From Lysinibacillus contaminans (lineage in GTDB: Bacteria > Bacillota > Bacilli > Bacillales_A > Planococcaceae): a stretch of 64,000 nt of DNA. Below are positions 1-64,000 of the stretch, in pieces. The notes under the pieces were generated by a model, which saw nothing but the letters and a program-made list of their open reading frames with translations, made no database searches and had not been told where the DNA came from. Location: contig NZ_LGRV01000003.1 in the NCBI RefSeq assembly GCF_001278945.1, positions 1,922,001 through 1,986,000 on the forward strand, given 5' to 3'. Numbering within the stretch: the stretch's first letter is position 1; each line of letters begins with the position of its first letter. The position numbers and the translations under genes are program-made.

Positions 1-296
1 ATTTCGACACCTTCTTGATAAAGAAGTTCAATTTCTTTGTTCGTCGGTGTGATAAAAACATCCGAACCTTCATAAACCGCTTTAATAATACCGATGATCG
101 GTAACTCTACGGTTTTCTTTATTTCCCTAATATCCTCAACGCTATTTGCACGGATTCCCTTCGCCCCTCCACACATTGCTGCATAAGCCATTTTACTCAT
201 AATAAAAGGGCTATGAAGGGGTTCTTCTGGCAACGCTTGACAGGAAACAATTAGCTGACCCTTAATTTGATTAACTATTTTTTGCTTATTATTCAT
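1..296 (-). CDS. nanE: N-acetylmannosamine-6-phosphate 2-epimerase (NanE), N-terminal part
   Basis: The first ~98 residues read as the start of a NanE TIM barrel: [14 protein letters not shown] near residue 14, then [17 protein letters not shown] and a [11 protein letters not shown] stretch, all in family order. NanE converts ManNAc-6-phosphate to GlcNAc-6-phosphate in sialic acid breakdown. The ATG at 294-296 follows a GGAGATG-like ribosome binding site. The 3' part lies beyond the left edge. It closes the operon that begins with nanA, 27 bases after the permease gene, which supports a sialic acid role for the whole cluster. Confidence 0.9.
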
Positions 297-322
297 TTAC
301 ACACATCTCCACGTATAAAATA

Positions 323-1165
323 TTACTTATCTGCTCCAAGTGTAATTCCTTTTGTAAAGTACTTCTGGAAGAAGATGAATATAAGTAACATAGGAATTGC
401 TGCTACAGTTGCACCAGCCATCTTATAAGCAAAGTTTGGATTTAAATCTTGCATTAATGTTGCAATCCCAACCATTAATGTTTTCGAATTTTCACTTTGA
501 CCGACTACAAGTTGCCATAAATAGTCATTCCATACTTGAACAAAGTTAAGAATAAATAATGCACCAATACCCGGTTTAGCTAGAGGTAACATGATTTTAT
601 AAAAAATCTTAAATTCACTCGCTCCGTCAATTTTCGCAGCTTCTCTCAATGAGTCTGGAACTGTATCAAAAAATCCTTTCAGTAAAAATACACCAAATGC
701 TGTTGCTACGTTAGGAAAAATCATGCCACTTAGCGTATTGACCATACCAAAGTCTTGAATAATTCTAAACAGCGGAACAATCATGACCTCTTTCGGAATC
801 ATTAAACTTGAAATAAAAATTACGAAAATGATATTTTTCCCTTTAAACTGTAATTTTGAAAACGCATAAGCTGCGAGAGAGCTCACAATAATTAACAAAA
901 AAGTAGACACAATCGCTACAAATAAACTATTATACGCCCATGTAAAAGCAGGTTGATTATTAAAAACATCTACATAGTTACTCAAAGTAAAGGTTGCTGG
1001 AAACCAATCTGGCGGCATTTTCACAACGTCAGAGCTATTTTTAAAAGAACTTGTTACAAGCCAATAAAGAGGGAACAAACTTAAAACAGCAAAAAATAGT
1101 ACGATGCAATTTGCGATAATATCAATTTTTTCTTTTTTCTTACCTCTATTTTTAAACATAACCAA
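323..1165 (-). CDS. carbohydrate ABC transporter permease (MalG/UgpE type)
   Basis: This 280-residue inner-membrane permease has about six predicted helices and the family EAA loop (EAAKIDGASEFKIFYKIMLP) near residues 175-195, which docks on the ATPase. Length and the C-terminal KYFTKGITLGADK tail are typical of the MalG/UgpE (BPD_transp_1) family. It follows its partner permease by 6 bases, so the two are cotranscribed. The substrate is inferred from the neighbours nanE and nanA to be sialic acid or a related amino sugar; the sequence itself does not fix the sugar. Confidence 0.9.
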   Translation of the reverse strand: MVMFKNRGKKKEKIDIIANCIVLFFAVLSLFPLYWLVTSSFKNSSDVVKMPPDWFPATFTLSNYVDVFNNQPAFTWAYNSLFVAIVSTFLLIIVSSLAAYAFSKLQFKGKNIIFVIFISSLMIPKEVMIVPLFRIIQDFGMVNTLSGMIFPNVATAFGVFLLKGFFDTVPDSLREAAKIDGASEFKIFYKIMLPLAKPGIGALFILNFVQVWNDYLWQLVVGQSENSKTLMVGIATLMQDLNPNFAYKMAGATVAAIPMLLIFIFFQKYFTKGITLGADK

Positions 1166-1171
1166 TCACCT

Positions 1172-2047
1172 CTAATTGTTCTTAAACATAGCTCTTAGCT
1201 GTGGAATCGATAGAGCCAATGTTAGTAAGAACATAATGACACCTACAGCTGATGCTATACCTAGCTGATTGTACTTGAAGGCATTATTATATAAATAGTA
1301 CATAAGCGTTGTAGATGCGTTGTTTGGTCCACCGCCCGTTAATAGTTGGATAACAACGAATATCTTCAAAACTGCAATAATATTCATAATGATAATGTAA
1401 ATAGTTGTTGGCTTAACCATTGGAATAATGATTTTAAAGACTATTTTCAATTTACTAGCACCATCTACTTCGGCTGCTTCTAACGTTTCCTTTGGCACCC
1501 CTATCATCGAAGCGATGTATAAGATAATGGCTTGACCGACATTCGTTGCAAATGTTACGAAAATAATAACTGGTAAAACCAACCTCGTATCACCCAAAAA
1601 ATTAACTGAAGCTATCTCTAACTCCCTTGCCATGAAAGGAATTAAACCGTTCGCTGGATTTAGTAGGAAGCTCCAAATCATACTCATGACTACCATGGAA
1701 ACCATGACAGGAATATAATATGCACCCCTAATAAAAGACACATATTTAGCATTTTTATCGAAAATTGTAGCGGAAACAAAAAGTGCAAAACCAACTGTTA
1801 ATGCTACGATGAAGACAACAAAAATAACTGTATTAATAGTAGATTGTACAAAAACTGGATCACTAAATAATCGTTTATAGTTTTCTAACCCGACAAATAC
1901 TTCATCCTGATAGTTTATTTTAAATAAACTTAATCTGACCCCTTCCATGATTGGGTACACTAAAAAGATTAAGAAAAATAAAATTTGAGGTGCGATAAAC
2001 AAGTAGCCTGTTAGATTTTCTTTATAGGATTTTTTGATGAATTTCAT
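1172..2047 (-). CDS. carbohydrate ABC transporter permease (MalF/UgpA type)
   Basis: This 291-residue membrane protein starts with a cytoplasmic stretch and a first helix (LFIAPQILFFLIFLVYP), as in UgpA/MalF-type permeases. It carries the EAA motif EAAEVDGASKLKIVFKIIIP near residue 190. It forms the heterodimeric channel with the downstream permease. It sits between the binding-protein gene and the second permease, in the usual order for CUT1 transporters. There is no ATPase gene on this strand; the likely one is the divergent gene at 6424-7575. Confidence 0.9.
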   Translation of the reverse strand: MKFIKKSYKENLTGYLFIAPQILFFLIFLVYPIMEGVRLSLFKINYQDEVFVGLENYKRLFSDPVFVQSTINTVIFVVFIVALTVGFALFVSATIFDKNAKYVSFIRGAYYIPVMVSMVVMSMIWSFLLNPANGLIPFMARELEIASVNFLGDTRLVLPVIIFVTFATNVGQAIILYIASMIGVPKETLEAAEVDGASKLKIVFKIIIPMVKPTTIYIIIMNIIAVLKIFVVIQLLTGGGPNNASTTLMYYLYNNAFKYNQLGIASAVGVIMFLLTLALSIPQLRAMFKNN

Positions 2048-2123
2048 TTACATCATTTACCTTTCTACAAATCAAGCCCCAAAAACGGGGCTTAATTTGT
2101 TGTAAAGTCATATACTTTTGAAG

Positions 2124-3521
2124 TTACTTATTGTAAATTACAGAATCTGCTTTTGAAGTTTCGATTACTTCATTTCCTTTTGTTTGGTAACTTTCTACTA
2201 CTTCTTTTGATGTTTTTGCTCCAGTGTATAGAGCTTGTAGTTCTGGATAAAGAACTTGTCTTAATTGACCGTAGCCTGGTACATTTCCAGTAAAGTTAAA
2301 CATGTATTGATCGTTTGCAGAGTATGCTGCAAAGTAAGGGTTTTCTGAACTAAATTCTTCTGTAACAGAAGTTCTTACTGGCACACCATTTTTCGAAGAT
2401 TTTACAAGTTCAGCATCTGTTGAGATGAATTTTACAAAATCTTTACTCACTTTAATTCTTGCTTCGTCTTTCGTATTAAAAACAGTTGCCCCTGTTACAT
2501 AAGTGAATGTTAATGGGTCGCCACTTTCTGAAGGAATGTTTGCAAGGCGAATATCAAATTTAGGTGCTTTACCGCTTTCCATATCAGCTTTTGCGTTATT
2601 GAATAGAATTGCATTTGTGAAACTTACTGCAAGCTGTTGGTTTTGGAACATTGCGTTCACATCATTTGAAGAAACTGATTCCACACCTGGGTTTGTGTAA
2701 CCATTATCATAAATTTTCTTTAACCAATCTGCCGCTTTCACACCGTTTTCATCATTAACAATGATATTTCCTTCACCGTCAAAGAATTGGTTGCCGAACA
2801 TTCTTAAATAAGCAAGGTTCCAAGTATCGCCTTGATTGTTTAATGCATATAAGCCCATTGGAAATGCATTTGAATATTTGTCTTTAGGTAGGTTGTCTTT
2901 TAAAGCTTTTAAAATTTCCTCATACTCTGCTAAAGTCCAAGTTTTAATATCGCTTTCTCCACCAATGTACTTTTCAAGGCCTGCTGCTTTAAACATATCA
3001 GCGTTGTAAGCTAAAGTACCTGGGTTTTGTGAGAATGGGTAGAAATAAATATCGTCACCAAAAGTAACGTTATTCCAATGGCTTTGTGCAATATCTTTTT
3101 TCGATTCATCATCCACGATATCATTTAAAGGTACTAATGCACCACGGTGTGCATAGTCACCCATAGCAAAAACACTCTCAAAGAAAACATCTGGAGGAGT
3201 TCCACCATTTAGGCTTACGTTTAAAAGTTCATCCCTTTGGTCACTTGCAATTACTTCTACTTCCACTTTTACTTTTTGATCTTTGTATTCTTCTGAGAAA
3301 CGCTCAGCTGCATGTTTGAAGAAACTATCATAATCGGCTCCATCTTCAGAAGAGTCTAAAACACCCTTCCACTGCGGTGTTAACCAAACTTTGATTGCCA
3401 TCTCATCTTTTGAAGTAGTACCCTTACTAGATTCACTTTCTTCTTTTCCAGTACACCCGGCCAATATTGACAGTACAAGCACGATTGCCAAACTTAATGT
3501 GAAATAACGTTTTTTAAACAT
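2124..3521 (-). CDS. sugar ABC transporter substrate-binding lipoprotein
   Basis: The 465-residue product begins with a lipoprotein signal (charged MFKKR, hydrophobic core, lipobox LSILAGC with Cys23), so it is predicted to be lipid-anchored outside the membrane. The rest fits family 1 solute-binding proteins (SBP_bac_1): an early IKVWLTPQW strand, a PDVFFES segment and an aromatic-rich lobe. The start is supported by a GGGGGAG ribosome binding site just upstream. It delivers the sugar to the two permeases downstream. Sialic acid as ligand is inferred only from the operon. Confidence 0.9.
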   Translation of the reverse strand: MFKKRYFTLSLAIVLVLSILAGCTGKEESESSKGTTSKDEMAIKVWLTPQWKGVLDSSEDGADYDSFFKHAAERFSEEYKDQKVKVEVEVIASDQRDELLNVSLNGGTPPDVFFESVFAMGDYAHRGALVPLNDIVDDESKKDIAQSHWNNVTFGDDIYFYPFSQNPGTLAYNADMFKAAGLEKYIGGESDIKTWTLAEYEEILKALKDNLPKDKYSNAFPMGLYALNNQGDTWNLAYLRMFGNQFFDGEGNIIVNDENGVKAADWLKKIYDNGYTNPGVESVSSNDVNAMFQNQQLAVSFTNAILFNNAKADMESGKAPKFDIRLANIPSESGDPLTFTYVTGATVFNTKDEARIKVSKDFVKFISTDAELVKSSKNGVPVRTSVTEEFSSENPYFAAYSANDQYMFNFTGNVPGYGQLRQVLYPELQALYTGAKTSKEVVESYQTKGNEVIETSKADSVIYNK

Positions 3522-3546
3522 GAACTACTCCCCCTTATCAATCTAT

Positions 3547-4191
3547 TTAACGTAGTAACATACTTTCGATTTTATTAAAAACATGATGTGATAATAGCTT
3601 GTGCCCTTCCTCATCAAGATGCATGAAATCAATGTTATTCATTTGTACGAGACCCTTCGTGTTAAGGAATTCCGTACCTTGAATCTCCAACAGTTCCATT
3701 AAATACTTTGGCATTTCCTCTGATTTAAGATCACATTCTCTTCCCATTGATTGACTTACTCCTGTTTCATAGTATCCTTTTTCAATAGGAGGAGGCGCAA
3801 TGACTAATACTTTTGGAAAGCCTCCCTTTGACGCCGCTGGAGTATTTTTGACCTTATGCGAAAGCCTTACAATACCTTGAGCTATATTATAAGCGGTTAA
3901 ATGAAACCTTTCTTTTGTATCATTTGTACCAAGCATTATAATGACAAGCTCTAAGGGTGCATGGCTCATCAAGCAAGGATGGATGTAAGTATAACCATTT
4001 AATCCTTCAAATAATGGATCATCTATTACACTCGTTCTACCTGATAATCCTTCCTCAATCACCTGAAACTCATCACCTAGCATTTCAGCTAATAGGCTGG
4101 TCCACCTTACACCTTCCGGAAATCTCTCCATAGTTCTAGCATTAAAGCCCCATGTATTAGAATCCCCAAAGCATACTATTCTTCTTTTCAT
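3547..4191 (-). CDS. SGNH/GDSL-family esterase, possible sialate O-acetylesterase
   Basis: This 214-residue protein shows the SGNH hydrolase blocks in order: FGDSNTWG (nucleophile Ser, block I), a GLSGRTS turn (II), GTND (III) and DFMHLDEEGH (block V, Asp and His). There is no signal peptide, so it should be cytoplasmic. Its start overlaps the stop of nanA by 4 bases, pointing to translational coupling. In a sialic acid operon the natural guess is removal of O-acetyl groups before or after NanA cleavage. That substrate is an inference; the fold assignment is firm. Confidence 0.8.
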   Translation of the reverse strand: MKRRIVCFGDSNTWGFNARTMERFPEGVRWTSLLAEMLGDEFQVIEEGLSGRTSVIDDPLFEGLNGYTYIHPCLMSHAPLELVIIMLGTNDTKERFHLTAYNIAQGIVRLSHKVKNTPAASKGGFPKVLVIAPPPIEKGYYETGVSQSMGRECDLKSEEMPKYLMELLEIQGTEFLNTKGLVQMNNIDFMHLDEEGHKLLSHHVFNKIESMLLR

Positions 4192-5105
4192 TTTCTTACC
4201 GTTAAGTAGGTAGAAATCGCTTGATCAATCATCTGTTTTATTTCGTTTATTTTGTTTAGGTCTTCCCCTGTTACCGGCTCTAATGGTCCTCTTACACTTC
4301 CGATATTAATTCCTCTTAATTTCAAGACTTCTTTTATAGCGGAGTACATAGAACCATTTAATGAACATAAAGCGATAATAATGTCATTGATGTCTCTTTG
4401 AATTCTTCTAGCATCATTGAAGTTCCCTGTTGATACAAACTCTTCAGCCATTAAGAAAAGTTCTGGCATCACTGCATACGTTCCGCCTATTCCACCATCA
4501 GCACCAATTAATCTCCCAGAAACATATTGTTCATCTGGTCCATTAAATACGATTAGGTTTTCTTCAACCGCCTTGAATCTTTCAATATCCATTACAGGCA
4601 TAGAAGAATTCTTGATCCCTATAACCTTTTTATTCTCTAATAATTTCTTAAGAAGTTGCAGAGAAAGGCTATATCCCGTCGTTTGAGGGATGTTGTAAAT
4701 AATAAATGGTAGGTCAGTTGAATTCATGATTTCTGTCCAATACTTATAAATTGAACTTTCAGGCAATTTAAAGTAGATTGGTGGAATTGCAGAGAGCACA
4801 TCATATCCTAATTCATTGGCATACTCTGCCAGAATAACACTTTCTCTAGTCGACGGTGCTCCAACATGGGCAATTAATGTGCATTTTCCTCTTAAACTTT
4901 CAGCAACATATTTTAATGTCGCTTTTCTCTCTTCAAGGTTTTGATAGATACATTCCCCTGAACTTCCACCAACGTAAAGTCCTTTGACTCCTTTATTGTA
5001 CAAATAATTGCACAATTCTTTTGTTCGATTCTCTGAAATTTCTCCTACATCATCATAACAAGCATAAAAAGCAGGAAATATCCCTTTTAATTTTTCTAAA
5101 TTCAC
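4188..5105 (-). CDS. nanA: N-acetylneuraminate lyase (NanA)
   Basis: A DapA/NanA-family TIM-barrel aldolase of 305 residues. With the start chosen here, the catalytic Tyr (YNIPQTTG) falls at residue 137 and the Schiff-base Lys (GIKNSS) at 165, the positions known for E. coli NanA, and a GGSSGE phosphate-type loop lies near 47. A longer reading begins at GTG 5115-5117. I prefer GTG 5103-5105 because AGGTGG sits 8 bases upstream and the protein then begins MNLEKLKG like other lyases. It splits sialic acid to ManNAc and pyruvate. It is the first gene of the minus-strand nan operon. Confidence 0.85.
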   Translation of the reverse strand: MNLEKLKGIFPAFYACYDDVGEISENRTKELCNYLYNKGVKGLYVGGSSGECIYQNLEERKATLKYVAESLRGKCTLIAHVGAPSTRESVILAEYANELGYDVLSAIPPIYFKLPESSIYKYWTEIMNSTDLPFIIYNIPQTTGYSLSLQLLKKLLENKKVIGIKNSSMPVMDIERFKAVEENLIVFNGPDEQYVSGRLIGADGGIGGTYAVMPELFLMAEEFVSTGNFNDARRIQRDINDIIIALCSLNGSMYSAIKEVLKLRGINIGSVRGPLEPVTGEDLNKINEIKQMIDQAISTYLTVRK

Positions 5106-5214
5106 TTTGTACACCACCTAAACGTAATGATATTTAAATACAATATAAATAATTTTGTCCATTCCCCCTAACATAACACCCTCATTAAGATTTCAATTCT
5201 TTCTGAAATTTAAC

Positions 5215-5231
5215 TTGGCAACGCTTACAAG
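5215..5231 (-). promoter_or_regulatory. cre site (CcpA operator) of the nan operon
   Basis: TTGGCAACGCTTACAAG matches the cre consensus WTGNNARCGNWWWCAWW at 16 of 17 positions; only the last base deviates. It overlaps the start point expected from the adjacent promoter, a position where CcpA normally represses. It implies glucose repression of sialic acid use. Confidence 0.75.
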
Positions 5232-5233
5232 TA

Positions 5234-5263
5234 ATAATACAACATCTTCACGGAATGTGTAAA
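5234..5263 (-). promoter_or_regulatory. sigma-A-like promoter of the nan operon
   Basis: On the minus strand TTTACA (5258-5263) and TATTAT (5234-5239) are 18 bases apart. The cre site lies directly downstream, and the nanA start is about 120 bases further. Confidence 0.55.
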
Positions 5264-5404
5264 TATTTTTCTGAATTTTATTATTTTTAGGAAAAAATTT
5301 TCACAATGATTAATATCCCCCCTCTTTTCGTTTGACAAAGCTCCCCTTTTCACGCAAATTAATAAAAAGTAATGTTAATAATTGCCTACACAAAGGAGAA
5401 GCCT

Positions 5405-6304
5405 ATGCTTGAAAAACTAGCTAACCATTTTAAGACTGCCTTTACGACCGAATTCACATCAGAGGACACAGCTAAATATTGGTTTCAAACAGAAGATGGT
5501 CAGATGTTTGGGATTTTAAAAACAGCTCTTTCAGAAGTCGAACTTAACCTGTTACGAGCATTATTTCTTCTAGTTGAGCATACGGAAACCAGTTCAAAAA
5601 ACTCTATTGTTCATCTGAAATGGCGTCGATTTTTATTTGAAGATACAAACGAATTACCCTATTTGGATGATGTTGAATCCATTCGTTTTTTCTATTTTAG
5701 TCTGAAACAACCAATCGTTGATCCTCTTAACTTTGAAGTCGCCATTAAAGGGGCTTTCCAACAACCCATCATCCTTTGGATTAACAACATGTATGGAATC
5801 ATCATTGAAGAAAAGCCACATAGTGTTTTCGAAAAAGAGGACTTTATCCAGTTAAGTGATACATTAACGAGTGACTTTCTTGTTGATATTTATGGTTTTA
5901 TTGGACAATTACATAAAGCAAATTTGTTTTTAAAAGAGAAATTCAGAAAAGAAAAACAATGCTTTCAAGAACTACTTACTTTTGTTGAACAAGAAAAAAT
6001 TGTCATGTTCTATGAAGCTTTCCCTATACTGCTTGTTACATCAGCACATTTAATCGATCAAGAACTACTCTCCAGCTATTTAATAGAAAGTCTTCAGGAC
6101 GTAGAAATGCTTCATACCTTAAAAGTATTTTTACAATATAATTTGAATGCTTCTCTAGCAGCTAAAAGATTACATATTCATCGAAATAGCCTGCAATATC
6201 GATTTGACAAATTAATCAATAAAACAGGCATTGACTGTCGAGATTTTTCAAATGCAGCATTTTTATCGCTTGCTATCCCATTAATCACTAAGGGAAAACA
6301 TTAA
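5405..6304 (+). CDS. CdaR/PucR-type transcriptional regulator
   Basis: This 299-residue protein ends in the PucR C-terminal helix-turn-helix (LNASLAAKRLHIHRNSLQYR near residue 255), the hallmark of CdaR/SdaR/PucR regulators. The N-terminal ~230 residues show no domain I can name and probably sense the inducer. The start is ATG 5405, 6 bases after AAAGGAG; an upstream in-frame ATG at 5372 lacks a ribosome binding site. A TTGACA -35-like hexamer lies at 5332-5337. It is divergent from the nan operon and is the best candidate for its specific regulator. Nan clusters more often use RpiR-type repressors, so this would be an unusual pairing. Confidence 0.8.
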   Translation: MLEKLANHFKTAFTTEFTSEDTAKYWFQTEDGQMFGILKTALSEVELNLLRALFLLVEHTETSSKNSIVHLKWRRFLFEDTNELPYLDDVESIRFFYFSLKQPIVDPLNFEVAIKGAFQQPIILWINNMYGIIIEEKPHSVFEKEDFIQLSDTLTSDFLVDIYGFIGQLHKANLFLKEKFRKEKQCFQELLTFVEQEKIVMFYEAFPILLVTSAHLIDQELLSSYLIESLQDVEMLHTLKVFLQYNLNASLAAKRLHIHRNSLQYRFDKLINKTGIDCRDFSNAAFLSLAIPLITKGKH

Positions 6305-6347
6305 GATTGTACAAATTGCCTTATAAATAGAGAGAAAATTTTGTGCA

Positions 6348-6364
6348 ATGTGAACGTTTACATT
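6348..6364 (+). promoter_or_regulatory. cre site (CcpA operator) before the ABC ATPase gene
   Basis: ATGTGAACGTTTACATT fits the cre consensus WTGNNARCGNWWWCAWW at all 17 positions. It lies between the regulator gene and the ATPase gene, 60 bases before the ATPase start, so the ATPase appears under its own catabolite control. Confidence 0.8.
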
Positions 6365-6423
6365 AACCATCATTTTCCTATAAGATTTTGAAAAACACTT
6401 ACATTTTAAGGGGGATATTAATA

Positions 6424-7575
6424 ATGGCAGAATTAAAATTAGAACATATCTATAAAATCTACGATAAAGATGTCACAGCAGTAAAAGATTTCAATCTTGA
6501 AATCAAAGATAAAGAGTTTATTGTATTCGTTGGTCCTTCGGGTTGTGGTAAATCGACTACATTACGTATGGTGGCTGGTTTAGAAGAGATTTCAAAAGGG
6601 GATTTTCTGATAGATGGAAAACGCATGAATGATGTTGCTCCTAAAGACCGCGACATTGCGATGGTTTTTCAAAACTACGCACTTTATCCACATATGAGTG
6701 TGTATGATAATATGGCATTTGGCTTGAAGTTACGAAAACTTCCAAAAGATGAAATTGATCGTCGTGTAAAAGAAGCTGCAAAAATTTTGGATCTTGAGCA
6801 ATATTTAAACCGAAAGCCGAAAGCCTTATCAGGTGGTCAGCGTCAGCGTGTTGCATTAGGTCGTGCAATCGTCCGTGATGCAAAAGTTTTCTTAATGGAC
6901 GAGCCATTATCAAATTTAGATGCAAAGCTTCGTGTACATATGCGTGCTGAAATTACTAAGCTTCATCAGCGATTACAAACAACAACCATTTATGTGACCC
7001 ATGACCAAACGGAAGCAATGACAATGGCAACTAGACTTGTTGTTATGAAGGACGGAATAATTCAACAAGTTGGTACTCCTAAAGATGTTTACGAGAAACC
7101 TATAAATGTTTTTGTCGGCGGTTTTATTGGTTCGCCTGCAATGAATTTCTTCACGGGGACTCTTATAGATGGGGAAATTATCATTGGTAACGTTTCACTT
7201 TCAGTCCCAGAAGAAAAAATGAAATATTTACGTGAGCAAGGCTATTTGAACAAAGAAATTACGATGGGCATTCGCCCTGAAGATTTCCATATCGAGCCTG
7301 CATTCATTGAAGCTTCTAAAGGTTCTTGCATTGATGCAAAAATAGAAGTAGCTGAATTAATGGGTGCAGAAACAATTCTTTACTCCCAAATCGAGGAACA
7401 ACAATTTATCGCTCGCGTCGATTCTTCCGCTGATGTTAAACCAGGCCAAATTCATCCCCTGGCATTAGATATGAAAAAAGCTCACTTCTTTGATAAAGAC
7501 ACTGAAAATCGTATTCACCAGCTCGAGAATAAGGAAAACCAGGAAAAAACGAAGGTAATCGAGAATGTACATTAA
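6424..7575 (+). CDS. multi-sugar ABC transporter ATP-binding protein (UgpC/MsmK/MsmX type)
   Basis: A 383-residue ATPase with Walker A (GPSGCGKST, ~38), Q-loop (QNYALYPHMSV), signature LSGGQRQRV, Walker B (VFLMDEP) and switch His (YVTHDQTEAMT), followed by the C-terminal TOBE/MalK regulatory domain with GIRPEDF. ATG 6424 follows AAGGGGG; an upstream TTG reading at 6388 has no such site. MsmX/MsmK-type ATPases energise several CUT1 importers, and in streptococci MsmK serves the sialic acid transporter. Here it plausibly serves the two permeases at 323-2047, which have no ATPase in their own operon. Confidence 0.93.
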   Translation: MAELKLEHIYKIYDKDVTAVKDFNLEIKDKEFIVFVGPSGCGKSTTLRMVAGLEEISKGDFLIDGKRMNDVAPKDRDIAMVFQNYALYPHMSVYDNMAFGLKLRKLPKDEIDRRVKEAAKILDLEQYLNRKPKALSGGQRQRVALGRAIVRDAKVFLMDEPLSNLDAKLRVHMRAEITKLHQRLQTTTIYVTHDQTEAMTMATRLVVMKDGIIQQVGTPKDVYEKPINVFVGGFIGSPAMNFFTGTLIDGEIIIGNVSLSVPEEKMKYLREQGYLNKEITMGIRPEDFHIEPAFIEASKGSCIDAKIEVAELMGAETILYSQIEEQQFIARVDSSADVKPGQIHPLALDMKKAHFFDKDTENRIHQLENKENQEKTKVIENVH

Positions 7576-7701
7576 GTACTGGAAAAAACCTTTTTAGATC
7601 CAAAACGTATTATCAAATAAAGGGACCTTTTCAAAAACAACCTCATGAAATACTTGATACAAAATTAGAAAATTGCATGATTAGTATTGCTTAGACTTTA
7701 T

Positions 7702-7745
7702 AGGTAACCCCCCTTCTCAATTAGAGAAGGGGGGTTACCTTTTTT
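7702..7745 (+). terminator. strong intrinsic terminator after the ABC ATPase gene
   Basis: A perfect 17-bp stem (7702-7718 with 7724-7740), loop AATTA, is followed on the plus strand by a T run. Confidence 0.9.
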
Positions 7746-7876
7746 GAGGTTGAACGTTATAATTCCACTTTTTGTACAATCCTCGTTTACTATGATGCGG
7801 TTCACCGTTACTAGTCTAAGTGCAGTTCTATTTTAATATTTGCGCTACATTCGAACTTGCATTCGGCAATATCTAT

Positions 7877-9655
7877 TTAAATATCCCTAGTTTCTTCCCT
7901 TAGCCATACTCTCTCTTCTTCATTTAAATAAGGAGCCAGCTTTGTGTATACCTCTTGATGATAATCGTTTAACCATTGCTTTTCACTTTCTGTTAACATA
8001 TCTTGATTGATACCGGCTAAATCAATAGGGCAATACGTGATTGCTTCAAACTTCATAAATTGACCAAACTCTGTTTTCTCGTCTTCAACTACTAACATCA
8101 TATTTTCAATTCTAATTCCATGTTTACCTTCAAGGTATATTCCTGGTTCATTCGTAATAATCATACCTTTTTCTAATATAACATTATTATTATCATTCCT
8201 TATACTTTGTGGTCCTTCATGAACATTCAAGAAAAAACCAACCCCATGTCCAGTCCCGCATTTATAGTCCAAACCATACTGCCAAATTGGTTGTCTTGCT
8301 AAAACATCTAAATTGGAGCCTGTTGTTCCATATAAATATTTAACTGAGCTTAATGCAATAAATCCTTTTAACACCAAAGTATAATCTCTTTTTTGTTCAT
8401 CGGTAAGTTTTCCTAAAACAATTGTTCTTGTAATATCTGTTGTTCCATCATAATACTGTCCGCCTGAATCAATTAAAAAAAGACCTTCATTCTTAAGAGT
8501 ATATTGCGTTTCTTTATTGGCTTTATAATGCATCATGGCAGCATGGTCTTTATAACCTGCAATCGTATCAAAGCTAGATTCAACAAATCCTTCCTCCCCC
8601 TTTCTGAAATCTTCTAATCTTTCTTCTGCAGTAATCTCTGTAATTTCTTCTTTATCTACAGAGTTTTTTAGCCATTTTATAAATTTCATCATGGCTAAAC
8701 CATCTTTTATTTCACACCATTTTAAATTTTTTATCTCAATTTCATTTTTGATAGCTTTTAAATTAGTCGTGATGTTAGGACTTTCAATTTTCTTTGTATT
8801 ACTGTTAATGGCATTATATAATCTAATATTTGTTTTATTCGTATCTAAAATAACAGCATCTCCGCCTGAAAGATTTTCCAATAATGTTTGAATTTCATGA
8901 TTCGCTTTTAACTCGATTCCTTCAGCCTCCAGTTCTAATTTAACCGAAGTGGGAACCTTGCACGAATCAATAAATAAATAACATTTATGTTCTGCTACGA
9001 TTACATTAGCTATTACAATTGGATTGTTAGGCACATCTGCTCCTCTTATATTCAAAAGCCATGCAATGTCATCAAGGGAAGTTAAAATATAATAATTTGC
9101 TCCTTTATTTTTCATTTCTTCTCTAACTTCATTTAATTTTTCTGCTCGGGATTTGCCTGCATATTTTACGTCATGAGTAAACATTGGCCCTTTAGGAATC
9201 TCCGGTCTATCTTCCCATAGATCACCAATTAAATCTTGACTCATTTTTAATACGATACTCTTTGCTTTTAGGTCTTTTTCCAACTTTTTAACCATATTAA
9301 TTGAAAAAACATTTCCATCAAAACCCACAGTACTTCCTTCTTTAAGAACATCTGCTAGCCATTCTGAATAAAATGGTACCCCTGGATCCATCATTCTAAA
9401 TAATCTGATTCCTGAGTTCTCAAGCTGCTTTTCAGCTTGAATATAGTATCTACCATCTGTCCATAACCCTGCATCCTCTAATGTAATAACTACAGTACCT
9501 GCAGACCCTGTAAATCCTGAAATCCATTGTCTACATTTCCAATGTTCTGCTACATATTCACTCTGATGTGCATCAAAACTCGGAACTATATAAGCATCCA
9601 TTTGATTTTCTTTCATTAGCTGTCTTAACTTTTCAACCTTATCCCCGATATTCAT
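7877..9655 (-). CDS. Xaa-Pro aminopeptidase (M24B family)
   Basis: A 592-residue peptidase with two N-terminal creatinase-like domains (~1-310) and a C-terminal pita-bread domain. The metal ligands are visible: two Asp in LIDSGGQYYDGTTDITRT, His in GTGHGVGFFLNVHEGP, Glu in TNEPGIY and Glu in GIRIENM. Length fits the long aminopeptidase P form. ATG 9653-9655 is chosen because GGAGGT lies 7 bases upstream; a reading from 9706 adds 17 unlikely residues. It removes N-terminal residues ahead of proline in the cytoplasm. It is a single-gene unit followed by ~130 bases before the terminator at 7702. Confidence 0.93.
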   Translation of the reverse strand: MNIGDKVEKLRQLMKENQMDAYIVPSFDAHQSEYVAEHWKCRQWISGFTGSAGTVVITLEDAGLWTDGRYYIQAEKQLENSGIRLFRMMDPGVPFYSEWLADVLKEGSTVGFDGNVFSINMVKKLEKDLKAKSIVLKMSQDLIGDLWEDRPEIPKGPMFTHDVKYAGKSRAEKLNEVREEMKNKGANYYILTSLDDIAWLLNIRGADVPNNPIVIANVIVAEHKCYLFIDSCKVPTSVKLELEAEGIELKANHEIQTLLENLSGGDAVILDTNKTNIRLYNAINSNTKKIESPNITTNLKAIKNEIEIKNLKWCEIKDGLAMMKFIKWLKNSVDKEEITEITAEERLEDFRKGEEGFVESSFDTIAGYKDHAAMMHYKANKETQYTLKNEGLFLIDSGGQYYDGTTDITRTIVLGKLTDEQKRDYTLVLKGFIALSSVKYLYGTTGSNLDVLARQPIWQYGLDYKCGTGHGVGFFLNVHEGPQSIRNDNNNVILEKGMIITNEPGIYLEGKHGIRIENMMLVVEDEKTEFGQFMKFEAITYCPIDLAGINQDMLTESEKQWLNDYHQEVYTKLAPYLNEEERVWLREETRDI

Positions 9656-9791
9656 TACTAATACCTCCATTTTCTTTAAGACTAAATTCTTTACTTTCAC
9701 GATCATACAGCCATACGGCTAATGCAGGAGTATAAAACCTACTAATTAGCCCAATTGTAGGCAGTATTTGAGTCCATATGAACACTGTCAT
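9639..9791 (-). pseudogene. probable C-terminal remnant of a membrane transporter
   Basis: A 50-codon frame on the minus strand reads WTQILPTIGLISRFYTPALA, then VWLYDRESKEF and a polar tail. This resembles the last helix and tail of a membrane carrier, but it has no ribosome binding site and no upstream body. Its end overlaps the start of the peptidase gene by 17 bases. I take it as the leftover end of a transporter gene once coupled to the peptidase; the family is not recognised. Confidence 0.3.
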
Positions 9792-10012
9792 CAAGATATA
9801 CTTCTTGCTTCTATAAGCTTTGGAACAAGTTGTTTATTTTCCAAATTTGTACTTAAACTATACTTAATAACCCTCTTTTTTGGAATTTCCCATTCTTCAA
9901 AAAATCTCTCCTTATTTATAAAGTTATATTTCATAATAATGAAAAAATAACATAAATGATAGCATAGAAATTTCTTATACAACTTAATTAATAAATATAC
10001 TTCTAATAAAAT

Positions 10013-10057
10013 AGAGACTCCAAAACCCCTTAAATCAGGTTTTTTAGAGTCTCTTTT
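10013..10057. terminator. terminator-like hairpin
   Basis: AGAGACTC (10013-10020) pairs with GAGTCTCT (10047-10054), and AAAACC with GGTTTT inside. TTTT follows on the plus strand and ATTTTATT on the minus strand. It sits just 3' of the broken cyclophilin gene and probably ended its transcript. Confidence 0.5.
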
Positions 10058-10111
10058 CATTAATACTTACACTATAAGTTAAGATCGCCCAATTTCGTAT
10101 TGTCACATCCT

Positions 10112-10755
10112 CTATTTTCGTATTTCTCGAGCCAGGTAGTCAAAGCCATTCGTATCCACTTCGACTTTTTTAAATCGGATTATCTGCACCAGCTCGTTCA
10201 GCGGCAGTGATAGCGTCCGCTGTCTTCATGCCCTCAATTACATCTCAAAAAGCTACATATTCTCCGTCAAATTGTCAGCGATTCTTCTACCATAATAGAA
10301 AATTACGATTCCGCAGAATTTGAATCATTCGGCAATGCTATTGAAATGACACCGAGATTATGTTTCAAATTATTTTCAAAACCATTGTTAGAAAATTCAC
10401 CTTCAATAGAGTATACTGCATGAACACTTTATCTTTCTAATTCCGAAAAAAACGTAACTACTTATGATTGGCTGTATAACTTGCTGATGATATAGCTCTC
10501 TATGCCTTCTAGAAGTGCTGTTCCACTTTGGTACATTATTAAATTCTAATAGATTCCTCAAATTTTTTATTCTCTCACGCATAAAATAATCATTTAGTCC
10601 CTTCCCATCGAGAATTTACTGCGTATATTTTCAACCTCTGTACTCTCACTCACTGGGAATATTCCCAGTTTAGCACAATCAATTATCAGACTATTTAATA
10701 ATACAAGTACAGCACTTCCTAAAAAACAATAAGGTAATTTCATATTTCTATTCAT
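10112..10755 (-). pseudogene. degraded peptidyl-prolyl isomerase (cyclophilin) lipoprotein gene
   Basis: Read on the minus strand, pieces in different frames reassemble a cyclophilin. They are an ATG with a signal-like stretch ending IIDC (from 10755), then YSIEGEFSNNGF and NNLKHNLGVISIALPNDSNS (near 10420-10340), and a stop where the conserved SQFF would be. Next come FDGEYVAF, a stop, DVIEGMKTADAITAAERAGA, and in a third frame VEVDTNGFDY to the end at 10112. At least three in-frame stops and two frame changes make it non-functional. The family places these extracytoplasmic foldases on the membrane surface. The middle of the N-terminal half is too eroded to align. Confidence 0.75.
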
Positions 10756-11066
10756 CGAAACTAGCCCTTTCAATTCTTATATTAATACAAATTATCATCA
10801 GGAATTTTTATAAACAAACTGCTGCGATAATTTTAACAATAGTGCGAAAAATATAATCGAATACGTATTTAAGGACATAAAAAGATTGAGTCCGGTACAA
10901 TACCGAATTCAATCATCCGTAGTTACTTTATAGTAAATAGTGTCTAACTTTTGGGGCACTTAACCAGCAACGGGGTAATGTCGAGAAGGTATTCCTTAAA
11001 TCCCCTCAATTAATCTAGCCTATAATAATAAATAACCATCTTTCCATTCAATTAAGGAGAAGCAAC
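10756..11066. other. non-coding gap
   Basis: AT-rich; I see no convincing gene or hairpin. It probably holds the promoter of the BRCT gene, but no clear hexamers stand out. Confidence 0.4.
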
Positions 11067-11393
11067 ATGAACAATAATATGAACAACACAGAAGACATCA
11101 TCCTGTCTGACCCATCCGAATGCTTGATGCATCCATTTACTAATAAACAAATTGTCTTTACAGGAGCTCTTTCTACTATGACACGTTCAAAAGCTGCGAA
11201 AAAAGTGCGAGCTTATGGAGGAATTATGCAAGGGGCTGTTACAAAGGAGACGAATTTCTTAATTCTTGGGGAGAAACGTCGTGGGATAAGTACTAAGCAG
11301 AAGAAAGCTGAGCAATTGATAAATCATGGCTTTGACATTCAAATTATCCCGGAAGACGATTTTCTTTGGCTTATTTCTATACAAAAAGAATAG
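11067..11393 (+). CDS. stand-alone BRCT-domain protein
   Basis: The 108-residue protein is essentially one BRCT domain: KQIVFTGALSTMTRSKAAKK (first strand and helix, ~28-47), AYGGIMQGAVTKETNFLILG (the G-G and TNFLI core), then KAEQLINHGFDIQIIPEDDFLWLI. This is the kind of domain found at the C-terminus of NAD-dependent DNA ligase, where it binds DNA ends or protein partners. A good AAGGAG site lies 8 bases before the ATG. It has no fused catalytic domain and no obvious operon partner, so its job is unknown. Confidence 0.8.
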   Translation: MNNNMNNTEDIILSDPSECLMHPFTNKQIVFTGALSTMTRSKAAKKVRAYGGIMQGAVTKETNFLILGEKRRGISTKQKKAEQLINHGFDIQIIPEDDFLWLISIQKE

Positions 11394-11440
11394 CTCCAGT
11401 ACTGATACGCAAAAGCAATTATAAAAAACTAGCATAATTA

Positions 11441-11494
11441 TTGACATAAAGTTATTTCTATATAATAATAGCTATTGCTTTAGAATTATTTTAA
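11441..11494 (+). promoter_or_regulatory. ahpCF control region with PerR-box-like palindrome
   Basis: TTAGAATTATTTTAA at 11480-11494 matches the PerR box TTATAATNATTATAA at 13 of 15 positions. It lies just downstream of TATAAT (11461-11466). A TTGACA at 11441-11446 is only 14 bases before that hexamer, so the exact -35 is uncertain. Peroxide-inducible control of ahpCF by PerR is established in Bacillus; here it is inferred from the box. Confidence 0.6.
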
Positions 11495-11601
11495 TTAAGA
11501 AATGATAATTAAATTCAATAAAAATTATTATTTACCTTATAAAATTATGGTTTTATAACCAAACTATCTAAGCACAAAACCATATTAGGAGGAGATTTAT
11601 T

Positions 11602-12171
11602 ATGTCTCTAATCGGAAAAGAAATTTTACCATTTAAAGCTTCTGCTTACAACGCTGGCAACGGCGAATTTATCGAGGTTACTGAACAAAACATGAAAGGT
11701 CAATGGAGTGTTGTTTGCTTTTATCCTGCAGACTTTACATTCGTTTGCCCTACTGAGCTTGAAGATCTTCAAAACCAGTACGCTGAGCTAAAAGAACTTG
11801 GAGTTGAAGTTTTCTCTGTTTCAACAGATACACACTTTACTCATAAAGCATGGCATGATCACTCAGAAGCTATTAGCAAAATTAGATATATAATGATTGG
11901 TGACCCTTCACAAAAAATCACTCGTAACTTCGATGTATTGGACGAAGAAGAAGGTCTTGCAGATCGTGGTACTTTCATCATCGACCCAGACGGTGTTGTA
12001 CAAGCACTTGAAATCAACGCAGGCGGCATCGGCCGTGATGCAAGTATTCTTGTGAACAAAATTAAAGCAGCTCAATACGTGCGTAACAATCCAGGTGAAG
12101 TTTGCCCAGCAAAATGGCAAGAAGGTTCTTCTACACTTAAGCCAAGCCTTGATCTTGTAGGTAAAATTTAA
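11602..12171 (+). CDS. ahpC: alkyl hydroperoxide reductase subunit C (peroxiredoxin)
   Basis: The 189-residue 2-Cys peroxiredoxin has the peroxidatic Cys49 in FTFVCPTEL and the resolving Cys168 in EVCPAKW. Length and the [12 protein letters not shown] segment are typical of AhpC. It reduces hydrogen peroxide and organic peroxides in the cytoplasm and is recycled by AhpF. ATG follows AGGAGGAG. It is 12 bases from ahpF and the two form one operon ending at the terminator at 13738. Confidence 0.97.
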
Positions 12172-12183
12172 GGAGTGCAATCA

Positions 12184-13713
12184 ATGATACTTGATGCAAA
12201 TATTAAAGAACAATTAGCCCAATATCTTCAAATGATGGAGGGTGATGTACTACTCAAAGTTAGTGCTGGATCCGATGATGTTTCTCGTGACATGTTGGCT
12301 TTAGTTGAAGAATTAGCCACTATGTCATCTAGAATTAAAGTAGAAAAAACAGAACTACAGAGAACACCGAGCTTTAGCGTGAATCGTCTCAGCGAAGAAA
12401 CTGGGATAACTTTTGCGGGTATTCCTCTTGGACACGAATTTACTTCATTAGTATTAGCCTTACTTCAGGTAAGCGGAAGAGCTCCAAAGGTCGATCAGAA
12501 AATCATTGATCAAGTGAAAAGAATTGAGGGCGAATATCACTTTGAGTCATACATTAGCTTAAGTTGTCATAACTGCCCTGATGTTGTACAAGCATTGAAC
12601 GTTATGAGCGTTCTCAACCCTAACATTTCACATACGATGATTGATGGTGGTGCATTTAAGGAAGAAGTAGAAGCCAAAAACATTATGGCAGTACCTACAG
12701 TTTTCCTTAATGGAGAATCATTCGGCAGCGGTCGTATGTCACTAGAAGAAATTCTTGCTAAAATGGGAAGTGCTACAGATGCATCCGAGTTTGCTAACAA
12801 GGATCCATTCGATGTACTTGTTGTTGGAGGCGGACCTGCAGGGGCGTCTGCTGCCATCTATGCAGCACGTAAAGGCATTCGTACAGGAATTGTCGCTGAA
12901 CGCTTTGGCGGTCAGATTCTGGACACATTGAGCATCGAAAACTTTATTAGCGTAAAGTCCACTGAAGGCCCTAAGCTTGCAGCAAACCTAGAAGAGCATG
13001 TGAAAGAGTATGACGTTGATGTCATGAATTTACAGCGTGCAAAACGTTTAGAAAAGAAAGACCTTATCGAAGTTGAACTAGAAAACGGTGCTGTTCTAAA
13101 GAGCAAAACTGTCATCCTTTCAACAGGTGCTCGCTGGCGCAATGTTGGTGTACCTGGTGAGGCTGAATTTAAGAATAAAGGCGTAGCCTACTGCCCACAC
13201 TGTGATGGTCCATTGTTTGCTGGCAAAGATGTAGCTGTTATTGGTGGCGGAAATTCCGGTGTCGAGGCGGCCATCGACCTTGCAGGAATTGTGAAGCACG
13301 TTACTGTTCTTGAATTTAATTCAGAGCTAAAAGCAGATTCTGTATTACAAGATCGTCTATACAGTCTGCCAAATGTAACGGTTCTAAAAAATGTTCAAAC
13401 TCAAGAAATTACCGGAACTGACAAAGTAAACGGTATTACTTATGTTGAGCGTGATACAGGAGAAGCTCAGCACATTGAGCTTGCTGGAGTATTTGTTCAG
13501 ATTGGTCTTGTACCTAATACCGACTGGTTAAGTGATACCGTTGAACGTACTAAATTTGGTGAGATCATTGTAGATAATCATGGGGCAACGAATATCCCTG
13601 GTGTATTTGCTGCGGGAGACTGCACGAACAGCCCGTATAAGCAAATCATTATTTCGATGGGATCAGGAGCTACTGCATCTTTAGGTGCATTTGATTATCT
13701 AATCCGAAATTAA
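12184..13713 (+). CDS. ahpF: alkyl hydroperoxide reductase subunit F
   Basis: A 509-residue flavoprotein with N-terminal tandem thioredoxin folds carrying CHNC (~125), then a thioredoxin-reductase-like part with FAD motif [17 protein letters not shown] (~215), redox CPHC near 342, NADPH motif [10 protein letters not shown] and the C-terminal FAD motif VFAAGDCT. It transfers electrons from NAD(P)H to AhpC. ATG 12184 lies 8 bases after AAGGAG; a GTG at 12175 is inside the ribosome binding site and unlikely. Length equals B. subtilis AhpF. Confidence 0.97.
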
Positions 13714-13737
13714 TGATAAAACCCTTCTCTAAATGAA

Positions 13738-13780
13738 AAAGCCAGTGGAATTTTACGACGAGTAAAATTCCACTGGCTTT
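13738..13780. terminator. terminator after ahpF
   Basis: GCCAGTGGAATTTTAC (13741-13756) pairs perfectly with 13762-13777, with AAA on the left and TTT on the right; it could act on both strands. Confidence 0.8.
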
Positions 13781-13895
13781 GATTGTTTTCACAATAAAGT
13801 AAGGGGACCACTTCCTTAAAAGGAGGCTTAACGCTCGCTCTCTGGATGCGCGTGTGTTGGAGAGGAAAGCAACTACCACTTTAAAACAGAAATAA

Positions 13896-14072
13896 ATGTT
13901 GATAACTGACCAAAAACATCAGGGAAAAGGATATAGAAAAGAGGCGATTAAACTTATCATATTAGATATTAGAAATATGAAAGAGGATCGCCATCAAACT
14001 ATTACACTTTCTTATGAGCATTCTAATGAACACGCAAAACGAGTCTATGAAAAATTGATTTCTATGAAATAG
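13896..14072 (+). pseudogene. GNAT acetyltransferase remnant
   Basis: A 58-codon frame reads DQKHQGKGYRKEAIKLII, then SYEHSNEHAKRVYEKL. That is the acetyl-CoA-binding Q-x-x-G-x-G/A loop and the following strand-helix of a GNAT enzyme, but the N-terminal half and the last strand are missing and no ribosome binding site precedes it. It is most likely a decayed acetyltransferase gene. The rest of the gap 13781-14442 shows no gene. Confidence 0.55.
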
Positions 14073-14442
14073 ATGGGCTTATAAACGGGGATAAACAAGT
14101 ATCACTCTTGACGTTTTAACATGAAAAAGCTGAAAGAGGGCTAAAAAATAGTTGAGCCTTCTTTTATTTCTATTTTAATTACCCTATATTTGTCCAATAA
14201 GAAGCAGCCTTTTTTCTTTTTTCATTTCCTAAGACCTATTTAAAATTAATATTCAACCATTTCTATTGCTTTTTTAACAATTTTCTATTAACATCTCTAT
14301 GTTACCATTCTCTAAGTACGGTTCTTTTTTATTAAATATGGAAAAAATATTCACTACAATCACAAATAAAAGAGATTACTATACGAAAGGGAATTATATC
14401 GGAGACACACACATCATGTTTTAATTCATCAGGAGGTTACAT

Positions 14443-15624
14443 ATGCAATACATTATTTCTATTTTAGGCATTCTTGTTGTATTGTTTTTGGCTTGGTTGG
14501 CAAGTTCCAATCGAAAAGAGATAAAAATCAAACCAATTATCACAATGATTGTCATACAAATTCTTTTATCTTTGTTATTATTAAATACAGAATTTGGATT
14601 AATCATCATCAAGGGAATTGCTTCTGTTTTTAACAAGCTGCTCGAATATGCAAATGAAGGGGTTTCCTTCGTGTTTGGTGGCATAGCGAATGAAGGAGAG
14701 GCTCCATTCTTTTTAACTGTGTTGCTACCAATTGTATTTATTTCTGCATTAATTGGTATTCTTCAGCATCTGAAAATCCTACCATTCCTTATGAAAGGAA
14801 TTGGCTTGTTATTAAGTAAAGTGAATGGGATGGGTAAACTTGAATCATATAATGCCGTTGCTTCATTGATGGTCGGACAATCAGAGGTTTTCATCACATT
14901 AAAGAAACAACTTGGTCTGATTTCAAATCAGCGTATGTATACCCTATGTGCGTCAGCAATGTCGACTGTATCAATGTCCATAGTTGGGGCTTATATGACG
15001 ATGCTGGAACCAAAATATATTGTCACAGCTTTAGTTTTAAATCTATTTGGTGGTTTTATCATAGCTTCTATTATTAATCCGTACGAGGTTGACCCAAATG
15101 AGGATTTATTAAAAATTGAGGCGCATGAAAAACAATCCTTTTTTGAAATGCTCGGCGAGTATATCCTTGATGGTTTCAAGGTTGCCGTTATTGTTGGAGC
15201 CATGTTGATTGGGTTCATTGCATTGATGGCGGGATTCAATCATGTGTTTGAGCTATTGTTTAATATTTCTTTCCAGACGATATTAGGTTATATCTTTGCT
15301 CCAGTTGCCTTCATCATGGGGATTCCTTTCTCTGAAGCTGTTAGTGCCGGATCAATTATGGCAACTAAACTGCTGACTAATGAATTTGTGGCGATGTTGG
15401 ATTTATCCGGAGGTAATTATCACTTTAGTGAACGAACAATGGGAATTCTTTCTGTATTCCTTGTTTCCTTCGCCAACTTCTCATCTATTGGTATTATTGT
15501 CGGGGCTGTTAAAAGTCTGGATGAAAAGCAAGGGAATTCTGTCGCTCGTTTTGGGTTGAAACTGTTATATGGTGCCACACTTGTAAGCATACTTTCAAGT
15601 ATCATCGTTAGTTTGATTCTATAA
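14443..15624 (+). CDS. nupC: concentrative nucleoside transporter (NupC family)
   Basis: A 393-residue membrane protein of the CNT family. It has three N-terminal helices, the [12 protein letters not shown] segment (~84), [12 protein letters not shown] (~143), the [13 protein letters not shown] helix, and the C-terminal [21 protein letters not shown] and [12 protein letters not shown] motifs, which form the nucleoside and cation sites. It imports nucleosides with protons or sodium. ATG follows AGGAGGT by 6 bases. It stands alone, with a hairpin at 15705 behind it. Purine nucleoside phosphorylase at 36712 could process what it brings in. Confidence 0.93.
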
Positions 15625-15704
15625 AGGTACTGCGTAACCACAGAGTATTTGGCGGTTGAAATTAAAAACAACGGCCAAGAAAAGGCAAACAACCATTAAT
15701 AACT

Positions 15705-15733
15705 GGGTTCTAATTGCATTAGAACCCTTATCA
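15705..15733 (+). terminator. hairpin after nupC
   Basis: GGGTTCTAAT (15705-15714) pairs with ATTAGAACCC (15718-15727); only a weak T stretch follows. Confidence 0.5.
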
Positions 15734-15744
15734 TAATTACTTAA

Positions 15745-15774
15745 AAAAGGCAGTGGTACGCACCACTGCCTTTT
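15745..15774. terminator. bidirectional terminator between nupC and the MBL gene
   Basis: GGCAGTGGT (15749-15757) pairs with ACCACTGCC (15762-15770), flanked by A4 and T4, so it can serve both convergent genes. Confidence 0.8.
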
Positions 15775-15777
15775 GAT

Positions 15778-16626
15778 TTAATAACCGTTCACAAAGTTTG
15801 AAATCGTTTCTATTTCGTCTTCTGTCAATTCCCTTTGAACATGTTTTTCATATTCCTTTATTATTTTCTGTTGATTCCCACCGCAAACATCTGTATATTT
15901 TGCAATCGTTCTAAGCTTGGCTACTTCTTGATTAAATTCCTCTTTTGAAATTGGCTTTTGATGCGAAGGTATATACGTATCTGCATCAAATTGCTCTAAC
16001 TCATCTAATAACCGTAGCGTTTCATTAATCGTATAGTTATCTTTTACAGCATACATTTTAGGATAAATGCAGTCTGCAAGGAAAAGAATCTTTTCTTCCT
16101 TGATATACACGATTGCAGAATCCGCAGCGTGGTCCCCTCCAATATGTTGAACAATACAAGTTACCCCACCAAGGTCGATTTCCATTCGTTTTTCAAAAGT
16201 TACATCTGGTAAGACAATCTTGATATCTCGGTGATCCTTGAATTCCTCCTTAATGGCTCTGGCGCAAAATTCAATTTCCGTTCCCTCTTTCACTCGCGCA
16301 TCGATTGCCTCATCTGACCATGAAAATGGGATTAATTTCTCCATTTCTTCTTTTGTTTCTTTGGAAGCGATGGAAACTGTATTAGATAGTGCTGAAAGAC
16401 CAAAGATATGATCCCAATGCCAATGAGTAAGAACAACTATATCAGGATTGGGAACTCCTCTTTTTAAAAGTTCTTTCTGAAAATAATTAGCATGGTCTTC
16501 CGAGTTCCCTGCATCAATCATTAATGTCTTATTATTACCTACCACCATTCCTAGAATCGGGCGGTCGGTTTCCGATATTGGTGTGATATACCAAAAACTG
16601 TTACCTATTTTGTTAATCGTGTGCAT
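15778..16626 (-). CDS. MBL-fold metallo-hydrolase
   Basis: The 282-residue protein has the metallo-beta-lactamase fold metal motif HWHWDH at ~63-68, a third His in GGDHAADSAI (~164), Asp in LADCIYP (~185) and a late His in PSHQKP. There is no signal peptide, so it is cytoplasmic. The superfamily includes hydrolases acting on lactones, thioesters and nucleotides; no motif here fixes the substrate. It is a single gene with the ATG 6 bases after AGGAGGTAG. Confidence 0.85.
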   Translation of the reverse strand: MHTINKIGNSFWYITPISETDRPILGMVVGNNKTLMIDAGNSEDHANYFQKELLKRGVPNPDIVVLTHWHWDHIFGLSALSNTVSIASKETKEEMEKLIPFSWSDEAIDARVKEGTEIEFCARAIKEEFKDHRDIKIVLPDVTFEKRMEIDLGGVTCIVQHIGGDHAADSAIVYIKEEKILFLADCIYPKMYAVKDNYTINETLRLLDELEQFDADTYIPSHQKPISKEEFNQEVAKLRTIAKYTDVCGGNQQKIIKEYEKHVQRELTEDEIETISNFVNGY

Positions 16627-16867
16627 AAGAGCTACCTCCTTTTTATATTATTTTAATTCAAATAGCAGTAATATACTCTATTAAAGAATTTTCAAAAATC
16701 GGTACTTATTTATGATTTGATTCTCCGCAACTAATTTTTAAGCGGTTTTTTATTAACAATTAGTCTTTATTAATCATATCCAAATACCGCTTAAGAGGAT
16801 TAGAAATTAAGTGGTGAATTCTTTTAACCGCATATACTTATGGTATGGTTCTTCATATCATAAGTAA

Positions 16868-16950
16868 TAGCTCCCTCTACTTATGCGCCGGTTCCACTAA
16901 TTACTTTGCCTTCATCAAATTGATAGCGTCTATTTCCTACGTTATTTTGT
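16868..16950 (-). pseudogene. short decayed coding remnant related to 22838-22925
   Basis: On the minus strand a frame reads NNVGNRRYQFDEGKVISGTG and then stops. A very similar stretch, NNAGRRRYRFGDLKKAEC, occurs at the other locus. Two related fragments without a start or ribosome binding site suggest leftovers of one family; I do not recognise it. The rest of 16627-17000 shows no gene. Confidence 0.35.
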
Positions 16951-17000
16951 TGAATTCTCTTTTTTCTAAAAAACAATTAACTTAGTCAATATAAATATTC

Positions 17001-17041
17001 AAAAAAACAAGCATTCAAAGTCTTTTCACTTTGAATGCTTG
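17001..17041 (-). terminator. terminator of the metK-spe operon
   Basis: CAAGCATTCAAAGT pairs with ACTTTGAATGCTTG around a 6-base loop, and seven T follow on the minus strand. It lies 160 bases after speE; the bases between hold no gene I can see. Confidence 0.85.
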
Positions 17042-17201
17042 GTGACTTATTTCGCTAAAGTCAGTAGCATTTGACGAATTGTTTTACATGCTACTGCTAT
17101 GGATCGTATTGTCTCCACCAACCATTAAGCATTTTTTATTACCTTGATTTCTGAATTAAAATTGTCACTATCACATCAATAACAGTGCTATCTTTTAAGA
17201 T

Positions 17202-18056
17202 TTATTCATCACGATTAAGCGCATCTTTTACATACGTAGGAAGTGCAAATGCGCCAACGTGTAAATCTGTATTGTAATATTTCGTTTTCAGACCAAAGTT
17301 GTCCCATGCCTCTACCTTAATATCTTTAGTAGGATGCAATGCTTTAGAGGCAAATCCGAATAGCCAGTGTCCTGATGGATATGTTGGCATATGGAATTGA
17401 TATACGCTTGCGATTTGGAAAATACCTTTAATTTTTTTATGTGCTTTACGCATGTTTTCTGCATACTCAGAGAAGTATGGCGATTCGTGTTGGTTAATTA
17501 AAATGCCTTGTTCATTTAATACACGGTAGCACTCTTTATAGAAAGCTGTTGTAAATAAGCCTTCACCTACTGAAATTGGATCAGTAGAATCTACTAAAAT
17601 TAAGTCGAATGATTTATCAGCTGCATTTTGAACGTAAGCTAAGCCATCATCGAAAATCATTTCCATACGTGGATCTTCTTCAACACCCGCTGCTGTTATT
17701 GGAAGGTATTTTTGGCTTAAACGGAATACTAATTCATCGATTTCAACCATTACTACTTTTTCAACTGATTTGTAGCGTAACACTTCACGAGCAGTACCGC
17801 CGTCACCACCGCCTATAATTAACACTTTTTTTATATCTGGGTTTGTAGCGAATGCTGGGTGAGTTATCATATCGTGATAAACGAATTCATCTTTTTCATT
17901 GACCATCATCAATCCATCTAAAGTGAAGAAAGTACCCAACTCATCACCTTTATAAAAATCGATTTTTTGGAATGGAGTTTGTTCACTATGAATCTCTTCA
18001 TTATACCCAATTGAAAATTTACAATGATCGCTCCATTGTTCTGTATACCATTTCAT
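17202..18056 (-). CDS. speE: spermidine synthase (polyamine aminopropyltransferase)
   Basis: A 284-residue SpeE: N-terminal WYTEQWSDHCKFSI strand region, then a Rossmann methyltransferase-like core with IIGGGDGGTAREVLRY (~90, binds decarboxylated SAM), catalytic VDSTDP and YPSGHW. It adds an aminopropyl group to putrescine, or another amine, giving spermidine and methylthioadenosine. It is the last gene of the metK-decarboxylase-speD-speE operon, abutting speD. No speB (agmatinase) is present, so the acceptor amine is not settled by context. Confidence 0.95.
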   Translation of the reverse strand: MKWYTEQWSDHCKFSIGYNEEIHSEQTPFQKIDFYKGDELGTFFTLDGLMMVNEKDEFVYHDMITHPAFATNPDIKKVLIIGGGDGGTAREVLRYKSVEKVVMVEIDELVFRLSQKYLPITAAGVEEDPRMEMIFDDGLAYVQNAADKSFDLILVDSTDPISVGEGLFTTAFYKECYRVLNEQGILINQHESPYFSEYAENMRKAHKKIKGIFQIASVYQFHMPTYPSGHWLFGFASKALHPTKDIKVEAWDNFGLKTKYYNTDLHVGAFALPTYVKDALNRDE

Positions 18057-18490
18057 TAAATCACGCCCTCTAATACTTCTTGTTTCACTAGAATTGTATC
18101 AATTTTTTGTTCTGCAAATTGGCGAATTTTATCTGCCATTCCTCGAGGTACTTCAAATGATTCTGTCTTTTTCGCTTGTAGTTTTTGTTCTAAATATTCT
18201 GCTGCTTTCCAAGGACTTACTGAATCGCCACAAGTGTATACATCTACTGAAGCAAATCCGTATTCTGGCCAAGTGTGAATCGTTAAATGTGATTCAGCGA
18301 TTATGACTGCACCTGAAACGCCATAAGGGTTGAAATGGTGGAAGCAAGATTCTACAATTGTCGCCCCAGAATAGTCTGCCGCTTCGTTCATAAACTGCTC
18401 GATTAAAGCATTTTGCTCAATAATTTCACTTGGACAACCATAAAATTCGATTAATACGTGTCTACCTAATGTTGATAATTCTATACTCAT
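18056..18490 (-). CDS. speD: S-adenosylmethionine decarboxylase proenzyme (class 1B)
   Basis: The 144-residue proenzyme has the self-cleavage site E66-S67-H68 in IIAESHLTIHTWPE, which yields the pyruvoyl group on the new N-terminus, and the conserved VDVYTCGD. It makes decarboxylated SAM for SpeE. Length suits the short bacterial form (SpeH type). It overlaps the upstream decarboxylase gene by 4 bases and touches speE, so the three are translated as a unit. Confidence 0.95.
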   Translation of the reverse strand: MSIELSTLGRHVLIEFYGCPSEIIEQNALIEQFMNEAADYSGATIVESCFHHFNPYGVSGAVIIAESHLTIHTWPEYGFASVDVYTCGDSVSPWKAAEYLEQKLQAKKTESFEVPRGMADKIRQFAEQKIDTILVKQEVLEGVI

Positions 18491-19983
18491 TTATTTGTCT
18501 CCCTTACGACCGTGATGTGATTTTTTTCTTTCGCCTCAATCAGAACATTGCCAAAATTAAGAAAATAGAAGTGATATAATTCTACTACGTCCTCTGAAAT
18601 AACTTCTCCGGGAATTATTAGTGGTATTCCTGGTGGATAAATCATTAATGAATCTGCACTAATTCGACCTACCGCATTATAAATTGAAATCGTTTCTGTT
18701 TCTGCATTACATGCCTGTTGTGGTGTCATTGCTAATACATTTATTTGATTCGCTGTCACATGAGCTGACTGAATCGCATCTTTATTAGCGTGTATAAGTT
18801 CTAGTTGTTTTAACGCCTGTACTAATTTATCGATTGTTTCTTCCGTATCTACGTGACTAATGACTGCCATTATGACATACCCTTCAGCAAGTTCTAATTG
18901 AATACCATACTGTTGTTTCAATATTGAGTAAACTTCAAAACCAGTTAAACCAATACCGTTCACACGAATAACAAGTTTCGTCCAATCATATGATTGATTG
19001 AAATTTTGTTGTACGTATTCAGCTTTTAGTACTTCATAGCGTGAATTGTTTTCAATTTTTTCAATTGCCGTATAAACAATTGGTTTTAATTTGCTATAAC
19101 GTTGCTGACCAAACACTGCTAAATCCCGTCTTGCTACATCTAAAGAACTCATTAATAAATAATTGGCACTTGTCGTTTGAAGCATATTTAATACTTTTTG
19201 CAAATGCTTCGAATCGATTCGTTGTTCTTGTAGTAAAAGAAGCGAACTTTGTGTTAATGAGCCACCCGTTTTATGCATACTAATCGTTACTGCATCTGCA
19301 CCAGCACGTATCGCATCTTTTGCATCAGGTAAAAATGTTAAATGCGCTCCGTGTGCACTATCTACAATAACGGTTACGTTTTGTTCATGTGCGAGCATAC
19401 AAATTTCTTGCAGTTTATTCATTGAGCCAAAATATGTTGGATACGTCACAAGAAGAGTTTTCGCTTGTGGATTTTCTGCAAGTGCCACTTTTACATTCTC
19501 AACTGAAATGCCGTGTGCAATACCAAAATGTTGATCCACTTCAGGTTGAATAAATACAGGTTTTGCTCCACTTAATATAATGCCGTTCATCACTGATTTA
19601 TGGCAGTTACGAGGTACGATTAATGTATCTCCTGGTTTACATGTCGCTAAAATCATCGCCAGAATACCGACAGTCGTTCCATTTACTAAAAAGTAAGCGT
19701 AGTCTACATTAAATGCTTGTGCTGCTAATTGCTGTGCTTCTTTAATTACTGACTCCGGATGACTTAATAAATCCAACTCACTCATGGAGTTTACATCCAT
19801 TCTTAACGTCATTTCTCCAAGCACCCATTTTAATGGGTTTTCTTGTAGCCCCATTTTATGTCCAGGTACATCAAACGGCGTAACGTCTTGTTTAGCATAG
19901 TTCACTAAAGCTTCAAATAATGGCATGCGATCTTGAGCTACTAAAGTTTCTTCTTTAGCCTCCCAATTCTGTAACCCTTGCAT
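18487..19983 (-). CDS. speA: PLP-dependent arginine/lysine/ornithine decarboxylase (SpeA type)
   Basis: A 498-residue group III PLP decarboxylase: FDVPGHKMG near residue 38, DVDSA/H-type cofactor Asp in VIVDSAHGAH (~207) and the Schiff-base Lys238 in SMHKTGGSLTQSS. Size and lack of the response-regulator-like N-terminal wing match B. subtilis SpeA (arginine) and YaaO. Arginine versus ornithine or lysine cannot be decided from the motifs. It feeds the amine for SpeE. It begins one base before the metK stop and overlaps speD by 4. Confidence 0.88.
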   Translation of the reverse strand: MQGLQNWEAKEETLVAQDRMPLFEALVNYAKQDVTPFDVPGHKMGLQENPLKWVLGEMTLRMDVNSMSELDLLSHPESVIKEAQQLAAQAFNVDYAYFLVNGTTVGILAMILATCKPGDTLIVPRNCHKSVMNGIILSGAKPVFIQPEVDQHFGIAHGISVENVKVALAENPQAKTLLVTYPTYFGSMNKLQEICMLAHEQNVTVIVDSAHGAHLTFLPDAKDAIRAGADAVTISMHKTGGSLTQSSLLLLQEQRIDSKHLQKVLNMLQTTSANYLLMSSLDVARRDLAVFGQQRYSKLKPIVYTAIEKIENNSRYEVLKAEYVQQNFNQSYDWTKLVIRVNGIGLTGFEVYSILKQQYGIQLELAEGYVIMAVISHVDTEETIDKLVQALKQLELIHANKDAIQSAHVTANQINVLAMTPQQACNAETETISIYNAVGRISADSLMIYPPGIPLIIPGEVISEDVVELYHFYFLNFGNVLIEAKEKNHITVVRETNK

Positions 19984-21158
19984 TATTGTTCACTAGCAAC
20001 TGCTAATAGTTGCTGTAATTCTGAAACTTTATCTGTTCTTTCCCAAGTTACGTTTACATCATTTCTTCCAAAGTGACCATAAGCTGCAACTTGTTGATAT
20101 TGTGGTTTACATAGATCTAACATGTTGATAATGCCAGCTGGAGTTAAGTCGAACAATTGACGAATCGCTTTTAAAATTTCTTCTTTCGCTACTTTTTCTG
20201 TACCAAATGTTTCTAAAGCGATACTAATTGGTTCACTTACACCAATTGCATATGATAATTGGATTTCACATTTATCTGCTAAGCCTGCTGCAACAATATT
20301 TTTGGCAACGTAACGCGCTGCGTAAGCCGCTGAACGGTCCACTTTTGTGCAGTCTTTACCAGAAAATGCGCCACCACCATGACGAGCTGCTCCGCCATAC
20401 GTATCAACAATAATCTTACGTCCTGTTAAACCAGCATCTCCGTGTGGTCCCCCTACTACGAAACGACCAGTTGGATTAATTAAAATGCGGAAGTCTTCTT
20501 TCATTCCAAATTGCTTTGCAACAGCTTTAATTACGTTTTCTGTAACGTACTCAATGAAAGCCACTTGCTCAAAACCATCATCATGTTGTATTGACATTAA
20601 AACAGTATCGATTTTAGGTTGCTTATTATCCGTATAATCAATTGTTACTTGTGATTTCATGTCTGGTCGAGCCCATTTGAATTGTCCATTTTTACGTTGC
20701 TCAGTTGCACGTTTTACAAGCATATGCGCCATTTCAATTGCTAAAGGCATATAGTTTTCAGTTTCATTCGTCGCAAAACCGAACATAATCCCTTGGTCTC
20801 CTGCACCAACTTCTTTTGTATCGCTTGAAGAATCAACGCCCACTGCGATATCAGGTGATTGAGTGTGTACTAAAACTTGTACGTTGCAGTTATGACCATC
20901 AATACCGAGCTTATCATCTGTATATCCGATGCCGACTAGGGTATCACGGGCAATTTTTTCGATATCTAGTTCTGCTTTTGTCGTTATCTCTCCACCAACA
21001 ATTACCGTGTTTGTAGTTGTGAATACTTCACATGCCACACGTGATAGTGGATCTTGTGATAATGCTGCGTCTAATACCGCATCTGAAATTTGGTCTGCAA
21101 TTTTATCTGGATGTCCTTCCGATACAGACTCCGATGTGAATAATACTTTTTCTGACAA
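19983..21158 (-). CDS. metK: S-adenosylmethionine synthetase
   Basis: The 391-residue enzyme shows [19 protein letters not shown] (ATP/methionine site, ~8), [10 protein letters not shown] (~117), the GGGAFSGKD phosphate loop (~260) and DLTPAGI. It makes SAM, whose decarboxylated form the operon consumes. Here it is the first gene of a polyamine operon and sits behind a structured leader with a terminator, so it is presumably feedback controlled. ATG follows TTAGGAGCAG. Another metK may exist elsewhere in the genome; this window cannot show it. Confidence 0.96.
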
Positions 21159-21198
21159 TTTTCACTGCTCCTAACAAAATAATAGATTTAGGGCATAA

Positions 21199-21384
21199 AA
21201 AAAAAGCTCACCCAATTTAAGGAAAGCTTCGAATACTATCAGCTGCTGTTCCTCTTATTGTTCACAAAAGTAAATTTTGTGCTCAGGTTCGGCCCACTGG
21301 ATTTAATTCATATTGAACTAAATTGTTTGGCCACCGTATCTTCGACCCCTCGTCTCAACGGTTATTAATAAGAGCTATATTATT
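21199..21384 (-). ncRNA. structured leader of the metK-spe operon, candidate riboswitch
   Basis: The minus-strand RNA has P1 CUCUUAUU (21367-21374) with AAUAAGAG (21252-21259). It encloses three helices: ACCGU/ACGGU (21358-21362 with 21333-21337), GGCC/GGCC (21329-21332 with 21291-21294) capped by a 9-bp AU stem, and CACAAAA/UUUUGUG (21263-21281). After P1, AGGAA-C-AGC can pair with GCU-UUCCU as antiterminator. GCUUUCC can instead pair with GGGUGAGC to form a terminator followed by nine U (near 21199-21230). P1 and the antiterminator compete for AGAG. A four-way junction recalls SAM-I, but its conserved bases are missing, and so is the T-box sequence. Confidence 0.65.
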
Positions 21385-21396
21385 ATGCTGAGACTC

Positions 21397-21425
21397 ATAT
21401 TAAATCATATATATTTGAGTGTCAA
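21397..21425 (-). promoter_or_regulatory. promoter of the metK-spe operon
   Basis: TTGACA (21420-21425) and TAATAT (21397-21402) are 17 bases apart on the minus strand, placing the start near 21390, just before P1 of the leader. Confidence 0.65.
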
Positions 21426-21844
21426 TTTATTTTTTAATATTTTTCTGTGATTAATTGCTATGAACATTAATTCATTTATCCTTTTTTACAAAAAAACTAC
21501 TACGTGTAATACTTTTAAATTAATGAATAATTATTATTATTATAGTATAATAATTCATACAGAGTTTTTTTATAATAATAGAATGAACTCCTATTAAATT
21601 TGTTATTAGATGCGTAAAAATAACAAATCGTGATCACAAAAAATTTTACAACAACAAAAAGGTATAGGAATTTTTAGAGTCTTTTATTTATACAAATTAT
21701 TTGAATTTCTATAATTCTGAATATTATTTCCAGTCATTTGTAATAGGATTATGACGATTCTTTAATTTAAAAAATGTAGTATTCGATTCAAATTGCATTA
21801 TAAAGCGAAAGCCTAAGATAAAAATAATAAATGGATTTTTTTAC
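21426..21844. other. AT-rich non-coding gap
   Basis: I see no gene on either strand; a run of AT-only stretches lies at 21530-21600. Confidence 0.4.
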
Positions 21845-21888
21845 AAAAAAGTAGAGGAGCATTCATAAAAGAACGCCTCTGCTTTTTT
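21845..21888. terminator. bidirectional terminator-like hairpin
   Basis: AAAAAAGTAGAGG pairs with CCTCTGCTTTTTT across a loop of about 18 bases. It is the only sign that something is transcribed into this gap; it may end the 22131 gene's transcript. Confidence 0.6.
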
Positions 21889-22130
21889 ATTTTCTTTATC
21901 TTGCAACGAGGGGCTCCTCAAATATAACCTTCTGATGGAATTCACCCCATCTAAAAAGGCAAGCAAACATCTCTGTTCACACACCTTTTCATATTTTCTA
22001 TTATGGTAAAATTGTACATACTGATAATGAAGTTCTATGTGAGTGGTCTAGGTTTGGTTTTTAATTCTGTTTAAAAGATATCGAATTACCAGTTTCTTCC
22101 CATAGCTTTTTCGTGTGAAAATACCTTTAT

Positions 22131-22517
22131 TTACGCTTCGTCTTCTGCATCTGGTTCTACATCAAATTCATGTTGACCCATATAAATCGGTCCATTCGCA
22201 TGATCAATTCGAATTGGCCACTCATATGGTAACCCTATACGATTTGCGATTGATCGCCAAAATTTACTCGATTCGAGTTCGAAATCCAGAAAATCATTTA
22301 ATAATTCTTTATACGAATCCCCATTAACTTGTAGATTCATGTCCTGTAAGCGTAGGAATGCCATATGTCTGCATTCTAGCTCAGCAGCTTTTTCCATTTC
22401 TTTCTCAGTCGCTTCTCCAATAATTGTGCCAGATGGCGGCATGATGACATAAATATTGTCCACCTCTACTTCTTCTCCTTGCACCTGTACCATTTTTTGA
22501 TCATTTTTATTAGTCAT
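22131..22517 (-). CDS. hypothetical acidic protein
   Basis: A 128-residue acidic soluble protein beginning MTNKNDQKMVQVQGEEVEVD, with YVIMPPSGTIIGEATEKEME, a helical middle (AELECRHMAFLRLQ) and an Asp/Glu-rich end. A GTAAGGAG site supports the ATG. I do not recognise the family. There is no membrane segment or signal peptide, and no operon partner: both flanks are gaps of several hundred bases. Confidence 0.65.
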   Translation of the reverse strand: MTNKNDQKMVQVQGEEVEVDNIYVIMPPSGTIIGEATEKEMEKAAELECRHMAFLRLQDMNLQVNGDSYKELLNDFLDFELESSKFWRSIANRIGLPYEWPIRIDHANGPIYMGQHEFDVEPDAEDEA

Positions 22518-22837
22518 AATTCTACTACTCCTTACTTATTCTATTACTACCATTTAATCTTAGTTCTGAGAATACTATCGATATTTTAAATATTTTCTCA
22601 ATCAGACCATGAACATATGATTATTTCATTTGTTCACACCAAAATATATCATAAAATTAACAAAATAACAAAAAAGTACATTAACTCTCTTCCTAAAAGT
22701 TAATATACTTCTTTTTTTACTTAGTTATATTATTACTTTCAAACACACTCTAGAACGTTACTAAAATAGCTTTGTCCGTTCATTGACTTTCTAGAAACCT
22801 TTCTCACATCACACACCCATATCCGAAATACTCATTT

Positions 22838-23131
22838 GCTCCCCCGCCGACTCCACAAAACACTCTGCCTTCTTCAAATCACCAAATCGATAGCGTCTTC
22901 TACCTGCGTTATTTTGTTTTGGTCTTGGTTGGTTTGGCAGTGACAAACCTTCTCTAGTAGATAAAATTTATATTGCGGAGTGTCGTCAAAGCCTAGTCCT
23001 AAATAGCGTTGTTCGATATATGCTGTTAACTTCCTTTCAATAATTGCATCTAGTTGTAAAGCTTTTACGTGCTCACGCCATTTAGACATATCGAAATTAT
23101 AGGTGCTTCGAATATTAAACACATCGTCCAT
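22838..23131 (-). pseudogene. decayed coding remnant
   Basis: A frame from 23131 reads YNFDMSKWREHVKALQLDAI, then TAYIEQRYLGLGFDDTPQYK. It runs on in a shifted frame as PNQPRPKQNNAGRRRYRFGD to a stop near 22838. There is no ribosome binding site, and a related short fragment sits at 16868-16950. I read it as one frame-shifted gene of unknown family. The rest of 22518-22837 shows nothing clear. Confidence 0.35.
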
Positions 23132-23225
23132 GGTACGGATAGGACAATTTCATTCATCTCATTTTATCTATTTTTGGAAGATACATACTCTTAACATCCT
23201 ATAATATTCCGAAATATAAAATACA

Positions 23226-23266
23226 AAAATCCCCCTAAGTCGCGAATTTCGACCTAAGGGGATTTC
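23226..23266 (-). terminator. terminator of dinG
   Basis: AATCCCCTTAGGTCG pairs with CGACTTAGGGGGATT on the minus strand, and TTTTGT follows. Confidence 0.8.
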
Positions 23267-23268
23267 AA

Positions 23269-26046
23269 TCATTTCTCCCAATTACCCAATTCTTTCAGCA
23301 ATTCCGGCAATTGTAGTTTCTTCACTTCAATTGGAGGCAGGGCTTTGATAAATTCCTTGCCATACGATTTCGTAGTAATACGTCGATCTAAGACAATAAA
23401 GGCGCCTTTGTCCTGTGATGAACGGATCAATCGACCAAAGCCTTGCTTGAAGCGCATAATGGCTTCGGGTAGTGATAGCTCGTTGAACGAGTTGCGGCCT
23501 TGATCGGATAAATGCTTGGCACGTGCCTTGAATACGGGTTCTTCTGGTGAAGAGAATGGTAAGCGTACAACTATAACGGATGCAAGTGCATCACCAGGTA
23601 CGTCTACCCCTTCCCAAAAACTATTTGTGCCAAAGAGAACAGCATTGCTAAATTTTTGGAATGATTTTAAAATACGCATGCGACTGCCCCCTGTGACACC
23701 TTGTGCAAAGAGCATATAATCATCAAGTAGCTCACTTTCTTGAATCAGTTCAACTGTTTTTCGTAGCATATCCTGTGAAGTAAAGAGTACAAAACAACGC
23801 CCTTCTGTCATTCGTACTGTACGCGTAATGGCGAGTGCGACCGCTTCAATATACTCTGCTTGTGTCACCTGCTGAATGTCCGGCATATCTGTGACAATAA
23901 ACGCTTTTGCCCCCGCATAATAGGCTGATGGTGCCTGCAGTTGTAGCACGTTTACATTAGCTTGAATGCCGAGCTGACGTGTTATAAAACGCTCATTGCC
24001 CGGTACAGTTAACGTACCAGAAGTCCACACGATGCTTGCTTGTTGACGTAGTGGTGCGAGAACTTTTTCAATGACTGGTGTGACATTGATGGGCTTTTTA
24101 AAGATGTGTAAACTCCCCGGGACACTGCGTCGATCAATTTCCAGCCAAACAGAGTTGTCTTCTTGTGGCGATAGGAATATTTCTTCCCAGTCAGTAATTT
24201 TTAATTTTATTTCACGAATCCAGTAGTGCCATTCCGACAATATAAATGCCTCGTTTTTGTCGAGTTGTTCGATGTCGTTTTCAAAGGCGCGACTAGCGGC
24301 TTCTGCAAGGTCTACCCACTGTTGTAAGAGCTTGCTGACGCGGATAAATGGCTCTTTTTGAAGTTGTAATTCCTCTAAAAAGAGAGTACGTTTGCTTCCC
24401 GCTATTTGCTTACCTTTTAAGTATTGTTGCATTTTTTGTACGACATGTTGAATCGTTTCGTCAAAAATTCGTTGTAGGCGCATAAATTGCTCGTCGAGGC
24501 GCTGTAAGTTTTGCATTGGGACACGCTGTTTTTTCTTGGCTGCTTGGCTAAACTGCTGGAAGAGCGCAGTTTCTTCCATTGTGCCAATTTGGCCGAATAC
24601 ATATTTCCACTGCGTATAGGATAGGACCGTTTCATCCTGTTGCATGGCCGCTTGGATAAATTGATGGGCTTCATCGATTATCCAACCATCGATTTGTGTA
24701 AAAATCGGCGTTTGACGCACCAAATCACTAAGCACCATTGAATGATTCGTCACGATGCAGTCGGCGGATTCACTCTGTTTTAATGCTTGTTCGTAGAAGT
24801 CAAAGCCTCTCGGTGGTTTTTCATCTGGCATTTTACGAATTTTATCTAAAAATAGCTGCCCTCCACCTGAAACGTTCAGTTCACTTAGTACACCTGTCTC
24901 AGTTTTTGTTAGCCATACGAGTAGTTGTAAAATAGTAAACGTTTCATCGTACGATTCGTCTCCATACGCAATGCATTGCTCAAAGCGTGATAAGTCGATG
25001 TAATGATGCATGCCTTTTAATACGGCGATGTTGACCTTTGTGCCAAGTATTTTTTCGACCTTTGGGAGCTCTTCCTCCACAAGTTGCTCCTGTAAATGCG
25101 CAGTGTATGTGCTAATGGCGATTTTTTTGTTATGCGCTCGTGCATACATAATGGCCGGCAGTAAATAGCCAACTGTTTTGCCGATCCCTGTGGATGCCTC
25201 AATTACGCATTCTTCTTTTTTGTTTAGTGCTTGCCATATAGCGTCCATCATCGCAAATTGCGCTGGACGTTGCTCATAATTTTTCATCGTCTTTGCCATG
25301 AGTGTTTCCTTGTCGGCTGCTGTTTGTGGATACGGGGATAATTCATGATTGTCTGTATGATTTTTCCGACCATCACCTATGGCAAAATTGCGGTGGTACG
25401 TAACATTTTCATTGGTTGTGACATGCTGGCGTTTAATTTGCAGTGCCTCGAAAAAGAGTTGTGACAAATTGGATTTCAAACGAAACGAACGTTTATGCAT
25501 TTGCTCGAGCGTTAGTTGTGGTAAGTTCAGTAATTCCTTCCAGCAACATTTGAAAAGTTCAGCCGTTGCACGTGCATCCTCGTCTGCGCGATGTGCATTG
25601 GTTAGCTCTATGTTTAGGTCAGCTGCTAAATCGCCTAGCTTAAAGCTAAGTGACATTGGATACAAAATTTTCGCCAGTTCAACCGTATCCATACTTTTGC
25701 CCTGCCACTTTGGTAAACCCGCTCGTTTGAACTCTGCTTGTAAAAAGGATAAGTCAAAATCCGTATTATGCGCGACGAATACACAATCGGCAATCAGTTC
25801 ATATATGTAGTCGGCATGTGCCTCAAACGGTAAGGCATCCTTCACATCCTCATCCGTAATATGCGTTAAATCCTGAATAAAGGACGGAATTGTTTTCCCT
25901 GGATGAATAAACTTCGTATAGGTACGCTCAATTTCCCAATCCTTCATAATAACAATCGCAATTTGAATCATTCGATCACCATTTGCAGGCGAATGTCCTG
26001 TTGTCTCCAAATCAACAATTGCATACTTTTGACTATCCATCATCAT
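23269..26046 (-). CDS. dinG: DinG-type ATP-dependent helicase with N-terminal exonuclease domain
   Basis: A 925-residue fusion. Residues ~1-180 are a DEDD 3'-5' exonuclease of the DNA polymerase III epsilon type (VDLETTG, AHNTDFDLSFL, NAHRADEDARA). The rest is a superfamily 2 helicase of the DinG/XPD group: Walker A ASTGIGKT, DEAH box WIIDEAHQF, and VI-type QGFGRLIRS near the C-terminus. The fused form is the usual one in Bacillales. It acts in DNA repair on single-stranded DNA and D-loops. Three ATG codons in a row leave the exact start open by two residues. It follows panD in the conserved order. Confidence 0.93.
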   Translation of the reverse strand: MMMDSQKYAIVDLETTGHSPANGDRMIQIAIVIMKDWEIERTYTKFIHPGKTIPSFIQDLTHITDEDVKDALPFEAHADYIYELIADCVFVAHNTDFDLSFLQAEFKRAGLPKWQGKSMDTVELAKILYPMSLSFKLGDLAADLNIELTNAHRADEDARATAELFKCCWKELLNLPQLTLEQMHKRSFRLKSNLSQLFFEALQIKRQHVTTNENVTYHRNFAIGDGRKNHTDNHELSPYPQTAADKETLMAKTMKNYEQRPAQFAMMDAIWQALNKKEECVIEASTGIGKTVGYLLPAIMYARAHNKKIAISTYTAHLQEQLVEEELPKVEKILGTKVNIAVLKGMHHYIDLSRFEQCIAYGDESYDETFTILQLLVWLTKTETGVLSELNVSGGGQLFLDKIRKMPDEKPPRGFDFYEQALKQSESADCIVTNHSMVLSDLVRQTPIFTQIDGWIIDEAHQFIQAAMQQDETVLSYTQWKYVFGQIGTMEETALFQQFSQAAKKKQRVPMQNLQRLDEQFMRLQRIFDETIQHVVQKMQQYLKGKQIAGSKRTLFLEELQLQKEPFIRVSKLLQQWVDLAEAASRAFENDIEQLDKNEAFILSEWHYWIREIKLKITDWEEIFLSPQEDNSVWLEIDRRSVPGSLHIFKKPINVTPVIEKVLAPLRQQASIVWTSGTLTVPGNERFITRQLGIQANVNVLQLQAPSAYYAGAKAFIVTDMPDIQQVTQAEYIEAVALAITRTVRMTEGRCFVLFTSQDMLRKTVELIQESELLDDYMLFAQGVTGGSRMRILKSFQKFSNAVLFGTNSFWEGVDVPGDALASVIVVRLPFSSPEEPVFKARAKHLSDQGRNSFNELSLPEAIMRFKQGFGRLIRSSQDKGAFIVLDRRITTKSYGKEFIKALPPIEVKKLQLPELLKELGNWEK

Positions 26047-26157
26047 CTCAACTCACAGTTCACTTTTGTATAGTTGAATTTTATCATAAATTCGGCTCAG
26101 TGGTCATGCTTCTGTCACTTTACAAGATTTTCAACGTTTAGGACGAGTGATTTATGG

Positions 26158-26385
26158 TCAGGTTGAGCGACTTGGCGCCGTGGTTGAGCGACTTGCGGCC
26201 GTGGTTGAGCGACTTGAGGGCGTGGTTGAGCGACTTGAGGCCGAGGTTGAGCGACTTGAGGCCGAGGTTGAGCGACTTGAGGCCGAGGTTGAGCGACTTG
26301 AGGCCGAGGTTGAGCGACTTGAGGCCGTGGTTGAGCGACTTTGGCTTGAGGTTGAGCGACTTCGGCTTGAGGTTGAGCGATTTCA
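26158..26385. repeat. 21-bp tandem repeat (minisatellite), about 11 units
   Basis: Ten full units and one partial unit of GGTTGAGCGACTTGAGGCCGA. The four central units (about 26221-26304) are identical and the outer ones carry 1-6 changes. Because 21 is a multiple of 3, several frames stay open on both strands: VERLEAE heptads on plus and VAQPRPQ heptads on minus. No convincing ribosome binding site precedes any of them. Confidence 0.95.
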
Positions 26386-26421
26386 CACCTAGTTTTTGTT
26401 ATTTCCACCCATCATCCCAAT

Positions 26422-26453
26422 AAAAAAGAAGCATGCACCAAAGTACATACTTC
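26422..26453 (-). terminator. terminator of the panBCD operon
   Basis: An 11-bp stem (26443-26453 with 26428-26438, two G-U pairs), loop UUUG, is followed on the minus strand by six T. Confidence 0.85.
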
Positions 26454-26461
26454 TCATAAAA

Positions 26462-26845
26462 TTACAGCACCGTTGCTTCCGGCTCATACTCAATCATTTC
26501 TTTAATAGTATTACCTTCATCCATAATAGCTACAGTTGGCTTGTGGTCCTTGGCCTCTGCATTATCCACATAAGCATACGAAATAATAATCACAATATCC
26601 CCGCGTTGTACAAGACGAGCAGCTGCACCATTGACGCAAATTACACCTGAACCACGTCTGCCGGCGATTATATACGTTTCAAAGCGTGCGCCGTTATTAT
26701 TATTGACAACATGCACCTTCTCATTTGGTAACATACCAACTGCATCTAAAATATCTTCATCAATTGTAATGGATCCCACATAATTTAAATCCGCTTCTGT
26801 CACTGTCGCGCGGTGGATTTTACCGTTCATCATCATTCGTAGCAT
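26462..26845 (-). CDS. panD: aspartate 1-decarboxylase proenzyme
   Basis: The 127-residue pyruvoyl proenzyme has the self-processing site G24-S25 in [10 protein letters not shown] and the conserved [20 protein letters not shown]. It makes beta-alanine for pantothenate. It begins right after panC (1-base gap) and is the last gene of panBCD, with a terminator following. Length equals the B. subtilis protein. Confidence 0.97.
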
Positions 26846-26846
26846 G

Positions 26847-27701
26847 TTACAGTCCCTCTTTCACATTAAAAATAATGTTATCAATTAAACGCGTTTTGCC
26901 AATATACACTGCCGCTGCTAGTAGTACTTGCTTTGTCTCATCTGTAACAGGAGCTAAATCTGGGTACGCCAAAAGTTCAATATAATCAATCTTGCCGTTT
27001 GTACGCGTCGCAATATGAACTGACGCTTTTTCAATTGCCTCCGCCGCATCACCATTCTCTAAAAAGCTGTCGCGTGCCAACGTCAATGCTTCGTTGATCG
27101 CCGGTGCTTGCTGACGGTCCACTTCACTTAAATAGACATTACGCGAAGACTTTGCTAAACCATCCTCTTCACGTACAATCGGCACGACACGCATCTCTAA
27201 TGGGAAGTTGTAATCACGCACCATTGTGGCAATAATCGCCACCTGTTGTGCATCCTTTTGACCAAAGTAGGCGCGTATTGGCTGCGTTAAATGAAATAAT
27301 TTCGCCACGACTTGTAACACACCATCAAAATGGCCAGGTCGACTGGCTCCGCACAATATGCTGGCCTGCTTACCCGCACAGATACGAATTCCTCCATCAT
27401 GTAGATACATCTCCTCAACACTCGGTGCAAAGACAATATCCACACCAACCGACTCAGCTAAAGCTGTATCACGTTGTAAATCACGCGGATAACTTTCAAA
27501 GTCTTCGCTCGGACCAAATTGTGTTGGATTCACAAAAATGCTCATTACAACGACATCATTTTCTTCACGTGCCGCTTGTGCCAGTGTTAAATGCCCTTCG
27601 TGTAAATAGCCCATTGTTGGTACAAGGCCTATAGTCTTTTCACTCTTTTTTGCTGCTAGTATTTCTGCTGTTAGAGCTTCGATTGTTGTGATGACTTTCA
27701 T
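26847..27701 (-). CDS. panC: pantoate--beta-alanine ligase
   Basis: A 284-residue class I ligase with the HIGH-type motif [11 protein letters not shown] (~30), [16 protein letters not shown] and a KMSKS-like [12 protein letters not shown] (~182). It joins pantoate and beta-alanine to pantothenate with ATP. It abuts panB with no spacer, and panD follows by one base, so the three are coupled. Confidence 0.97.
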
Positions 27702-28538
27702 TTATTTTACGCCCCCGTAAAGCTGATCCAGTGCTTCATCCTTCATCGTGAAGAAATGCTTCGGTGCTGGGAAAGTCCCAGCTTTTACTGCCTCCACATA
27801 GCCTGCAATTCCCTGTCTTGCCGCAGCCCCCATATCCGCAAATTGCTCCACAAATTTCGGCACATGATGTGAGCCATAGCCAAGCATGTCATGATAGACA
27901 AGCACTTGCCCATCCGAATCCACTCCTGCACCAATACCGATTGTTGGAATGACTAAGTTCGCAGATACAATTTCAGCTACCTGATGCGGAATACATTCTA
28001 AGACAATTGCACATACACCAGCTGCTTCACATTTTTTTGCGTCCTCAATAAGTTTTTTTGCTTGTTCAGCTGTTTTCCCTTGGACTTTATAGCCACCTAA
28101 AACTCCCGCAGATTGTGGTAATAAACCTAGATGCGCCACCATTGGAATGCCAGCAGATGTTAATTTTGAAATAACCGGTAAAACGTCATCTGCACCTTCT
28201 ACCTTTAGTGCATCTGCGCCTGTTTCTTGCATCATAGATACTGCTGTTTTTAATGTGTCATTCACATCGCCATGATAAGAGCCAAATGGCATATCGACTA
28301 CCACAAATGTATTCTTCGCACCGCGTCGTGCCGCTTTTGCATGATGTACCATGTCCGCAACTGTCACAGGCATTGTGGAATCATACCCTAGTACGACCAT
28401 ACCTAGTGAATCACCTACTAGAATCATATCGACGCCAGCTTCCTCAGCAAACTTTGCTGCTGGGTAATCATAAGCCGTCAGCATTACGATTTTCTCACCA
28501 GCTGCTTTCATTCTTAAAAAATCTGATGTTGTTTTCAA
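27702..28538 (-). CDS. panB: 3-methyl-2-oxobutanoate hydroxymethyltransferase
   Basis: The 278-residue TIM-barrel enzyme shows [17 protein letters not shown] (~19), [22 protein letters not shown] and IGIGAG near residue 200. It transfers a hydroxymethyl group from methylene-tetrahydrofolate to ketoisovalerate, the first step to pantothenate. It is preceded by AAAAGGAGG and an unusually long leader carrying a terminator (28571-28740). First gene of panBCD. Confidence 0.97.
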
Positions 28539-28570
28539 TTGAAGTCCTCCTTTTCAAGAGAAGAAAACCG

Positions 28571-28740
28571 TAAAAAACCCTTCTGTTCCTAAAAATGGGC
28601 AGAAGGGTAGCTTGTTCGTTCATGGATCAGAACGCATCGTTTTCTTCCGTCCCTGTCTATAAAGATCAAGGCAGATATTTGTTGTTGGTTGTCTTACAGT
28701 TTGAAGGTGCCGTTCACAAAAGGATACTGCCCTTCAGCAC
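28571..28740 (-). ncRNA. panBCD leader with attenuator
   Basis: Between the promoter and panB the minus strand encodes a stem GGCAG/CUGCC enclosing a GAAGG/CCUUC hairpin, then a CGUUC/GAACG hairpin. It ends in a 9-bp terminator (ACCCUUCUG, 28599-28607, with CAGAAGGGU, 28576-28584, then U6) only ~33 bases before the panB start. A terminator ahead of the first gene implies regulated read-through. A pan RNA motif upstream of pantothenate genes is known; I cannot confirm a match by eye. Confidence 0.6.
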
Positions 28741-28742
28741 AT

Positions 28743-28772
28743 ACTATAACAGAATTTGGGTCCCATCATCAA
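28743..28772 (-). promoter_or_regulatory. promoter of the panBCD operon
   Basis: TTGATG (28767-28772) and TATAGT (28743-28748) with an 18-base spacer on the minus strand. Confidence 0.55.
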
Positions 28773-28976
28773 ACAATATTTTCTATAATTCTAATTTTCT
28801 AATTACTTTTCGCGTTAAATTAAAACCATGTCATACACCATTAAAACATTTACTATGCAATTACATCTCTAAATAACACCAAAGAGCTCACCATTTCCGG
28901 CGAGCCCTTTAGCTTACATTACATGTACAGTACCTATTTTTTATATGTCTTCTGTCGATTTGAATTTCAAAAGCGA

Positions 28977-28996
28977 AATATTAGTATTCTAATATT
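28977..28996. promoter_or_regulatory. 20-bp palindromic operator before the E1-like gene
   Basis: AATATTAGTATTCTAATATT is a near-perfect palindrome. It differs at one base from the perfect palindrome at 30998-31017 by the peptide gene. A TATAAC hexamer starts 16 bases downstream (29013-29018), so the operator occupies the -35 position, as expected for an activator site. Confidence 0.75.
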
Positions 28997-29144
28997 TGGT
29001 ATATGGAATACTTATAACTCCTGTTGTAATATAAGTTGCATTAGAACATTCAACCTATTCTAAGAGATGGTTCTATATGAAAACCGAATAGTATTTCTTT
29101 GTTGAAGATTTGATTCATCATGCCTATTTTTAAGGAGTATTCAC

Positions 29145-30131
29145 ATGATCAGAAAAAAACTAAGATATGATGCCGTGATTGTACACTACTCAGATTATGA
29201 TTTGATTCTATATAACAATAAAAGCGTTAAAATTCGTTTTCAAACTGAAGAATTCAAACATATTTATTTCCTATTAGAAAAAGGAACATCTTTAATAGAA
29301 CTAGCATCAATTCTCCCAGTAGAATACGTACAAGTACTTTGGGAATCTTTATTGCAGATGGGGGTACTTATCGACGATTGGGATAACCTTGACATTAATA
29401 GCTACGAAAAACAGCTATTTCACTTAGAAAATCTCGCACCAACTCCTATTCATTTACAACAAACACTTAGAGAAAAATGTGTAGCTATCATAGGTGTTGG
29501 CGGAATTGGTTCTGTAATATTAGATCAATTAATTCGATTAGGGGTTCAAAACTATATTTTAATAGATAGTGATGAAGTGCAAATTCATCAATTAAATAAA
29601 CAATATATGTATTCCTTAAAAGATCTCGGCTTTAATAAAGTAGATATTTGTTTTTCAAAAATTAAAGAATCTCATCCACATGGACAAGTCCTAATCTTAA
29701 AAAAACGAATCAAAAATCATGAAGACCTATCAACTATACTTCAAAAATCTAACCCTGATATTGTAATCAATGCTGCTGATGAACCTCATTATTTATATCA
29801 AGAAGTTCTAAAAGTATGTATTGAATATCAAATCCCCTTTATCACTGGAAGTATTGGTCCCCACTTTGGAAGAGTCGGTCCATTTATTGATCAACCAAGT
29901 GATATGATTCACTTTTTGGAAGATACCGAATATGAACAAAGACCTGAAAATATAAAAGTAATTAATCCTTTTTTTGGTACACCAGAACCATCAAATTGTA
30001 TTATTCCTATACTAGTTGCTTATGATGCTGTTCGTTTTCTATTGAATAAACAACCAAGCTCTTATAATAAAATATTGCATGTAGACTTTAATGATTTATC
30101 ATGTAAGACCACGCCTATAATAAATAAATAA
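29145..30131 (+). CDS. E1-like (ThiF/MccB-type) adenylating enzyme with N-terminal wing-like domain
   Basis: A 328-residue protein. Residues ~1-80 look like the small winged peptide-binding domain (RRE type) of RiPP enzymes. From ~110 comes an E1-like Rossmann domain: VAIIGVGGIGS (ATP loop, 117-123), LIDSDEV (Asp141, Asp143) and HQLNKQ, where the usual Arg of NRQ is Lys152. There are no Cys pairs for zinc, unlike MoeB/ThiF, so it is nearer to MccB or the ThiF-like proteins of thiazole bacteriocin clusters, which adenylate a peptide. AAGGAG precedes the ATG. The substrate is unknown. The shared operator suggests control by the regulator at 31010-31885. Confidence 0.8.
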   Translation: MIRKKLRYDAVIVHYSDYDLILYNNKSVKIRFQTEEFKHIYFLLEKGTSLIELASILPVEYVQVLWESLLQMGVLIDDWDNLDINSYEKQLFHLENLAPTPIHLQQTLREKCVAIIGVGGIGSVILDQLIRLGVQNYILIDSDEVQIHQLNKQYMYSLKDLGFNKVDICFSKIKESHPHGQVLILKKRIKNHEDLSTILQKSNPDIVINAADEPHYLYQEVLKVCIEYQIPFITGSIGPHFGRVGPFIDQPSDMIHFLEDTEYEQRPENIKVINPFFGTPEPSNCIIPILVAYDAVRFLLNKQPSSYNKILHVDFNDLSCKTTPIINK

Positions 30132-30170
30132 TCATTTGTTTAGTAAGCGTCAGGTAATCCCCACCTTCTA

Positions 30171-30374
30171 ATGAATTTAAAATCGCGAGACAATTACGAT
30201 TACCATTCATTAGAAAGCTTTTTCAGCCTCGATTCGAACACACTTTTTTATGGTACTCACATATTCAAGCCTTTCAATATATATGTGAAACAGATGCCGC
30301 TACTTACTGTACCAAACAGGACATACCCACACCCCTCATCTCGGCTAGCACAGTGGCTCCTAGTAAGAGATTAA
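30171..30374 (+). CDS. short open frame after the E1-like gene, doubtful
   Basis: A 67-codon frame begins 39 bases after the E1-like gene and reads SLESFFSLDSNTLFYGTHIF, then YPHPSSRLAQWLLV. It has no ribosome binding site and I recognise no family. It could be the cut-off start of a former partner gene or a chance frame. Nothing else gene-like is visible up to 30604. Confidence 0.25.
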   Translation: MNLKSRDNYDYHSLESFFSLDSNTLFYGTHIFKPFNIYVKQMPLLTVPNRTYPHPSSRLAQWLLVRD

Positions 30375-30604
30375 AAAACCATCATTTTGATTAGCCAACT
30401 ACCTACTCATCTCCTATAACGTTGACAGTTTAGATGGTTATTAGAACTTGTTGCTATGCAAAAAAATTAGCACAATCGCAGGTTTCAGAAACGTTGTAAT
30501 TTGAATAAAGAGTTCAGCATTACTTGTTCAGATTTTTTAACCAAATTATCGGACAACATACTGCCTTTCAATTAAAAAAATTGTAATGACGTATGCCAAG
30601 TTGT

Positions 30605-30668
30605 AAAAACAAAAGTAAGCGACAAATAGCTCCCACTGAATAACAGTTAGGTGCTATTTGTCGCTTAC
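30605..30668 (-). terminator. strong terminator of the regulator-peptide unit
   Basis: GTAAGCGACAAATAGC pairs perfectly over 16 bp (30615-30630 with 30653-30668), with a further inner stem, and TTTTGTTTTT follows on the minus strand. Confidence 0.85.
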
Positions 30669-30809
30669 GAAAGTAGGTATGCATTTGATGTTATCTCCAG
30701 CTTTCCCTGCTATATACCTCCACGTATAAACTGTCCATCTATTGTTAAATACAAGTACTTATACTTGGTGGCCAATCCATTCCATACCATATCCGAGAAA
30801 TGGGAGCAA

Positions 30810-30878
30810 TTACTTAATTAAGAATTGGATGTAGTTGTAAGGTAAATCGCTTAATAATGTAATGAAAAAATCTAACAT
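30810..30878 (-). CDS. putative PapR-like signalling peptide precursor (22 residues)
   Basis: The ATG at 30876-30878 has GAGGTG 9 bases upstream. The product starts with a hydrophobic MLDFFITLL, then SDLPYNY, then IQFLIK and stop. In the B. cereus group the active PapR heptapeptides are ADLPFEF, SDMPFEF, NEVPFEF and SDLPFEH, so SDLPYNY fits the pattern closely. It lies 131 bases after a PlcR-like regulator gene on the same strand, as papR follows plcR, with a palindromic operator between. Differences: the core is not C-terminal and there is no classic signal peptide. In-frame codons after the stop stay open for 16 residues, so decay of a longer gene is an alternative. Confidence 0.6.
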   Translation of the reverse strand: MLDFFITLLSDLPYNYIQFLIK

Positions 30879-30997
30879 ACTTGTTCTCACCTCAATTTTT
30901 AAAATATTCGCTTTTAAAAAGGTAATAGTAACTATTTTTATACTTTACCTTCTTTCTATGTAATTTTATATTATTTAAGTAATAAATCTACTAAAAT

Positions 30998-31017
30998 AAT
31001 ATTAGAATTCTAATATT
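30998..31017. promoter_or_regulatory. perfect 20-bp palindrome before the peptide gene
   Basis: AATATTAGAATTCTAATATT is self-complementary and overlaps the regulator's stop codon. A TATTAC hexamer lies 13 bases downstream on the minus strand (30979-30984), and the peptide ATG is about 120 bases on. The same site, with one change, precedes the E1-like gene at 28977. Probable binding site of the PlcR-like regulator. Confidence 0.75.
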
Positions 31018-31885
31018 TCAAAAAAGAATTATTTTTTGAATTAATATAGCTAATTAATAAATCATCTTTGCTATTTAAAGCGAGGTGATAGGCTATGTTA
31101 TAGGATTCTTTAAAACTACATATCCCTATAATCTCTTCATTATACGCCTTTTCATAATAAAGGTAACTTAAACGAAATTGTGTTAATATTTGAGGTTTAT
31201 TTGCCCATTCAATCCCAGCATTTGCTACACTTAGAGATTTTTCATATTTCCCTAGTTTAGAATATGAATTAGCAATATTGAAAAATACCATTGTAAGTTT
31301 GCTTTCATTTCGAATTTTCCGACTCTTATTAATTGTAGAAAGAATTAAATCAAAATAGCCAAATCCTTCATCTACCATACCTAGTTTCAACATCATAATG
31401 CCAATATTATTAAGTATTAAATATTCTTCTAGAGATAAATGTTCTTTGTCTTGAAAATATGTGATTTTAAGAGATTCCTCCAATAATTCAAACGCTTGAT
31501 AATACTCATTTTTTACAAAACCTTGATATAGACCTTTATAAAATAACAGTAATTGTTGATCTAATTTTGTATGCAAGTAAATTTTTCTAAAATGAGAGTT
31601 AATAGTATTATTAATTTCTTCATATTTTCTTTGGTAAAATAATTGCGATAAATATTCTAGCAGTTCATTTTGTAGTTGTATTGCCGTTTCGCTTTCTTGA
31701 TATTCCATTTCGGTTAATGGCAAGTCCAATTTATTACATATTTCAACAAAAATCATTAAATTAGGAATATGTTTGTTCCTCTCGATTTGACTAAGCATTC
31801 CTTGTGAACATATACCCTCACTCAATTCTTTTTGTGACAACCCCTTTAACTTTCTAGCGTTTTTTATTTTTTCTCCTAGTAACAT
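31010..31885 (-). CDS. PlcR-like (RRNPP family) peptide-responsive transcriptional regulator
   Basis: A 291-residue protein with an XRE helix-turn-helix at ~5-60 (IKNARKLKGLSQKELSEGIC, then MLSQIERNKHIPN) and a C-terminal TPR array (FFNIANSYSKLGKYEKSLSV, FRLSYLYYEKAYNE). Size and layout match PlcR of the B. cereus group. Such regulators bind a re-imported heptapeptide in the TPR groove and activate from palindromic boxes. ATG 31885 lies 7 bases after GGAGG; the TTG just before is less likely. A candidate peptide gene follows 131 bases downstream. I found no copy of the palindrome in front of this gene. Confidence 0.85.
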   Translation of the reverse strand: MLLGEKIKNARKLKGLSQKELSEGICSQGMLSQIERNKHIPNLMIFVEICNKLDLPLTEMEYQESETAIQLQNELLEYLSQLFYQRKYEEINNTINSHFRKIYLHTKLDQQLLLFYKGLYQGFVKNEYYQAFELLEESLKITYFQDKEHLSLEEYLILNNIGIMMLKLGMVDEGFGYFDLILSTINKSRKIRNESKLTMVFFNIANSYSKLGKYEKSLSVANAGIEWANKPQILTQFRLSYLYYEKAYNEEIIGICSFKESYNIAYHLALNSKDDLLISYINSKNNSFLKY

Positions 31886-32570
31886 CAATACCCCTCCATT
31901 ATATGTTCAAATAATTCCACCATTTTTTAGGTAGTCGTTTGTATATGCTTTGTTTAGTATAATAAGTAATTTGTAGTCTGAGAGTTTGTCTCCAACAATA
32001 GCAAGAACTGATCAAGTGCGGCTTTGTCTATCAGGTCGATTAATAGTAATTATTCCAAAATGTACGTTAAATAAAGGAGAATACTTCTTCCATCCATAGG
32101 AACAGGTAAATTTATTAATTTTTTCATACAAAAAAAATTTCGTCAGAAAATCTTTCTAGTATACAGTTGAATTGTCGAGCACCCGTTTCAACACCAATAT
32201 TTTCATCGTAATAAATTGGCAAGTGCTCTTACAAATTACTTTTCTTCAAAAAGACTTTTTGTTACAACTAGGGTTAAAAAAATCAAAGATCATTATTTGT
32301 TTTTCGAATTAGTTAAGTACTCAAAATTTTTTCACTCTAGTAAACTTTACAGCTTTTTTAAACAGTCATTTTAAAACTCCTCACATATTTTCACATTCAC
32401 TCCATCTGCCTGTCAATAGAATACATTTTTCTTATTTTTTAATTAATGCATCAACTTTCAATTTAAAATCCTATCTTTGGAATTCAAATTTTATTACTCT
32501 TAAAGAAGGTTTTTTAATATATCCATTGTCTCTTCTAAGCTTTAGTTTTCAACGGATTATTTTGTATTTA
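31886..32570. other. non-coding gap with possible decayed coding traces
   Basis: No intact gene. A minus-strand stretch near 32150-32225 reads HLPIYYDENIGVETGARQFN and then ILERFSDEI without a start, which could be a gene remnant; I do not recognise it. Confidence 0.3.
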
Positions 32571-32599
32571 TTGACAAATCATATTATACGCCATATACT
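32571..32599 (+). promoter_or_regulatory. promoter of the padR-HAAS-DUF4097 operon
   Basis: TTGACA (32571-32576), 17 bases, TATACT (32594-32599). Directly downstream, repeated ATATACTAT and CATATAAT half-sites (32590-32630) could be the PadR operator. Confidence 0.75.
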
Positions 32600-32664
32600 A
32601 TCCATATACTATACAGCATATAATATAAAACCTTGTATAGGGATAGAAATGTGAGGTGGATAAG

Positions 32665-32985
32665 ATGACGTTTCAACTTGGCTCGTCTTTACTGGATGCC
32701 TGCGTGCTTGCCATATTAGAAAAAGAAGATGCTTACGGCTATTCATTGACGCAGCAAGTTCAATCAGTGATGGATATATCGGAATCGACGCTTTATCCTG
32801 TATTACGTCGTTTGCAAAAGGCTGATTTTTTAACAACTTACGACCAGCCTTTTCAAGGAAGAAATAGGCGCTACTATCGTATTACGGAACAAGGGCGCAT
32901 ACGATTACTGGAGCTTCTTAACGAATGGCAAATTTATAAACAGAAAGTAGACAGTGTACTAATAGGAGGGAATTTAGATGGATAA
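32665..32985 (+). CDS. PadR-family transcriptional regulator
   Basis: The 106-residue protein is a typical short PadR: a winged helix (LDACVLAILEKEDAYGYSLT, then ISESTLYPVLRRLQKADFLT, RRYYRITEQGR) and a C-terminal dimerisation helix. ATG 32665 follows GAGGTGG; a GTG 9 bases earlier is part of that site. PadR proteins commonly repress their own operon together with HAAS and DUF4097 membrane proteins, as here. It overlaps the next gene by 8 bases. Confidence 0.92.
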   Translation: MTFQLGSSLLDACVLAILEKEDAYGYSLTQQVQSVMDISESTLYPVLRRLQKADFLTTYDQPFQGRNRRYYRITEQGRIRLLELLNEWQIYKQKVDSVLIGGNLDG

Positions 32986-33580
32986 AGCGGGCTATTTAAA
33001 AAGTCTAAGAAGTAAATTACACCGACTTCCGGAACATGAAATCGACGCTGCACTTATTTATTACGAGGAATATTTTGATGAAGCCGGAGAAGAAAACGAA
33101 CAGCAAGTCATTCAGCAACTAGGCCCCCCTTCTCAAGTCGCTGCACAAATATTGGCCGATCTTGCCATTAAAGATTTAGATGCGACACCAACTTCTACGA
33201 AAAAGAACGTGTCGGCCATCTGGCTTATCATTCTTGCTATATTATCTGCACCACTTTCGCTACCACTGCTCGCCACAGCAATTGCACTTATCATTTCAGC
33301 TGGTGCAGTTGTTTTCAGCATTGTTATTGCAATTGTTGCCACTGTGGGTGGAATCTTGTTTGGTGGACTTGCAGCTCTCATTTCTGGTTTTTTTATCATT
33401 ACAGATCACTGGCCCACAGCGCTACTCTTTATAGGTATTGGCCTTATTATTACAGGAATTGGGGTTCTGATTTTCCCTTCTACCATCCGCTTTATTAAAA
33501 AAATGGGCCTAGTATGCGTAGAAGGTTTGGCTGGATTATTTCAAAGAGTTACACGTAAACGAAAGGGGCGTTATCAATGA
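32978..33580 (+). CDS. HAAS-domain (DUF1700) membrane protein
   Basis: A 200-residue protein with an N-terminal HAAS domain (YLKSLRSKLHRLPEHEIDAA, then YYEEYFDEAGEENEQQVIQQ) and four hydrophobic helices between ~85 and 175. HAAS domains are found with PadR regulators and probably act as their membrane-linked sensors. An AGGAGG site lies inside the end of padR. It overlaps the DUF4097 gene by 4 bases. Confidence 0.88.
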   Translation: MDKAGYLKSLRSKLHRLPEHEIDAALIYYEEYFDEAGEENEQQVIQQLGPPSQVAAQILADLAIKDLDATPTSTKKNVSAIWLIILAILSAPLSLPLLATAIALIISAGAVVFSIVIAIVATVGGILFGGLAALISGFFIITDHWPTALLFIGIGLIITGIGVLIFPSTIRFIKKMGLVCVEGLAGLFQRVTRKRKGRYQ

Positions 33581-34407
33581 CTTCTCTTAAACAAATTGCA
33601 GGTAGTATGATTGTTGTAGGCATTGTATTAGCCATGATCGGTTTTGCCTCCGGTGGCAAATGGTTTATTTTAATTAGCGATGCAGGTTTTCACGTACCAA
33701 ACGACCAATCACTTGGTGCCAATTCATATGAACTCGATGCCTTTACAAACATTAATCTTTCCAATAAACATGCAGATATTGAAATACTGCCATCAGATAA
33801 CTATGGTTTAGAATTAAACTCTTTTGAAACGTCGAATGTTACGTATGCAGTAAAGGATGGTACGCTTACAGTGGATGCCAAAAGCACAAAAGACAACGGC
33901 ATCACAATTGGTTTTAGATCCTTTAAAACACCTACCATTACAATTTATGTACCAAAAGATGCGTTGCTCTCAAACATTGAATTGGACTCTAGCTTTGGGG
34001 ATATAAACCTAGAACAATTAAATTATCAACAGCTCAATTTATTTGTAAGCCATGGGGATATTTCTTTCGAAAATATTGTGGCAGGACATACAGAAATTAC
34101 GCAATCATTTGGTGATATGGCATTACAGCAATTTTCGGGTGAGCGTTTCATTGTAGAAAGTGAACACGGTGATATTGACATCGATGGGGAGTTGAATGGA
34201 GAATCCACGATAACATCTAGTTTTGGGGATGTTGATCTTGATTTACTAAACAAAGAAAGTGAACTCGGATTAGACTTGAATACTAATTTTGGAGATATTA
34301 CGCTTAATAACAAGTCGATCGAAGGTGATTTTTCACAATCATATGTAGGTGACAATCAGTTGAAAGTTTCTATTACACATGGTGACCTAGAGCTATCACT
34401 CAAATAA
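33577..34407 (+). CDS. DUF4097 family beta-repeat protein, membrane-anchored
   Basis: A 276-residue protein with one N-terminal membrane anchor (IAGSMIVVGIVLAMIGFAS) and an outer part built of ~19-residue repeats that alternate SFGDI and HGDI turns (SSFGDINLEQL, SHGDISFENI, SFGDMALQQF, EHGDIDIDGEL, SFGDVDLDLL, NFGDITLNNK). This predicts a beta-helix or solenoid as in DUF4097 proteins. The PadR and HAAS partners suggest an envelope-sensing role. The function of the family is not firmly known. Confidence 0.88.
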   Translation: MTSLKQIAGSMIVVGIVLAMIGFASGGKWFILISDAGFHVPNDQSLGANSYELDAFTNINLSNKHADIEILPSDNYGLELNSFETSNVTYAVKDGTLTVDAKSTKDNGITIGFRSFKTPTITIYVPKDALLSNIELDSSFGDINLEQLNYQQLNLFVSHGDISFENIVAGHTEITQSFGDMALQQFSGERFIVESEHGDIDIDGELNGESTITSSFGDVDLDLLNKESELGLDLNTNFGDITLNNKSIEGDFSQSYVGDNQLKVSITHGDLELSLK

Positions 34408-34410
34408 ATA

Positions 34411-34445
34411 AAAGCTGCAAGTAGTGTGATCTACTTGCAGCTTTT
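34411..34445. terminator. bidirectional terminator between the DUF4097 gene and birA
   Basis: AAAGCTGCAAGTAG pairs with CTACTTGCAGCTTT around a 6-base loop; T4 follows on plus and A-rich sequence precedes for the convergent birA. Confidence 0.85.
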
Positions 34446-34448
34446 CAT

Positions 34449-35438
34449 TTAAATAATTCTTACATCTCCAGAATAAATCGTCCTCACGGTACCATCATCC
34501 TGTCTTAGCTGTAATACACCTTCATCAGTAATGCCACTTGCTACACCTTCAAATCGCTCTCGTATAGTCGTCACTTCGATACGTTGACCAATTGTGCAAG
34601 ATGCCTGTTCCCACTCTTTTTTAATGCTCGTAAAGCTTTCCTTCACGAATATTTCCGTGTATTGCTCCAAGTATTGTAATATAGTTGCAACAAGTGCCGC
34701 ACGGTTAATTTCTTCCCCGGCTGCCAGGCGTAAAGAAGTTGCAATGTCCGCAATTTCTGGTGAGAAATCCGCTTCCACCTGGTTCGCATTTATGCCTATA
34801 CCGACAAGTAACGCTTGTACACAGTCAGCCTCTGCTTGCATTTCCGTTAAAATACCTGTGCATTTTTTGCCATTAATCAGTAAATCATTTGGCCACTTAA
34901 TTGCTGGCTCTACGTTTTTATACAGTGCTTTAATCGCCTTTGATACAGCGACCGCTACGACAAGGGTATAAGAAGAAGCCTGTTGCGGCGTCACATCTGG
35001 TCGCACAATAATGGTCATCCAAATACCTGTTCCATGTGCAGATTCCCACGGTCTTGCCATACGACCGCGACCAGCTGTTTGCTCTTCCCCAATGACAATT
35101 GTGCCATCCGGTGCACCCTCTTGTGCAAGCTTATGTGCAATCGTTTGTGTTGAATCCACCACATCAAAATGATGAATAGTACGACCAAAGCGCTCCGTAT
35201 TTAAAAATAGTTCAATTTGCATTGGACTTAAGCTATTCGGCACGCCTGTCAGTATATAGCCTTTTTTCTTCACTGTTTCAAACGTATAGCCTTCTTCTTG
35301 CAATCCCTGCATATGCTTCCAAATAGCTGTGCGTGACACATTCAATGTATCTGCTAGTTCTTGGCCAGAAACTGCTTCTCCATTAGCCGCTAATAACCTT
35401 CTTAGAATCTCATCCTTCATGGAAATACTCATCCTCAA
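34449..35438 (-). CDS. birA: biotin operon repressor / biotin--protein ligase
   Basis: A bifunctional BirA of up to 329 residues: N-terminal winged helix (VSGQELADTLNVSRTAIWKH), then the ligase domain with GRGRMARPWES (biotinyl-AMP loop), KWPNDLL and the C-terminal SH3-like domain. It attaches biotin to carboxylases and represses biotin genes. The start is uncertain: TTG 35438 follows AAGGG by 5 bases, while ATG 35432 and ATG 35420 are alternatives. In B. subtilis birA lies between cca and panB; here both sides have gained genes. Confidence 0.92.
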   Translation of the reverse strand: MRMSISMKDEILRRLLAANGEAVSGQELADTLNVSRTAIWKHMQGLQEEGYTFETVKKKGYILTGVPNSLSPMQIELFLNTERFGRTIHHFDVVDSTQTIAHKLAQEGAPDGTIVIGEEQTAGRGRMARPWESAHGTGIWMTIIVRPDVTPQQASSYTLVVAVAVSKAIKALYKNVEPAIKWPNDLLINGKKCTGILTEMQAEADCVQALLVGIGINANQVEADFSPEIADIATSLRLAAGEEINRAALVATILQYLEQYTEIFVKESFTSIKKEWEQASCTIGQRIEVTTIRERFEGVASGITDEGVLQLRQDDGTVRTIYSGDVRII

Positions 35439-35845
35439 ACCAACCCTTTAGTTAAGTGTACAATCACTTATTTACTTTAGATCACAAATACTATAGTTAT
35501 TAGTTTTTATGATACTGTAAAATATAACAATTGACCACCGACTGTTACTAAAAATCGCTTTTAGTCATTTATTTCACAAGATAGATTACCATCACATAGT
35601 GTTCTTCTCCCTTTATGTATTCAACCCTAAATATTGTAAGTACAACAGCTTCCTTAAGCCATTTTGTGAGGTTGTAGCAGATCATAACATAACAAAGGAC
35701 ATACACAAATGACTTGTATTCATACGCTCAAACCCTAAAGTAAGATATTTTAAATGGTGTGTTGATTAGGTAAATATCAGGTTGTCATTTACTTAATCAT
35801 TGCTTGTTTTCATATTCAATACTAGTATTTGCACCTACATTTTTT

Positions 35846-35974
35846 GTTGATTGTAGCGGAGGGTGCTCGACTCCTGCGGGAAATGCAAGCGAAACGAGAC
35901 CCTGGACTGAGCATTGCGAAGGAAGCGGCTCGGTGCTTGCCCGCGGAAAGCGAGCTCCCATAGCGGAAATCAAC
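35846..35974. repeat. dispersed ~130-bp repeat with GTTGATT ends, copy 1
   Basis: It begins GTTGATTGTAGCGGAGG and ends TAGCGGAAATCAAC, which are imperfect terminal inverted repeats. The middle is GC-rich with GACTCCTGCGGG and CCCGCGGAAAGCGAGC. The same design occurs at 36466-36592. Elements of this type are common between genes in Bacillaceae. The rest of 35439-35845 shows no gene. Confidence 0.85.
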
Positions 35975-36038
35975 CTCCACTTTAATAGTAATGGTGAAAA
36001 TTATTTATCAACACGCCTGATATTTTAGCGTATTCTTT

Positions 36039-36176
36039 TTAGAATATATCCTTTATAAAGTTTTCAATAACACTACCAATCGTGTCATAAAAGAAAAACT
36101 TACCTACAGTAATAACTACGAAAATTCCAACTACCAACAAAAGATAAAACATTACTTTACTATTATTCGTTTTCAA
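36039..36176 (-). CDS. small single-span membrane protein (45 residues)
   Basis: A TTG start (36174-36176) lies 9 bases after AAGGGG. The product has a short charged head (MKTNNSKV), one strong membrane segment (MFYLLLVVGIFVVITVG), then KFFFYDTIGSVIENFIKDIF, a likely amphipathic tail. It is too short and has the wrong start codon for most gene finders. Clean hydropathy and a good ribosome binding site support it. Function unknown; it stands alone between two dispersed repeats. Confidence 0.6.
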   Translation of the reverse strand: MKTNNSKVMFYLLLVVGIFVVITVGKFFFYDTIGSVIENFIKDIF

Positions 36177-36465
36177 AATAACTATCCCCTTCTCATATGT
36201 AATCTCTTAATAGGTCTTTACGAGAATACGGCATAAAAAGTTTCAAACTTTCGTAATATTTAGTAGTTAAGTGAACAGTGTAACAGATGTTTAATTATGT
36301 TACATATGGCGATATCTTTTAGCTATGTACTCTTCAACAATTGTAAAAAGACTAGACTCATGAATACGTAAACAGCAAAGATGTTATTTCTGAAATTTCC
36401 GAATAATGTCCGCCGCTTACAACCACCTACTCATAAAGAAAAAAATATTTCTAATTAAATATCAA

Positions 36466-36592
36466 GTTGATTAGAGTGGAAGGCGGCGACTCCTAGGGGA
36501 TAAGCGAGCATCTTGAGACCCTGCAGGAGCACCGCGACGAAGCGGATCAAGGCTCGCCCCCTGGAAAGCGCCCGCCTGTAACGGAAATCAAC
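36466..36592. repeat. dispersed ~130-bp repeat with GTTGATT ends, copy 2
   Basis: It starts GTTGATTAGAGTGGAAGG, has GGCGACTCCTAGGGGATAAG and CTGGAAAGCGCCCGC inside, and ends GGAAATCAAC. It is diverged from copy 1 but has the same length and ends. The bases from 36177 to here show no gene. Confidence 0.8.
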
Positions 36593-36662
36593 GGTTCCTT
36601 GAACAAACTCTCATTAACGCTCGCCAAATAATTTGTTGACGTAATTGTATTTCAACAATGTA

Positions 36663-36697
36663 AAAAAGCCTTACTTAAAATATAAGTAAGGCTTTTT
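36663..36697. terminator. terminator of deoD
   Basis: AAAAAGCCTTACTTA pairs perfectly with TAAGTAAGGCTTTTT around AAATA; symmetric, so it can act on both strands. Confidence 0.85.
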
Positions 36698-36711
36698 CCA
36701 ATCACCGAAAA

Positions 36712-37422
36712 CTATTCATTAATAAGCGTTTCTAACGCTACAGTAATCATGTCATTAAAAGTTGTTTGACGTTCTTCCGCTGTTGTTTCTTCACCTGTAA
36801 TAACATGGTCACTCACTGTCATAATACTTAAGACGTCGATGTTGTATTTAGCTCCAAGTGTATAAAGTGCTGATGTCTCCATATCTACACCTAGCACACC
36901 GAAATCAGCCAGCTTATGAATCATGGAATCATCGTCTTCATAGAATGAATCGCCAGTGAACACATTACCTACATGAACTTTCAAATCAGCATTTTGTTTA
37001 GATAAACGATATGCTCTCTCAAGAAGCTTAAAGCTTGCGTTTGGTGCATAATTTATTTGTGGGAAAATGATGTTTTGCATTTTCGAATCATTTGTAGCCG
37101 CCATTGCCATGATAATGTCACGGATTTTCACTTCACGCTTCATAGCTCCGATTGTACCAATGCGAATAATATTTTTCACACCATAATCTTTAATGAGTTC
37201 AGTGGCATAAATACTCATGGAAGGAGCACCCATTCCAGAAGATTGAATAGAAATTTTCTGCCCTTTATACGTTCCCGTATAACCATACATTCCGCGAACT
37301 GTATTATGACACTCAACATCCTCTAAAAAAGTATCTGCAATATATTTAGCACGAAGTGGATCTCCTGGCATCAATACTTTCTCAGATATTTGACCTTCTT
37401 TTGCATTTAAATGGATACTCAT
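36712..37422 (-). CDS. deoD: purine-nucleoside phosphorylase (DeoD type)
   Basis: A 236-residue hexameric-type phosphorylase: [13 protein letters not shown] (phosphate site, ~20), [23 protein letters not shown], and VDMETSALY with SDH in MTVSDH. It splits purine nucleosides with phosphate to base and ribose-1-phosphate. ATG 37420-37422 follows GGAGGT; an earlier reading from 37440 lacks support. It is 30 bases behind an NCS1 permease gene, and the two form a salvage operon. Confidence 0.95.
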
Positions 37423-37452
37423 AATTTTTCTTACCTCCAAATAATTGATATG

Positions 37453-38841
37453 TTAGATTGTTTTCGCTTCTCTATCTTCTGTTTGCTTCTTCAATTGTGC
37501 TGATGAATAAATCCAGCTTAAGACTAAACCAACCGCAAATGTTAGTAAGACGCCCAGGCTGTTACCTTCAAAGATTCCCTTAGCAAATATAGCAGGAATT
37601 ATTGGGTTTTCAGTGAACAGAAGTCCAACGATAACACTCACAAACCATATAATTACATTTCCTTTATTTACATCAATATTTTTATCGCCTGAAATGATAT
37701 CAGGGTCATAGCCTTGCTTTTTGCGTAGGATAACGTAATCCGCTACGAATACAGCAGTCCATGCTGCCAAGCCAATACCGACAACCCCTAAGAACATTTG
37801 GAATGAACCTAAGAAGTCACCATTGATGAATAACACATACGTCGGAAGCAATACCATGATTGCACCATGTAAAATAATAGATGCTCGATCTGAAATTTTT
37901 ATATTTGTAGCTTCTAAAGCATTACGTCCGGAACGAAGTGAAATAACTGCTGGTGGAATGATTCCGCCAAGTGCTGTAATAAAGTATGGAATAACCATCC
38001 ATTTAGGCATTTGTAACGCTAATGCAGCAATAGGATCCGCTGAATTAACTAGTTCAGGATTCGTTGCATTCATTAAAATCCCTAAGAACATGATGACAAA
38101 TAGTGGTGTAGCTGATGCGAATGTAGTTGTCCAGAAAATCGATTTATTCGAAGATTGAGGACTTTGATAACAAGAGTAATCACTCGCACACATTGCCCAG
38201 CTAAGTGCAGAACCTGCAATAATGATGGAAATCGCAGGTAGTACTCCGCCAACCCAGTCTCCATTTGGCATATTCATAAGTGCTGACCAGTCTGTTTGAG
38301 GTACTAAAATAATCAATACAACTACTGTTAGAGCACCAAAAATGTAGGTGAAAATAGTTTGAGCTTTAACAAGTGTTTCTTGATTTACAAGAGATAATGC
38401 CATAATTGCAATAGCAAGACCGATTAGTCCAATTATCTGTGTTGTTGTTGTTACTTCTAATCCCATTGCAGTGACAATTGCATTTATTGAGAAAATACCA
38501 GTAGGAACATTACCGACACTCAGCCAACCAATTAAACAAATCCATGCCAGTACAGCTGGAATCAAGTTTCCTTTATTTCCAAAAGGTGCTCGAGATAAAA
38601 CAAAGGTCGGTGCTTTTCCTAGCTTACCTGGTAAGCTAAGATATCCGATAAGGGCAAACGATGCAGCCCCTAAGAATGCAGCTACGACTGATTGAATAAA
38701 GTTAAGACCATAACTTACGATAATCCCTCCATAAACCAATCCCATTATACCGATATTCAATGAAAACCATATCCAAAATAATTGCTTAGGTTGTCCAACT
38801 CTTTCGTTTTCTGGAATTAAATCAGGGTGTTTTTGACTCAT
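37453..38841 (-). CDS. NCS1-family nucleobase permease (cytosine/purine type)
   Basis: A 462-residue transporter with 12 predicted helices. Family features include QLFWIWFSLNIGIMGLVYGG (~20), SRAPFGNKGNLIPA (~83), WICLIGWLSVG, and CASDYSCYQ (~223). NCS1 carriers such as CodB import nucleobases with a cation. With deoD behind it, purine or cytosine uptake is likely, though the exact base cannot be read. The pair interrupts the conserved cca-birA order, so it is a local insertion. Confidence 0.88.
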   Translation of the reverse strand: MSQKHPDLIPENERVGQPKQLFWIWFSLNIGIMGLVYGGIIVSYGLNFIQSVVAAFLGAASFALIGYLSLPGKLGKAPTFVLSRAPFGNKGNLIPAVLAWICLIGWLSVGNVPTGIFSINAIVTAMGLEVTTTTQIIGLIGLAIAIMALSLVNQETLVKAQTIFTYIFGALTVVVLIILVPQTDWSALMNMPNGDWVGGVLPAISIIIAGSALSWAMCASDYSCYQSPQSSNKSIFWTTTFASATPLFVIMFLGILMNATNPELVNSADPIAALALQMPKWMVIPYFITALGGIIPPAVISLRSGRNALEATNIKISDRASIILHGAIMVLLPTYVLFINGDFLGSFQMFLGVVGIGLAAWTAVFVADYVILRKKQGYDPDIISGDKNIDVNKGNVIIWFVSVIVGLLFTENPIIPAIFAKGIFEGNSLGVLLTFAVGLVLSWIYSSAQLKKQTEDREAKTI

Positions 38842-39153
38842 TTCCTTCGCCCTCTTTCTACTTTATAGTTAATTTCCCCTAAAACATTAAAATTTATGAG
38901 TGATTCATGACTTTAATTTATGAACGTATATTATTAACTCACATTTCGCACCCAATAATACACTTCTGACGTCAGACCTCTAAAATTTCAAAAAGAAAAT
39001 CATCTAATCACTCTTCATGAAAACCCTTACAACAAATATAATAGCACCACATAAATTAAATTTAAAATGATATGTACAGAAAAAAACTTTGGATGTGTCT
39101 TTTTTTTGACAGTGAGCTCGAGTGTCAGTCACTCCCTAAAATAAACGCAAATG
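38842..39153. other. non-coding gap before the NCS1 permease
   Basis: It must hold the promoter of the permease-deoD operon; I see no clear hexamers or operator. Confidence 0.35.
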
Positions 39154-39193
39154 ACCCAAAAGTAACTAGTTTTTTACTTAGTCACTTTTGGGC
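39154..39193 (-). terminator. hairpin after cca
   Basis: CCCAAAAGTGACTAAG pairs with CTAGTTACTTTTGGG on the minus strand (one bulge, one G-U); the T tract after it is poor. Confidence 0.5.
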
Positions 39194-39199
39194 CAATTT

Positions 39200-40378
39200 T
39201 CATCCTTTATGGAAAATCTGCAGCTCAAACCAATCCTTTATGTGTTGTCGCTCATTTTCTACTTCACCAGCTACAACTGCTTCTAGCATTTCTTGTAGTG
39301 CCTCTTTTAGCCACGGTCCACGTTTTTGTCCAGACCAATTTTGTAAATCAAGCCCGTTTACAACCAGTTCATTCCGCGTTCGAATTGGCAATCTCGCCTG
39401 TGCTTCCCGAATACCGTCCTGTGTCACCTCAACTTGAAGCTTTTGTAATTTGGAAAAATCAAGCGCCGTAACAAGTGCTGCCTCCGAATACGTGAAATAA
39501 TCCATCTTTGTCCAGCCCATCTGTAACGCTTCAAAAGCTGCTAAAACAGCCTTAATAAAAGAAGTTTCCTTATTCGATAATCGGTAACTACGTAATACTT
39601 CTGGCCAATTTTCGCCTTGTAACCATGCAAAATAAGCCCAGCCAATTTGGGCATCCTTCGTACTAAACCCTTGCCATTGTTCCGCTTCAAATTTACCTGG
39701 TAAATATGTCGCTAAGCCACTTTCCACAAGTGTTAACAGCCCATTATAGACAGCTTTGCCTACCCATAACTTATCGAGCTCTGCTTTGACACGTTCTATA
39801 GCAATCCACTCGATATCAGCTGCTTGCTCATGCATCGCCTGCTTGGTAGCTGGTTCAATTGTAAAACTAAGCTGTGCAGCAAAGCGCGCTGCCCTTAGCA
39901 TACGAAGAGCATCCTCAGCAAAACGGGCCTGCGCTTCCCCTACCGCACGGATCACACAAGCCTCAATATCTTCTCGTCCACCATAATAATCAACCAAAGA
40001 ACCGTCACGACGCATCGCAATGGCATTCATCGTAAAATCACGGCGACGTAAATCCTCTGCTAATGAGCGCACAAACTGCACGACCTCCGGGCGACGATGA
40101 TCGGTATATTCTCCGTCTGTACGGTATGTTGTTACTTCCACTGGGGATTCAGGCACAATCACAAGTACCGTACCATGCTGTATACCGATGTCGACTGTAT
40201 GTGCGAAAATCTCCTTCACTTCTGATGGCATCGCACTCGTTGCTACATCCACATCATGTACAGCACGGCCAAGTAAAGCGTCTCTCACAGCGCCCCCAAC
40301 GACAACTGCCTCATAGCCTGCATTTTCTAGTTGTTTAATGACAGTAAATGCCGCCTGCCATTCTTTATTGTTTTGCAT
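39200..40378 (-). CDS. cca: CCA tRNA nucleotidyltransferase
   Basis: A 392-residue class II enzyme: VVGGAVRDALLGRAVHDVDVA holds the GG...R and DxD catalytic parts, followed by TYRTDGEY, RRDFTMNAIAM and the ERVKAELDKL helix. It adds CCA to tRNA 3' ends. ATG 40376-40378 overlaps the bshA stop by 14 bases; a reading from 40450 lies wholly inside bshA and is unlikely. The bshA-cca order is as in B. subtilis. Confidence 0.94.
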   Translation of the reverse strand: MQNNKEWQAAFTVIKQLENAGYEAVVVGGAVRDALLGRAVHDVDVATSAMPSEVKEIFAHTVDIGIQHGTVLVIVPESPVEVTTYRTDGEYTDHRRPEVVQFVRSLAEDLRRRDFTMNAIAMRRDGSLVDYYGGREDIEACVIRAVGEAQARFAEDALRMLRAARFAAQLSFTIEPATKQAMHEQAADIEWIAIERVKAELDKLWVGKAVYNGLLTLVESGLATYLPGKFEAEQWQGFSTKDAQIGWAYFAWLQGENWPEVLRSYRLSNKETSFIKAVLAAFEALQMGWTKMDYFTYSEAALVTALDFSKLQKLQVEVTQDGIREAQARLPIRTRNELVVNGLDLQNWSGQKRGPWLKEALQEMLEAVVAGEVENERQHIKDWFELQIFHKG

Positions 40379-41510
40379 GCTTTTTTTCAGCAACCTTCTC
40401 GTACATTTTTTCATATTGCTCGACAATTTTCGATGAGTGGAATTTTTCACTCACAGCACGGATTGCCGCCTCACGGAATTTCTGTAATTTCGCTTCATCA
40501 TTCAACAAATCGATTGCATACATAGCAACTGCATCTGTATCGCCTTCTTCTACTAAATAGCCATCAACACCGTGTTCAATGACCTCTGGAATACCGCCTA
40601 CAGCTGAACCGATACACGGTACACCACAAGCCATTGCTTCTAGTAATACAAGTCCAAATGACTCTTGATGTGACAGTAATAATTTCAAATCACTTATCGC
40701 ATATAGTTCAGCTAGGTTTTCCTGCTTACCTAAAAATAGGACATCTCTTGCATAAGCACTTTCTTTTACCTGATCCATGATACGATGTTTTTCCGGACCA
40801 TCTCCTACAAGTAATAGCTTTGCTTTTGTATGTTCACGAATTTTCATAAACGCGTCAACGATATGCGGTAAGTTTTTAATTTTACGGAAGTTAGATACAT
40901 GAATAATGACTTTTTCATCTTCATGAATACCGAACTGTTCTTTCAAATCGCCTGGATCTAATGGACGATATTCACGTTCATCAACGAAATTATAAATCGT
41001 TTCGATTGGCTTCACTGTATCGATTAGTTCATATGTTTGTTCTTTTAATGCATCTGAAACCGTTGTTACAACGTCAGATTTATTAATGCCATATTTTATC
41101 GCTTGCACAAGTGTTGAATCTTGACCAAGTACGGTAATATCTGTACCATGTAACGTCGTCACAATGCCAACATCCTGCCCACTCATTTCACGAGCTAATA
41201 CAGCACATACAGCATGTGGAATCGCATAATGTACGTGCAACACGTCTAGCCCTTCATCTTTAATCACGTCCGCCATTTTACTCGCAAGTGCAATATCATA
41301 TGGCGAATATTGAAATACTGAATAATTGCTCACTTCTACTTCATGGAAAAAGACGGTCGGATAAATTTTATTTAATCGAAATGGTACGCTTGAGGTGATG
41401 AAATGAATTTCGTGCCCTCTCTCTGCAAGCATTTTCCCTAATTCTGTTGCAATTACACCAGAGCCCCCAACTGTTGGGTAACAAGTAATGCCGATTTTTA
41501 GCTTTCTCAT
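40365..41510 (-). CDS. bshA: N-acetyl-alpha-D-glucosaminyl L-malate synthase (BshA)
   Basis: A 381-residue GT4 glycosyltransferase: GGSGVIATELGKMLAERGH (~15), HVHYAIPHAVCAVLA, TTLHGTDITVLG, and the EX7E-type ESFGLVLLEAMACGVPCIG (~287). It joins UDP-GlcNAc and malate, the first step to bacillithiol. In B. subtilis bshB1 precedes it; here the 295 bases upstream hold only a dispersed repeat, so the deacetylase step must be encoded elsewhere. Confidence 0.95.
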   Translation of the reverse strand: MRKLKIGITCYPTVGGSGVIATELGKMLAERGHEIHFITSSVPFRLNKIYPTVFFHEVEVSNYSVFQYSPYDIALASKMADVIKDEGLDVLHVHYAIPHAVCAVLAREMSGQDVGIVTTLHGTDITVLGQDSTLVQAIKYGINKSDVVTTVSDALKEQTYELIDTVKPIETIYNFVDEREYRPLDPGDLKEQFGIHEDEKVIIHVSNFRKIKNLPHIVDAFMKIREHTKAKLLLVGDGPEKHRIMDQVKESAYARDVLFLGKQENLAELYAISDLKLLLSHQESFGLVLLEAMACGVPCIGSAVGGIPEVIEHGVDGYLVEEGDTDAVAMYAIDLLNDEAKLQKFREAAIRAVSEKFHSSKIVEQYEKMYEKVAEKKHAKQ

Positions 41511-41532
41511 TCGATTATCATCCTCTCCTAAT

Positions 41533-41715
41533 CAAATACGCCAGAACGTATTTGTAGCTGTCTTTGCGTTGCACTTTTCTTTTTAGCCCTGAAAAATTGT
41601 ACCCATAATACGAATCGTTCTAAGGCCTGTGTGAATTAGGTTGGCTTGCCGCTGTCACACGGATGTGACTAACTTAAGCTAACTCCCTTGATTCCTTACA
41701 AAATCTGGGCTACTG
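41533..41715. repeat. dispersed hairpin repeat, copy A (diverged)
   Basis: It starts with CAAATACG/CGTATTTG and contains AGGCCTG, then GCTGTCACACGGATGTGACTAAC, cut here at 20: GCTGTCACACGGATGTGACT. It parallels copy B at 52180-52400 (CAATTACG...CGTAATTG, AGGCCTG, TTGTCGCATGGATGCGACGT). It fills the place where bshB1 would be. 41716-41805 shows nothing else. Confidence 0.6.
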
Positions 41716-41805
41716 TTGCTACAATTTCGCGCAAAATATTTCTGAGACATCCAGCTAGGGCATAACTTAATTCCGTGTGTAATAATACATACACTACAGG
41801 TTTGA

Positions 41806-42210
41806 TTAACCACGTCGCTCTTGAATCAATCGCCAATCCACAAATCCTTTTTGCAGGCCTTTTAGTAATATTTCTGCAGTCCCCATATTCGTAGCTAGTG
41901 GAATTTGATAAACATCACAAAGACGAATAAGGGCAGAAACATCGGGCTCATGTGGTTGTGCTGTTAGTGGATCACGGAAAAATATAATCATGTCCATATC
42001 ATTATTGGCAATCATCGCACCAATTTGTTGGTCTCCACCTAATGGACCTGAGCGAAAACGTGTTACCTCTAGACCTGTTGCATCTATCACTCGCAGTCCT
42101 GTTGTACCTGTTGCAAAGAGCGTATGCTCACTTAAAATATCACGATAAGCAATAGCAAATTGTACTAAATCATCTTTTTTACGGTCATGCGCAATTAATG
42201 CAATCTTCAT
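41806..42210 (-). CDS. mgsA: methylglyoxal synthase
   Basis: The 134-residue enzyme begins [18 protein letters not shown], with TGTTG near 37, [14 protein letters not shown] (~58, catalytic Asp region) and a [18 protein letters not shown] end typical of MgsA. It turns dihydroxyacetone phosphate into methylglyoxal, a glycolytic overflow path. ATG 42208-42210 is preferred over the ATG 9 bases earlier because AGGA lies at a proper distance. It sits between dapB and bshA as in B. subtilis. Confidence 0.95.
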
Positions 42211-42299
42211 AGCAATCATCCTATTCTACTCAAATTTACCTTGTGGCAATGTATGTTCAGTTTTCGAATCAATAGAGGAAATCTCTCCATTCATTCATG

Positions 42300-43097
42300 T
42301 TAAATAATATTTTCTAAACCATATACAAGCTGGTCCATTTTCATCACTTCTTCGACGCAAAATGCAACGCCTGACATAAATGAAGCGCGATTTAATGAGT
42401 CATGACGAATCGTTAAAAGCTGTCCGTCCCCACCAAATAATACTTGTTGATGTGCTACTAAACCAGGTAACCGTACTGAGTGAATACGCATGCCATCAAA
42501 ATCAGCACCTCTCGCGCCTTCAATTGTTTCTTTTTCTTCTAAGTGCCCTTGTATTTTCTGTGCGCGCACTTCTTGAATCATTTGCGCTGTCTTCACACCA
42601 GTACCAGACGGAGCATCTAACTTTTGGTCATGATGCATTTCAATAATTTCAACATCTGGTAAATATTTAGCTGCTTCTTTGGCGAATTTCATCATTAAAA
42701 TAGCACCAATGGCAAAGTTTGGCGCGATAATGCAACCCAGATCCTTTTCTCTCGCCAGTGCTGTTAATTCCTCTAGTTGAGCATCTGTAAAGCCTGTTGT
42801 ACCGATAACAGGTCTTACATTTAATGCTAATGCTTCTTTGGTATGCTTATAGACGGCATGTGGATTTGTTAAATCAACCAATACATCCGGATCAGTCGCT
42901 GCTACAAGCTCTTTCATGTCCGTGAAAATCGGTGCTGTATAGTTGGAAGGGAACATGTCTAAATCTGCTAAAGTCACCCCAACCTCCTTATAATCAAGTA
43001 CAGCAACTAATTCCATTTTGCCATTTTTCATGATGGTATGTACAGCTTCTGCTCCCATTTTTCCTCTTGGTCCTGCTATTGCTACACGAATAGTCAT
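42300..43097 (-). CDS. dapB: 4-hydroxy-tetrahydrodipicolinate reductase
   Basis: A 265-residue Dap[16 protein letters not shown] (NAD(P) loop, ~5), [26 protein letters not shown] and the catalytic/substrate segment [14 protein letters not shown] near 154. It works in lysine and diaminopimelate synthesis. It overlaps the MazG-like gene by one base. Lysine precursors also feed the cell wall and dipicolinate. Confidence 0.96.
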
Positions 43098-43432
43098 TAT
43101 TCTTCATCCTTCCTAGTCCATCGATCTTTATCTCGCGTTTCAAATTTATTTATGACGCCAAGTAGTGCCTCATCTAGTTTAATTCCTTGAGCATTTGCAA
43201 AACATACTAATACGAAGAAAAAGTCGCCTAATTCTTCTTCAATACTATTCGTAGCTTCTGTGCTCTTTTTCTTTTTTTGTCCGTAGACGTCCTGCACTTC
43301 ACGTGACAATTCACCAAGTTCTTCTGTTAAACGTGCTAACAGCTCAAACGGTGGAAAATAACCTTCTTTAAATTGTCCGATATAATCGTCTACACGCTTT
43401 TGCAAAGCCTGCATGCTCATTTGATCTTTCAT
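43097..43432 (-). CDS. MazG-like nucleotide pyrophosphohydrolase (YpjD)
   Basis: A 111-residue all-alpha protein with the MazG metal motif pattern: [15 protein letters not shown] (EExxE type) near residue 28 and [16 protein letters not shown] (ExxD) near 63. It probably hydrolyses nucleoside triphosphates, possibly damaged ones. In B. subtilis ypjD also lies directly before dapB. Confidence 0.9.
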
Positions 43433-43457
43433 TTATTTTCACACTCCTACACTATAT

Positions 43458-43485
43458 CGTATATATTTTACACCATTGTTGTCAA
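43458..43485 (-). promoter_or_regulatory. promoter of the ypjD-dapB unit
   Basis: TTGACA (43480-43485) and TATACG (43458-43463), 16 bases apart on the minus strand. Confidence 0.5.
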
Positions 43486-43550
43486 AAACAATAAAATATC
43501 AGATAATAGAATGCACTACTTCATTTGTCAGAAAATTCACGGGAGGTATT

Positions 43551-44420
43551 ATGCTCAAACAAATTAAAATACGCAACGTCCTGGCAATAATGCTCGGCGC
43601 AGCGATATATAGCTTTGGTTTAGTACATTTTAATATGCAACACCAGCTTGGGGAAGGCGGCTTCAGTGGTATTACCCTTGTTTTCTATTTTACACTAGGT
43701 TGGGACCCTGCATTGCTAAATTTGCTATTAAACATCCCAATGTTTTTCATTGGCTGGCGTTTACTCGGAAAAAAAGCTTTTATCTATACCGTTATTGGCA
43801 CGGTTTCCGTTTCTATTTTCTTAAAAATCTTCCAAGTTTATCAGTTCGATATTCATTTACAAGATGATTTATTCCTTGTCTCACTCTTTGCAGGGGTATT
43901 TGTCGGACTTGGGCTTGGTATTGTCTTCCGCTTTGGTGGTACAACGGGTGGTGTCGATATTTTAGCACGCCTAGCTCACAAATATTTGGGCTGGAGCATG
44001 GGAAAATCGATGTTTATGTTTGATGCGATAGTTATTTTATTATCGTGGCTGACGTTTTTAGATGCGCGTTCAATGATGTATACACTCGTTGCGGTATTCG
44101 TCGGGGCTCGTGTGATTGACTTTGTACAAGACGGGGCTTATGCAGCGCGTGGTGCACTCATTATTTCAGAAAATCCTAGTGCCATTGCCGATATGATTTC
44201 GCTGCGGATGGAACGAGGAGTAACGACTTTACAAGGTCAGGGTCACTTCACTAAAGAAGATAAGGAAGTATTATACTGCGTTGTAGGTCGTAATGAACTG
44301 GTTCGCTTAAAATCAATTATTCACGAAGTAGATCCACATGCATTCGTATCAATTTTTGAAGTGCACGATGTCGCCGGTGAAGGTTTTACCCTCGACGATC
44401 AAAAACAACCGTTACACTAA
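43551..44420 (+). CDS. YitT-family membrane protein (YpjC type)
   Basis: A 289-residue protein with five to six N-terminal helices containing GGFSGITLVFYF and RFGGTTGGVDILARL (the two YitT repeats), and a C-terminal soluble DUF2179 domain (GVTTLQGQGHFTKEDKEVLY). The role of YitT proteins is not established. ATG 43551 follows GGGAGGT by 3-4 bases; a longer reading from 43476 lacks a site. It is divergent here from ypjD and dapB. Confidence 0.88.
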   Translation: MLKQIKIRNVLAIMLGAAIYSFGLVHFNMQHQLGEGGFSGITLVFYFTLGWDPALLNLLLNIPMFFIGWRLLGKKAFIYTVIGTVSVSIFLKIFQVYQFDIHLQDDLFLVSLFAGVFVGLGLGIVFRFGGTTGGVDILARLAHKYLGWSMGKSMFMFDAIVILLSWLTFLDARSMMYTLVAVFVGARVIDFVQDGAYAARGALIISENPSAIADMISLRMERGVTTLQGQGHFTKEDKEVLYCVVGRNELVRLKSIIHEVDPHAFVSIFEVHDVAGEGFTLDDQKQPLH

Positions 44421-44494
44421 AATTGACGCTGGACAAATTGGTAGGCACAGAGAAAGCGGTTCTCGCAATAAAACTCTAATAAAAATCACTTCTT

Positions 44495-44555
44495 AGGATT
44501 TAGCGCTCTGGCGTTCGCTTTCCCGCAGAAATCTCACACCTCCGCGCTAAATCCT
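44495..44555. repeat. 61-bp element with 12-bp perfect inverted ends
   Basis: AGGATTTAGCGC (44495-44506) is mirrored by GCGCTAAATCCT (44544-44555), enclosing TTCGCTTTCCCGCAGAAA. It may be a miniature repeat or a large hairpin after the YitT gene. The rest of 44421-44683 shows no gene. Confidence 0.7.
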
Positions 44556-44683
44556 TATAAAAAATGTAATGCTCCTGCAAATAATTACTATAAAAATTTC
44601 AACATTAGCGTTTTTCAGTGCCCTAGACAAATTGTCTGGCGTTTTCTAATTAATTTGATTAAAAAGTGCATTCAACGCAAAAG

Positions 44684-44726
44684 AAAAACTCGCCATAGCA
44701 CAATAAATGCACTACAACGAGTCTTT
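44684..44726 (-). terminator. terminator of the zinc peptidase gene
   Basis: ACTCG...GTAGTGCA pairs with TGTGCTA...CGAGT on the minus strand, followed by TTTTTCTTTT. Confidence 0.7.
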
Positions 44727-44729
44727 TAA

Positions 44730-45416
44730 TTAGTCATCACTACGCATATTCGTAAAAATTAAAATTAAACGTAATAATTCAAGCACAGCTACTGCTGCTG
44801 CTGCTACGTATGTTAATGCAGCGGCACTTAACACTTTACGTGCTGGACGTTCTTCTTCATTCGTAATAATACCCATTGAATTCATTTGCACAAGCGCACG
44901 CTTAGACGCATCAAACTCTACTGGCAATGTTACTAATTGGAACACGACACCTGCAGCTAATAAGACAATACCAAGCAGTAAAAAATTCGTGCTACTTGCA
45001 AAAATACCAATCATTACGAAAATCCATGATGCATTTGATGAAATATTTGCAACTGGTACAAGTTTACTACGTAAAGTAAGCATTGAATACGCTTCTTTAT
45101 GTTGAATTGCATGTCCTACCTCATGGGCAGCAACCGCAGCACCAGCAATACTCGATTCATAGAAGTTACTTTCAGATAAAGCAACTGTTTTAGTCGCCGG
45201 ATTATAGTGGTCTGATAACACACCTTGTGTCGGCACAACACGTACATCATACAAACCGTTTGCATCCAAAATTGCACGGGCAACTTCAGCACCAGTTTGT
45301 CCTTTCGCTGTACGTACTTTTGCAAATTTCTTATATGTGCCTTTTACTTTAAGCTGTGCATAAAGTGGTAGCAGCATAATTATTGCAAAATAGACAATAT
45401 ACATACTTGTTGACAA
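44730..45416 (-). CDS. membrane zinc metallopeptidase (YugP family)
   Basis: A 228-residue protein with an N-terminal helix, the zinc motif HEVGH near residue 96 (AAHEVGHAIQHKEAYS), two central helices (WIFVMIGIFA..., LLLGIVLLAAGVVF) and a hydrophobic C-terminal segment. This is the neutral zinc metallopeptidase family 2 layout of YugP. Substrates are not known; a membrane-linked proteolytic role is inferred. Its location next to the DUF1405 gene is where B. subtilis has ypjB. Confidence 0.9.
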   Translation of the reverse strand: MSTSMYIVYFAIIMLLPLYAQLKVKGTYKKFAKVRTAKGQTGAEVARAILDANGLYDVRVVPTQGVLSDHYNPATKTVALSESNFYESSIAGAAVAAHEVGHAIQHKEAYSMLTLRSKLVPVANISSNASWIFVMIGIFASSTNFLLLGIVLLAAGVVFQLVTLPVEFDASKRALVQMNSMGIITNEEERPARKVLSAAALTYVAAAAVAVLELLRLILIFTNMRSDD

Positions 45417-45464
45417 TTTTTTATCCCCTTTCTAGCTTTATGATTTAATTCTAGCTAGTTTTTA

Positions 45465-46061
45465 TTATTTCGGCAAATGATTACGCCATTTAATAGAAAA
45501 AATCGCTAAACTGATACAAATAATGGACAACCAAAATGTAAAGTACCCAATATAGTTTGTGTAATCCGCAAGAACACGATACATCGGCATTTGCCCAAAC
45601 ACATAATCGATGACATCATTATGCAATGTCCAAACGGCCGCAACACCTACATGCCATAATTTAAATGTATATTTTGATAAATAGATGACAGCCTGTGCAG
45701 CCATTGCAAAGTGTGAGCCGACTAGCATCCAGCCCTGCCAGCCAATCGAGCCTGTTTCTATTAATGTCAAAATATTCATGACATCTGCCCATAACCCATA
45801 TTTCACAAGCGTCACAAGCGCTAAAACCTCCATTAAAGGCCAGCTTTTACCTAAGATCCACGCCACTAACACAAAACAAAAAAACAAGCTAGCTGTCGGA
45901 CTATCTGGCACGAAAATATAAAAAATCGGCTCTGTTATGGCTAGTTGCCACCCATACCAGTAGTACCCATATAACGTCCCTAAAAAATTCACAATAAGTA
46001 ACACAATCAAAAATGAACGGTGCGTTAATAAATACCAAATATTTGCGCGTGTTAGTTGCAT
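45465..46061 (-). CDS. DUF1405 membrane protein (YpjA)
   Basis: A 198-residue protein with about six membrane segments (FLIVLLIVNFLGTLYGYYWY, then LFFCFVLVAWILGKSW, etc.) and the conserved FIFVPDSPT and ALVTLVKYGLWA segments of DUF1405. The function is unknown. It follows qcrC, as ypjA does in B. subtilis, but the terminator at 46123 separates the two. Confidence 0.88.
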   Translation of the reverse strand: MQLTRANIWYLLTHRSFLIVLLIVNFLGTLYGYYWYGWQLAITEPIFYIFVPDSPTASLFFCFVLVAWILGKSWPLMEVLALVTLVKYGLWADVMNILTLIETGSIGWQGWMLVGSHFAMAAQAVIYLSKYTFKLWHVGVAAVWTLHNDVIDYVFGQMPMYRVLADYTNYIGYFTFWLSIICISLAIFSIKWRNHLPK

Positions 46062-46122
46062 GTTTAAAACTCCTTTATGTTTGCCTTATTCTACATTACT
46101 GCTAGTATGTATAAAAATGATG

Positions 46123-46153
46123 AAAAAAAGAGCCAGTTACCCGACTCTTTTTT
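46123..46153 (-). terminator. terminator of the qcrABC operon
   Basis: A 7-bp stem GAGTCGG/CTGGCTC (two G-U pairs) extended by A6/T6, with seven T following on the minus strand. Confidence 0.75.
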
Positions 46154-46157
46154 AAAA

Positions 46158-46928
46158 TTATTCAGATTTTAAACTTTCGATAAATTCTGCAACTTTTTGT
46201 AAATCTTCATCAGTACCTTGCCACAGACCAGCTGGCATTGCACCAGATTCAGAACCATTGATTGCAATGTTCTTTATCTCATCAGCAGTTAAACCTGTGT
46301 TCGTTAACCCAGGACCTGCGCCACCAGTCAAATCTCCACCATGACAACCAATACATGATGAAGCAGAATAGGCTTGGTAACCTTCTGATTCTTTATCAAA
46401 TTCTACTTCGTGCACGATAGCACCTTGCGCTTTACCAGCTACCCAGTCATGATTTACTACTGACTCCCAAGTTAAGTAGAACATTGAAGCCAAAGTTAGC
46501 ATCATGAATGCAGTTGGTAATGGGCGTTTAGATGGCTTACGTTCTGGAGTTGTATCTAAGAATGGCATTAATAATAGTGCCATAAACGCAATACCCGGCA
46601 TTACGATTGCTCCGATTACATTATATGGACCAGACGCATATGTGTACTTTAATAATTGATAAATAAATAAGAAATACCAGTCCGGTAATGGAGTATATGG
46701 TTTTGTTGGATCTGCTGGCCCCTCAAGTGGTGAAGGGTGAGCGACAGTTAATAATAAATAACCAATTAAGAATACAGCACCAACCATCCATTCTTTTAAT
46801 AAGAAGTTTGGCCAGAAAGCTTCTGTTTTCCCTGGATACTCGGAATAATCTTTTGGAACGTTCGGCATACGATGATTCGCTTTAATACGTGAATCGCCGA
46901 CGAATTTCATTCCTTTTCCGCGATGCAT
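46158..46928 (-). CDS. qcrC: menaquinol:cytochrome c reductase, cytochrome b/c subunit
   Basis: A 256-residue fusion of a subunit IV-like part (PDWYFLFIYQLLKYTY, about three helices) and a C-terminal mono-haem cytochrome c domain with CIGCH (ASSCIGCHGGDLTGG near 195) and a late Met ligand in SGAMPAGL. It completes the bc-type complex of the Bacillus respiratory chain. ATG follows AAGGAGGGG. It lies 43 bases after qcrB. Confidence 0.96.
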   Translation of the reverse strand: MHRGKGMKFVGDSRIKANHRMPNVPKDYSEYPGKTEAFWPNFLLKEWMVGAVFLIGYLLLTVAHPSPLEGPADPTKPYTPLPDWYFLFIYQLLKYTYASGPYNVIGAIVMPGIAFMALLLMPFLDTTPERKPSKRPLPTAFMMLTLASMFYLTWESVVNHDWVAGKAQGAIVHEVEFDKESEGYQAYSASSCIGCHGGDLTGGAGPGLTNTGLTADEIKNIAINGSESGAMPAGLWQGTDEDLQKVAEFIESLKSE

Positions 46929-46971
46929 AGTGTCCCCTCCTTTAAAAAATCATCGAACCGTCAAGCTTAAA

Positions 46972-47646
46972 TCACAACGGTCCTGAAACTCCTTGACGTC
47001 GAATCATGATAAAGTGAGCTGCTAGTAACCCAAACAATACTGCAGGCAAGAAGAATACATGAATCGCAAAGAATCGTGTTAACGTTTGTGCACCGATAAT
47101 CGTTGCATCCCCCGCTAATAATACTTTAATCATTTGACCGATAAACGGTACAGATGCAGCAATTTCGATACCTACTTTAGTAGCGAATAATGCTTTCATA
47201 TCCCATGGTAATAAATAGCCTGTGAAACCTAGACCAATCATTACACCAAAGATACCTACACCAACCATCCAGTTTAATTCACGAGGTTTTTTATATGAAC
47301 CTGTGAAGAATACACGAAGCGTATGTAAGAACATCATTACGATAACTAATGAAGCCCCCCAGTGATGCATACCACGAACGATTTCGCCGAATGCTACTTC
47401 GTTTTGTAAGTAATAAACTGATTTCCAAGCATTCTCTACATCCGGTACATAGTACATTGTTAAGAACATACCAGAAAGAATTTGAATTACTGTGATGAAG
47501 AATGTTAATCCACCGAAGCAGTAAACGAATGCTGAGAAATGGTGTGCAGGGTTAACGTGCTCTGGCACTTCGTGGTCGGCAATATCACGCCAAATCGGTG
47601 TAATATCTAGTCGTTCATCGACCCAATCATAAATTTTGTTTAGCAC
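46972..47646 (-). CDS. qcrB: menaquinol:cytochrome c reductase, cytochrome b subunit
   Basis: A 224-residue b6-type cytochrome b with four helices. The haem His pairs are visible in VRGMHHWGASLVIVMMFLHT and RFFAIHVFFLPAVLFG. It also has PDVENAWKSVYYLQNEV and a short N-terminus ending ITPIWRDIADHEVPEHVNP. The start is GTG 47644-47646, 10 bases after AGGGGG. It passes electrons from menaquinol to the Rieske protein. Confidence 0.96.
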   Translation of the reverse strand: MLNKIYDWVDERLDITPIWRDIADHEVPEHVNPAHHFSAFVYCFGGLTFFITVIQILSGMFLTMYYVPDVENAWKSVYYLQNEVAFGEIVRGMHHWGASLVIVMMFLHTLRVFFTGSYKKPRELNWMVGVGIFGVMIGLGFTGYLLPWDMKALFATKVGIEIAASVPFIGQMIKVLLAGDATIIGAQTLTRFFAIHVFFLPAVLFGLLAAHFIMIRRQGVSGPL

Positions 47647-47668
47647 TGATTTCGTACCCCCTAACAGA

Positions 47669-48172
47669 TTAAACTAGCGTATTTGGTTTTGATGGACCAA
47701 TCATTAAATAACCATCTTTTTCTTGTACTTCGAATTCATCCAACGGACCTAGAGGTGGTGTACCTGCAATATTGCCTCCGTTTTTCGTGTAACGCCCAGC
47801 GTGACAAGGACAGAAGAACTCATTTTTATTTCCGTCTTTATGTTCCCAGTCCACCATACAACCTAAATGCTTACATACTGGTGATAGTGCGACGATTACA
47901 TCGCCATCTTTATAAACCCACGCAGTATTTGTAACATCTGCTTTGTACCATGCGTCAACTTGCTCAAATGTAAAGTCAACTTTGATAGGGGCCTCCGTGA
48001 TGTCAGCGATTTTTTGCTCTGTTAGTACGAAATCCCCACCTTCATGCTTTTGAAGTACAGGGTCTAACGCAAAACGTACCATAGGCATTAACATACCTGC
48101 TGCCATGAAACCACCTACACCTGTTAATGTGTAGCTAAGAAACTGGCGTCGTGAAACTCTATTATTACTCAT
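47669..48172 (-). CDS. qcrA: menaquinol:cytochrome c reductase, Rieske iron-sulfur subunit
   Basis: A 167-residue Rieske protein with a twin-arginine signal (SRRQFLSYTLTGVGGFMAAG) and the cluster ligands CKHLGC and CPCHAGRY. ATG 48170-48172 follows the purine-rich GAGGGGGG; a reading from 48214 would place extra residues ahead of the Tat signal. It is the first gene of qcrABC, with its own promoter upstream. Confidence 0.96.
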   Translation of the reverse strand: MSNNRVSRRQFLSYTLTGVGGFMAAGMLMPMVRFALDPVLQKHEGGDFVLTEQKIADITEAPIKVDFTFEQVDAWYKADVTNTAWVYKDGDVIVALSPVCKHLGCMVDWEHKDGNKNEFFCPCHAGRYTKNGGNIAGTPPLGPLDEFEVQEKDGYLMIGPSKPNTLV

Positions 48173-48246
48173 CCTTTTCCCCCCTCTACCTTTAAAGGTC
48201 AGTCCAACGGACATGCTTCTACAAATAGTAATACTAGGACATATCT

Positions 48247-48275
48247 ATGATATATCAAGACCATAGCTTGGTCAA
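48247..48275 (-). promoter_or_regulatory. promoter of qcrABC
   Basis: TTGACC (48270-48275) and TATCAT (48247-48252) are 17 bases apart. The spacer holds the dyad GACCAAGCTATGGTC, a possible regulator site. Confidence 0.6.
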
Positions 48276-48327
48276 TATAGCATTCTGTGGAAACTCTAAG
48301 AATGTGAACAAATATTGAAACAAATTG

Positions 48328-48777
48328 TTAGTTTTGTGACCATTTAGTCGAAAAAATTGGAATAACTTGTCTTAATTGATCTTCAAGAATAGAGTTTTTC
48401 ACGCCTTTATCCATTGATTCTAGCGGTATTGCAGGTAACCATATAACATTTATCAATTCTTCAATATTTGTCCAAAAACGGTCACAAGTTATGAAAAATA
48501 CATGTTTAAAACCAGCATTATGTAATTGTATTTCCAGTTGCTTAGGCATCTCTTCATTTTTCATGACAGTGCTATATGAAAATAGCGGCATGACAAGTAG
48601 ACGCCCTTTAAATTGCTGTTCAATAAAGGCCGTTAATGCAATTAAAAAATCTGCTTCTGCACCACTTTGCTTCATTTTTTCGTTTGATAAATCAACTGAT
48701 ACTAGTGGCACAATCGCTGTGTCAATAAATTCCTTCTGTGCCATGAACTCTGTTATATCTTTTGCATTAAAATACAT
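48328..48777 (-). CDS. DUF2487 protein (YpiF)
   Basis: A 149-residue soluble protein: MYFNAKDITEFMAQKEFIDT at the start, then VPLVSVDLSNEKMKQSG, EQQFKGRLLVMPLFSYS and a FFITCDRFW strand. These match YpiF of the qcr-aro region; the function is unknown. It lies between qcrA and ypiB, as in B. subtilis. Confidence 0.8.
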   Translation of the reverse strand: MYFNAKDITEFMAQKEFIDTAIVPLVSVDLSNEKMKQSGAEADFLIALTAFIEQQFKGRLLVMPLFSYSTVMKNEEMPKQLEIQLHNAGFKHVFFITCDRFWTNIEELINVIWLPAIPLESMDKGVKNSILEDQLRQVIPIFSTKWSQN

Positions 48778-48838
48778 CAGAAAATCCTCCCTGTATTGCT
48801 AAAATAAAAAAGTACCCTCTTCCACTTCTATTAGGCAA

Positions 48839-48880
48839 ACGATTACGAAGTGAAATCTATACTTCACCTCGTAATCGTAC
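48839..48880 (-). terminator. terminator after ypiB
   Basis: A 16-bp stem on the minus strand (ACGATTACGAGGTGAA with TTCACTTCGTAATCGT, one G-U), followed by TTTG. Confidence 0.6.
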
Positions 48881-48928
48881 CATATAGAAATGCATAAAGG
48901 GCACTCATTTTTCCTAATTGGTAAATCT

Positions 48929-49486
48929 TTAGTTTCGTTCTGCTGTTTGCTTCAACGCTTGTAATAAATTTGACAACTCATAAAAACGAATCTCGTCGCC
49001 TTTATCCAATGCCTCATCAATTTGCGCTAATAGTTTCTCTTGTTGGAACACAAGTAAACTACTCGATAACATTTCTTCTGCTAGCAAACGGTCTTTTTCA
49101 CTGACTAGTAGTGTCTCTGGCATATAAGGGTTTTCTTCAAGAACAGCTAAGTATTGCGTACTTGGTGGTATATTTGGAAAATTCAACTGCAAATACATAT
49201 CTTCCTTCTCGTTTAAGCGTAAATCATGAAAAGATTTTTCAGCATCTGCTGTCATGACGTTCCCTTTGTAAAAACGAAATGGTACACCTGTTGACTCAAC
49301 CGTTGACATAACCATTCCTCTTGGACAATAATGTGCTTCTTCTACAAATCGTATATGTTTAAGCAATTCATCATTACTTAATAAGTAGTTTAAAATCCAT
49401 ACACATTCCCGACGTTTCAACTGATAATTTTTTAAAAACCATCTCACAAATGTCTTTTTATCGACAACTGATACAGAAGCAGTCAT
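48929..49486 (-). CDS. UPF0302 / YpiB family protein
   Basis: A 185-residue protein with the YpiB signature WFLKNYQLKRRECVWILNYL (~15) and VEEAHYCPRGMVMST, then a C-terminal helical IDEAL-type part (LLAQIDEALDKGDEIRFYEL). ATG 49484-49486 follows AAGGGGGGAG; a reading from 49537 is inside ypiA. It is coupled to the TPR gene ypiA. Its molecular role is unknown to me. Confidence 0.85.
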   Translation of the reverse strand: MTASVSVVDKKTFVRWFLKNYQLKRRECVWILNYLLSNDELLKHIRFVEEAHYCPRGMVMSTVESTGVPFRFYKGNVMTADAEKSFHDLRLNEKEDMYLQLNFPNIPPSTQYLAVLEENPYMPETLLVSEKDRLLAEEMLSSSLLVFQQEKLLAQIDEALDKGDEIRFYELSNLLQALKQTAERN

Positions 49487-49500
49487 ACCCACTCCCCCCT

Positions 49501-50763
49501 TTATTCGAATTCTAAGCTCTCCAACATTTCTTGCCATTGTGGTTCCCCAGGCTCCAATGCAATTAATTGTTCAACAATCTCCCTTGCTTCCGAACGTTTT
49601 CCGTCATCCAATAAGAAATAAACATATTTTTCTAAAAATGTTGCGTCTTCCTTAAACTCAGTATATGCCAAACGGTAAAATTCGTATGCACGGTCATACT
49701 GCTCTAAATTCGCATAAGCTTCTGCAGTAAGCGGATATAGCGCATCCCATTCAAAATCATTTTTTTGTAGCGTTTCAAATAGTTCTATAACGTCCTCATG
49801 ACGTTCTTGTTTTGCCAACACTGACATCAACGCAAGCACCGCTTCCATATACTCAGGATCCAACGCAACAGCCTCACGTAAATAACCCACAGCTTCCTCT
49901 GGGAGGCCGTTTTTCAGTGCCATCTTGCCGGCAAATAAAAATAGTGATTTGTCGTATTCATCACGTTTTAAACCTTCTTTAATTGCTAAATAGGCATTTT
50001 TATTATCTTCTATCATTGCATAGGCTTCAGCTAGTAATAAATACGCAGAGAAGTAGTCAGGATCTAATTCTTTTAGCTCCTCTAACTGCTTAATTGCCAT
50101 TTCATATTTTTTTGATTGGAAAGCTGAATAAGCAGCTCCAAATAAAATGTCTGGTTTAACTTCATCTTCAAGTGCCTTTAAATAATAATCTAACGCTGTT
50201 TCATACGCAGCACCTGCACGGTAAATCTCTGCAAGACGTTCAATCAGACTTACCCCAGCAAATTCTTCTTGCATTTCGTGTAATTCTTCATAAAGTCGTG
50301 CCGCCTCTAAAAATCGACCTGTTTCAAACAATAATTCAGCTTTAGCAAATTGTAATAAAGGCTCATCTGGCAAAATAGCTAACGCCTCGTTAATACGCGT
50401 TTCAGCCACCTCAAACAACCCTTGCATTTGGTAGTAGTCAGCTAATGCAAGAAGTGCCTGTGGATATTCAGGAGCTGTTTCTTCCACTTCTAGCAGTAAA
50501 TCCAGCGCTCCATCTTCGTCTCCAAGCTCCATTAATACATTTGCTCGGTCAATTTTCAGCTGTGCTTCTTCAGGGAATAAAAATTGTAAATGTTCGAGTA
50601 CTCGGTCAGCTTCTTTCATGTAGCCGTATTGCATAAATAATTCAGCGATTGAATATTGCTCTTCTGGCATCGCATTTGTTAAAAAAGGTTCAAGTAATTG
50701 GTCTATTAACGCTAAGTCACCTTGTTCAAGGGCTTGCACGAGTTCATTCATCGGATTGTTCAT
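49501..50763 (-). CDS. tetratricopeptide repeat protein (YpiA)
   Basis: A 420-residue acidic protein built almost wholly of TPR-like 34-residue repeats, e.g. PDEPLLQFAKAELLFETGRF, PDILFGAAYSAFQSKKYEMA and PEYMEAVLALMSVLAKQERH. It probably acts as a cytoplasmic scaffold. It lies between aroA and ypiB exactly as ypiA does in B. subtilis. Confidence 0.88.
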   Translation of the reverse strand: MNNPMNELVQALEQGDLALIDQLLEPFLTNAMPEEQYSIAELFMQYGYMKEADRVLEHLQFLFPEEAQLKIDRANVLMELGDEDGALDLLLEVEETAPEYPQALLALADYYQMQGLFEVAETRINEALAILPDEPLLQFAKAELLFETGRFLEAARLYEELHEMQEEFAGVSLIERLAEIYRAGAAYETALDYYLKALEDEVKPDILFGAAYSAFQSKKYEMAIKQLEELKELDPDYFSAYLLLAEAYAMIEDNKNAYLAIKEGLKRDEYDKSLFLFAGKMALKNGLPEEAVGYLREAVALDPEYMEAVLALMSVLAKQERHEDVIELFETLQKNDFEWDALYPLTAEAYANLEQYDRAYEFYRLAYTEFKEDATFLEKYVYFLLDDGKRSEAREIVEQLIALEPGEPQWQEMLESLEFE

Positions 50764-50824
50764 GGATATTCACCTATTCTTTCATTAATATCTTTATGCT
50801 ACAAGACATTATCTATCTAAACAA

Positions 50825-50853
50825 GAAAAAACTCCCCAAAAGTACTGGAGAGT
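50825..50853 (-). terminator. terminator of aroA
   Basis: ACTCTCC pairs with GGGGAGT (one G-U) around a 9-base loop, followed by T6 on the minus strand. Confidence 0.75.
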
Positions 50854-50863
50854 CTTGTTTTCA

Positions 50864-52153
50864 TTATTTTTTCACAACTTCAATATGTTCGAAAAATTCC
50901 GGGTATGATACAGCAATACAGTCTGCATCATCTAAAGTCACCGCACCATCAGTAATTAAAGCCGCCACAGCCCCCATCATACCAATACGATGGTCGCCAT
51001 ATGTTTTTAAATTTGCACCATGTAATGGCGTAGGACCTTCAATAATCATGCCATCATCTGTTGCTTCAATGTTGGCACCTAATTTCTTTAATTCATCTAC
51101 AACTGCTGTAATACGGTCTGTTTCTTTTACCTTTAACTCTTCGGCATCTTTAATGATTGTTTTGCCGTTTGCCTGTGTTGCTAGAAGCGCTATAATCGGA
51201 ATTTCATCGATTAAACGTGGAATGATCGCTCCCTCGATTGTTGTTCCTTTCAATGTCGAAGTCTGAATTCGTATCGTAGCAGTTGGCTCAGCACCACCGT
51301 CATTCTCTCGCTCCATTGTCATTGCCGCGTTCATATTTTGTAGCACTTCAATCATCCCGTCACGTGTAGGGTTCACGCCTACATTTTCTAGCACGATGTC
51401 ACTATCACGACAAATCGCGCCTGCCGCTAAGAAAAAGGCAGCCGATGAAATATCCCCCGGTACTGATACATGCGTCCCTGTTAGAGTTTGTCCGCCTTTA
51501 AACGACACTACGCCATCTGCTACGTCTACTTGCGCACCAAATTGGCGAAGCATACGCTCTGTATGGTCACGAGAGACCTCTGTTTCGCGGACAATTGTAG
51601 TCCCTTCAGCACGCAAGCCTGCAAGCAAAATAGCTGATTTTACTTGTGCACTGGCAACAGGCATTTGATAATCAATCGCTTGCAGTGTTGTTCCTTGAAT
51701 GGCAAGCGGTGTATATTGTCCATCTGCACGTCCAGTGATATGAGCTCCCATTTGGCGTAGTGGATCAATGACACGGCGCATCGGACGCTTACCGATAGAT
51801 GCATCCCCTGTCATGACTGTATGCACAGAAGAGCCCGCTAAAATACCAAGCATTAGACGAGTTGTCGTACCCGAGTTCCCTGTGTATAGCACCTCTGTCG
51901 GTTCTTGCCATGCATCGATACCGGCACTGTTAATAGTCACATTTGTGCCATCTACCTCGATTTCCACACCAAGTTTTCGGAAGCAGTCAATTGTACTTAA
52001 GCAATCTTCTCCAAGTAAAAAGCCACTCACTGTCGTTCTACCTGTCGCAATCGAGCCGAACATGACCGAACGATGAGAGACCGACTTATCTCCTGGAATT
52101 GTTATCGTCCCTTGTAGGGAAGGTTTACTATATTGTAATTCTTTTTCACTCAT
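50864..52153 (-). CDS. aroA: 3-phosphoshikimate 1-carboxyvinyltransferase (EPSP synthase)
   Basis: A 429-residue EPSP synthase: [20 protein letters not shown] (~20), [17 protein letters not shown] (~90), [15 protein letters not shown] and the late [16 protein letters not shown] and the extra residues suit the class II Gram-positive form. It makes EPSP in the shikimate pathway; B. subtilis calls the gene aroE. It is separated from tyrA by a 249-base repeat, so it may have its own promoter. Confidence 0.95.
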
Positions 52154-52179
52154 TATTATTTCTCCCCTCTATATGAAGT

Positions 52180-52400
52180 TCAATTACGCCTTGGCGTAAT
52201 TGCGTCCAGATTTTGAATTGTGCTCAGGCCTGCATGACGCAGGTCAGTCAGCTATTGTCGCATGGATGCGACGTACTTGGGCTGACATCCTCCTAGGCCT
52301 TCAAAATCTGTGACATCCGCCGGAGGCTTTATCTTCATTCAGCGGGCGTTATACGTCCTCTGAATGAAGATAGAAAGCGCCGATTGTTCGACGCTTTCCT
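52180..52400. repeat. dispersed hairpin repeat, copy B
   Basis: CAATTACGCC-TT-GGCGTAATTG (52181-52202) opens the element. Next come AGGCCTGCATGACGCAGG and TTGTCGCATGGATGCGACGT, then a 12-bp stem ATCTTCATTCAG/CTGAATGAAGAT (52331-52372 region), then GAAAGCG/CGCTTTC. It fills the aroA-tyrA gap; the last hairpin may end tyrA transcription. It is related to 41533-41715. Confidence 0.75.
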
Positions 52401-52402
52401 CT

Positions 52403-53500
52403 TTAAGAAATATACGTTTCAAAATTCGCACGCTTTTGAATACACGTTGCGGCACGTTCTCGGTCATTTTCATTTTGAAGGCTTATTACAAGTACCCCAA
52501 ATACATCCTCACGAGATTCTATGATACGTAGGTTGGTAATACTAATCGCTTCATCTGCGAGTAAACCTGTTACTTCAGAGATTACACCCGGATAGTCAGG
52601 TACATCGACATATAAATCGAATGATGTAAACATCGCACCTGCACTAATTGGTAATTCATCACGCAATTCTTTTGCTACAGCAAAATAGCTTTCAATGTCG
52701 TCCGAATTTCCTTCAAGTAAAAGTTTCTTCACACGGTCCATCTCTGACTGCCAGCCTTCTAATTGTACAATAAGCTCATCACGGTTTTGTAGCGTAATGT
52801 CACGCCATAAAATTGGATTAGATGACGCAATACGTGTCACGTCACGGAAGCCTCCAGCGGCAAGCGAGCGTGTCATTGGGTATTCGCTTTTTTCATCGCC
52901 CAGCTGATGAACTAAAGAAGCGGCAATGACATGTGGGAAATGACTAACAACTGCTGTCATATGGTCATGTTCACGTGCAGATACACTCACAACTTTTGCA
53001 TGTGTAAATTTCAATAAGCTCTCAAGTTGCGCCATATTGGTGATTTCCTCACCAGCCAGTGGCGTTAGCATATAATAAGCATTTTCAAAAAGATGAGGCT
53101 TTGCAGCTAACACACCACTTTTATGTGAGCCCGCCATTGGGTGACCACCGATAAATGTAATGCCTTGTGCACGTAATTCCCCTGCTTTTTGCATAATCAT
53201 TTTTTTCGTACTACCTGTATCTGTAATAATCACTTTATTTTTAAGTGGCCAAGATTTTAATTGTTCCATCCAGTCTAATGTTGCGTTGACTGGTGTTCCA
53301 AAAATAATTACATCCACTTCTTCAGCGGCTTCTTTAGGATCTGTTACCACCTCATGCACGATTTGTAGTGTCGCTGCATGTTCGCGTGTTTTTTCGTCCA
53401 TATCATAGCCGAAAATTTTCGTTTCAGGCGCTTTCTGTAAAGCCAGGGCAATTGAGCCGCCGATTAAGCCTAGCCCAATAACTAGCACTTTCCGTGTCAT
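52403..53500 (-). CDS. tyrA: prephenate dehydrogenase
   Basis: A 365-residue enzyme with the NAD loop VIGLGLIGGSIALALQ (~5), TDTGSTKK, GGHPMAGSHKSG (~118), SHFPHVIAASLV, and a C-terminal ACT domain (VPDYPGVISEVTGLLADEAI), which suggests tyrosine feedback. It makes 4-hydroxyphenylpyruvate for tyrosine. It overlaps hisC by 4 bases. Confidence 0.95.
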   Translation of the reverse strand: MTRKVLVIGLGLIGGSIALALQKAPETKIFGYDMDEKTREHAATLQIVHEVVTDPKEAAEEVDVIIFGTPVNATLDWMEQLKSWPLKNKVIITDTGSTKKMIMQKAGELRAQGITFIGGHPMAGSHKSGVLAAKPHLFENAYYMLTPLAGEEITNMAQLESLLKFTHAKVVSVSAREHDHMTAVVSHFPHVIAASLVHQLGDEKSEYPMTRSLAAGGFRDVTRIASSNPILWRDITLQNRDELIVQLEGWQSEMDRVKKLLLEGNSDDIESYFAVAKELRDELPISAGAMFTSFDLYVDVPDYPGVISEVTGLLADEAISITNLRIIESREDVFGVLVISLQNENDRERAATCIQKRANFETYIS

Positions 53501-54597
53501 GCAAAAACTCCTTGCTCTTTTAACACTTCTTCAAGATGACTTAACAGCGCTGCATTTTGAGCTTCAGTGCCGATTGTGATTCGGATAAAACCTGGTGCAC
53601 CTAAAGCATTTCCACTACGGATAATAAATCCACGTTTCATGAGCTCATTGAAAACAACATCACTATCTGCTCTTGTGTTAAAGAAAATAAAGTTTGTATC
53701 AGATGGGTAATAGTTTAAATTATGTTTTTCACAAAATTCAACGTATTGTTTTTTGCCTTTTTCATTTGCTTCTCTGCATGCTTTAATATAATCCTGGTCA
53801 CTCAGCGCGATTGCGGCTACCGACTGACTTAAAATTGTATTATTAAATGGTGCACGTACTGGATCAAGCTTTGCAATTATTTCGGGTTGACCAATTGCAT
53901 AACCAACGCGGAATGATGCAAGACCATAAGCTTTTGAGAATGTACGCATTAATAACACGTTTGGATATTCATTAATTAATGGTAGCGTCTCTTTATGTCC
54001 TGGGTGTGTTACGTATTCGAGATAAGCTTCATCTAAAATAACGAGTACGTCACTCGGTACTTTATTTAGGAATGCTCGTAGGTCTGCATCTGGAATGACA
54101 ACTCCGGTTGGGTTATTCGGACTACATACCCAAACAACGGAAGTTTTGTCATCAATTGCAGCTGCCATTGCGTCTAAATCATGTGCGCCTTCGATGCACG
54201 GGATTTTACGTATTTCTGCACCTTCGATTTCAGCATTGTGCCAGTATTGCGAGAATGAAGGGTCTGCCATAATTGTGTTCACACCCGGATACAACAAGGC
54301 ACGAGTAATCATCGTAATAATATCATCTGAGCCATTCCCGAAAAGAAGTTGTGTTTCTTTCACACCTAAGTGGTCTGCCACAGCTGTACGTAAGTTTTGT
54401 GCGTAGCCATCTGGATAGATTGCATGATTCGTCGCATCGTCTTTTAAATAGGCTGTTACTTTTGGTGAGCAACCAAACGGATTTTCGTTGGATGCTAGTT
54501 TAATAACTTCTTTTAAACCAAATTCGCGTTGTACTTCTGCAATTGGTTTACCAGGTTGATAGGCTTTCATGCCGTGAATTTGTTGTTTCCATTTCAT
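53497..54597 (-). CDS. hisC: histidinol-phosphate aminotransferase
   Basis: A 366-residue class I aminotransferase: ASNENPFGCSP (~35), FGNGSDDII, CSPNNPTGVV, DEAYLEY and the Schiff-base Lys in RTFSKAYGLASFRVGYAIG (~225). In B. subtilis HisC serves both histidine and the final tyrosine/phenylalanine transamination, which suits its place between aroH and tyrA. The trp genes that precede it there are missing here; the gap to aroH is 20 bases. Confidence 0.95.
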   Translation of the reverse strand: MKWKQQIHGMKAYQPGKPIAEVQREFGLKEVIKLASNENPFGCSPKVTAYLKDDATNHAIYPDGYAQNLRTAVADHLGVKETQLLFGNGSDDIITMITRALLYPGVNTIMADPSFSQYWHNAEIEGAEIRKIPCIEGAHDLDAMAAAIDDKTSVVWVCSPNNPTGVVIPDADLRAFLNKVPSDVLVILDEAYLEYVTHPGHKETLPLINEYPNVLLMRTFSKAYGLASFRVGYAIGQPEIIAKLDPVRAPFNNTILSQSVAAIALSDQDYIKACREANEKGKKQYVEFCEKHNLNYYPSDTNFIFFNTRADSDVVFNELMKRGFIIRSGNALGAPGFIRITIGTEAQNAALLSHLEEVLKEQGVFA

Positions 54598-54617
54598 CTC
54601 TACCGTCTCCTCTATTA

Positions 54618-54983
54618 TTAAGCTTGAGCTAAATCTGGTCTTAATTTTATTGCTTCGTTTAAATACAAATGTTGTACATCTTTTTGTGCTACTTCAACAT
54701 TCGCATGAATCAGTACGCGAATACATAGTGGCAGGGCGTTTGGGACATCCATCTCATGCATACACATAACCGGTACAAACTGCCAGCCGTCCATTAAACG
54801 TACAGAACGAGCTGGGAACGCTGATGTAATATCTGGCGTTGTAGAAATAATAATAGAAGCAATATCATCAACATCGACGTTGTTTGCCGCTACAACCTCT
54901 CGTACTAACCTTGCAGTCTCATCCCATACAAGCTCTGGCTGGTCCGATTCAATTGTTATTGCTCCTCTAAGTCCACGAATCAT
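54618..54983 (-). CDS. aroH: chorismate mutase (AroH type)
   Basis: A 121-residue mutase of the trimeric AroH fold: MIRGLRGAITIESDQPE, then ARLVREVVAANNV, ISTTPDITSAFPARSVR and PVMCMHEMDV, all with the family's active-site Arg and Cys/Met positions. It turns chorismate into prephenate. It overlaps aroB by 4 bases. Confidence 0.96.
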   Translation of the reverse strand: MIRGLRGAITIESDQPELVWDETARLVREVVAANNVDVDDIASIIISTTPDITSAFPARSVRLMDGWQFVPVMCMHEMDVPNALPLCIRVLIHANVEVAQKDVQHLYLNEAIKLRPDLAQA

Positions 54984-56071
54984 ACAAGCACCTCCGCTAA
55001 TAGCTGTCTAAATTCGGCATCTACTTCTTTGCACTCTGCTAGTTCAATTGGTCGCACAAAAGGCTCCCCAATTCTTTCGAGCAAAACAAATTGCAACACG
55101 CCGTATTCCGCTTTTTTATCTTTTAGTAAATACTCCATTAACTCTTCAAATGAATAGTGATTCACCGCTTCAAATGGATAGCCATTTTTTAGCGCAAACT
55201 GTAAAAATTCTTTCGTGAAAGTACGGTCTAATTCTCCGTAGCGTTCACTTAGTAATAAGCAATACACTAAGCCAATCATTACCGCCTCGCCGTGTGCAAC
55301 TTTACCATAACCAGCAGCTGCCTCAATGGCATGCCCATACGTATGCCCTAAGTTTAAATATTTGCGTACAGATTGCTCTGTCTCGTCTTCTGATACGATT
55401 TTTGCCTTTACTTCAATACCGGCCTTTAGCTGTTTCGCTAATTCCTCTGTAGTAAAGTGAATAACCGAATCCGCAGCCATCAGCTCTTTTAGCCACGTTG
55501 CATTTGAAATCATCGCATGCTTAATGACTTCGGCTGTACCCGAACGCACTTCACGCTCTGGTAAGCTCTCAATAAAGATCGTGTCGTAAACCACACCTTC
55601 AGGCTGATAAAAGGCACCGATCATATTTTTGCCAAGTGGATGATTGATGGCTGTTTTCCCACCAACTGCTGAGTCATGCGCTAAAATCGTCGTCGGAATT
55701 TGAATAAACGGCACACCGCGCATATAGGTCGCTGCTACGAAGCCTGTTAGATCCCCAACTGCACCACCACCGAAAGCGAAAACGAAGGATTTACGTGAGC
55801 ATTTTTGCTCAAGTAAAAAGGTTTGTGCCGCATTATATTGTTCGAATGTTTTACAAGCTTCTCCACCTGGAAGCACAAAGACTTCAAATTCATATGGGAA
55901 ATTAGCTTTAAAATAGTCACCCTGAGCTGCCCATACGTTGGCGTCTGTAAAAACAATGAGTTTATCTGCTTTTTGCAATTTATCATCAAATGATTTGACT
56001 GCTTCGGCTAAAAAATTATGCCCAAGCACAACATCATAATGGTGAGATTTTGTCGCTACTGGTACGCGCAT
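54980..56071 (-). CDS. aroB: 3-dehydroquinate synthase
   Basis: A 363-residue AroB: LPGGEACKTFEQYNAAQTFL (~88), the NAD-binding FGGGAVGDLTGFVAATYMRG (~103), HDSAVGGKTAINHPLGKN and the zinc His in LNLGHTYGHAIEA with HGEAVMIG. It is the second shikimate step. It starts 4 bases after aroF. Confidence 0.97.
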   Translation of the reverse strand: MRVPVATKSHHYDVVLGHNFLAEAVKSFDDKLQKADKLIVFTDANVWAAQGDYFKANFPYEFEVFVLPGGEACKTFEQYNAAQTFLLEQKCSRKSFVFAFGGGAVGDLTGFVAATYMRGVPFIQIPTTILAHDSAVGGKTAINHPLGKNMIGAFYQPEGVVYDTIFIESLPEREVRSGTAEVIKHAMISNATWLKELMAADSVIHFTTEELAKQLKAGIEVKAKIVSEDETEQSVRKYLNLGHTYGHAIEAAAGYGKVAHGEAVMIGLVYCLLLSERYGELDRTFTKEFLQFALKNGYPFEAVNHYSFEELMEYLLKDKKAEYGVLQFVLLERIGEPFVRPIELAECKEVDAEFRQLLAEVLV

Positions 56072-56074
56072 ACA

Positions 56075-57256
56075 TCAAAACTCCTTTGCGTAACGGCGCT
56101 GTTCGTCGATTTGAGCTTTTAATTGTGGTAATTGATCGCCGTGGAATTGATCCATAATGGCACTTGCAATTTCCCAGGCAATAACATGCTCGGCTACAAC
56201 TGAAGCTGCCGGTACTGCACAGCTATCTGAACGCTCAACGCTCGCTTTAAATGGTTCTTTTGTTTCGATATCAACACTTTGCAGTGGTTTATATAATGTT
56301 GGAATTGGCTTCATCACACCACGAACGACAATTGGCATGCCTGTAGACATACCGCCTTCTAAACCGCCAAGACGATTTGTAGCACGTGTGTAGCCTTCTT
56401 CTTCTGACCAAATAATTTCATCATGTACTTCAGAGCCTTTACGACGAGCCATTTCAAAGCCAATACCAAACTCGACACCTTTGAATGCATTAATAGAGAG
56501 CATGGCTGCTGCTAGTTTCGCATCTAGTTTACGATCATAGTGCACGTAAGAACCGACACCTGCTGGCATACCTTCTACAATAACTTCTACAACACCACCG
56601 ATAGTGTCTCCTGCTTTTTTCGCTTCATCAATTGCTTCTACCATTTTGGCTGATGCGACCGGATCTACGCAGTAACAAGGGTCCGCTTCAATAATTTCAC
56701 GGATTTCGTCTGCTGTCTTTCCTTCTATAACTGAAGTATCTGCTTTAATGCCAACGATTTCGGTTACGTGTGACACAATTGAAATACCAAGTTCTTTTAA
56801 TAATGCTTTTGCTACAGCACCTACTGCCACGCGGACAGTCGTTTCACGCGCTGAAGATCGCTCTAATATATTTCGCAAATCACGGTGTCCGTATTTCATG
56901 CCTCCTACTAAATCGGCATGCCCTGGGCGCGGACGTGAAATTTGACGTTTAATATCTTCTGGATTCACATCATCTGCTAGTGGTTCTGCACCCATGATTT
57001 TAGTCCAATGCTTCCAGTCATCATTCGTTACAACAAGTGCGACAGGTGAACCTAGTGTTTGGCCATGACGCACGCCACCAACGATTTCTACTGTATCCGT
57101 CTCGATTTGCATACGACGACCACGACCATGACCTCCTTGACGTCGTTTTAAATCATGATTTATCGTTGCTGCTGTAATTGGTAATAATGATGGTAACCCC
57201 TCAATAATTGTCGTCAATTGAGGTCCGTGTGACTCTCCTGCTGTTAAGTAACGCAT
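56075..57256 (-). CDS. aroF: chorismate synthase
   Basis: The 393-residue FMN-dependent enzyme starts [20 protein letters not shown] and has the signature [40 protein letters not shown] and [14 protein letters not shown]. It is the last step to chorismate (named aroF in B. subtilis, aroC in E. coli). It is the first gene of the aroF-aroB-aroH-hisC-tyrA run. Confidence 0.97.
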
Positions 57257-57403
57257 AAACGCTTTCTCCCTTCAACTCGCTAAAGTATGTATTTTTCACT
57301 ATAACATATTTTCTCGAAAAAAACAGTGCCTTTTCAAACGCCACAATATTATATGCGAATATTCTGAACGATTTATGCAAAATTCAGCCATTCATAATTG
57401 CCT

Positions 57404-57442
57404 AAAATAAAAATACGCTTTTTCACTAACAAGCGAAAAGCG
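57404..57442 (-). terminator. terminator of cheR
   Basis: CGCTTTTCGC pairs with GTGAAAAAGCG on the minus strand around TTGTTA, followed by TATTTTTATTTT. It separates cheR from aroF. Confidence 0.7.
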
Positions 57443-57522
57443 CAATTTCATCCAGATCTAATGCTTGTATTATATGTACGTGAATAAAGGCTTGTCCTCT
57501 GTACGTATGTTTCCATATACAA

Positions 57523-58320
<798 letters not shown>

Positions 58321-58374
58321 TTATTTCCATTATAACGGAAAAATAGCATTACTGAAATAGGCTTTCAAGGGGGA

Positions 58375-58611
58375 TCACGGTTTATTGAGTGAACTTTGTT
58401 TCGTTTCTAGTAACTGAACTTTCGAATGTTCCAGTTCCAGTCTCATTTTTTCAGTTTCCATTGTATACGATTCGAGTCTTAGCTTTTCCAATTCTATTTC
58501 TTGTTGAACAGTCTTCATTTTAATCTTTTGTCCCCTTGTACGTGCTTCTGTAAAAATACCGGCTAATGCAATGACCACTCCACCAATTATCGCAACTATT
58601 GCAATGCTCAT
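58375..58611 (-). CDS. small membrane-anchored coiled-coil protein
   Basis: The 78-residue protein has one N-terminal membrane helix (IAIVAIIGGVVIALAGIF) and a long charged helix (VQQEIELEKLRLESYTMETE, then KMRLELEHSKVQLLE) with heptad spacing, predicted to be a coiled coil. I do not recognise it. An AAGGATG-like site supports the ATG. Perhaps a scaffold; no operon link. Confidence 0.65.
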   Translation of the reverse strand: MSIAIVAIIGGVVIALAGIFTEARTRGQKIKMKTVQQEIELEKLRLESYTMETEKMRLELEHSKVQLLETKQSSLNKP

Positions 58612-58761
58612 ACATCCACATCCTTCCTTTAACTAAATTATACGATAAAACAGAAATATAGTTTCGACTCTTTTTCAAAAACTGTTTTCTTATTGATTGT
58701 TACTTTATCTGTCTTATGATAAAAAACAGCTATGATTTCACAAAAACTTGAGGGGTCATCG

Positions 58762-58845
58762 TTATTTTGATTTGAGTATTTCGCGAATCAAATATTCAAC
58801 AAAATCTAACCGATAGTTTAAGTTTTTTTCATAAACTATGATCAT
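58762..58845 (-). pseudogene. 27-codon fragment, possible C-terminal gene remnant
   Basis: A minus-strand frame ends NYRLDFVEYLIREILKSK before a stop. It is helix-like, with no ribosome binding site in range. The other bases of 58612-58981 show nothing. Confidence 0.2.
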
Positions 58846-58981
58846 CTTTATTCTATTGCAGGGACATCTCCTCAAAATGACATATGAATGAGCGACCCTT
58901 CATTTTGCCATTAATACAGTTGTTTTTTAATGAAAATTCCAATTCGTATATTCACATAAATAAAAAGTGGTATCCTATTTA

Positions 58982-59605
58982 CTAAAACTCTTCATACTCT
59001 GAACAAAATCTTGCTATCTGCTTATCTGCCAGTTTGAAGAAAGTATTCTGAGACACTTCTAAGATTAGTGCTTGATCTTTTTCTAGATTTTTATATACAC
59101 CTCTTATTATTCTTCCTGTAAGTCCATGTGACATTACTATAACTTTTTCTTTATCCCGAATGGAACGAAGCCAATCTGATACTCTTTCTACAACAGAATC
59201 ATAGCTTTCCCCGTTCGGAGAATTAAAATACCAATTATAGCTATTAGTATTTTCTATAAGATCTGGCCAAGATTTTTCTATTTCTTTTGTAGTTAAACCA
59301 GCCCATTTACCGACTGAAACCTCTCTTAATCTATTGTCCATTGTAACTTTATTTTTGTCGTATCCTATAACTTCACATATTATATCAGTACTCCGTTTAG
59401 CCCTACCTAATGGACTAGAAATGAAATCCCATTCTTTCGGATTGTCTATAAACAATTTCAATAATCTACCATTATTCTCCACTTGTTCGATTCCTTCTGG
59501 AGTTAGCGGTGAATCAAGTTCTCCCTGATATTTGCCTTTTACATTAAATTCAGTTTCTCCATGTCTAAGTAAATATATTATTTGTTTCAAATGCAGATCC
59601 TCCAA
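58982..59605 (-). CDS. histidine phosphatase family protein
   Basis: A 207-residue phosphatase of the phosphoglycerate-mutase-like fold: YLLRHGETEFNVKGKYQG (catalytic His of RHG, ~13), SSPLGRAKRSTDII (second Arg), and VMSHGLTGRIIRGV (second His, ~157). Substrate unknown; relatives act on phosphorylated metabolites or nucleotide-loop precursors. Single gene. Confidence 0.9.
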   Translation of the reverse strand: MEDLHLKQIIYLLRHGETEFNVKGKYQGELDSPLTPEGIEQVENNGRLLKLFIDNPKEWDFISSPLGRAKRSTDIICEVIGYDKNKVTMDNRLREVSVGKWAGLTTKEIEKSWPDLIENTNSYNWYFNSPNGESYDSVVERVSDWLRSIRDKEKVIVMSHGLTGRIIRGVYKNLEKDQALILEVSQNTFFKLADKQIARFCSEYEEF

Positions 59606-59857
59606 TGATTTTGATTCTAATACCTATTTTCCATCTTAGATTAACAGATTTTTTTCATTATAAATAGTTTATAATACTAATCTGCTTCATTGAAAAACAA
59701 TAATCATTTAGAAAACAGCCTTTTCAAAACATTTACTTAAACGTACATTCCACTAAGGGAGTCGCCGCTCTCCGATCCAAATGCTTTATATCAATATAGT
59801 GCGATTCAAGAACCAATTTTGGTGTTAACCTATAGTTTCATTTATTAAATAATATTA
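59606..59857. other. non-coding gap with a repeat trace
   Basis: No gene. GGGAGTCGCCGCTCTCCGATC near 59758-59778 resembles part of the GTTGATT-ended repeats but is only a fragment. Confidence 0.3.
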
Positions 59858-59888
59858 AAGGAGCTTTCCAGATTTCGGTCAGCTCCTT
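59858..59888 (-). terminator. terminator of the fatty-acid degradation operon
   Basis: AAGGAGCT (minus strand, 59881-59888) pairs with AGCTCCTT (59858-59865), with an inner GACC/GGAA pairing; TTTAATATTATTT follows. Confidence 0.7.
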
Positions 59889-59893
59889 CGTGA

Positions 59894-61519
59894 TTAAACC
59901 TCTATACGATAATCTTTTAAATCTTCTCTTAGTTTTGCCTTTAAAAATTTACCGACAGAAGATTTCGGTACTTCGTCTATGAATAGTACATCATCGGGAA
60001 TCCATGTTTTGTGGAATTGACCACGAAGGCTCTCTAATAACTCTTCTTTTGTAATCGTATCTTTAAACTCAGGCTTTGGTACAACGCACGCTAATGGACG
60101 CTCTTGCCATTTTTCATGTGGCATAGCAATGACCGCCGCTTCAAATACTTTACTGTGTGTCATAAGTGCATTCTCAAGGTCGACTGAGGAAATCCATTCT
60201 CCTCCACTCTTAATCAAATCCTTCGTACGATCCGTAATTTTAATGTAACCATCTGGCGTCATAACAGCAATGTCACCCGTATAGAGCCACCCATCCTTAA
60301 AGGCTTCGGCTGTGCGCTCATCGTTGTAATATTCTGCTGCAATCCAAGGTCCACGTATCGTAAGCTCACCCATCGTTGTACCATCCCATGGTACTTCACC
60401 TTCTTCATTGACAATTCGCGTCTCAATGAGTGGCGTCGTGAGTCCTTGCAACGCACGAATCTGCATTTTTTCATCTTGCGTATAATTATGCATATGCGTT
60501 AAATAAGTCGCTATACTTACAAGTGGCGATGTTTCCGTCATGCCATAGCCCGTGTAAAACGGAATTCCCTGCTCCTCTTCAAAGCCACGAATTAAACCGA
60601 CCGGAGATGCTGAACCACCACTAAGAATGAGACGAAGCGACGATAAATCGCGTGGGTTTTGGCGTTGCTCCTGTAAAACACCTAACCAAATCGTTGGCAC
60701 ACCTGCTGTCAACGTCACCTTGTACTGCTCTATCAAATCGAGCAGTATTTGTGGTGAAAACATCGGCCCAGGCAGTACTTGAGTAGTCCCAAATAATACA
60801 CTCGCAAACGGTAAACCCCAAGCATTTGCATGGAACATTGGAACGACTGGAAGTGCTACGTCGTTCTCACAAAGGCCAGTATTATCTGACAAGCCCAACG
60901 AAATACTATGAAGCACAAGACTACGATGCGTATACACGACACCTTTTGGCATACCTGTTGTCGCACTTGTATAGCACATACCAGCCGGAGTATTTTCATC
61001 TAAATCTTCTGGGAAAACAAAATCATCGCTTGCAGCTGCTAGTAATTCCTCATATGAGTGAGCATTCGGCAATGGACAATTATCTAACGACACCGCATCC
61101 CCCATAACGATAAAATGCTTCACTGTTTTTAACTGCGCAGCAAATGGCGCGATGAGCGGCACTAAATTATCATCAATCAGTAAAATTTCATCCTCTGCAT
61201 GGTTAATGACATAGAGAATATGTTCCGATGCTAATCGAATGTTGATCATATGGAGTACAGCTCCTGCACATGGAACTGCAAAATAGGCTTCTAAATGTCG
61301 ATGGTGGTTCCAGGCAAACGAACCAACTTTCATACCTCTTGTCATTCCAAGCTTCGTTAATGCATCCCCTAGCTTACGTGTACGACTTACATATTCTTTA
61401 TACGTAAATTCCTGAATCGTTGTAGGGCTTGTACGAGAAACTATTTTCTTAGCATGGAAAAAACGCTCTGCTCTGTTTAAAAAACTCGTTAATAATAAAG
61501 GTGTGTCCATCATATGCAT
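59894..61519 (-). CDS. fatty-acyl-CoA synthetase (AMP-binding)
   Basis: A 541-residue ANL-superfamily ligase: YTSATTGMPKGVVYTH (P-loop, ~185), GYGMTETSPL, TGDIAVMTPDGYIKITDRTK and the C-terminal catalytic Lys in PKSSVGKFLKAKLRE. It activates fatty acids to acyl-CoA. ATG 61517-61519 lies 7 bases after GGGGAG; a reading from 61594 runs back into the upstream gene. The chain length is not readable. Last gene of the operon. Confidence 0.92.
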   Translation of the reverse strand: MHMMDTPLLLTSFLNRAERFFHAKKIVSRTSPTTIQEFTYKEYVSRTRKLGDALTKLGMTRGMKVGSFAWNHHRHLEAYFAVPCAGAVLHMINIRLASEHILYVINHAEDEILLIDDNLVPLIAPFAAQLKTVKHFIVMGDAVSLDNCPLPNAHSYEELLAAASDDFVFPEDLDENTPAGMCYTSATTGMPKGVVYTHRSLVLHSISLGLSDNTGLCENDVALPVVPMFHANAWGLPFASVLFGTTQVLPGPMFSPQILLDLIEQYKVTLTAGVPTIWLGVLQEQRQNPRDLSSLRLILSGGSASPVGLIRGFEEEQGIPFYTGYGMTETSPLVSIATYLTHMHNYTQDEKMQIRALQGLTTPLIETRIVNEEGEVPWDGTTMGELTIRGPWIAAEYYNDERTAEAFKDGWLYTGDIAVMTPDGYIKITDRTKDLIKSGGEWISSVDLENALMTHSKVFEAAVIAMPHEKWQERPLACVVPKPEFKDTITKEELLESLRGQFHKTWIPDDVLFIDEVPKSSVGKFLKAKLREDLKDYRIEV

Positions 61520-61571
61520 AAAATCTCTCCCCTTCATTCTCAATTTAATAAACATCCAAGGCTGATTGCTG

Positions 61572-62711
61572 CTATAAACCGATATTTTTGGCAATAATCG
61601 TTTTCATAATTTCATTTGTTCCGGCATAAATCGAAGCTACTGGAATATCTCGGTATCTTCTAGCAATCTTATACTCTTCCATATAACCGTAGCCACCATG
61701 TAGCTGCATACATTGAGCAGCCATTTGACGCGCATTTTCTGTAATCCAATATTTCGCCATCGAAACCTTCGTCACGATATCCTTACCAGCCATATGTGCT
61801 ACTAATAAACTTTCTAAAAAGGTTTTTCCGATTTCAATCTGTGTTGCCATTTCTGCCATTTTAAATTGTGTATTTTGGAAAGTACCGATTGGTCTACCGA
61901 ATGCTGTTCGTGTTTTTACATATTCAAGTGTTGTATCATACATATCCTCTGCGGCTATTTGTGCGCCAAGTGCTGCAACTAAACGCTCCTGCTGAAGCTT
62001 ATTCATTAAATAATAAAAACCTTTCCCCTCTTCACCCAGTAAATTACCAACGGGTACCCTACAATCTTCAAAATATAGCTCTGCAGTATCCTGTGCATGG
62101 AGTCCAACTTTCTCTAGCTGTCTCCCTCGTGTAAAGCCTTCCATACCTTCTTCCACAACTAATAAACTAATTCCCTTATGTCCCGCATTTACATCTGTTT
62201 TAACAACAACGATCACAACATTACTGTGAATCCCATTGGTAATAAAGGTTTTTTGACCATTAACAATGTAGTATTCACCCTCTTTTTTAGCAACTGTTTG
62301 AATAGCAGCTAAATCCGATCCAGTCCCAGGCTCCGTCATAGCGATTGCAGTGATGATTTCACCCGTCACACACTTCGGTAGCCACCGCTCCTTTTGTGCT
62401 TCTGTACCAAAGGACTCAATATAAGGCACGACTATATCGTTATGAAGACCAATTCCGATTAAACTAGACGCAATACGCTCTAGCTCTTCAGCAATGACGA
62501 CATTATAGCTAAAATCAAGACCAAGACCGCCATATGTTTCTGCTACCTGCGGACAAAGGTAACCCATCTCGCCAAGTGTATGCCAAAATGCTAGTGGAAC
62601 ACGCTTCTCCTTTTCCCACGTATCAATATACGGCTCCGCATGCTTTTGCAAAAATTTCCGCACTGTTTTTCGGAAAACATCATGCTCTTCTGTCTCAAAA
62701 CTATACCGCAT
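61572..62711 (-). CDS. acyl-CoA dehydrogenase
   Basis: The 379-residue flavoprotein shows ITAIAMTEPGTGSDLAAIQT (FAD site, ~122), GQKTFITNG, QLHGGYGYMEEY (~338) and the catalytic Glu in YAGTNEIMK. It catalyses the first oxidation step of beta-oxidation. It sits between the SDR and ligase genes of the operon, 12 bases after the former. Confidence 0.94.
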   Translation of the reverse strand: MRYSFETEEHDVFRKTVRKFLQKHAEPYIDTWEKEKRVPLAFWHTLGEMGYLCPQVAETYGGLGLDFSYNVVIAEELERIASSLIGIGLHNDIVVPYIESFGTEAQKERWLPKCVTGEIITAIAMTEPGTGSDLAAIQTVAKKEGEYYIVNGQKTFITNGIHSNVVIVVVKTDVNAGHKGISLLVVEEGMEGFTRGRQLEKVGLHAQDTAELYFEDCRVPVGNLLGEEGKGFYYLMNKLQQERLVAALGAQIAAEDMYDTTLEYVKTRTAFGRPIGTFQNTQFKMAEMATQIEIGKTFLESLLVAHMAGKDIVTKVSMAKYWITENARQMAAQCMQLHGGYGYMEEYKIARRYRDIPVASIYAGTNEIMKTIIAKNIGL

Positions 62712-62723
62712 AAGCGCTCCCCC

Positions 62724-63491
62724 TTACTTTGGCTGCATTCGGATGGCACCGTCTAGGCGAATCACCTCTCCATTTAACAACCCATTGTGAATAATACTTT
62801 CAACAAGCAATGCATATTCAGACGGTTTACCTAGTCGCTTCGGAAACGGTGTCATAGCCCCTAGCGCTTCTCTTGCCGGCTCTGGAAGCGTCGCAAACAT
62901 TGGTGTATCAATTAATCCCGGTGCAATCGTCATGACACGTACACCTATATCCGCCAGTTCGCGAGCAATTGGCAATGTCATCGCTGCCACGCCACCTTTT
63001 GAAGCACTATAGGCTGCTTGTCCAATTTGCCCATCAAAAGCAGCCACAGACGCTGTATTAATAATGACACCACGTTGACCATCTTCATCCGGCTCATTAT
63101 GCTGCATTTTTTCAGCAGAGAGGCGAATTACATTGAACGTCCCGATTAAATTTGCAGATATTACCTTTTCGAAAGAATCGAGTGCATGTACTCCTCGCTT
63201 TGACAGTACTTTGCTTCCAATTGCAATCCCCGCACAGTTCACAGCCACATTCACCAATCCAAATGCTGCTAGAGCCTGTTCCAAGCCTGCTGCAACATCC
63301 ACCTCTTTCGTCACATCTACGCGTGCATATTGCACATTTTCACCTAGCTCCTGTACAAGGGCAGTTGCTCGTTCGTCATTGACATCAAATATAACAGCCT
63401 TGCCGCCTTCTCCTACAATTTTGCGCACAGTTGCCTCCCCTAAACCTGACGCACCACCTGTTACAATCGCTACTACTTCATGACATTTCAT
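62724..63491 (-). CDS. short-chain dehydrogenase (3-hydroxyacyl-CoA dehydrogenase type II-like)
   Basis: A 255-residue [21 protein letters not shown] (NAD loop, ~9), [14 protein letters not shown] (~88), Ser in [10 protein letters not shown] and the YSASK active site (~162). The extended insertion [20 protein letters not shown] and the fatty-acid context suit HSD10/type II 3-hydroxyacyl-CoA dehydrogenase. ATG 63489-63491 lies 9 bases after GGGG; TTG 63500 is less likely. Confidence 0.88.
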
Positions 63492-63506
63492 CAAAAACAA
63501 CCCCTT

Positions 63507-64000
63507 TTACAGTTTTTCGATAATTGTGGCATTCGCCATCCCCATGCCTTCACAAATCGCAAGTAAGCCATAACGTAAATTTTCACGTTCCATACGATAT
63601 AGCATGGTCGTTAACAGCTTTGTGCCAGTTGCACCGAGTGGATGTCCAAGTGCAATTGCCCCACCATCTGGATTGAGCTTTGTTGGATCTGCTCCAATTT
63701 CATGAAGCCAAGCGAGTGGCACAGGCGCAAAGGCTTCGTTTACCTCATACGTATCGATCTCATCGATTGTAAGGCCAGCCCGTTCAAGTGCGCGCTTCGT
63801 TGCTTCAATTGGCCCTGTCAGCATAAGGGTAGGATCCGAGCCTACGACAACCCTTGTCACAATTTTTGCAAGTGGCTTAATGCCGAGTTCTTTCGCTTTA
63901 TCAAGTGACATCACAACAACAGCTGATGCACCATCACTCATTTGACTAGCATTCCCTGCTGTTATCACCCCGTCCTCCTGAAAGACAGTTTTCAAACTAT
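63507..64000 (-). CDS. acetyl-CoA acyltransferase (thiolase), C-terminal part
   Basis: The C-terminal ~164 residues of a thiolase, cut by the right edge: GVITAGNASQMSDGASAVVV, YEVNEAFAPVPLAW, GGAIALGHPLGATGT (catalytic His) and the active-site Cys in ICEGMGMANATII. It cleaves 3-ketoacyl-CoA. It is the first visible gene of the operon with the SDR, dehydrogenase and ligase. An internal TTG near 63995 is not its start. Confidence 0.94.
   Translation of the reverse strand, partial: SLKTVFQEDGVITAGNASQMSDGASAVVVMSLDKAKELGIKPLAKIVTRVVVGSDPTLMLTGPIEATKRALERAGLTIDEIDTYEVNEAFAPVPLAWLHEIGADPTKLNPDGGAIALGHPLGATGTKLLTTMLYRMERENLRYGLLAICEGMGMANATIIEKL

What the first reader, a model, noticed from the sequence alone, without database searches (positions are those of the whole stretch)
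28977..31885. Compact PlcR-PapR-like quorum-sensing cassette wired to an E1-like peptide-modifying enzyme
Seen: a PlcR-sized XRE-TPR regulator (31010-31885), a 22-codon gene behind it on the same strand, and the same 20-bp palindrome in front of that gene and of an E1-like enzyme gene (29145-30131). Known: RRNPP regulators bind exported and re-imported peptides and activate from palindromes; ThiF/MccB-type enzymes adenylate peptides. Inference: cell density switches on the peptide (positive feedback) and the enzyme, making an unknown modified peptide or product. The cassette is inserted between panB and birA, which are neighbours in B. subtilis.
Basis: partly seen in the sequence, partly recalled or inferred. 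Interest (0 to 1): 0.88.

Follow-up and report, generated by a model that had tools for sequence, protein, structure and literature searches.

The report
Minimal quorum-sensing cassette with MccB-like enzyme
A small block of probably imported DNA carries a cell-density sensor, a tiny peptide gene that is probably its signal, and a peptide-activating type of enzyme that shares the same control sequence; it is a stripped-down relative of known bacterial systems, with an unusual active site in the enzyme.

Summary
In detail: a PlcR-type HTH-TPR regulator (31010-31885, -), a 22-codon ORF with a strong ribosome-binding site (30810-30878, -), an E1-like gene (29145-30131, +), and a 20-bp palindrome before ORF and enzyme. 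No third copy lies in the assembly at two or fewer mismatches; 0 of 300 shuffles gave such a pair. The block is an AT-rich insert in a variable site between panB and padR; of 32 species of the genus only this one has it. Best PDB relatives are PlcR and MccB. PlcR/TprA-type regulators recur beside MccB-like genes (7 of 46 loci, 0 of 78 controls), and streptococcal RRNPP-ThiF clusters are published, so the wiring is of a known kind. Unusual here: only three genes; a PapR-like core (SDLPYNY) that is internal, in a peptide without obvious export signal; and Q149/K152 in the enzyme where 154 of 154 and 153 of 154 homologues have Asn and Arg. Most likely: density-controlled positive feedback plus co-induction of the E1-like protein. 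Whether it modifies anything is open; neither peptide frame nor palindrome was seen elsewhere.

The parts
28790..32570 (.). Inserted AT-rich block (GC 0.296; approximate limits) between the panB leader and the padR promoter
   Evidence: blastn to 12 sister regions covers only about 28540-28790 and 32570-32655; one further 36-nt match at about 28823-28857 to L202; GC
28977..28996 (.). 20-bp palindrome, copy 1, 148 bp upstream of the E1-like gene
29145..30131 (+). E1/ThiF-fold protein, 328 aa, MccB-like, with about 95-aa N-terminal extension; Q149 and K152 replace near-invariant Asn and Arg
   Evidence: PF00899 4.2e-31; MccB E 1.4e-18; residues
30810..30878 (-). 22-codon peptide gene, MLDFFITLLSDLPYNYIQFLIK, PapR-like core SDLPYNY
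   Evidence: ORF and SD GAGGTGA; motif chance
30998..31017 (.). 20-bp palindrome, copy 2, 119 bp upstream of the peptide start, overlapping the regulator's stop codon
31010..31885 (-). PlcR-type HTH-TPR (RRNPP) regulator, 291 aa
   Evidence: HTH_3 2.2e-11; PlcR 2qfc
30615..30668 (.). Hairpin with 19-nt arms between the convergent genes; possibly a bidirectional transcription stop (inference; no T tract)
   Evidence: only copy in the assembly

Best explanation
A three-gene cassette, probably acquired horizontally, in which a PlcR-branch RRNPP regulator is activated by a peptide derived from the adjacent 22-aa ORF (core SDLPYNY) and then binds the shared 20-bp palindrome, switching on the peptide gene (positive feedback) and the MccB-like E1 gene at high cell density. 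Shown here: gene anatomy, family relationships, uniqueness and pairing of the palindrome, recurrence of the regulator-MccB pairing. Inferred: export or release and re-uptake of the peptide, its binding, the palindrome as operator, activation rather than repression, and that the E1-like protein acts on a peptide.
For: Palindrome at only two sites in the assembly (2 or fewer mismatches), each before one of the two genes. Regulator like PlcR over its full length; PlcR Asn159 and Asn201 are kept and Lys89 is Arg in the pairwise alignment. 22-aa ORF with the best SD of the scanned stretches; PapR-like core expected in 19 of 200,000 random ORFs by the strict pattern, 298 by the loose one. 7 of 19 loci of PlcR-type regulators carry a peptide ending ...RLPYQH, PDLPSQH (two near-copies), YTLPFQH (two near-copies), LELPLMH or LDLPFVH. 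PapRa7 CSIPYEY is internal in its precursor (PMC3519770, passages). RRNPP regulator in 7 of 46 MccB-like loci, 0 of 78 controls; one of the seven, L328, is in the window's family and has the LDLPFVH peptide.
Against: No close homologue of the whole cassette was found, so no conservation test of peptide or palindrome. No obvious signal sequence (by eye; no predictor at hand); six residues follow the core. The loose motif occurs internally in 17 of 822 other ORFs around the 19 regulators, and 12 of the 19 loci showed no peptide of this type. PlcR Lys87 is Tyr and Gln237 is Tyr here. The palindrome keeps only TAT/ATA of the PlcR box TATGNAN4TNCATA. No shared palindrome pair of this quality in the five RRNPP-MccB loci examined. 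PF18768 RNPP_C is not hit at E 0.1. Enzyme active-site changes Q149/K152.
Confidence: 0.55

Rival explanations
1. The 22-aa peptide is the substrate (RiPP precursor) of the E1-like enzyme, not or not only the pheromone: the enzyme activates its C-terminal carboxylate and cyclises or caps it, as reported for EnfB with the 21-aa EnfA and IndF with IndA; the product is the signal or a secreted effector. (Odds of the rivals overlap with the best explanation, which leaves the enzyme's substrate open.)
For: It is the only strong-SD small ORF in the scanned stretches and shares the enzyme's palindrome; length close to EnfA (21 aa, PMC12250964 section 18); a minimal ThiF-like cluster is described (PMC12150305, part 1 of 3).
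Against: For all 8 other members of the enzyme's clade I could pick a 15-26 aa SD-bearing ORF upstream, 7 of 8 ending in R-[T/S/C]; this peptide ends in LIK, lacks Trp and Cys, and is not next to the enzyme start. Active-site changes.
Confidence: 0.18
2. The E1-like protein is no longer an adenylating enzyme: a remnant of a lost MccB-type cluster, or a pseudo-enzyme kept as a peptide-binding protein; the cassette is in decay or repurposed.
For: Gln where 154 of 154 and Lys where 153 of 154 homologues have Asn and Arg; in PaaA the R174A change sharply reduces activity and in EnfB Arg167 is called essential (review passage and section); a clade-type precursor with SD and solute-binding or exporter genes are absent and left no clear remnants.
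Against: Intact 328-aa frame with a good SD and its own palindrome; Lys165 and Asp212 kept.
Confidence: 0.2
3. The regulator answers another signal, or the palindrome belongs to a different regulator; the 22-aa ORF is chance.
For: Peptide lacks an obvious signal sequence and C-terminal placement of the core; palindrome does not match the PlcR box.
Against: Palindrome exists only here and sits at the regulator's own 3' end; SD and motif are unlikely together by chance.
Confidence: 0.15

Closest known systems
PlcR-PapR / PlcRa-PapRa (Bacillus cereus group)
   Same: Regulator of the same size, full-length profile match; peptide gene beside the regulator, core SDLPYNY against ADLPFEF and CSIPYEY; palindrome before target and peptide genes
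   Different: Peptide short, no obvious signal sequence, core internal; palindrome shares only TAT/ATA with the PlcR box; two sites in the assembly instead of a large regulon
TprA/PapR-like RRNPP with MccB-like cluster in Lactobacillales (e.g. locus L143, G262)
   Same: PlcR/TprA-type regulator next to an MccB-like gene
   Different: There: separate 45-aa signal-bearing peptide, 17-aa precursor, solute-binding-like protein, PepF-like peptidase, MFS (names by my reading); here none of these
Microcin C (MccB), pantocin (PaaA), GrcB, enterofaecin (EnfB), IndF ThiF-like RiPP enzymes
   Same: ThiF fold plus an N-terminal extension of about 95 aa; MccB is the best PDB hit
   Different: No MccA-type precursor or exporter adjacent; two near-invariant active-site residues replaced; no CxxC
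Leaderless communication peptides (RopB-LCP)
   Same: Short hydrophobic peptide without obvious leader beside an RRNPP regulator; the paper (passages) lists Lysinibacillus sphaericus among the exceptions in length and suggests processing
   Different: Regulator here is PlcR-like, not RopB; most LCPs are 8-10 aa

Membership tests
RRNPP, PlcR branch | N-terminal HTH DNA-binding domain | tested here: met
   PF01381 2.2e-11, above its cut-off
RRNPP, PlcR branch | C-terminal TPR superhelix homologous to PlcR | tested here: met
   Profile of P0002 and 11 relatives hits PlcR 1-287 at 9.4e-53; single-sequence E 1e-11 over 3-246; Pfam TPR models stay under their cut-offs. Fold not modelled.
RRNPP, PlcR branch | Pfam RNPP_C (PF18768) | tested here: not met
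   Absent at E up to 0.1 for P0002; present in L328 and L335, absent at E up to 0.01 in L143. It is thus not held by all relatives.
RRNPP, PlcR branch | Adjacent small propeptide gene | tested here: met
   22-aa ORF with 7-nt SD match; translation not shown
RRNPP, PlcR branch | Propeptide with Sec signal and C-terminal pheromone | tested here: inconclusive
   No K-rich N-terminus, core followed by IQFLIK, judged by eye; no signal predictor
RRNPP, PlcR branch | PlcR box TATGNAN4TNCATA (PlcR itself; PlcRa targets lack it) | tested here: not met
   TATTAGNATTCTAATA keeps 6 of 10 fixed positions
RRNPP, PlcR branch | Peptide-dependent DNA binding | not testable with these tools
   -
MccB-type ThiF-like RiPP enzyme | ThiF/E1 adenylation fold | tested here: met
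   PF00899; MccB best in PDB
MccB-type ThiF-like RiPP enzyme | N-terminal RiPP recognition element | tested here: inconclusive
   Extension of right size; A4 profile aligns with MccB from chain residue 56; N-terminal domain alone gave no hhalign match; structure prediction unavailable
MccB-type ThiF-like RiPP enzyme | Active-site Asn, Arg, Lys, Asp | tested here: not met
   Lys165 and Asp212 kept; Gln149 for Asn, Lys152 for Arg
MccB-type ThiF-like RiPP enzyme | Adjacent precursor peptide of the family's type | tested here: not met
   In 28540-32650 one ORF ends R[TSC] (32012-32131, -, TTG, 3-nt SD match), judged chance; no ORF ending in Asn in the enzyme leader
MccB-type ThiF-like RiPP enzyme | Exporter in the cluster | tested here: not met
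   No such ORF in the insert; no clear remnants

The most novel reading that the evidence does not exclude
A self-contained three-gene loop in which an E1-like protein with a re-tooled ATP site acts on, or captures, the very peptide that the PlcR-type receptor senses, so that the autoinducer itself is enzymatically activated or sequestered: an E1-processed RRNPP pheromone.
Probability: 0.12. Interest if true: 0.85.

Novelty: new variant of a known kind. Interest (0 to 1): 0.46.

Why it matters
It brings RRNPP-linked ThiF-like peptide chemistry, which the papers I saw describe mainly in streptococci and enterococci, to a Bacillales genus in the smallest form seen here: sensor, signal candidate, enzyme and two copies of the presumed operator in under 3 kb. 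The small size makes signal, operator and enzyme substrate directly testable in a laboratory strain, and the altered active site asks whether MccB-like proteins can be repurposed.

Tried and rejected
Looked for and not found: an MccA-like precursor in the enzyme leader (MVLYENRIVFLC, MIHHAYF and similar ORFs there have no SD match of 5); clear remnants of solute-binding, MFS or PepF-like genes in the gaps (best E 5.7e-4 to a 61-aa ORF that overlaps a real gene); plasmid homologues of the insert at DNA level (only a 69-nt match to two Buchnera records); P0001 in genome contigs and P0002 in viral contigs by single-protein scans; a trans-encoded partner (own-assembly search with one solute-binding protein gives two proteins at 24-25% identity); the palindrome upstream of relatives' peptides (TAT-N10-ATA strings occur at some, none a perfect 16-nt palindrome). 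Anti-phage E1-E2 reading rejected: the 25 PADLOC families shown match mainly the ThiF core. Housekeeping MoeB/ThiF reading rejected: the cut-offs of all 25 listed NCBIfam families (of 28) are missed and the assembly has a separate MoeB-size match. RRE by profile comparison of the N-terminal domain gave nothing, with weak power.

Caveats on counts: the 46 MccB-like loci include several of one genus, a near-duplicate pair (L336, L344), one partial regulator match (L167), and L143, whose regulator was itself in the profile; they also came partly from a query (A4) that held L143. Fisher p is 0.0007 for 7 of 46; leaving out L143, then L344, then L167 gives 6 of 45 (0.0019), 5 of 44 (0.0052), 4 of 43 (0.0145), each against 0 of 78. 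Weaker HTH hits in L331, L342 and L346 were not counted. The 78 controls are mostly Paenibacillus housekeeping E1 loci from other genomes, some shorter; L217, L234 and L272 may be MccB-like themselves (without them, 4 of 43 against 0 of 75, p 0.016). The clade precursors were picked by me among the listed small ORFs. The tree branch (90/91) is under the tool's starred level and the window row is a long branch. The motif patterns were written after seeing the peptide. Assembly completeness is 86%, so a missing partner elsewhere is possible. The paper searches show capped lists (20 of 224, 20 of 43, 15 of 22, 10 of 66).

Full report
What is there. The insert holds two large genes, tail to tail: an E1-like gene (29145-30131, +) and an HTH-TPR regulator gene (31010-31885, -). 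A 22-codon ORF (30810-30878, -) lies downstream of the regulator with a 7-nt Shine-Dalgarno match; the 15 other starts listed for the scanned stretches have 5. The palindrome AATATTAGnATTCTAATATT stands 148 bp before the enzyme and 119 bp before the ORF. In the 4.1-Mb assembly it has no third copy at two or fewer mismatches, and no such pair arose in 300 shuffles.

Where it sits. The DUF1700-like neighbour of padR was found in 32 of 32 species of the genus. In twelve sisters fetched, the panB-padR gap is short in six (263-545 bp: G006, G023, G029, G012, G031, G027), carries an IS30-like transposase ORF in G007, a TetR-like gene with a CPBP-like gene in G014, G003 and G001 (in pieces in G003), and a TetR-like gene with an ABC-type system in G010 and G015, where panB was not found within the 6.5 kb taken (gene names here and for padR, DUF1700, birA are my reading of the translations). 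Only the panB leader side (with an Rfam pan motif) and the padR promoter align with the window, which sets the insert at about 28790-32570. Its GC is 0.296, against 0.378 for the window. So this looks like cargo in a variable site. Of 32 species searched, only this one has this enzyme and regulator; six others have distinct MccB-like genes at E 1e-14 or better.

The regulator. Pfam finds HTH_3 and weak TPRs. PlcR is the best PDB hit (E 1e-11) and, with a profile of 12 sequences, matches over its full length at 9.4e-53. In the pairwise alignment PlcR Asn159 and Asn201 are kept, Lys89 is Arg, Lys87 and Gln237 are Tyr. PMC6568020 (passages) names Lys89, Gln237 and Tyr275 as contacts of the PapR glutamate; here the peptide has Asn at that place. 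That Asn159 and Asn201 hold the peptide backbone in PlcR is recalled (for PlcRa, a docking model names N205 and K208).

The peptide. SDLPYNY resembles PapR7 ADLPFEF (PMC6568020) and PapRa7 CSIPYEY (PMC3519770, passages). In 7 of 19 loci of PlcR-type regulators I found a neighbouring peptide ending in LPYQH, LPSQH, LPFQH, LPLMH or LPFVH (L078, L079, L080, L153, L154, L155, L328; two near-identical pairs, so five distinct peptides); 12 of 19 showed none by this pattern. Random ORFs of the same composition match the strict pattern in 19 and the loose one in 298 of 200,000. Against the reading: in those relatives the motif is at the C-terminus of longer peptides, mostly signal-like by eye, whereas here it is internal and the peptide shows no export signal. 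An internal pheromone (PapRa) and leaderless pheromones (PMC10518010, passages) are precedents.

The enzyme. MccB is the best PDB hit alone (1.4e-18) and with a seven-sequence profile (7e-46, with PaaA at 1.7e-23). The best named relatives are in Bacillus changyiensis and B. atrophaeus (31% over residues 3-328). In a 32-row tree it joins L085, L086, L142, L143, L214, L215, L328 and L329 with support 90/91. For each of these eight I could pick a 15-26 aa SD-bearing ORF upstream of the enzyme; seven end in R-T, R-S or R-C and one in RRTVL. Six downstream neighbours were scanned: Pfam SBP_bac_5 passes its cut-off in L142, L328 and L215, is sub-threshold in L329, and is absent in L143 and L085; L214 looks like L215 by eye. 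The window has no such neighbour and no comparable precursor. Among 154 distinct homologues from the fetched loci, including housekeeping MoeB/ThiF types, Asn is found at position 149 in 154 and Arg at 152 in 153; the window has Gln and Lys. The review PMC12250964 (passages and sections 15 and 18) reports Arg174 as important in PaaA and Arg167 as essential in EnfB; that these correspond to position 152 is my inference. So activity must be shown, not assumed.

Recurrence of the wiring. A profile of PlcR/TprA-like regulators finds one in 7 of 46 MccB-like loci and in 0 of 78 other E1 loci (Fisher p 0.0007, weakening to 0.0145 when three questionable loci are dropped). L143 (G262) is the fullest case: regulator, 45-aa signal-bearing peptide, 17-aa precursor, MccB-like enzyme, solute-binding-like protein, PepF-like peptidase and MFS (names by my reading). 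Its 45-aa peptide closely resembles the PapR/TprA-like peptide listed for Streptococcus thermophilus JIM8232 in PMC12445099 (passages). L328, from the window's own family, has the regulator with a LDLPFVH peptide about 3 kb from an MccB-like gene with two identical 18-aa precursors.

Published background. PMC12445099 (passages) reports ThiF or radical-SAM enzyme genes around 11 of 21 rgg regions in S. thermophilus. PMC10075063 (passages) infers 196 gene clusters under RRNPP control. GrcB, EnfB and IndF show what ThiF-like enzymes do to peptides. In the capped listings of my searches of the open library I saw no paper about a PlcR-type regulator controlling an MccB-like gene outside Lactobacillales; that library lacks most subscription journals.

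Verdict. The most likely working is a PlcR-PapR-like density switch that co-induces its peptide and an MccB-like protein. The general wiring is known, so this is a new, minimal variant. Its odd points are the absence of a family-type precursor, the leaderless-looking peptide, and the two active-site replacements. They leave three live readings for the enzyme: it acts on the peptide, it acts on something encoded elsewhere, or it no longer adenylates.

Noticed in passing
window 26160-26380: 10.5 copies of a 21-bp repeat (93% match) between the panD-like and dinG-like ORFs, with long open frames on both strands (gene names by my reading).
   Followed up: no
window 30615-30668: Hairpin with 19-nt arms (-33.5 kcal/mol for 30600-30690, z -5.97) without a T tract, single copy in the assembly.
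   Followed up: partly
panB-padR gap in sister species, e.g. L202, L207, L208, L209, L211: Variable site holding different genes in different species of the genus.
   Followed up: partly
L214 9537-11165 and L215 9540-11165: An ABC-F-like ATPase gene follows the MccB-like, solute-binding-like and MFS-like genes in Bacillus changyiensis and B. atrophaeus, perhaps self-protection against a ribosome-directed product (names from my reading).
   Followed up: no
L328 7343-7490: Two tandem identical 18-aa precursor ORFs MRIVKVKPTTKRLLVNRS upstream of an MccB-like gene.
   Followed up: no
L072, L073, L074 upstream of the MccB-like gene: 10-aa ORFs (MNPHFRNGDR, MLPAFRNGDR) with SD before MccB-like plus MFS-like pairs in three species of the window's genus: candidate microcin C-like clusters.
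   Followed up: no
L347 5559-6393: Broken MccB-like copy (two ORFs) beside solute-binding-like and PepF-like genes in G016.
   Followed up: no
L087 2217-5145: In a Staphylococcus aureus plasmid the solute-binding-like and PepF-like genes beside an MccB-like gene are each split into two ORFs.
   Followed up: no
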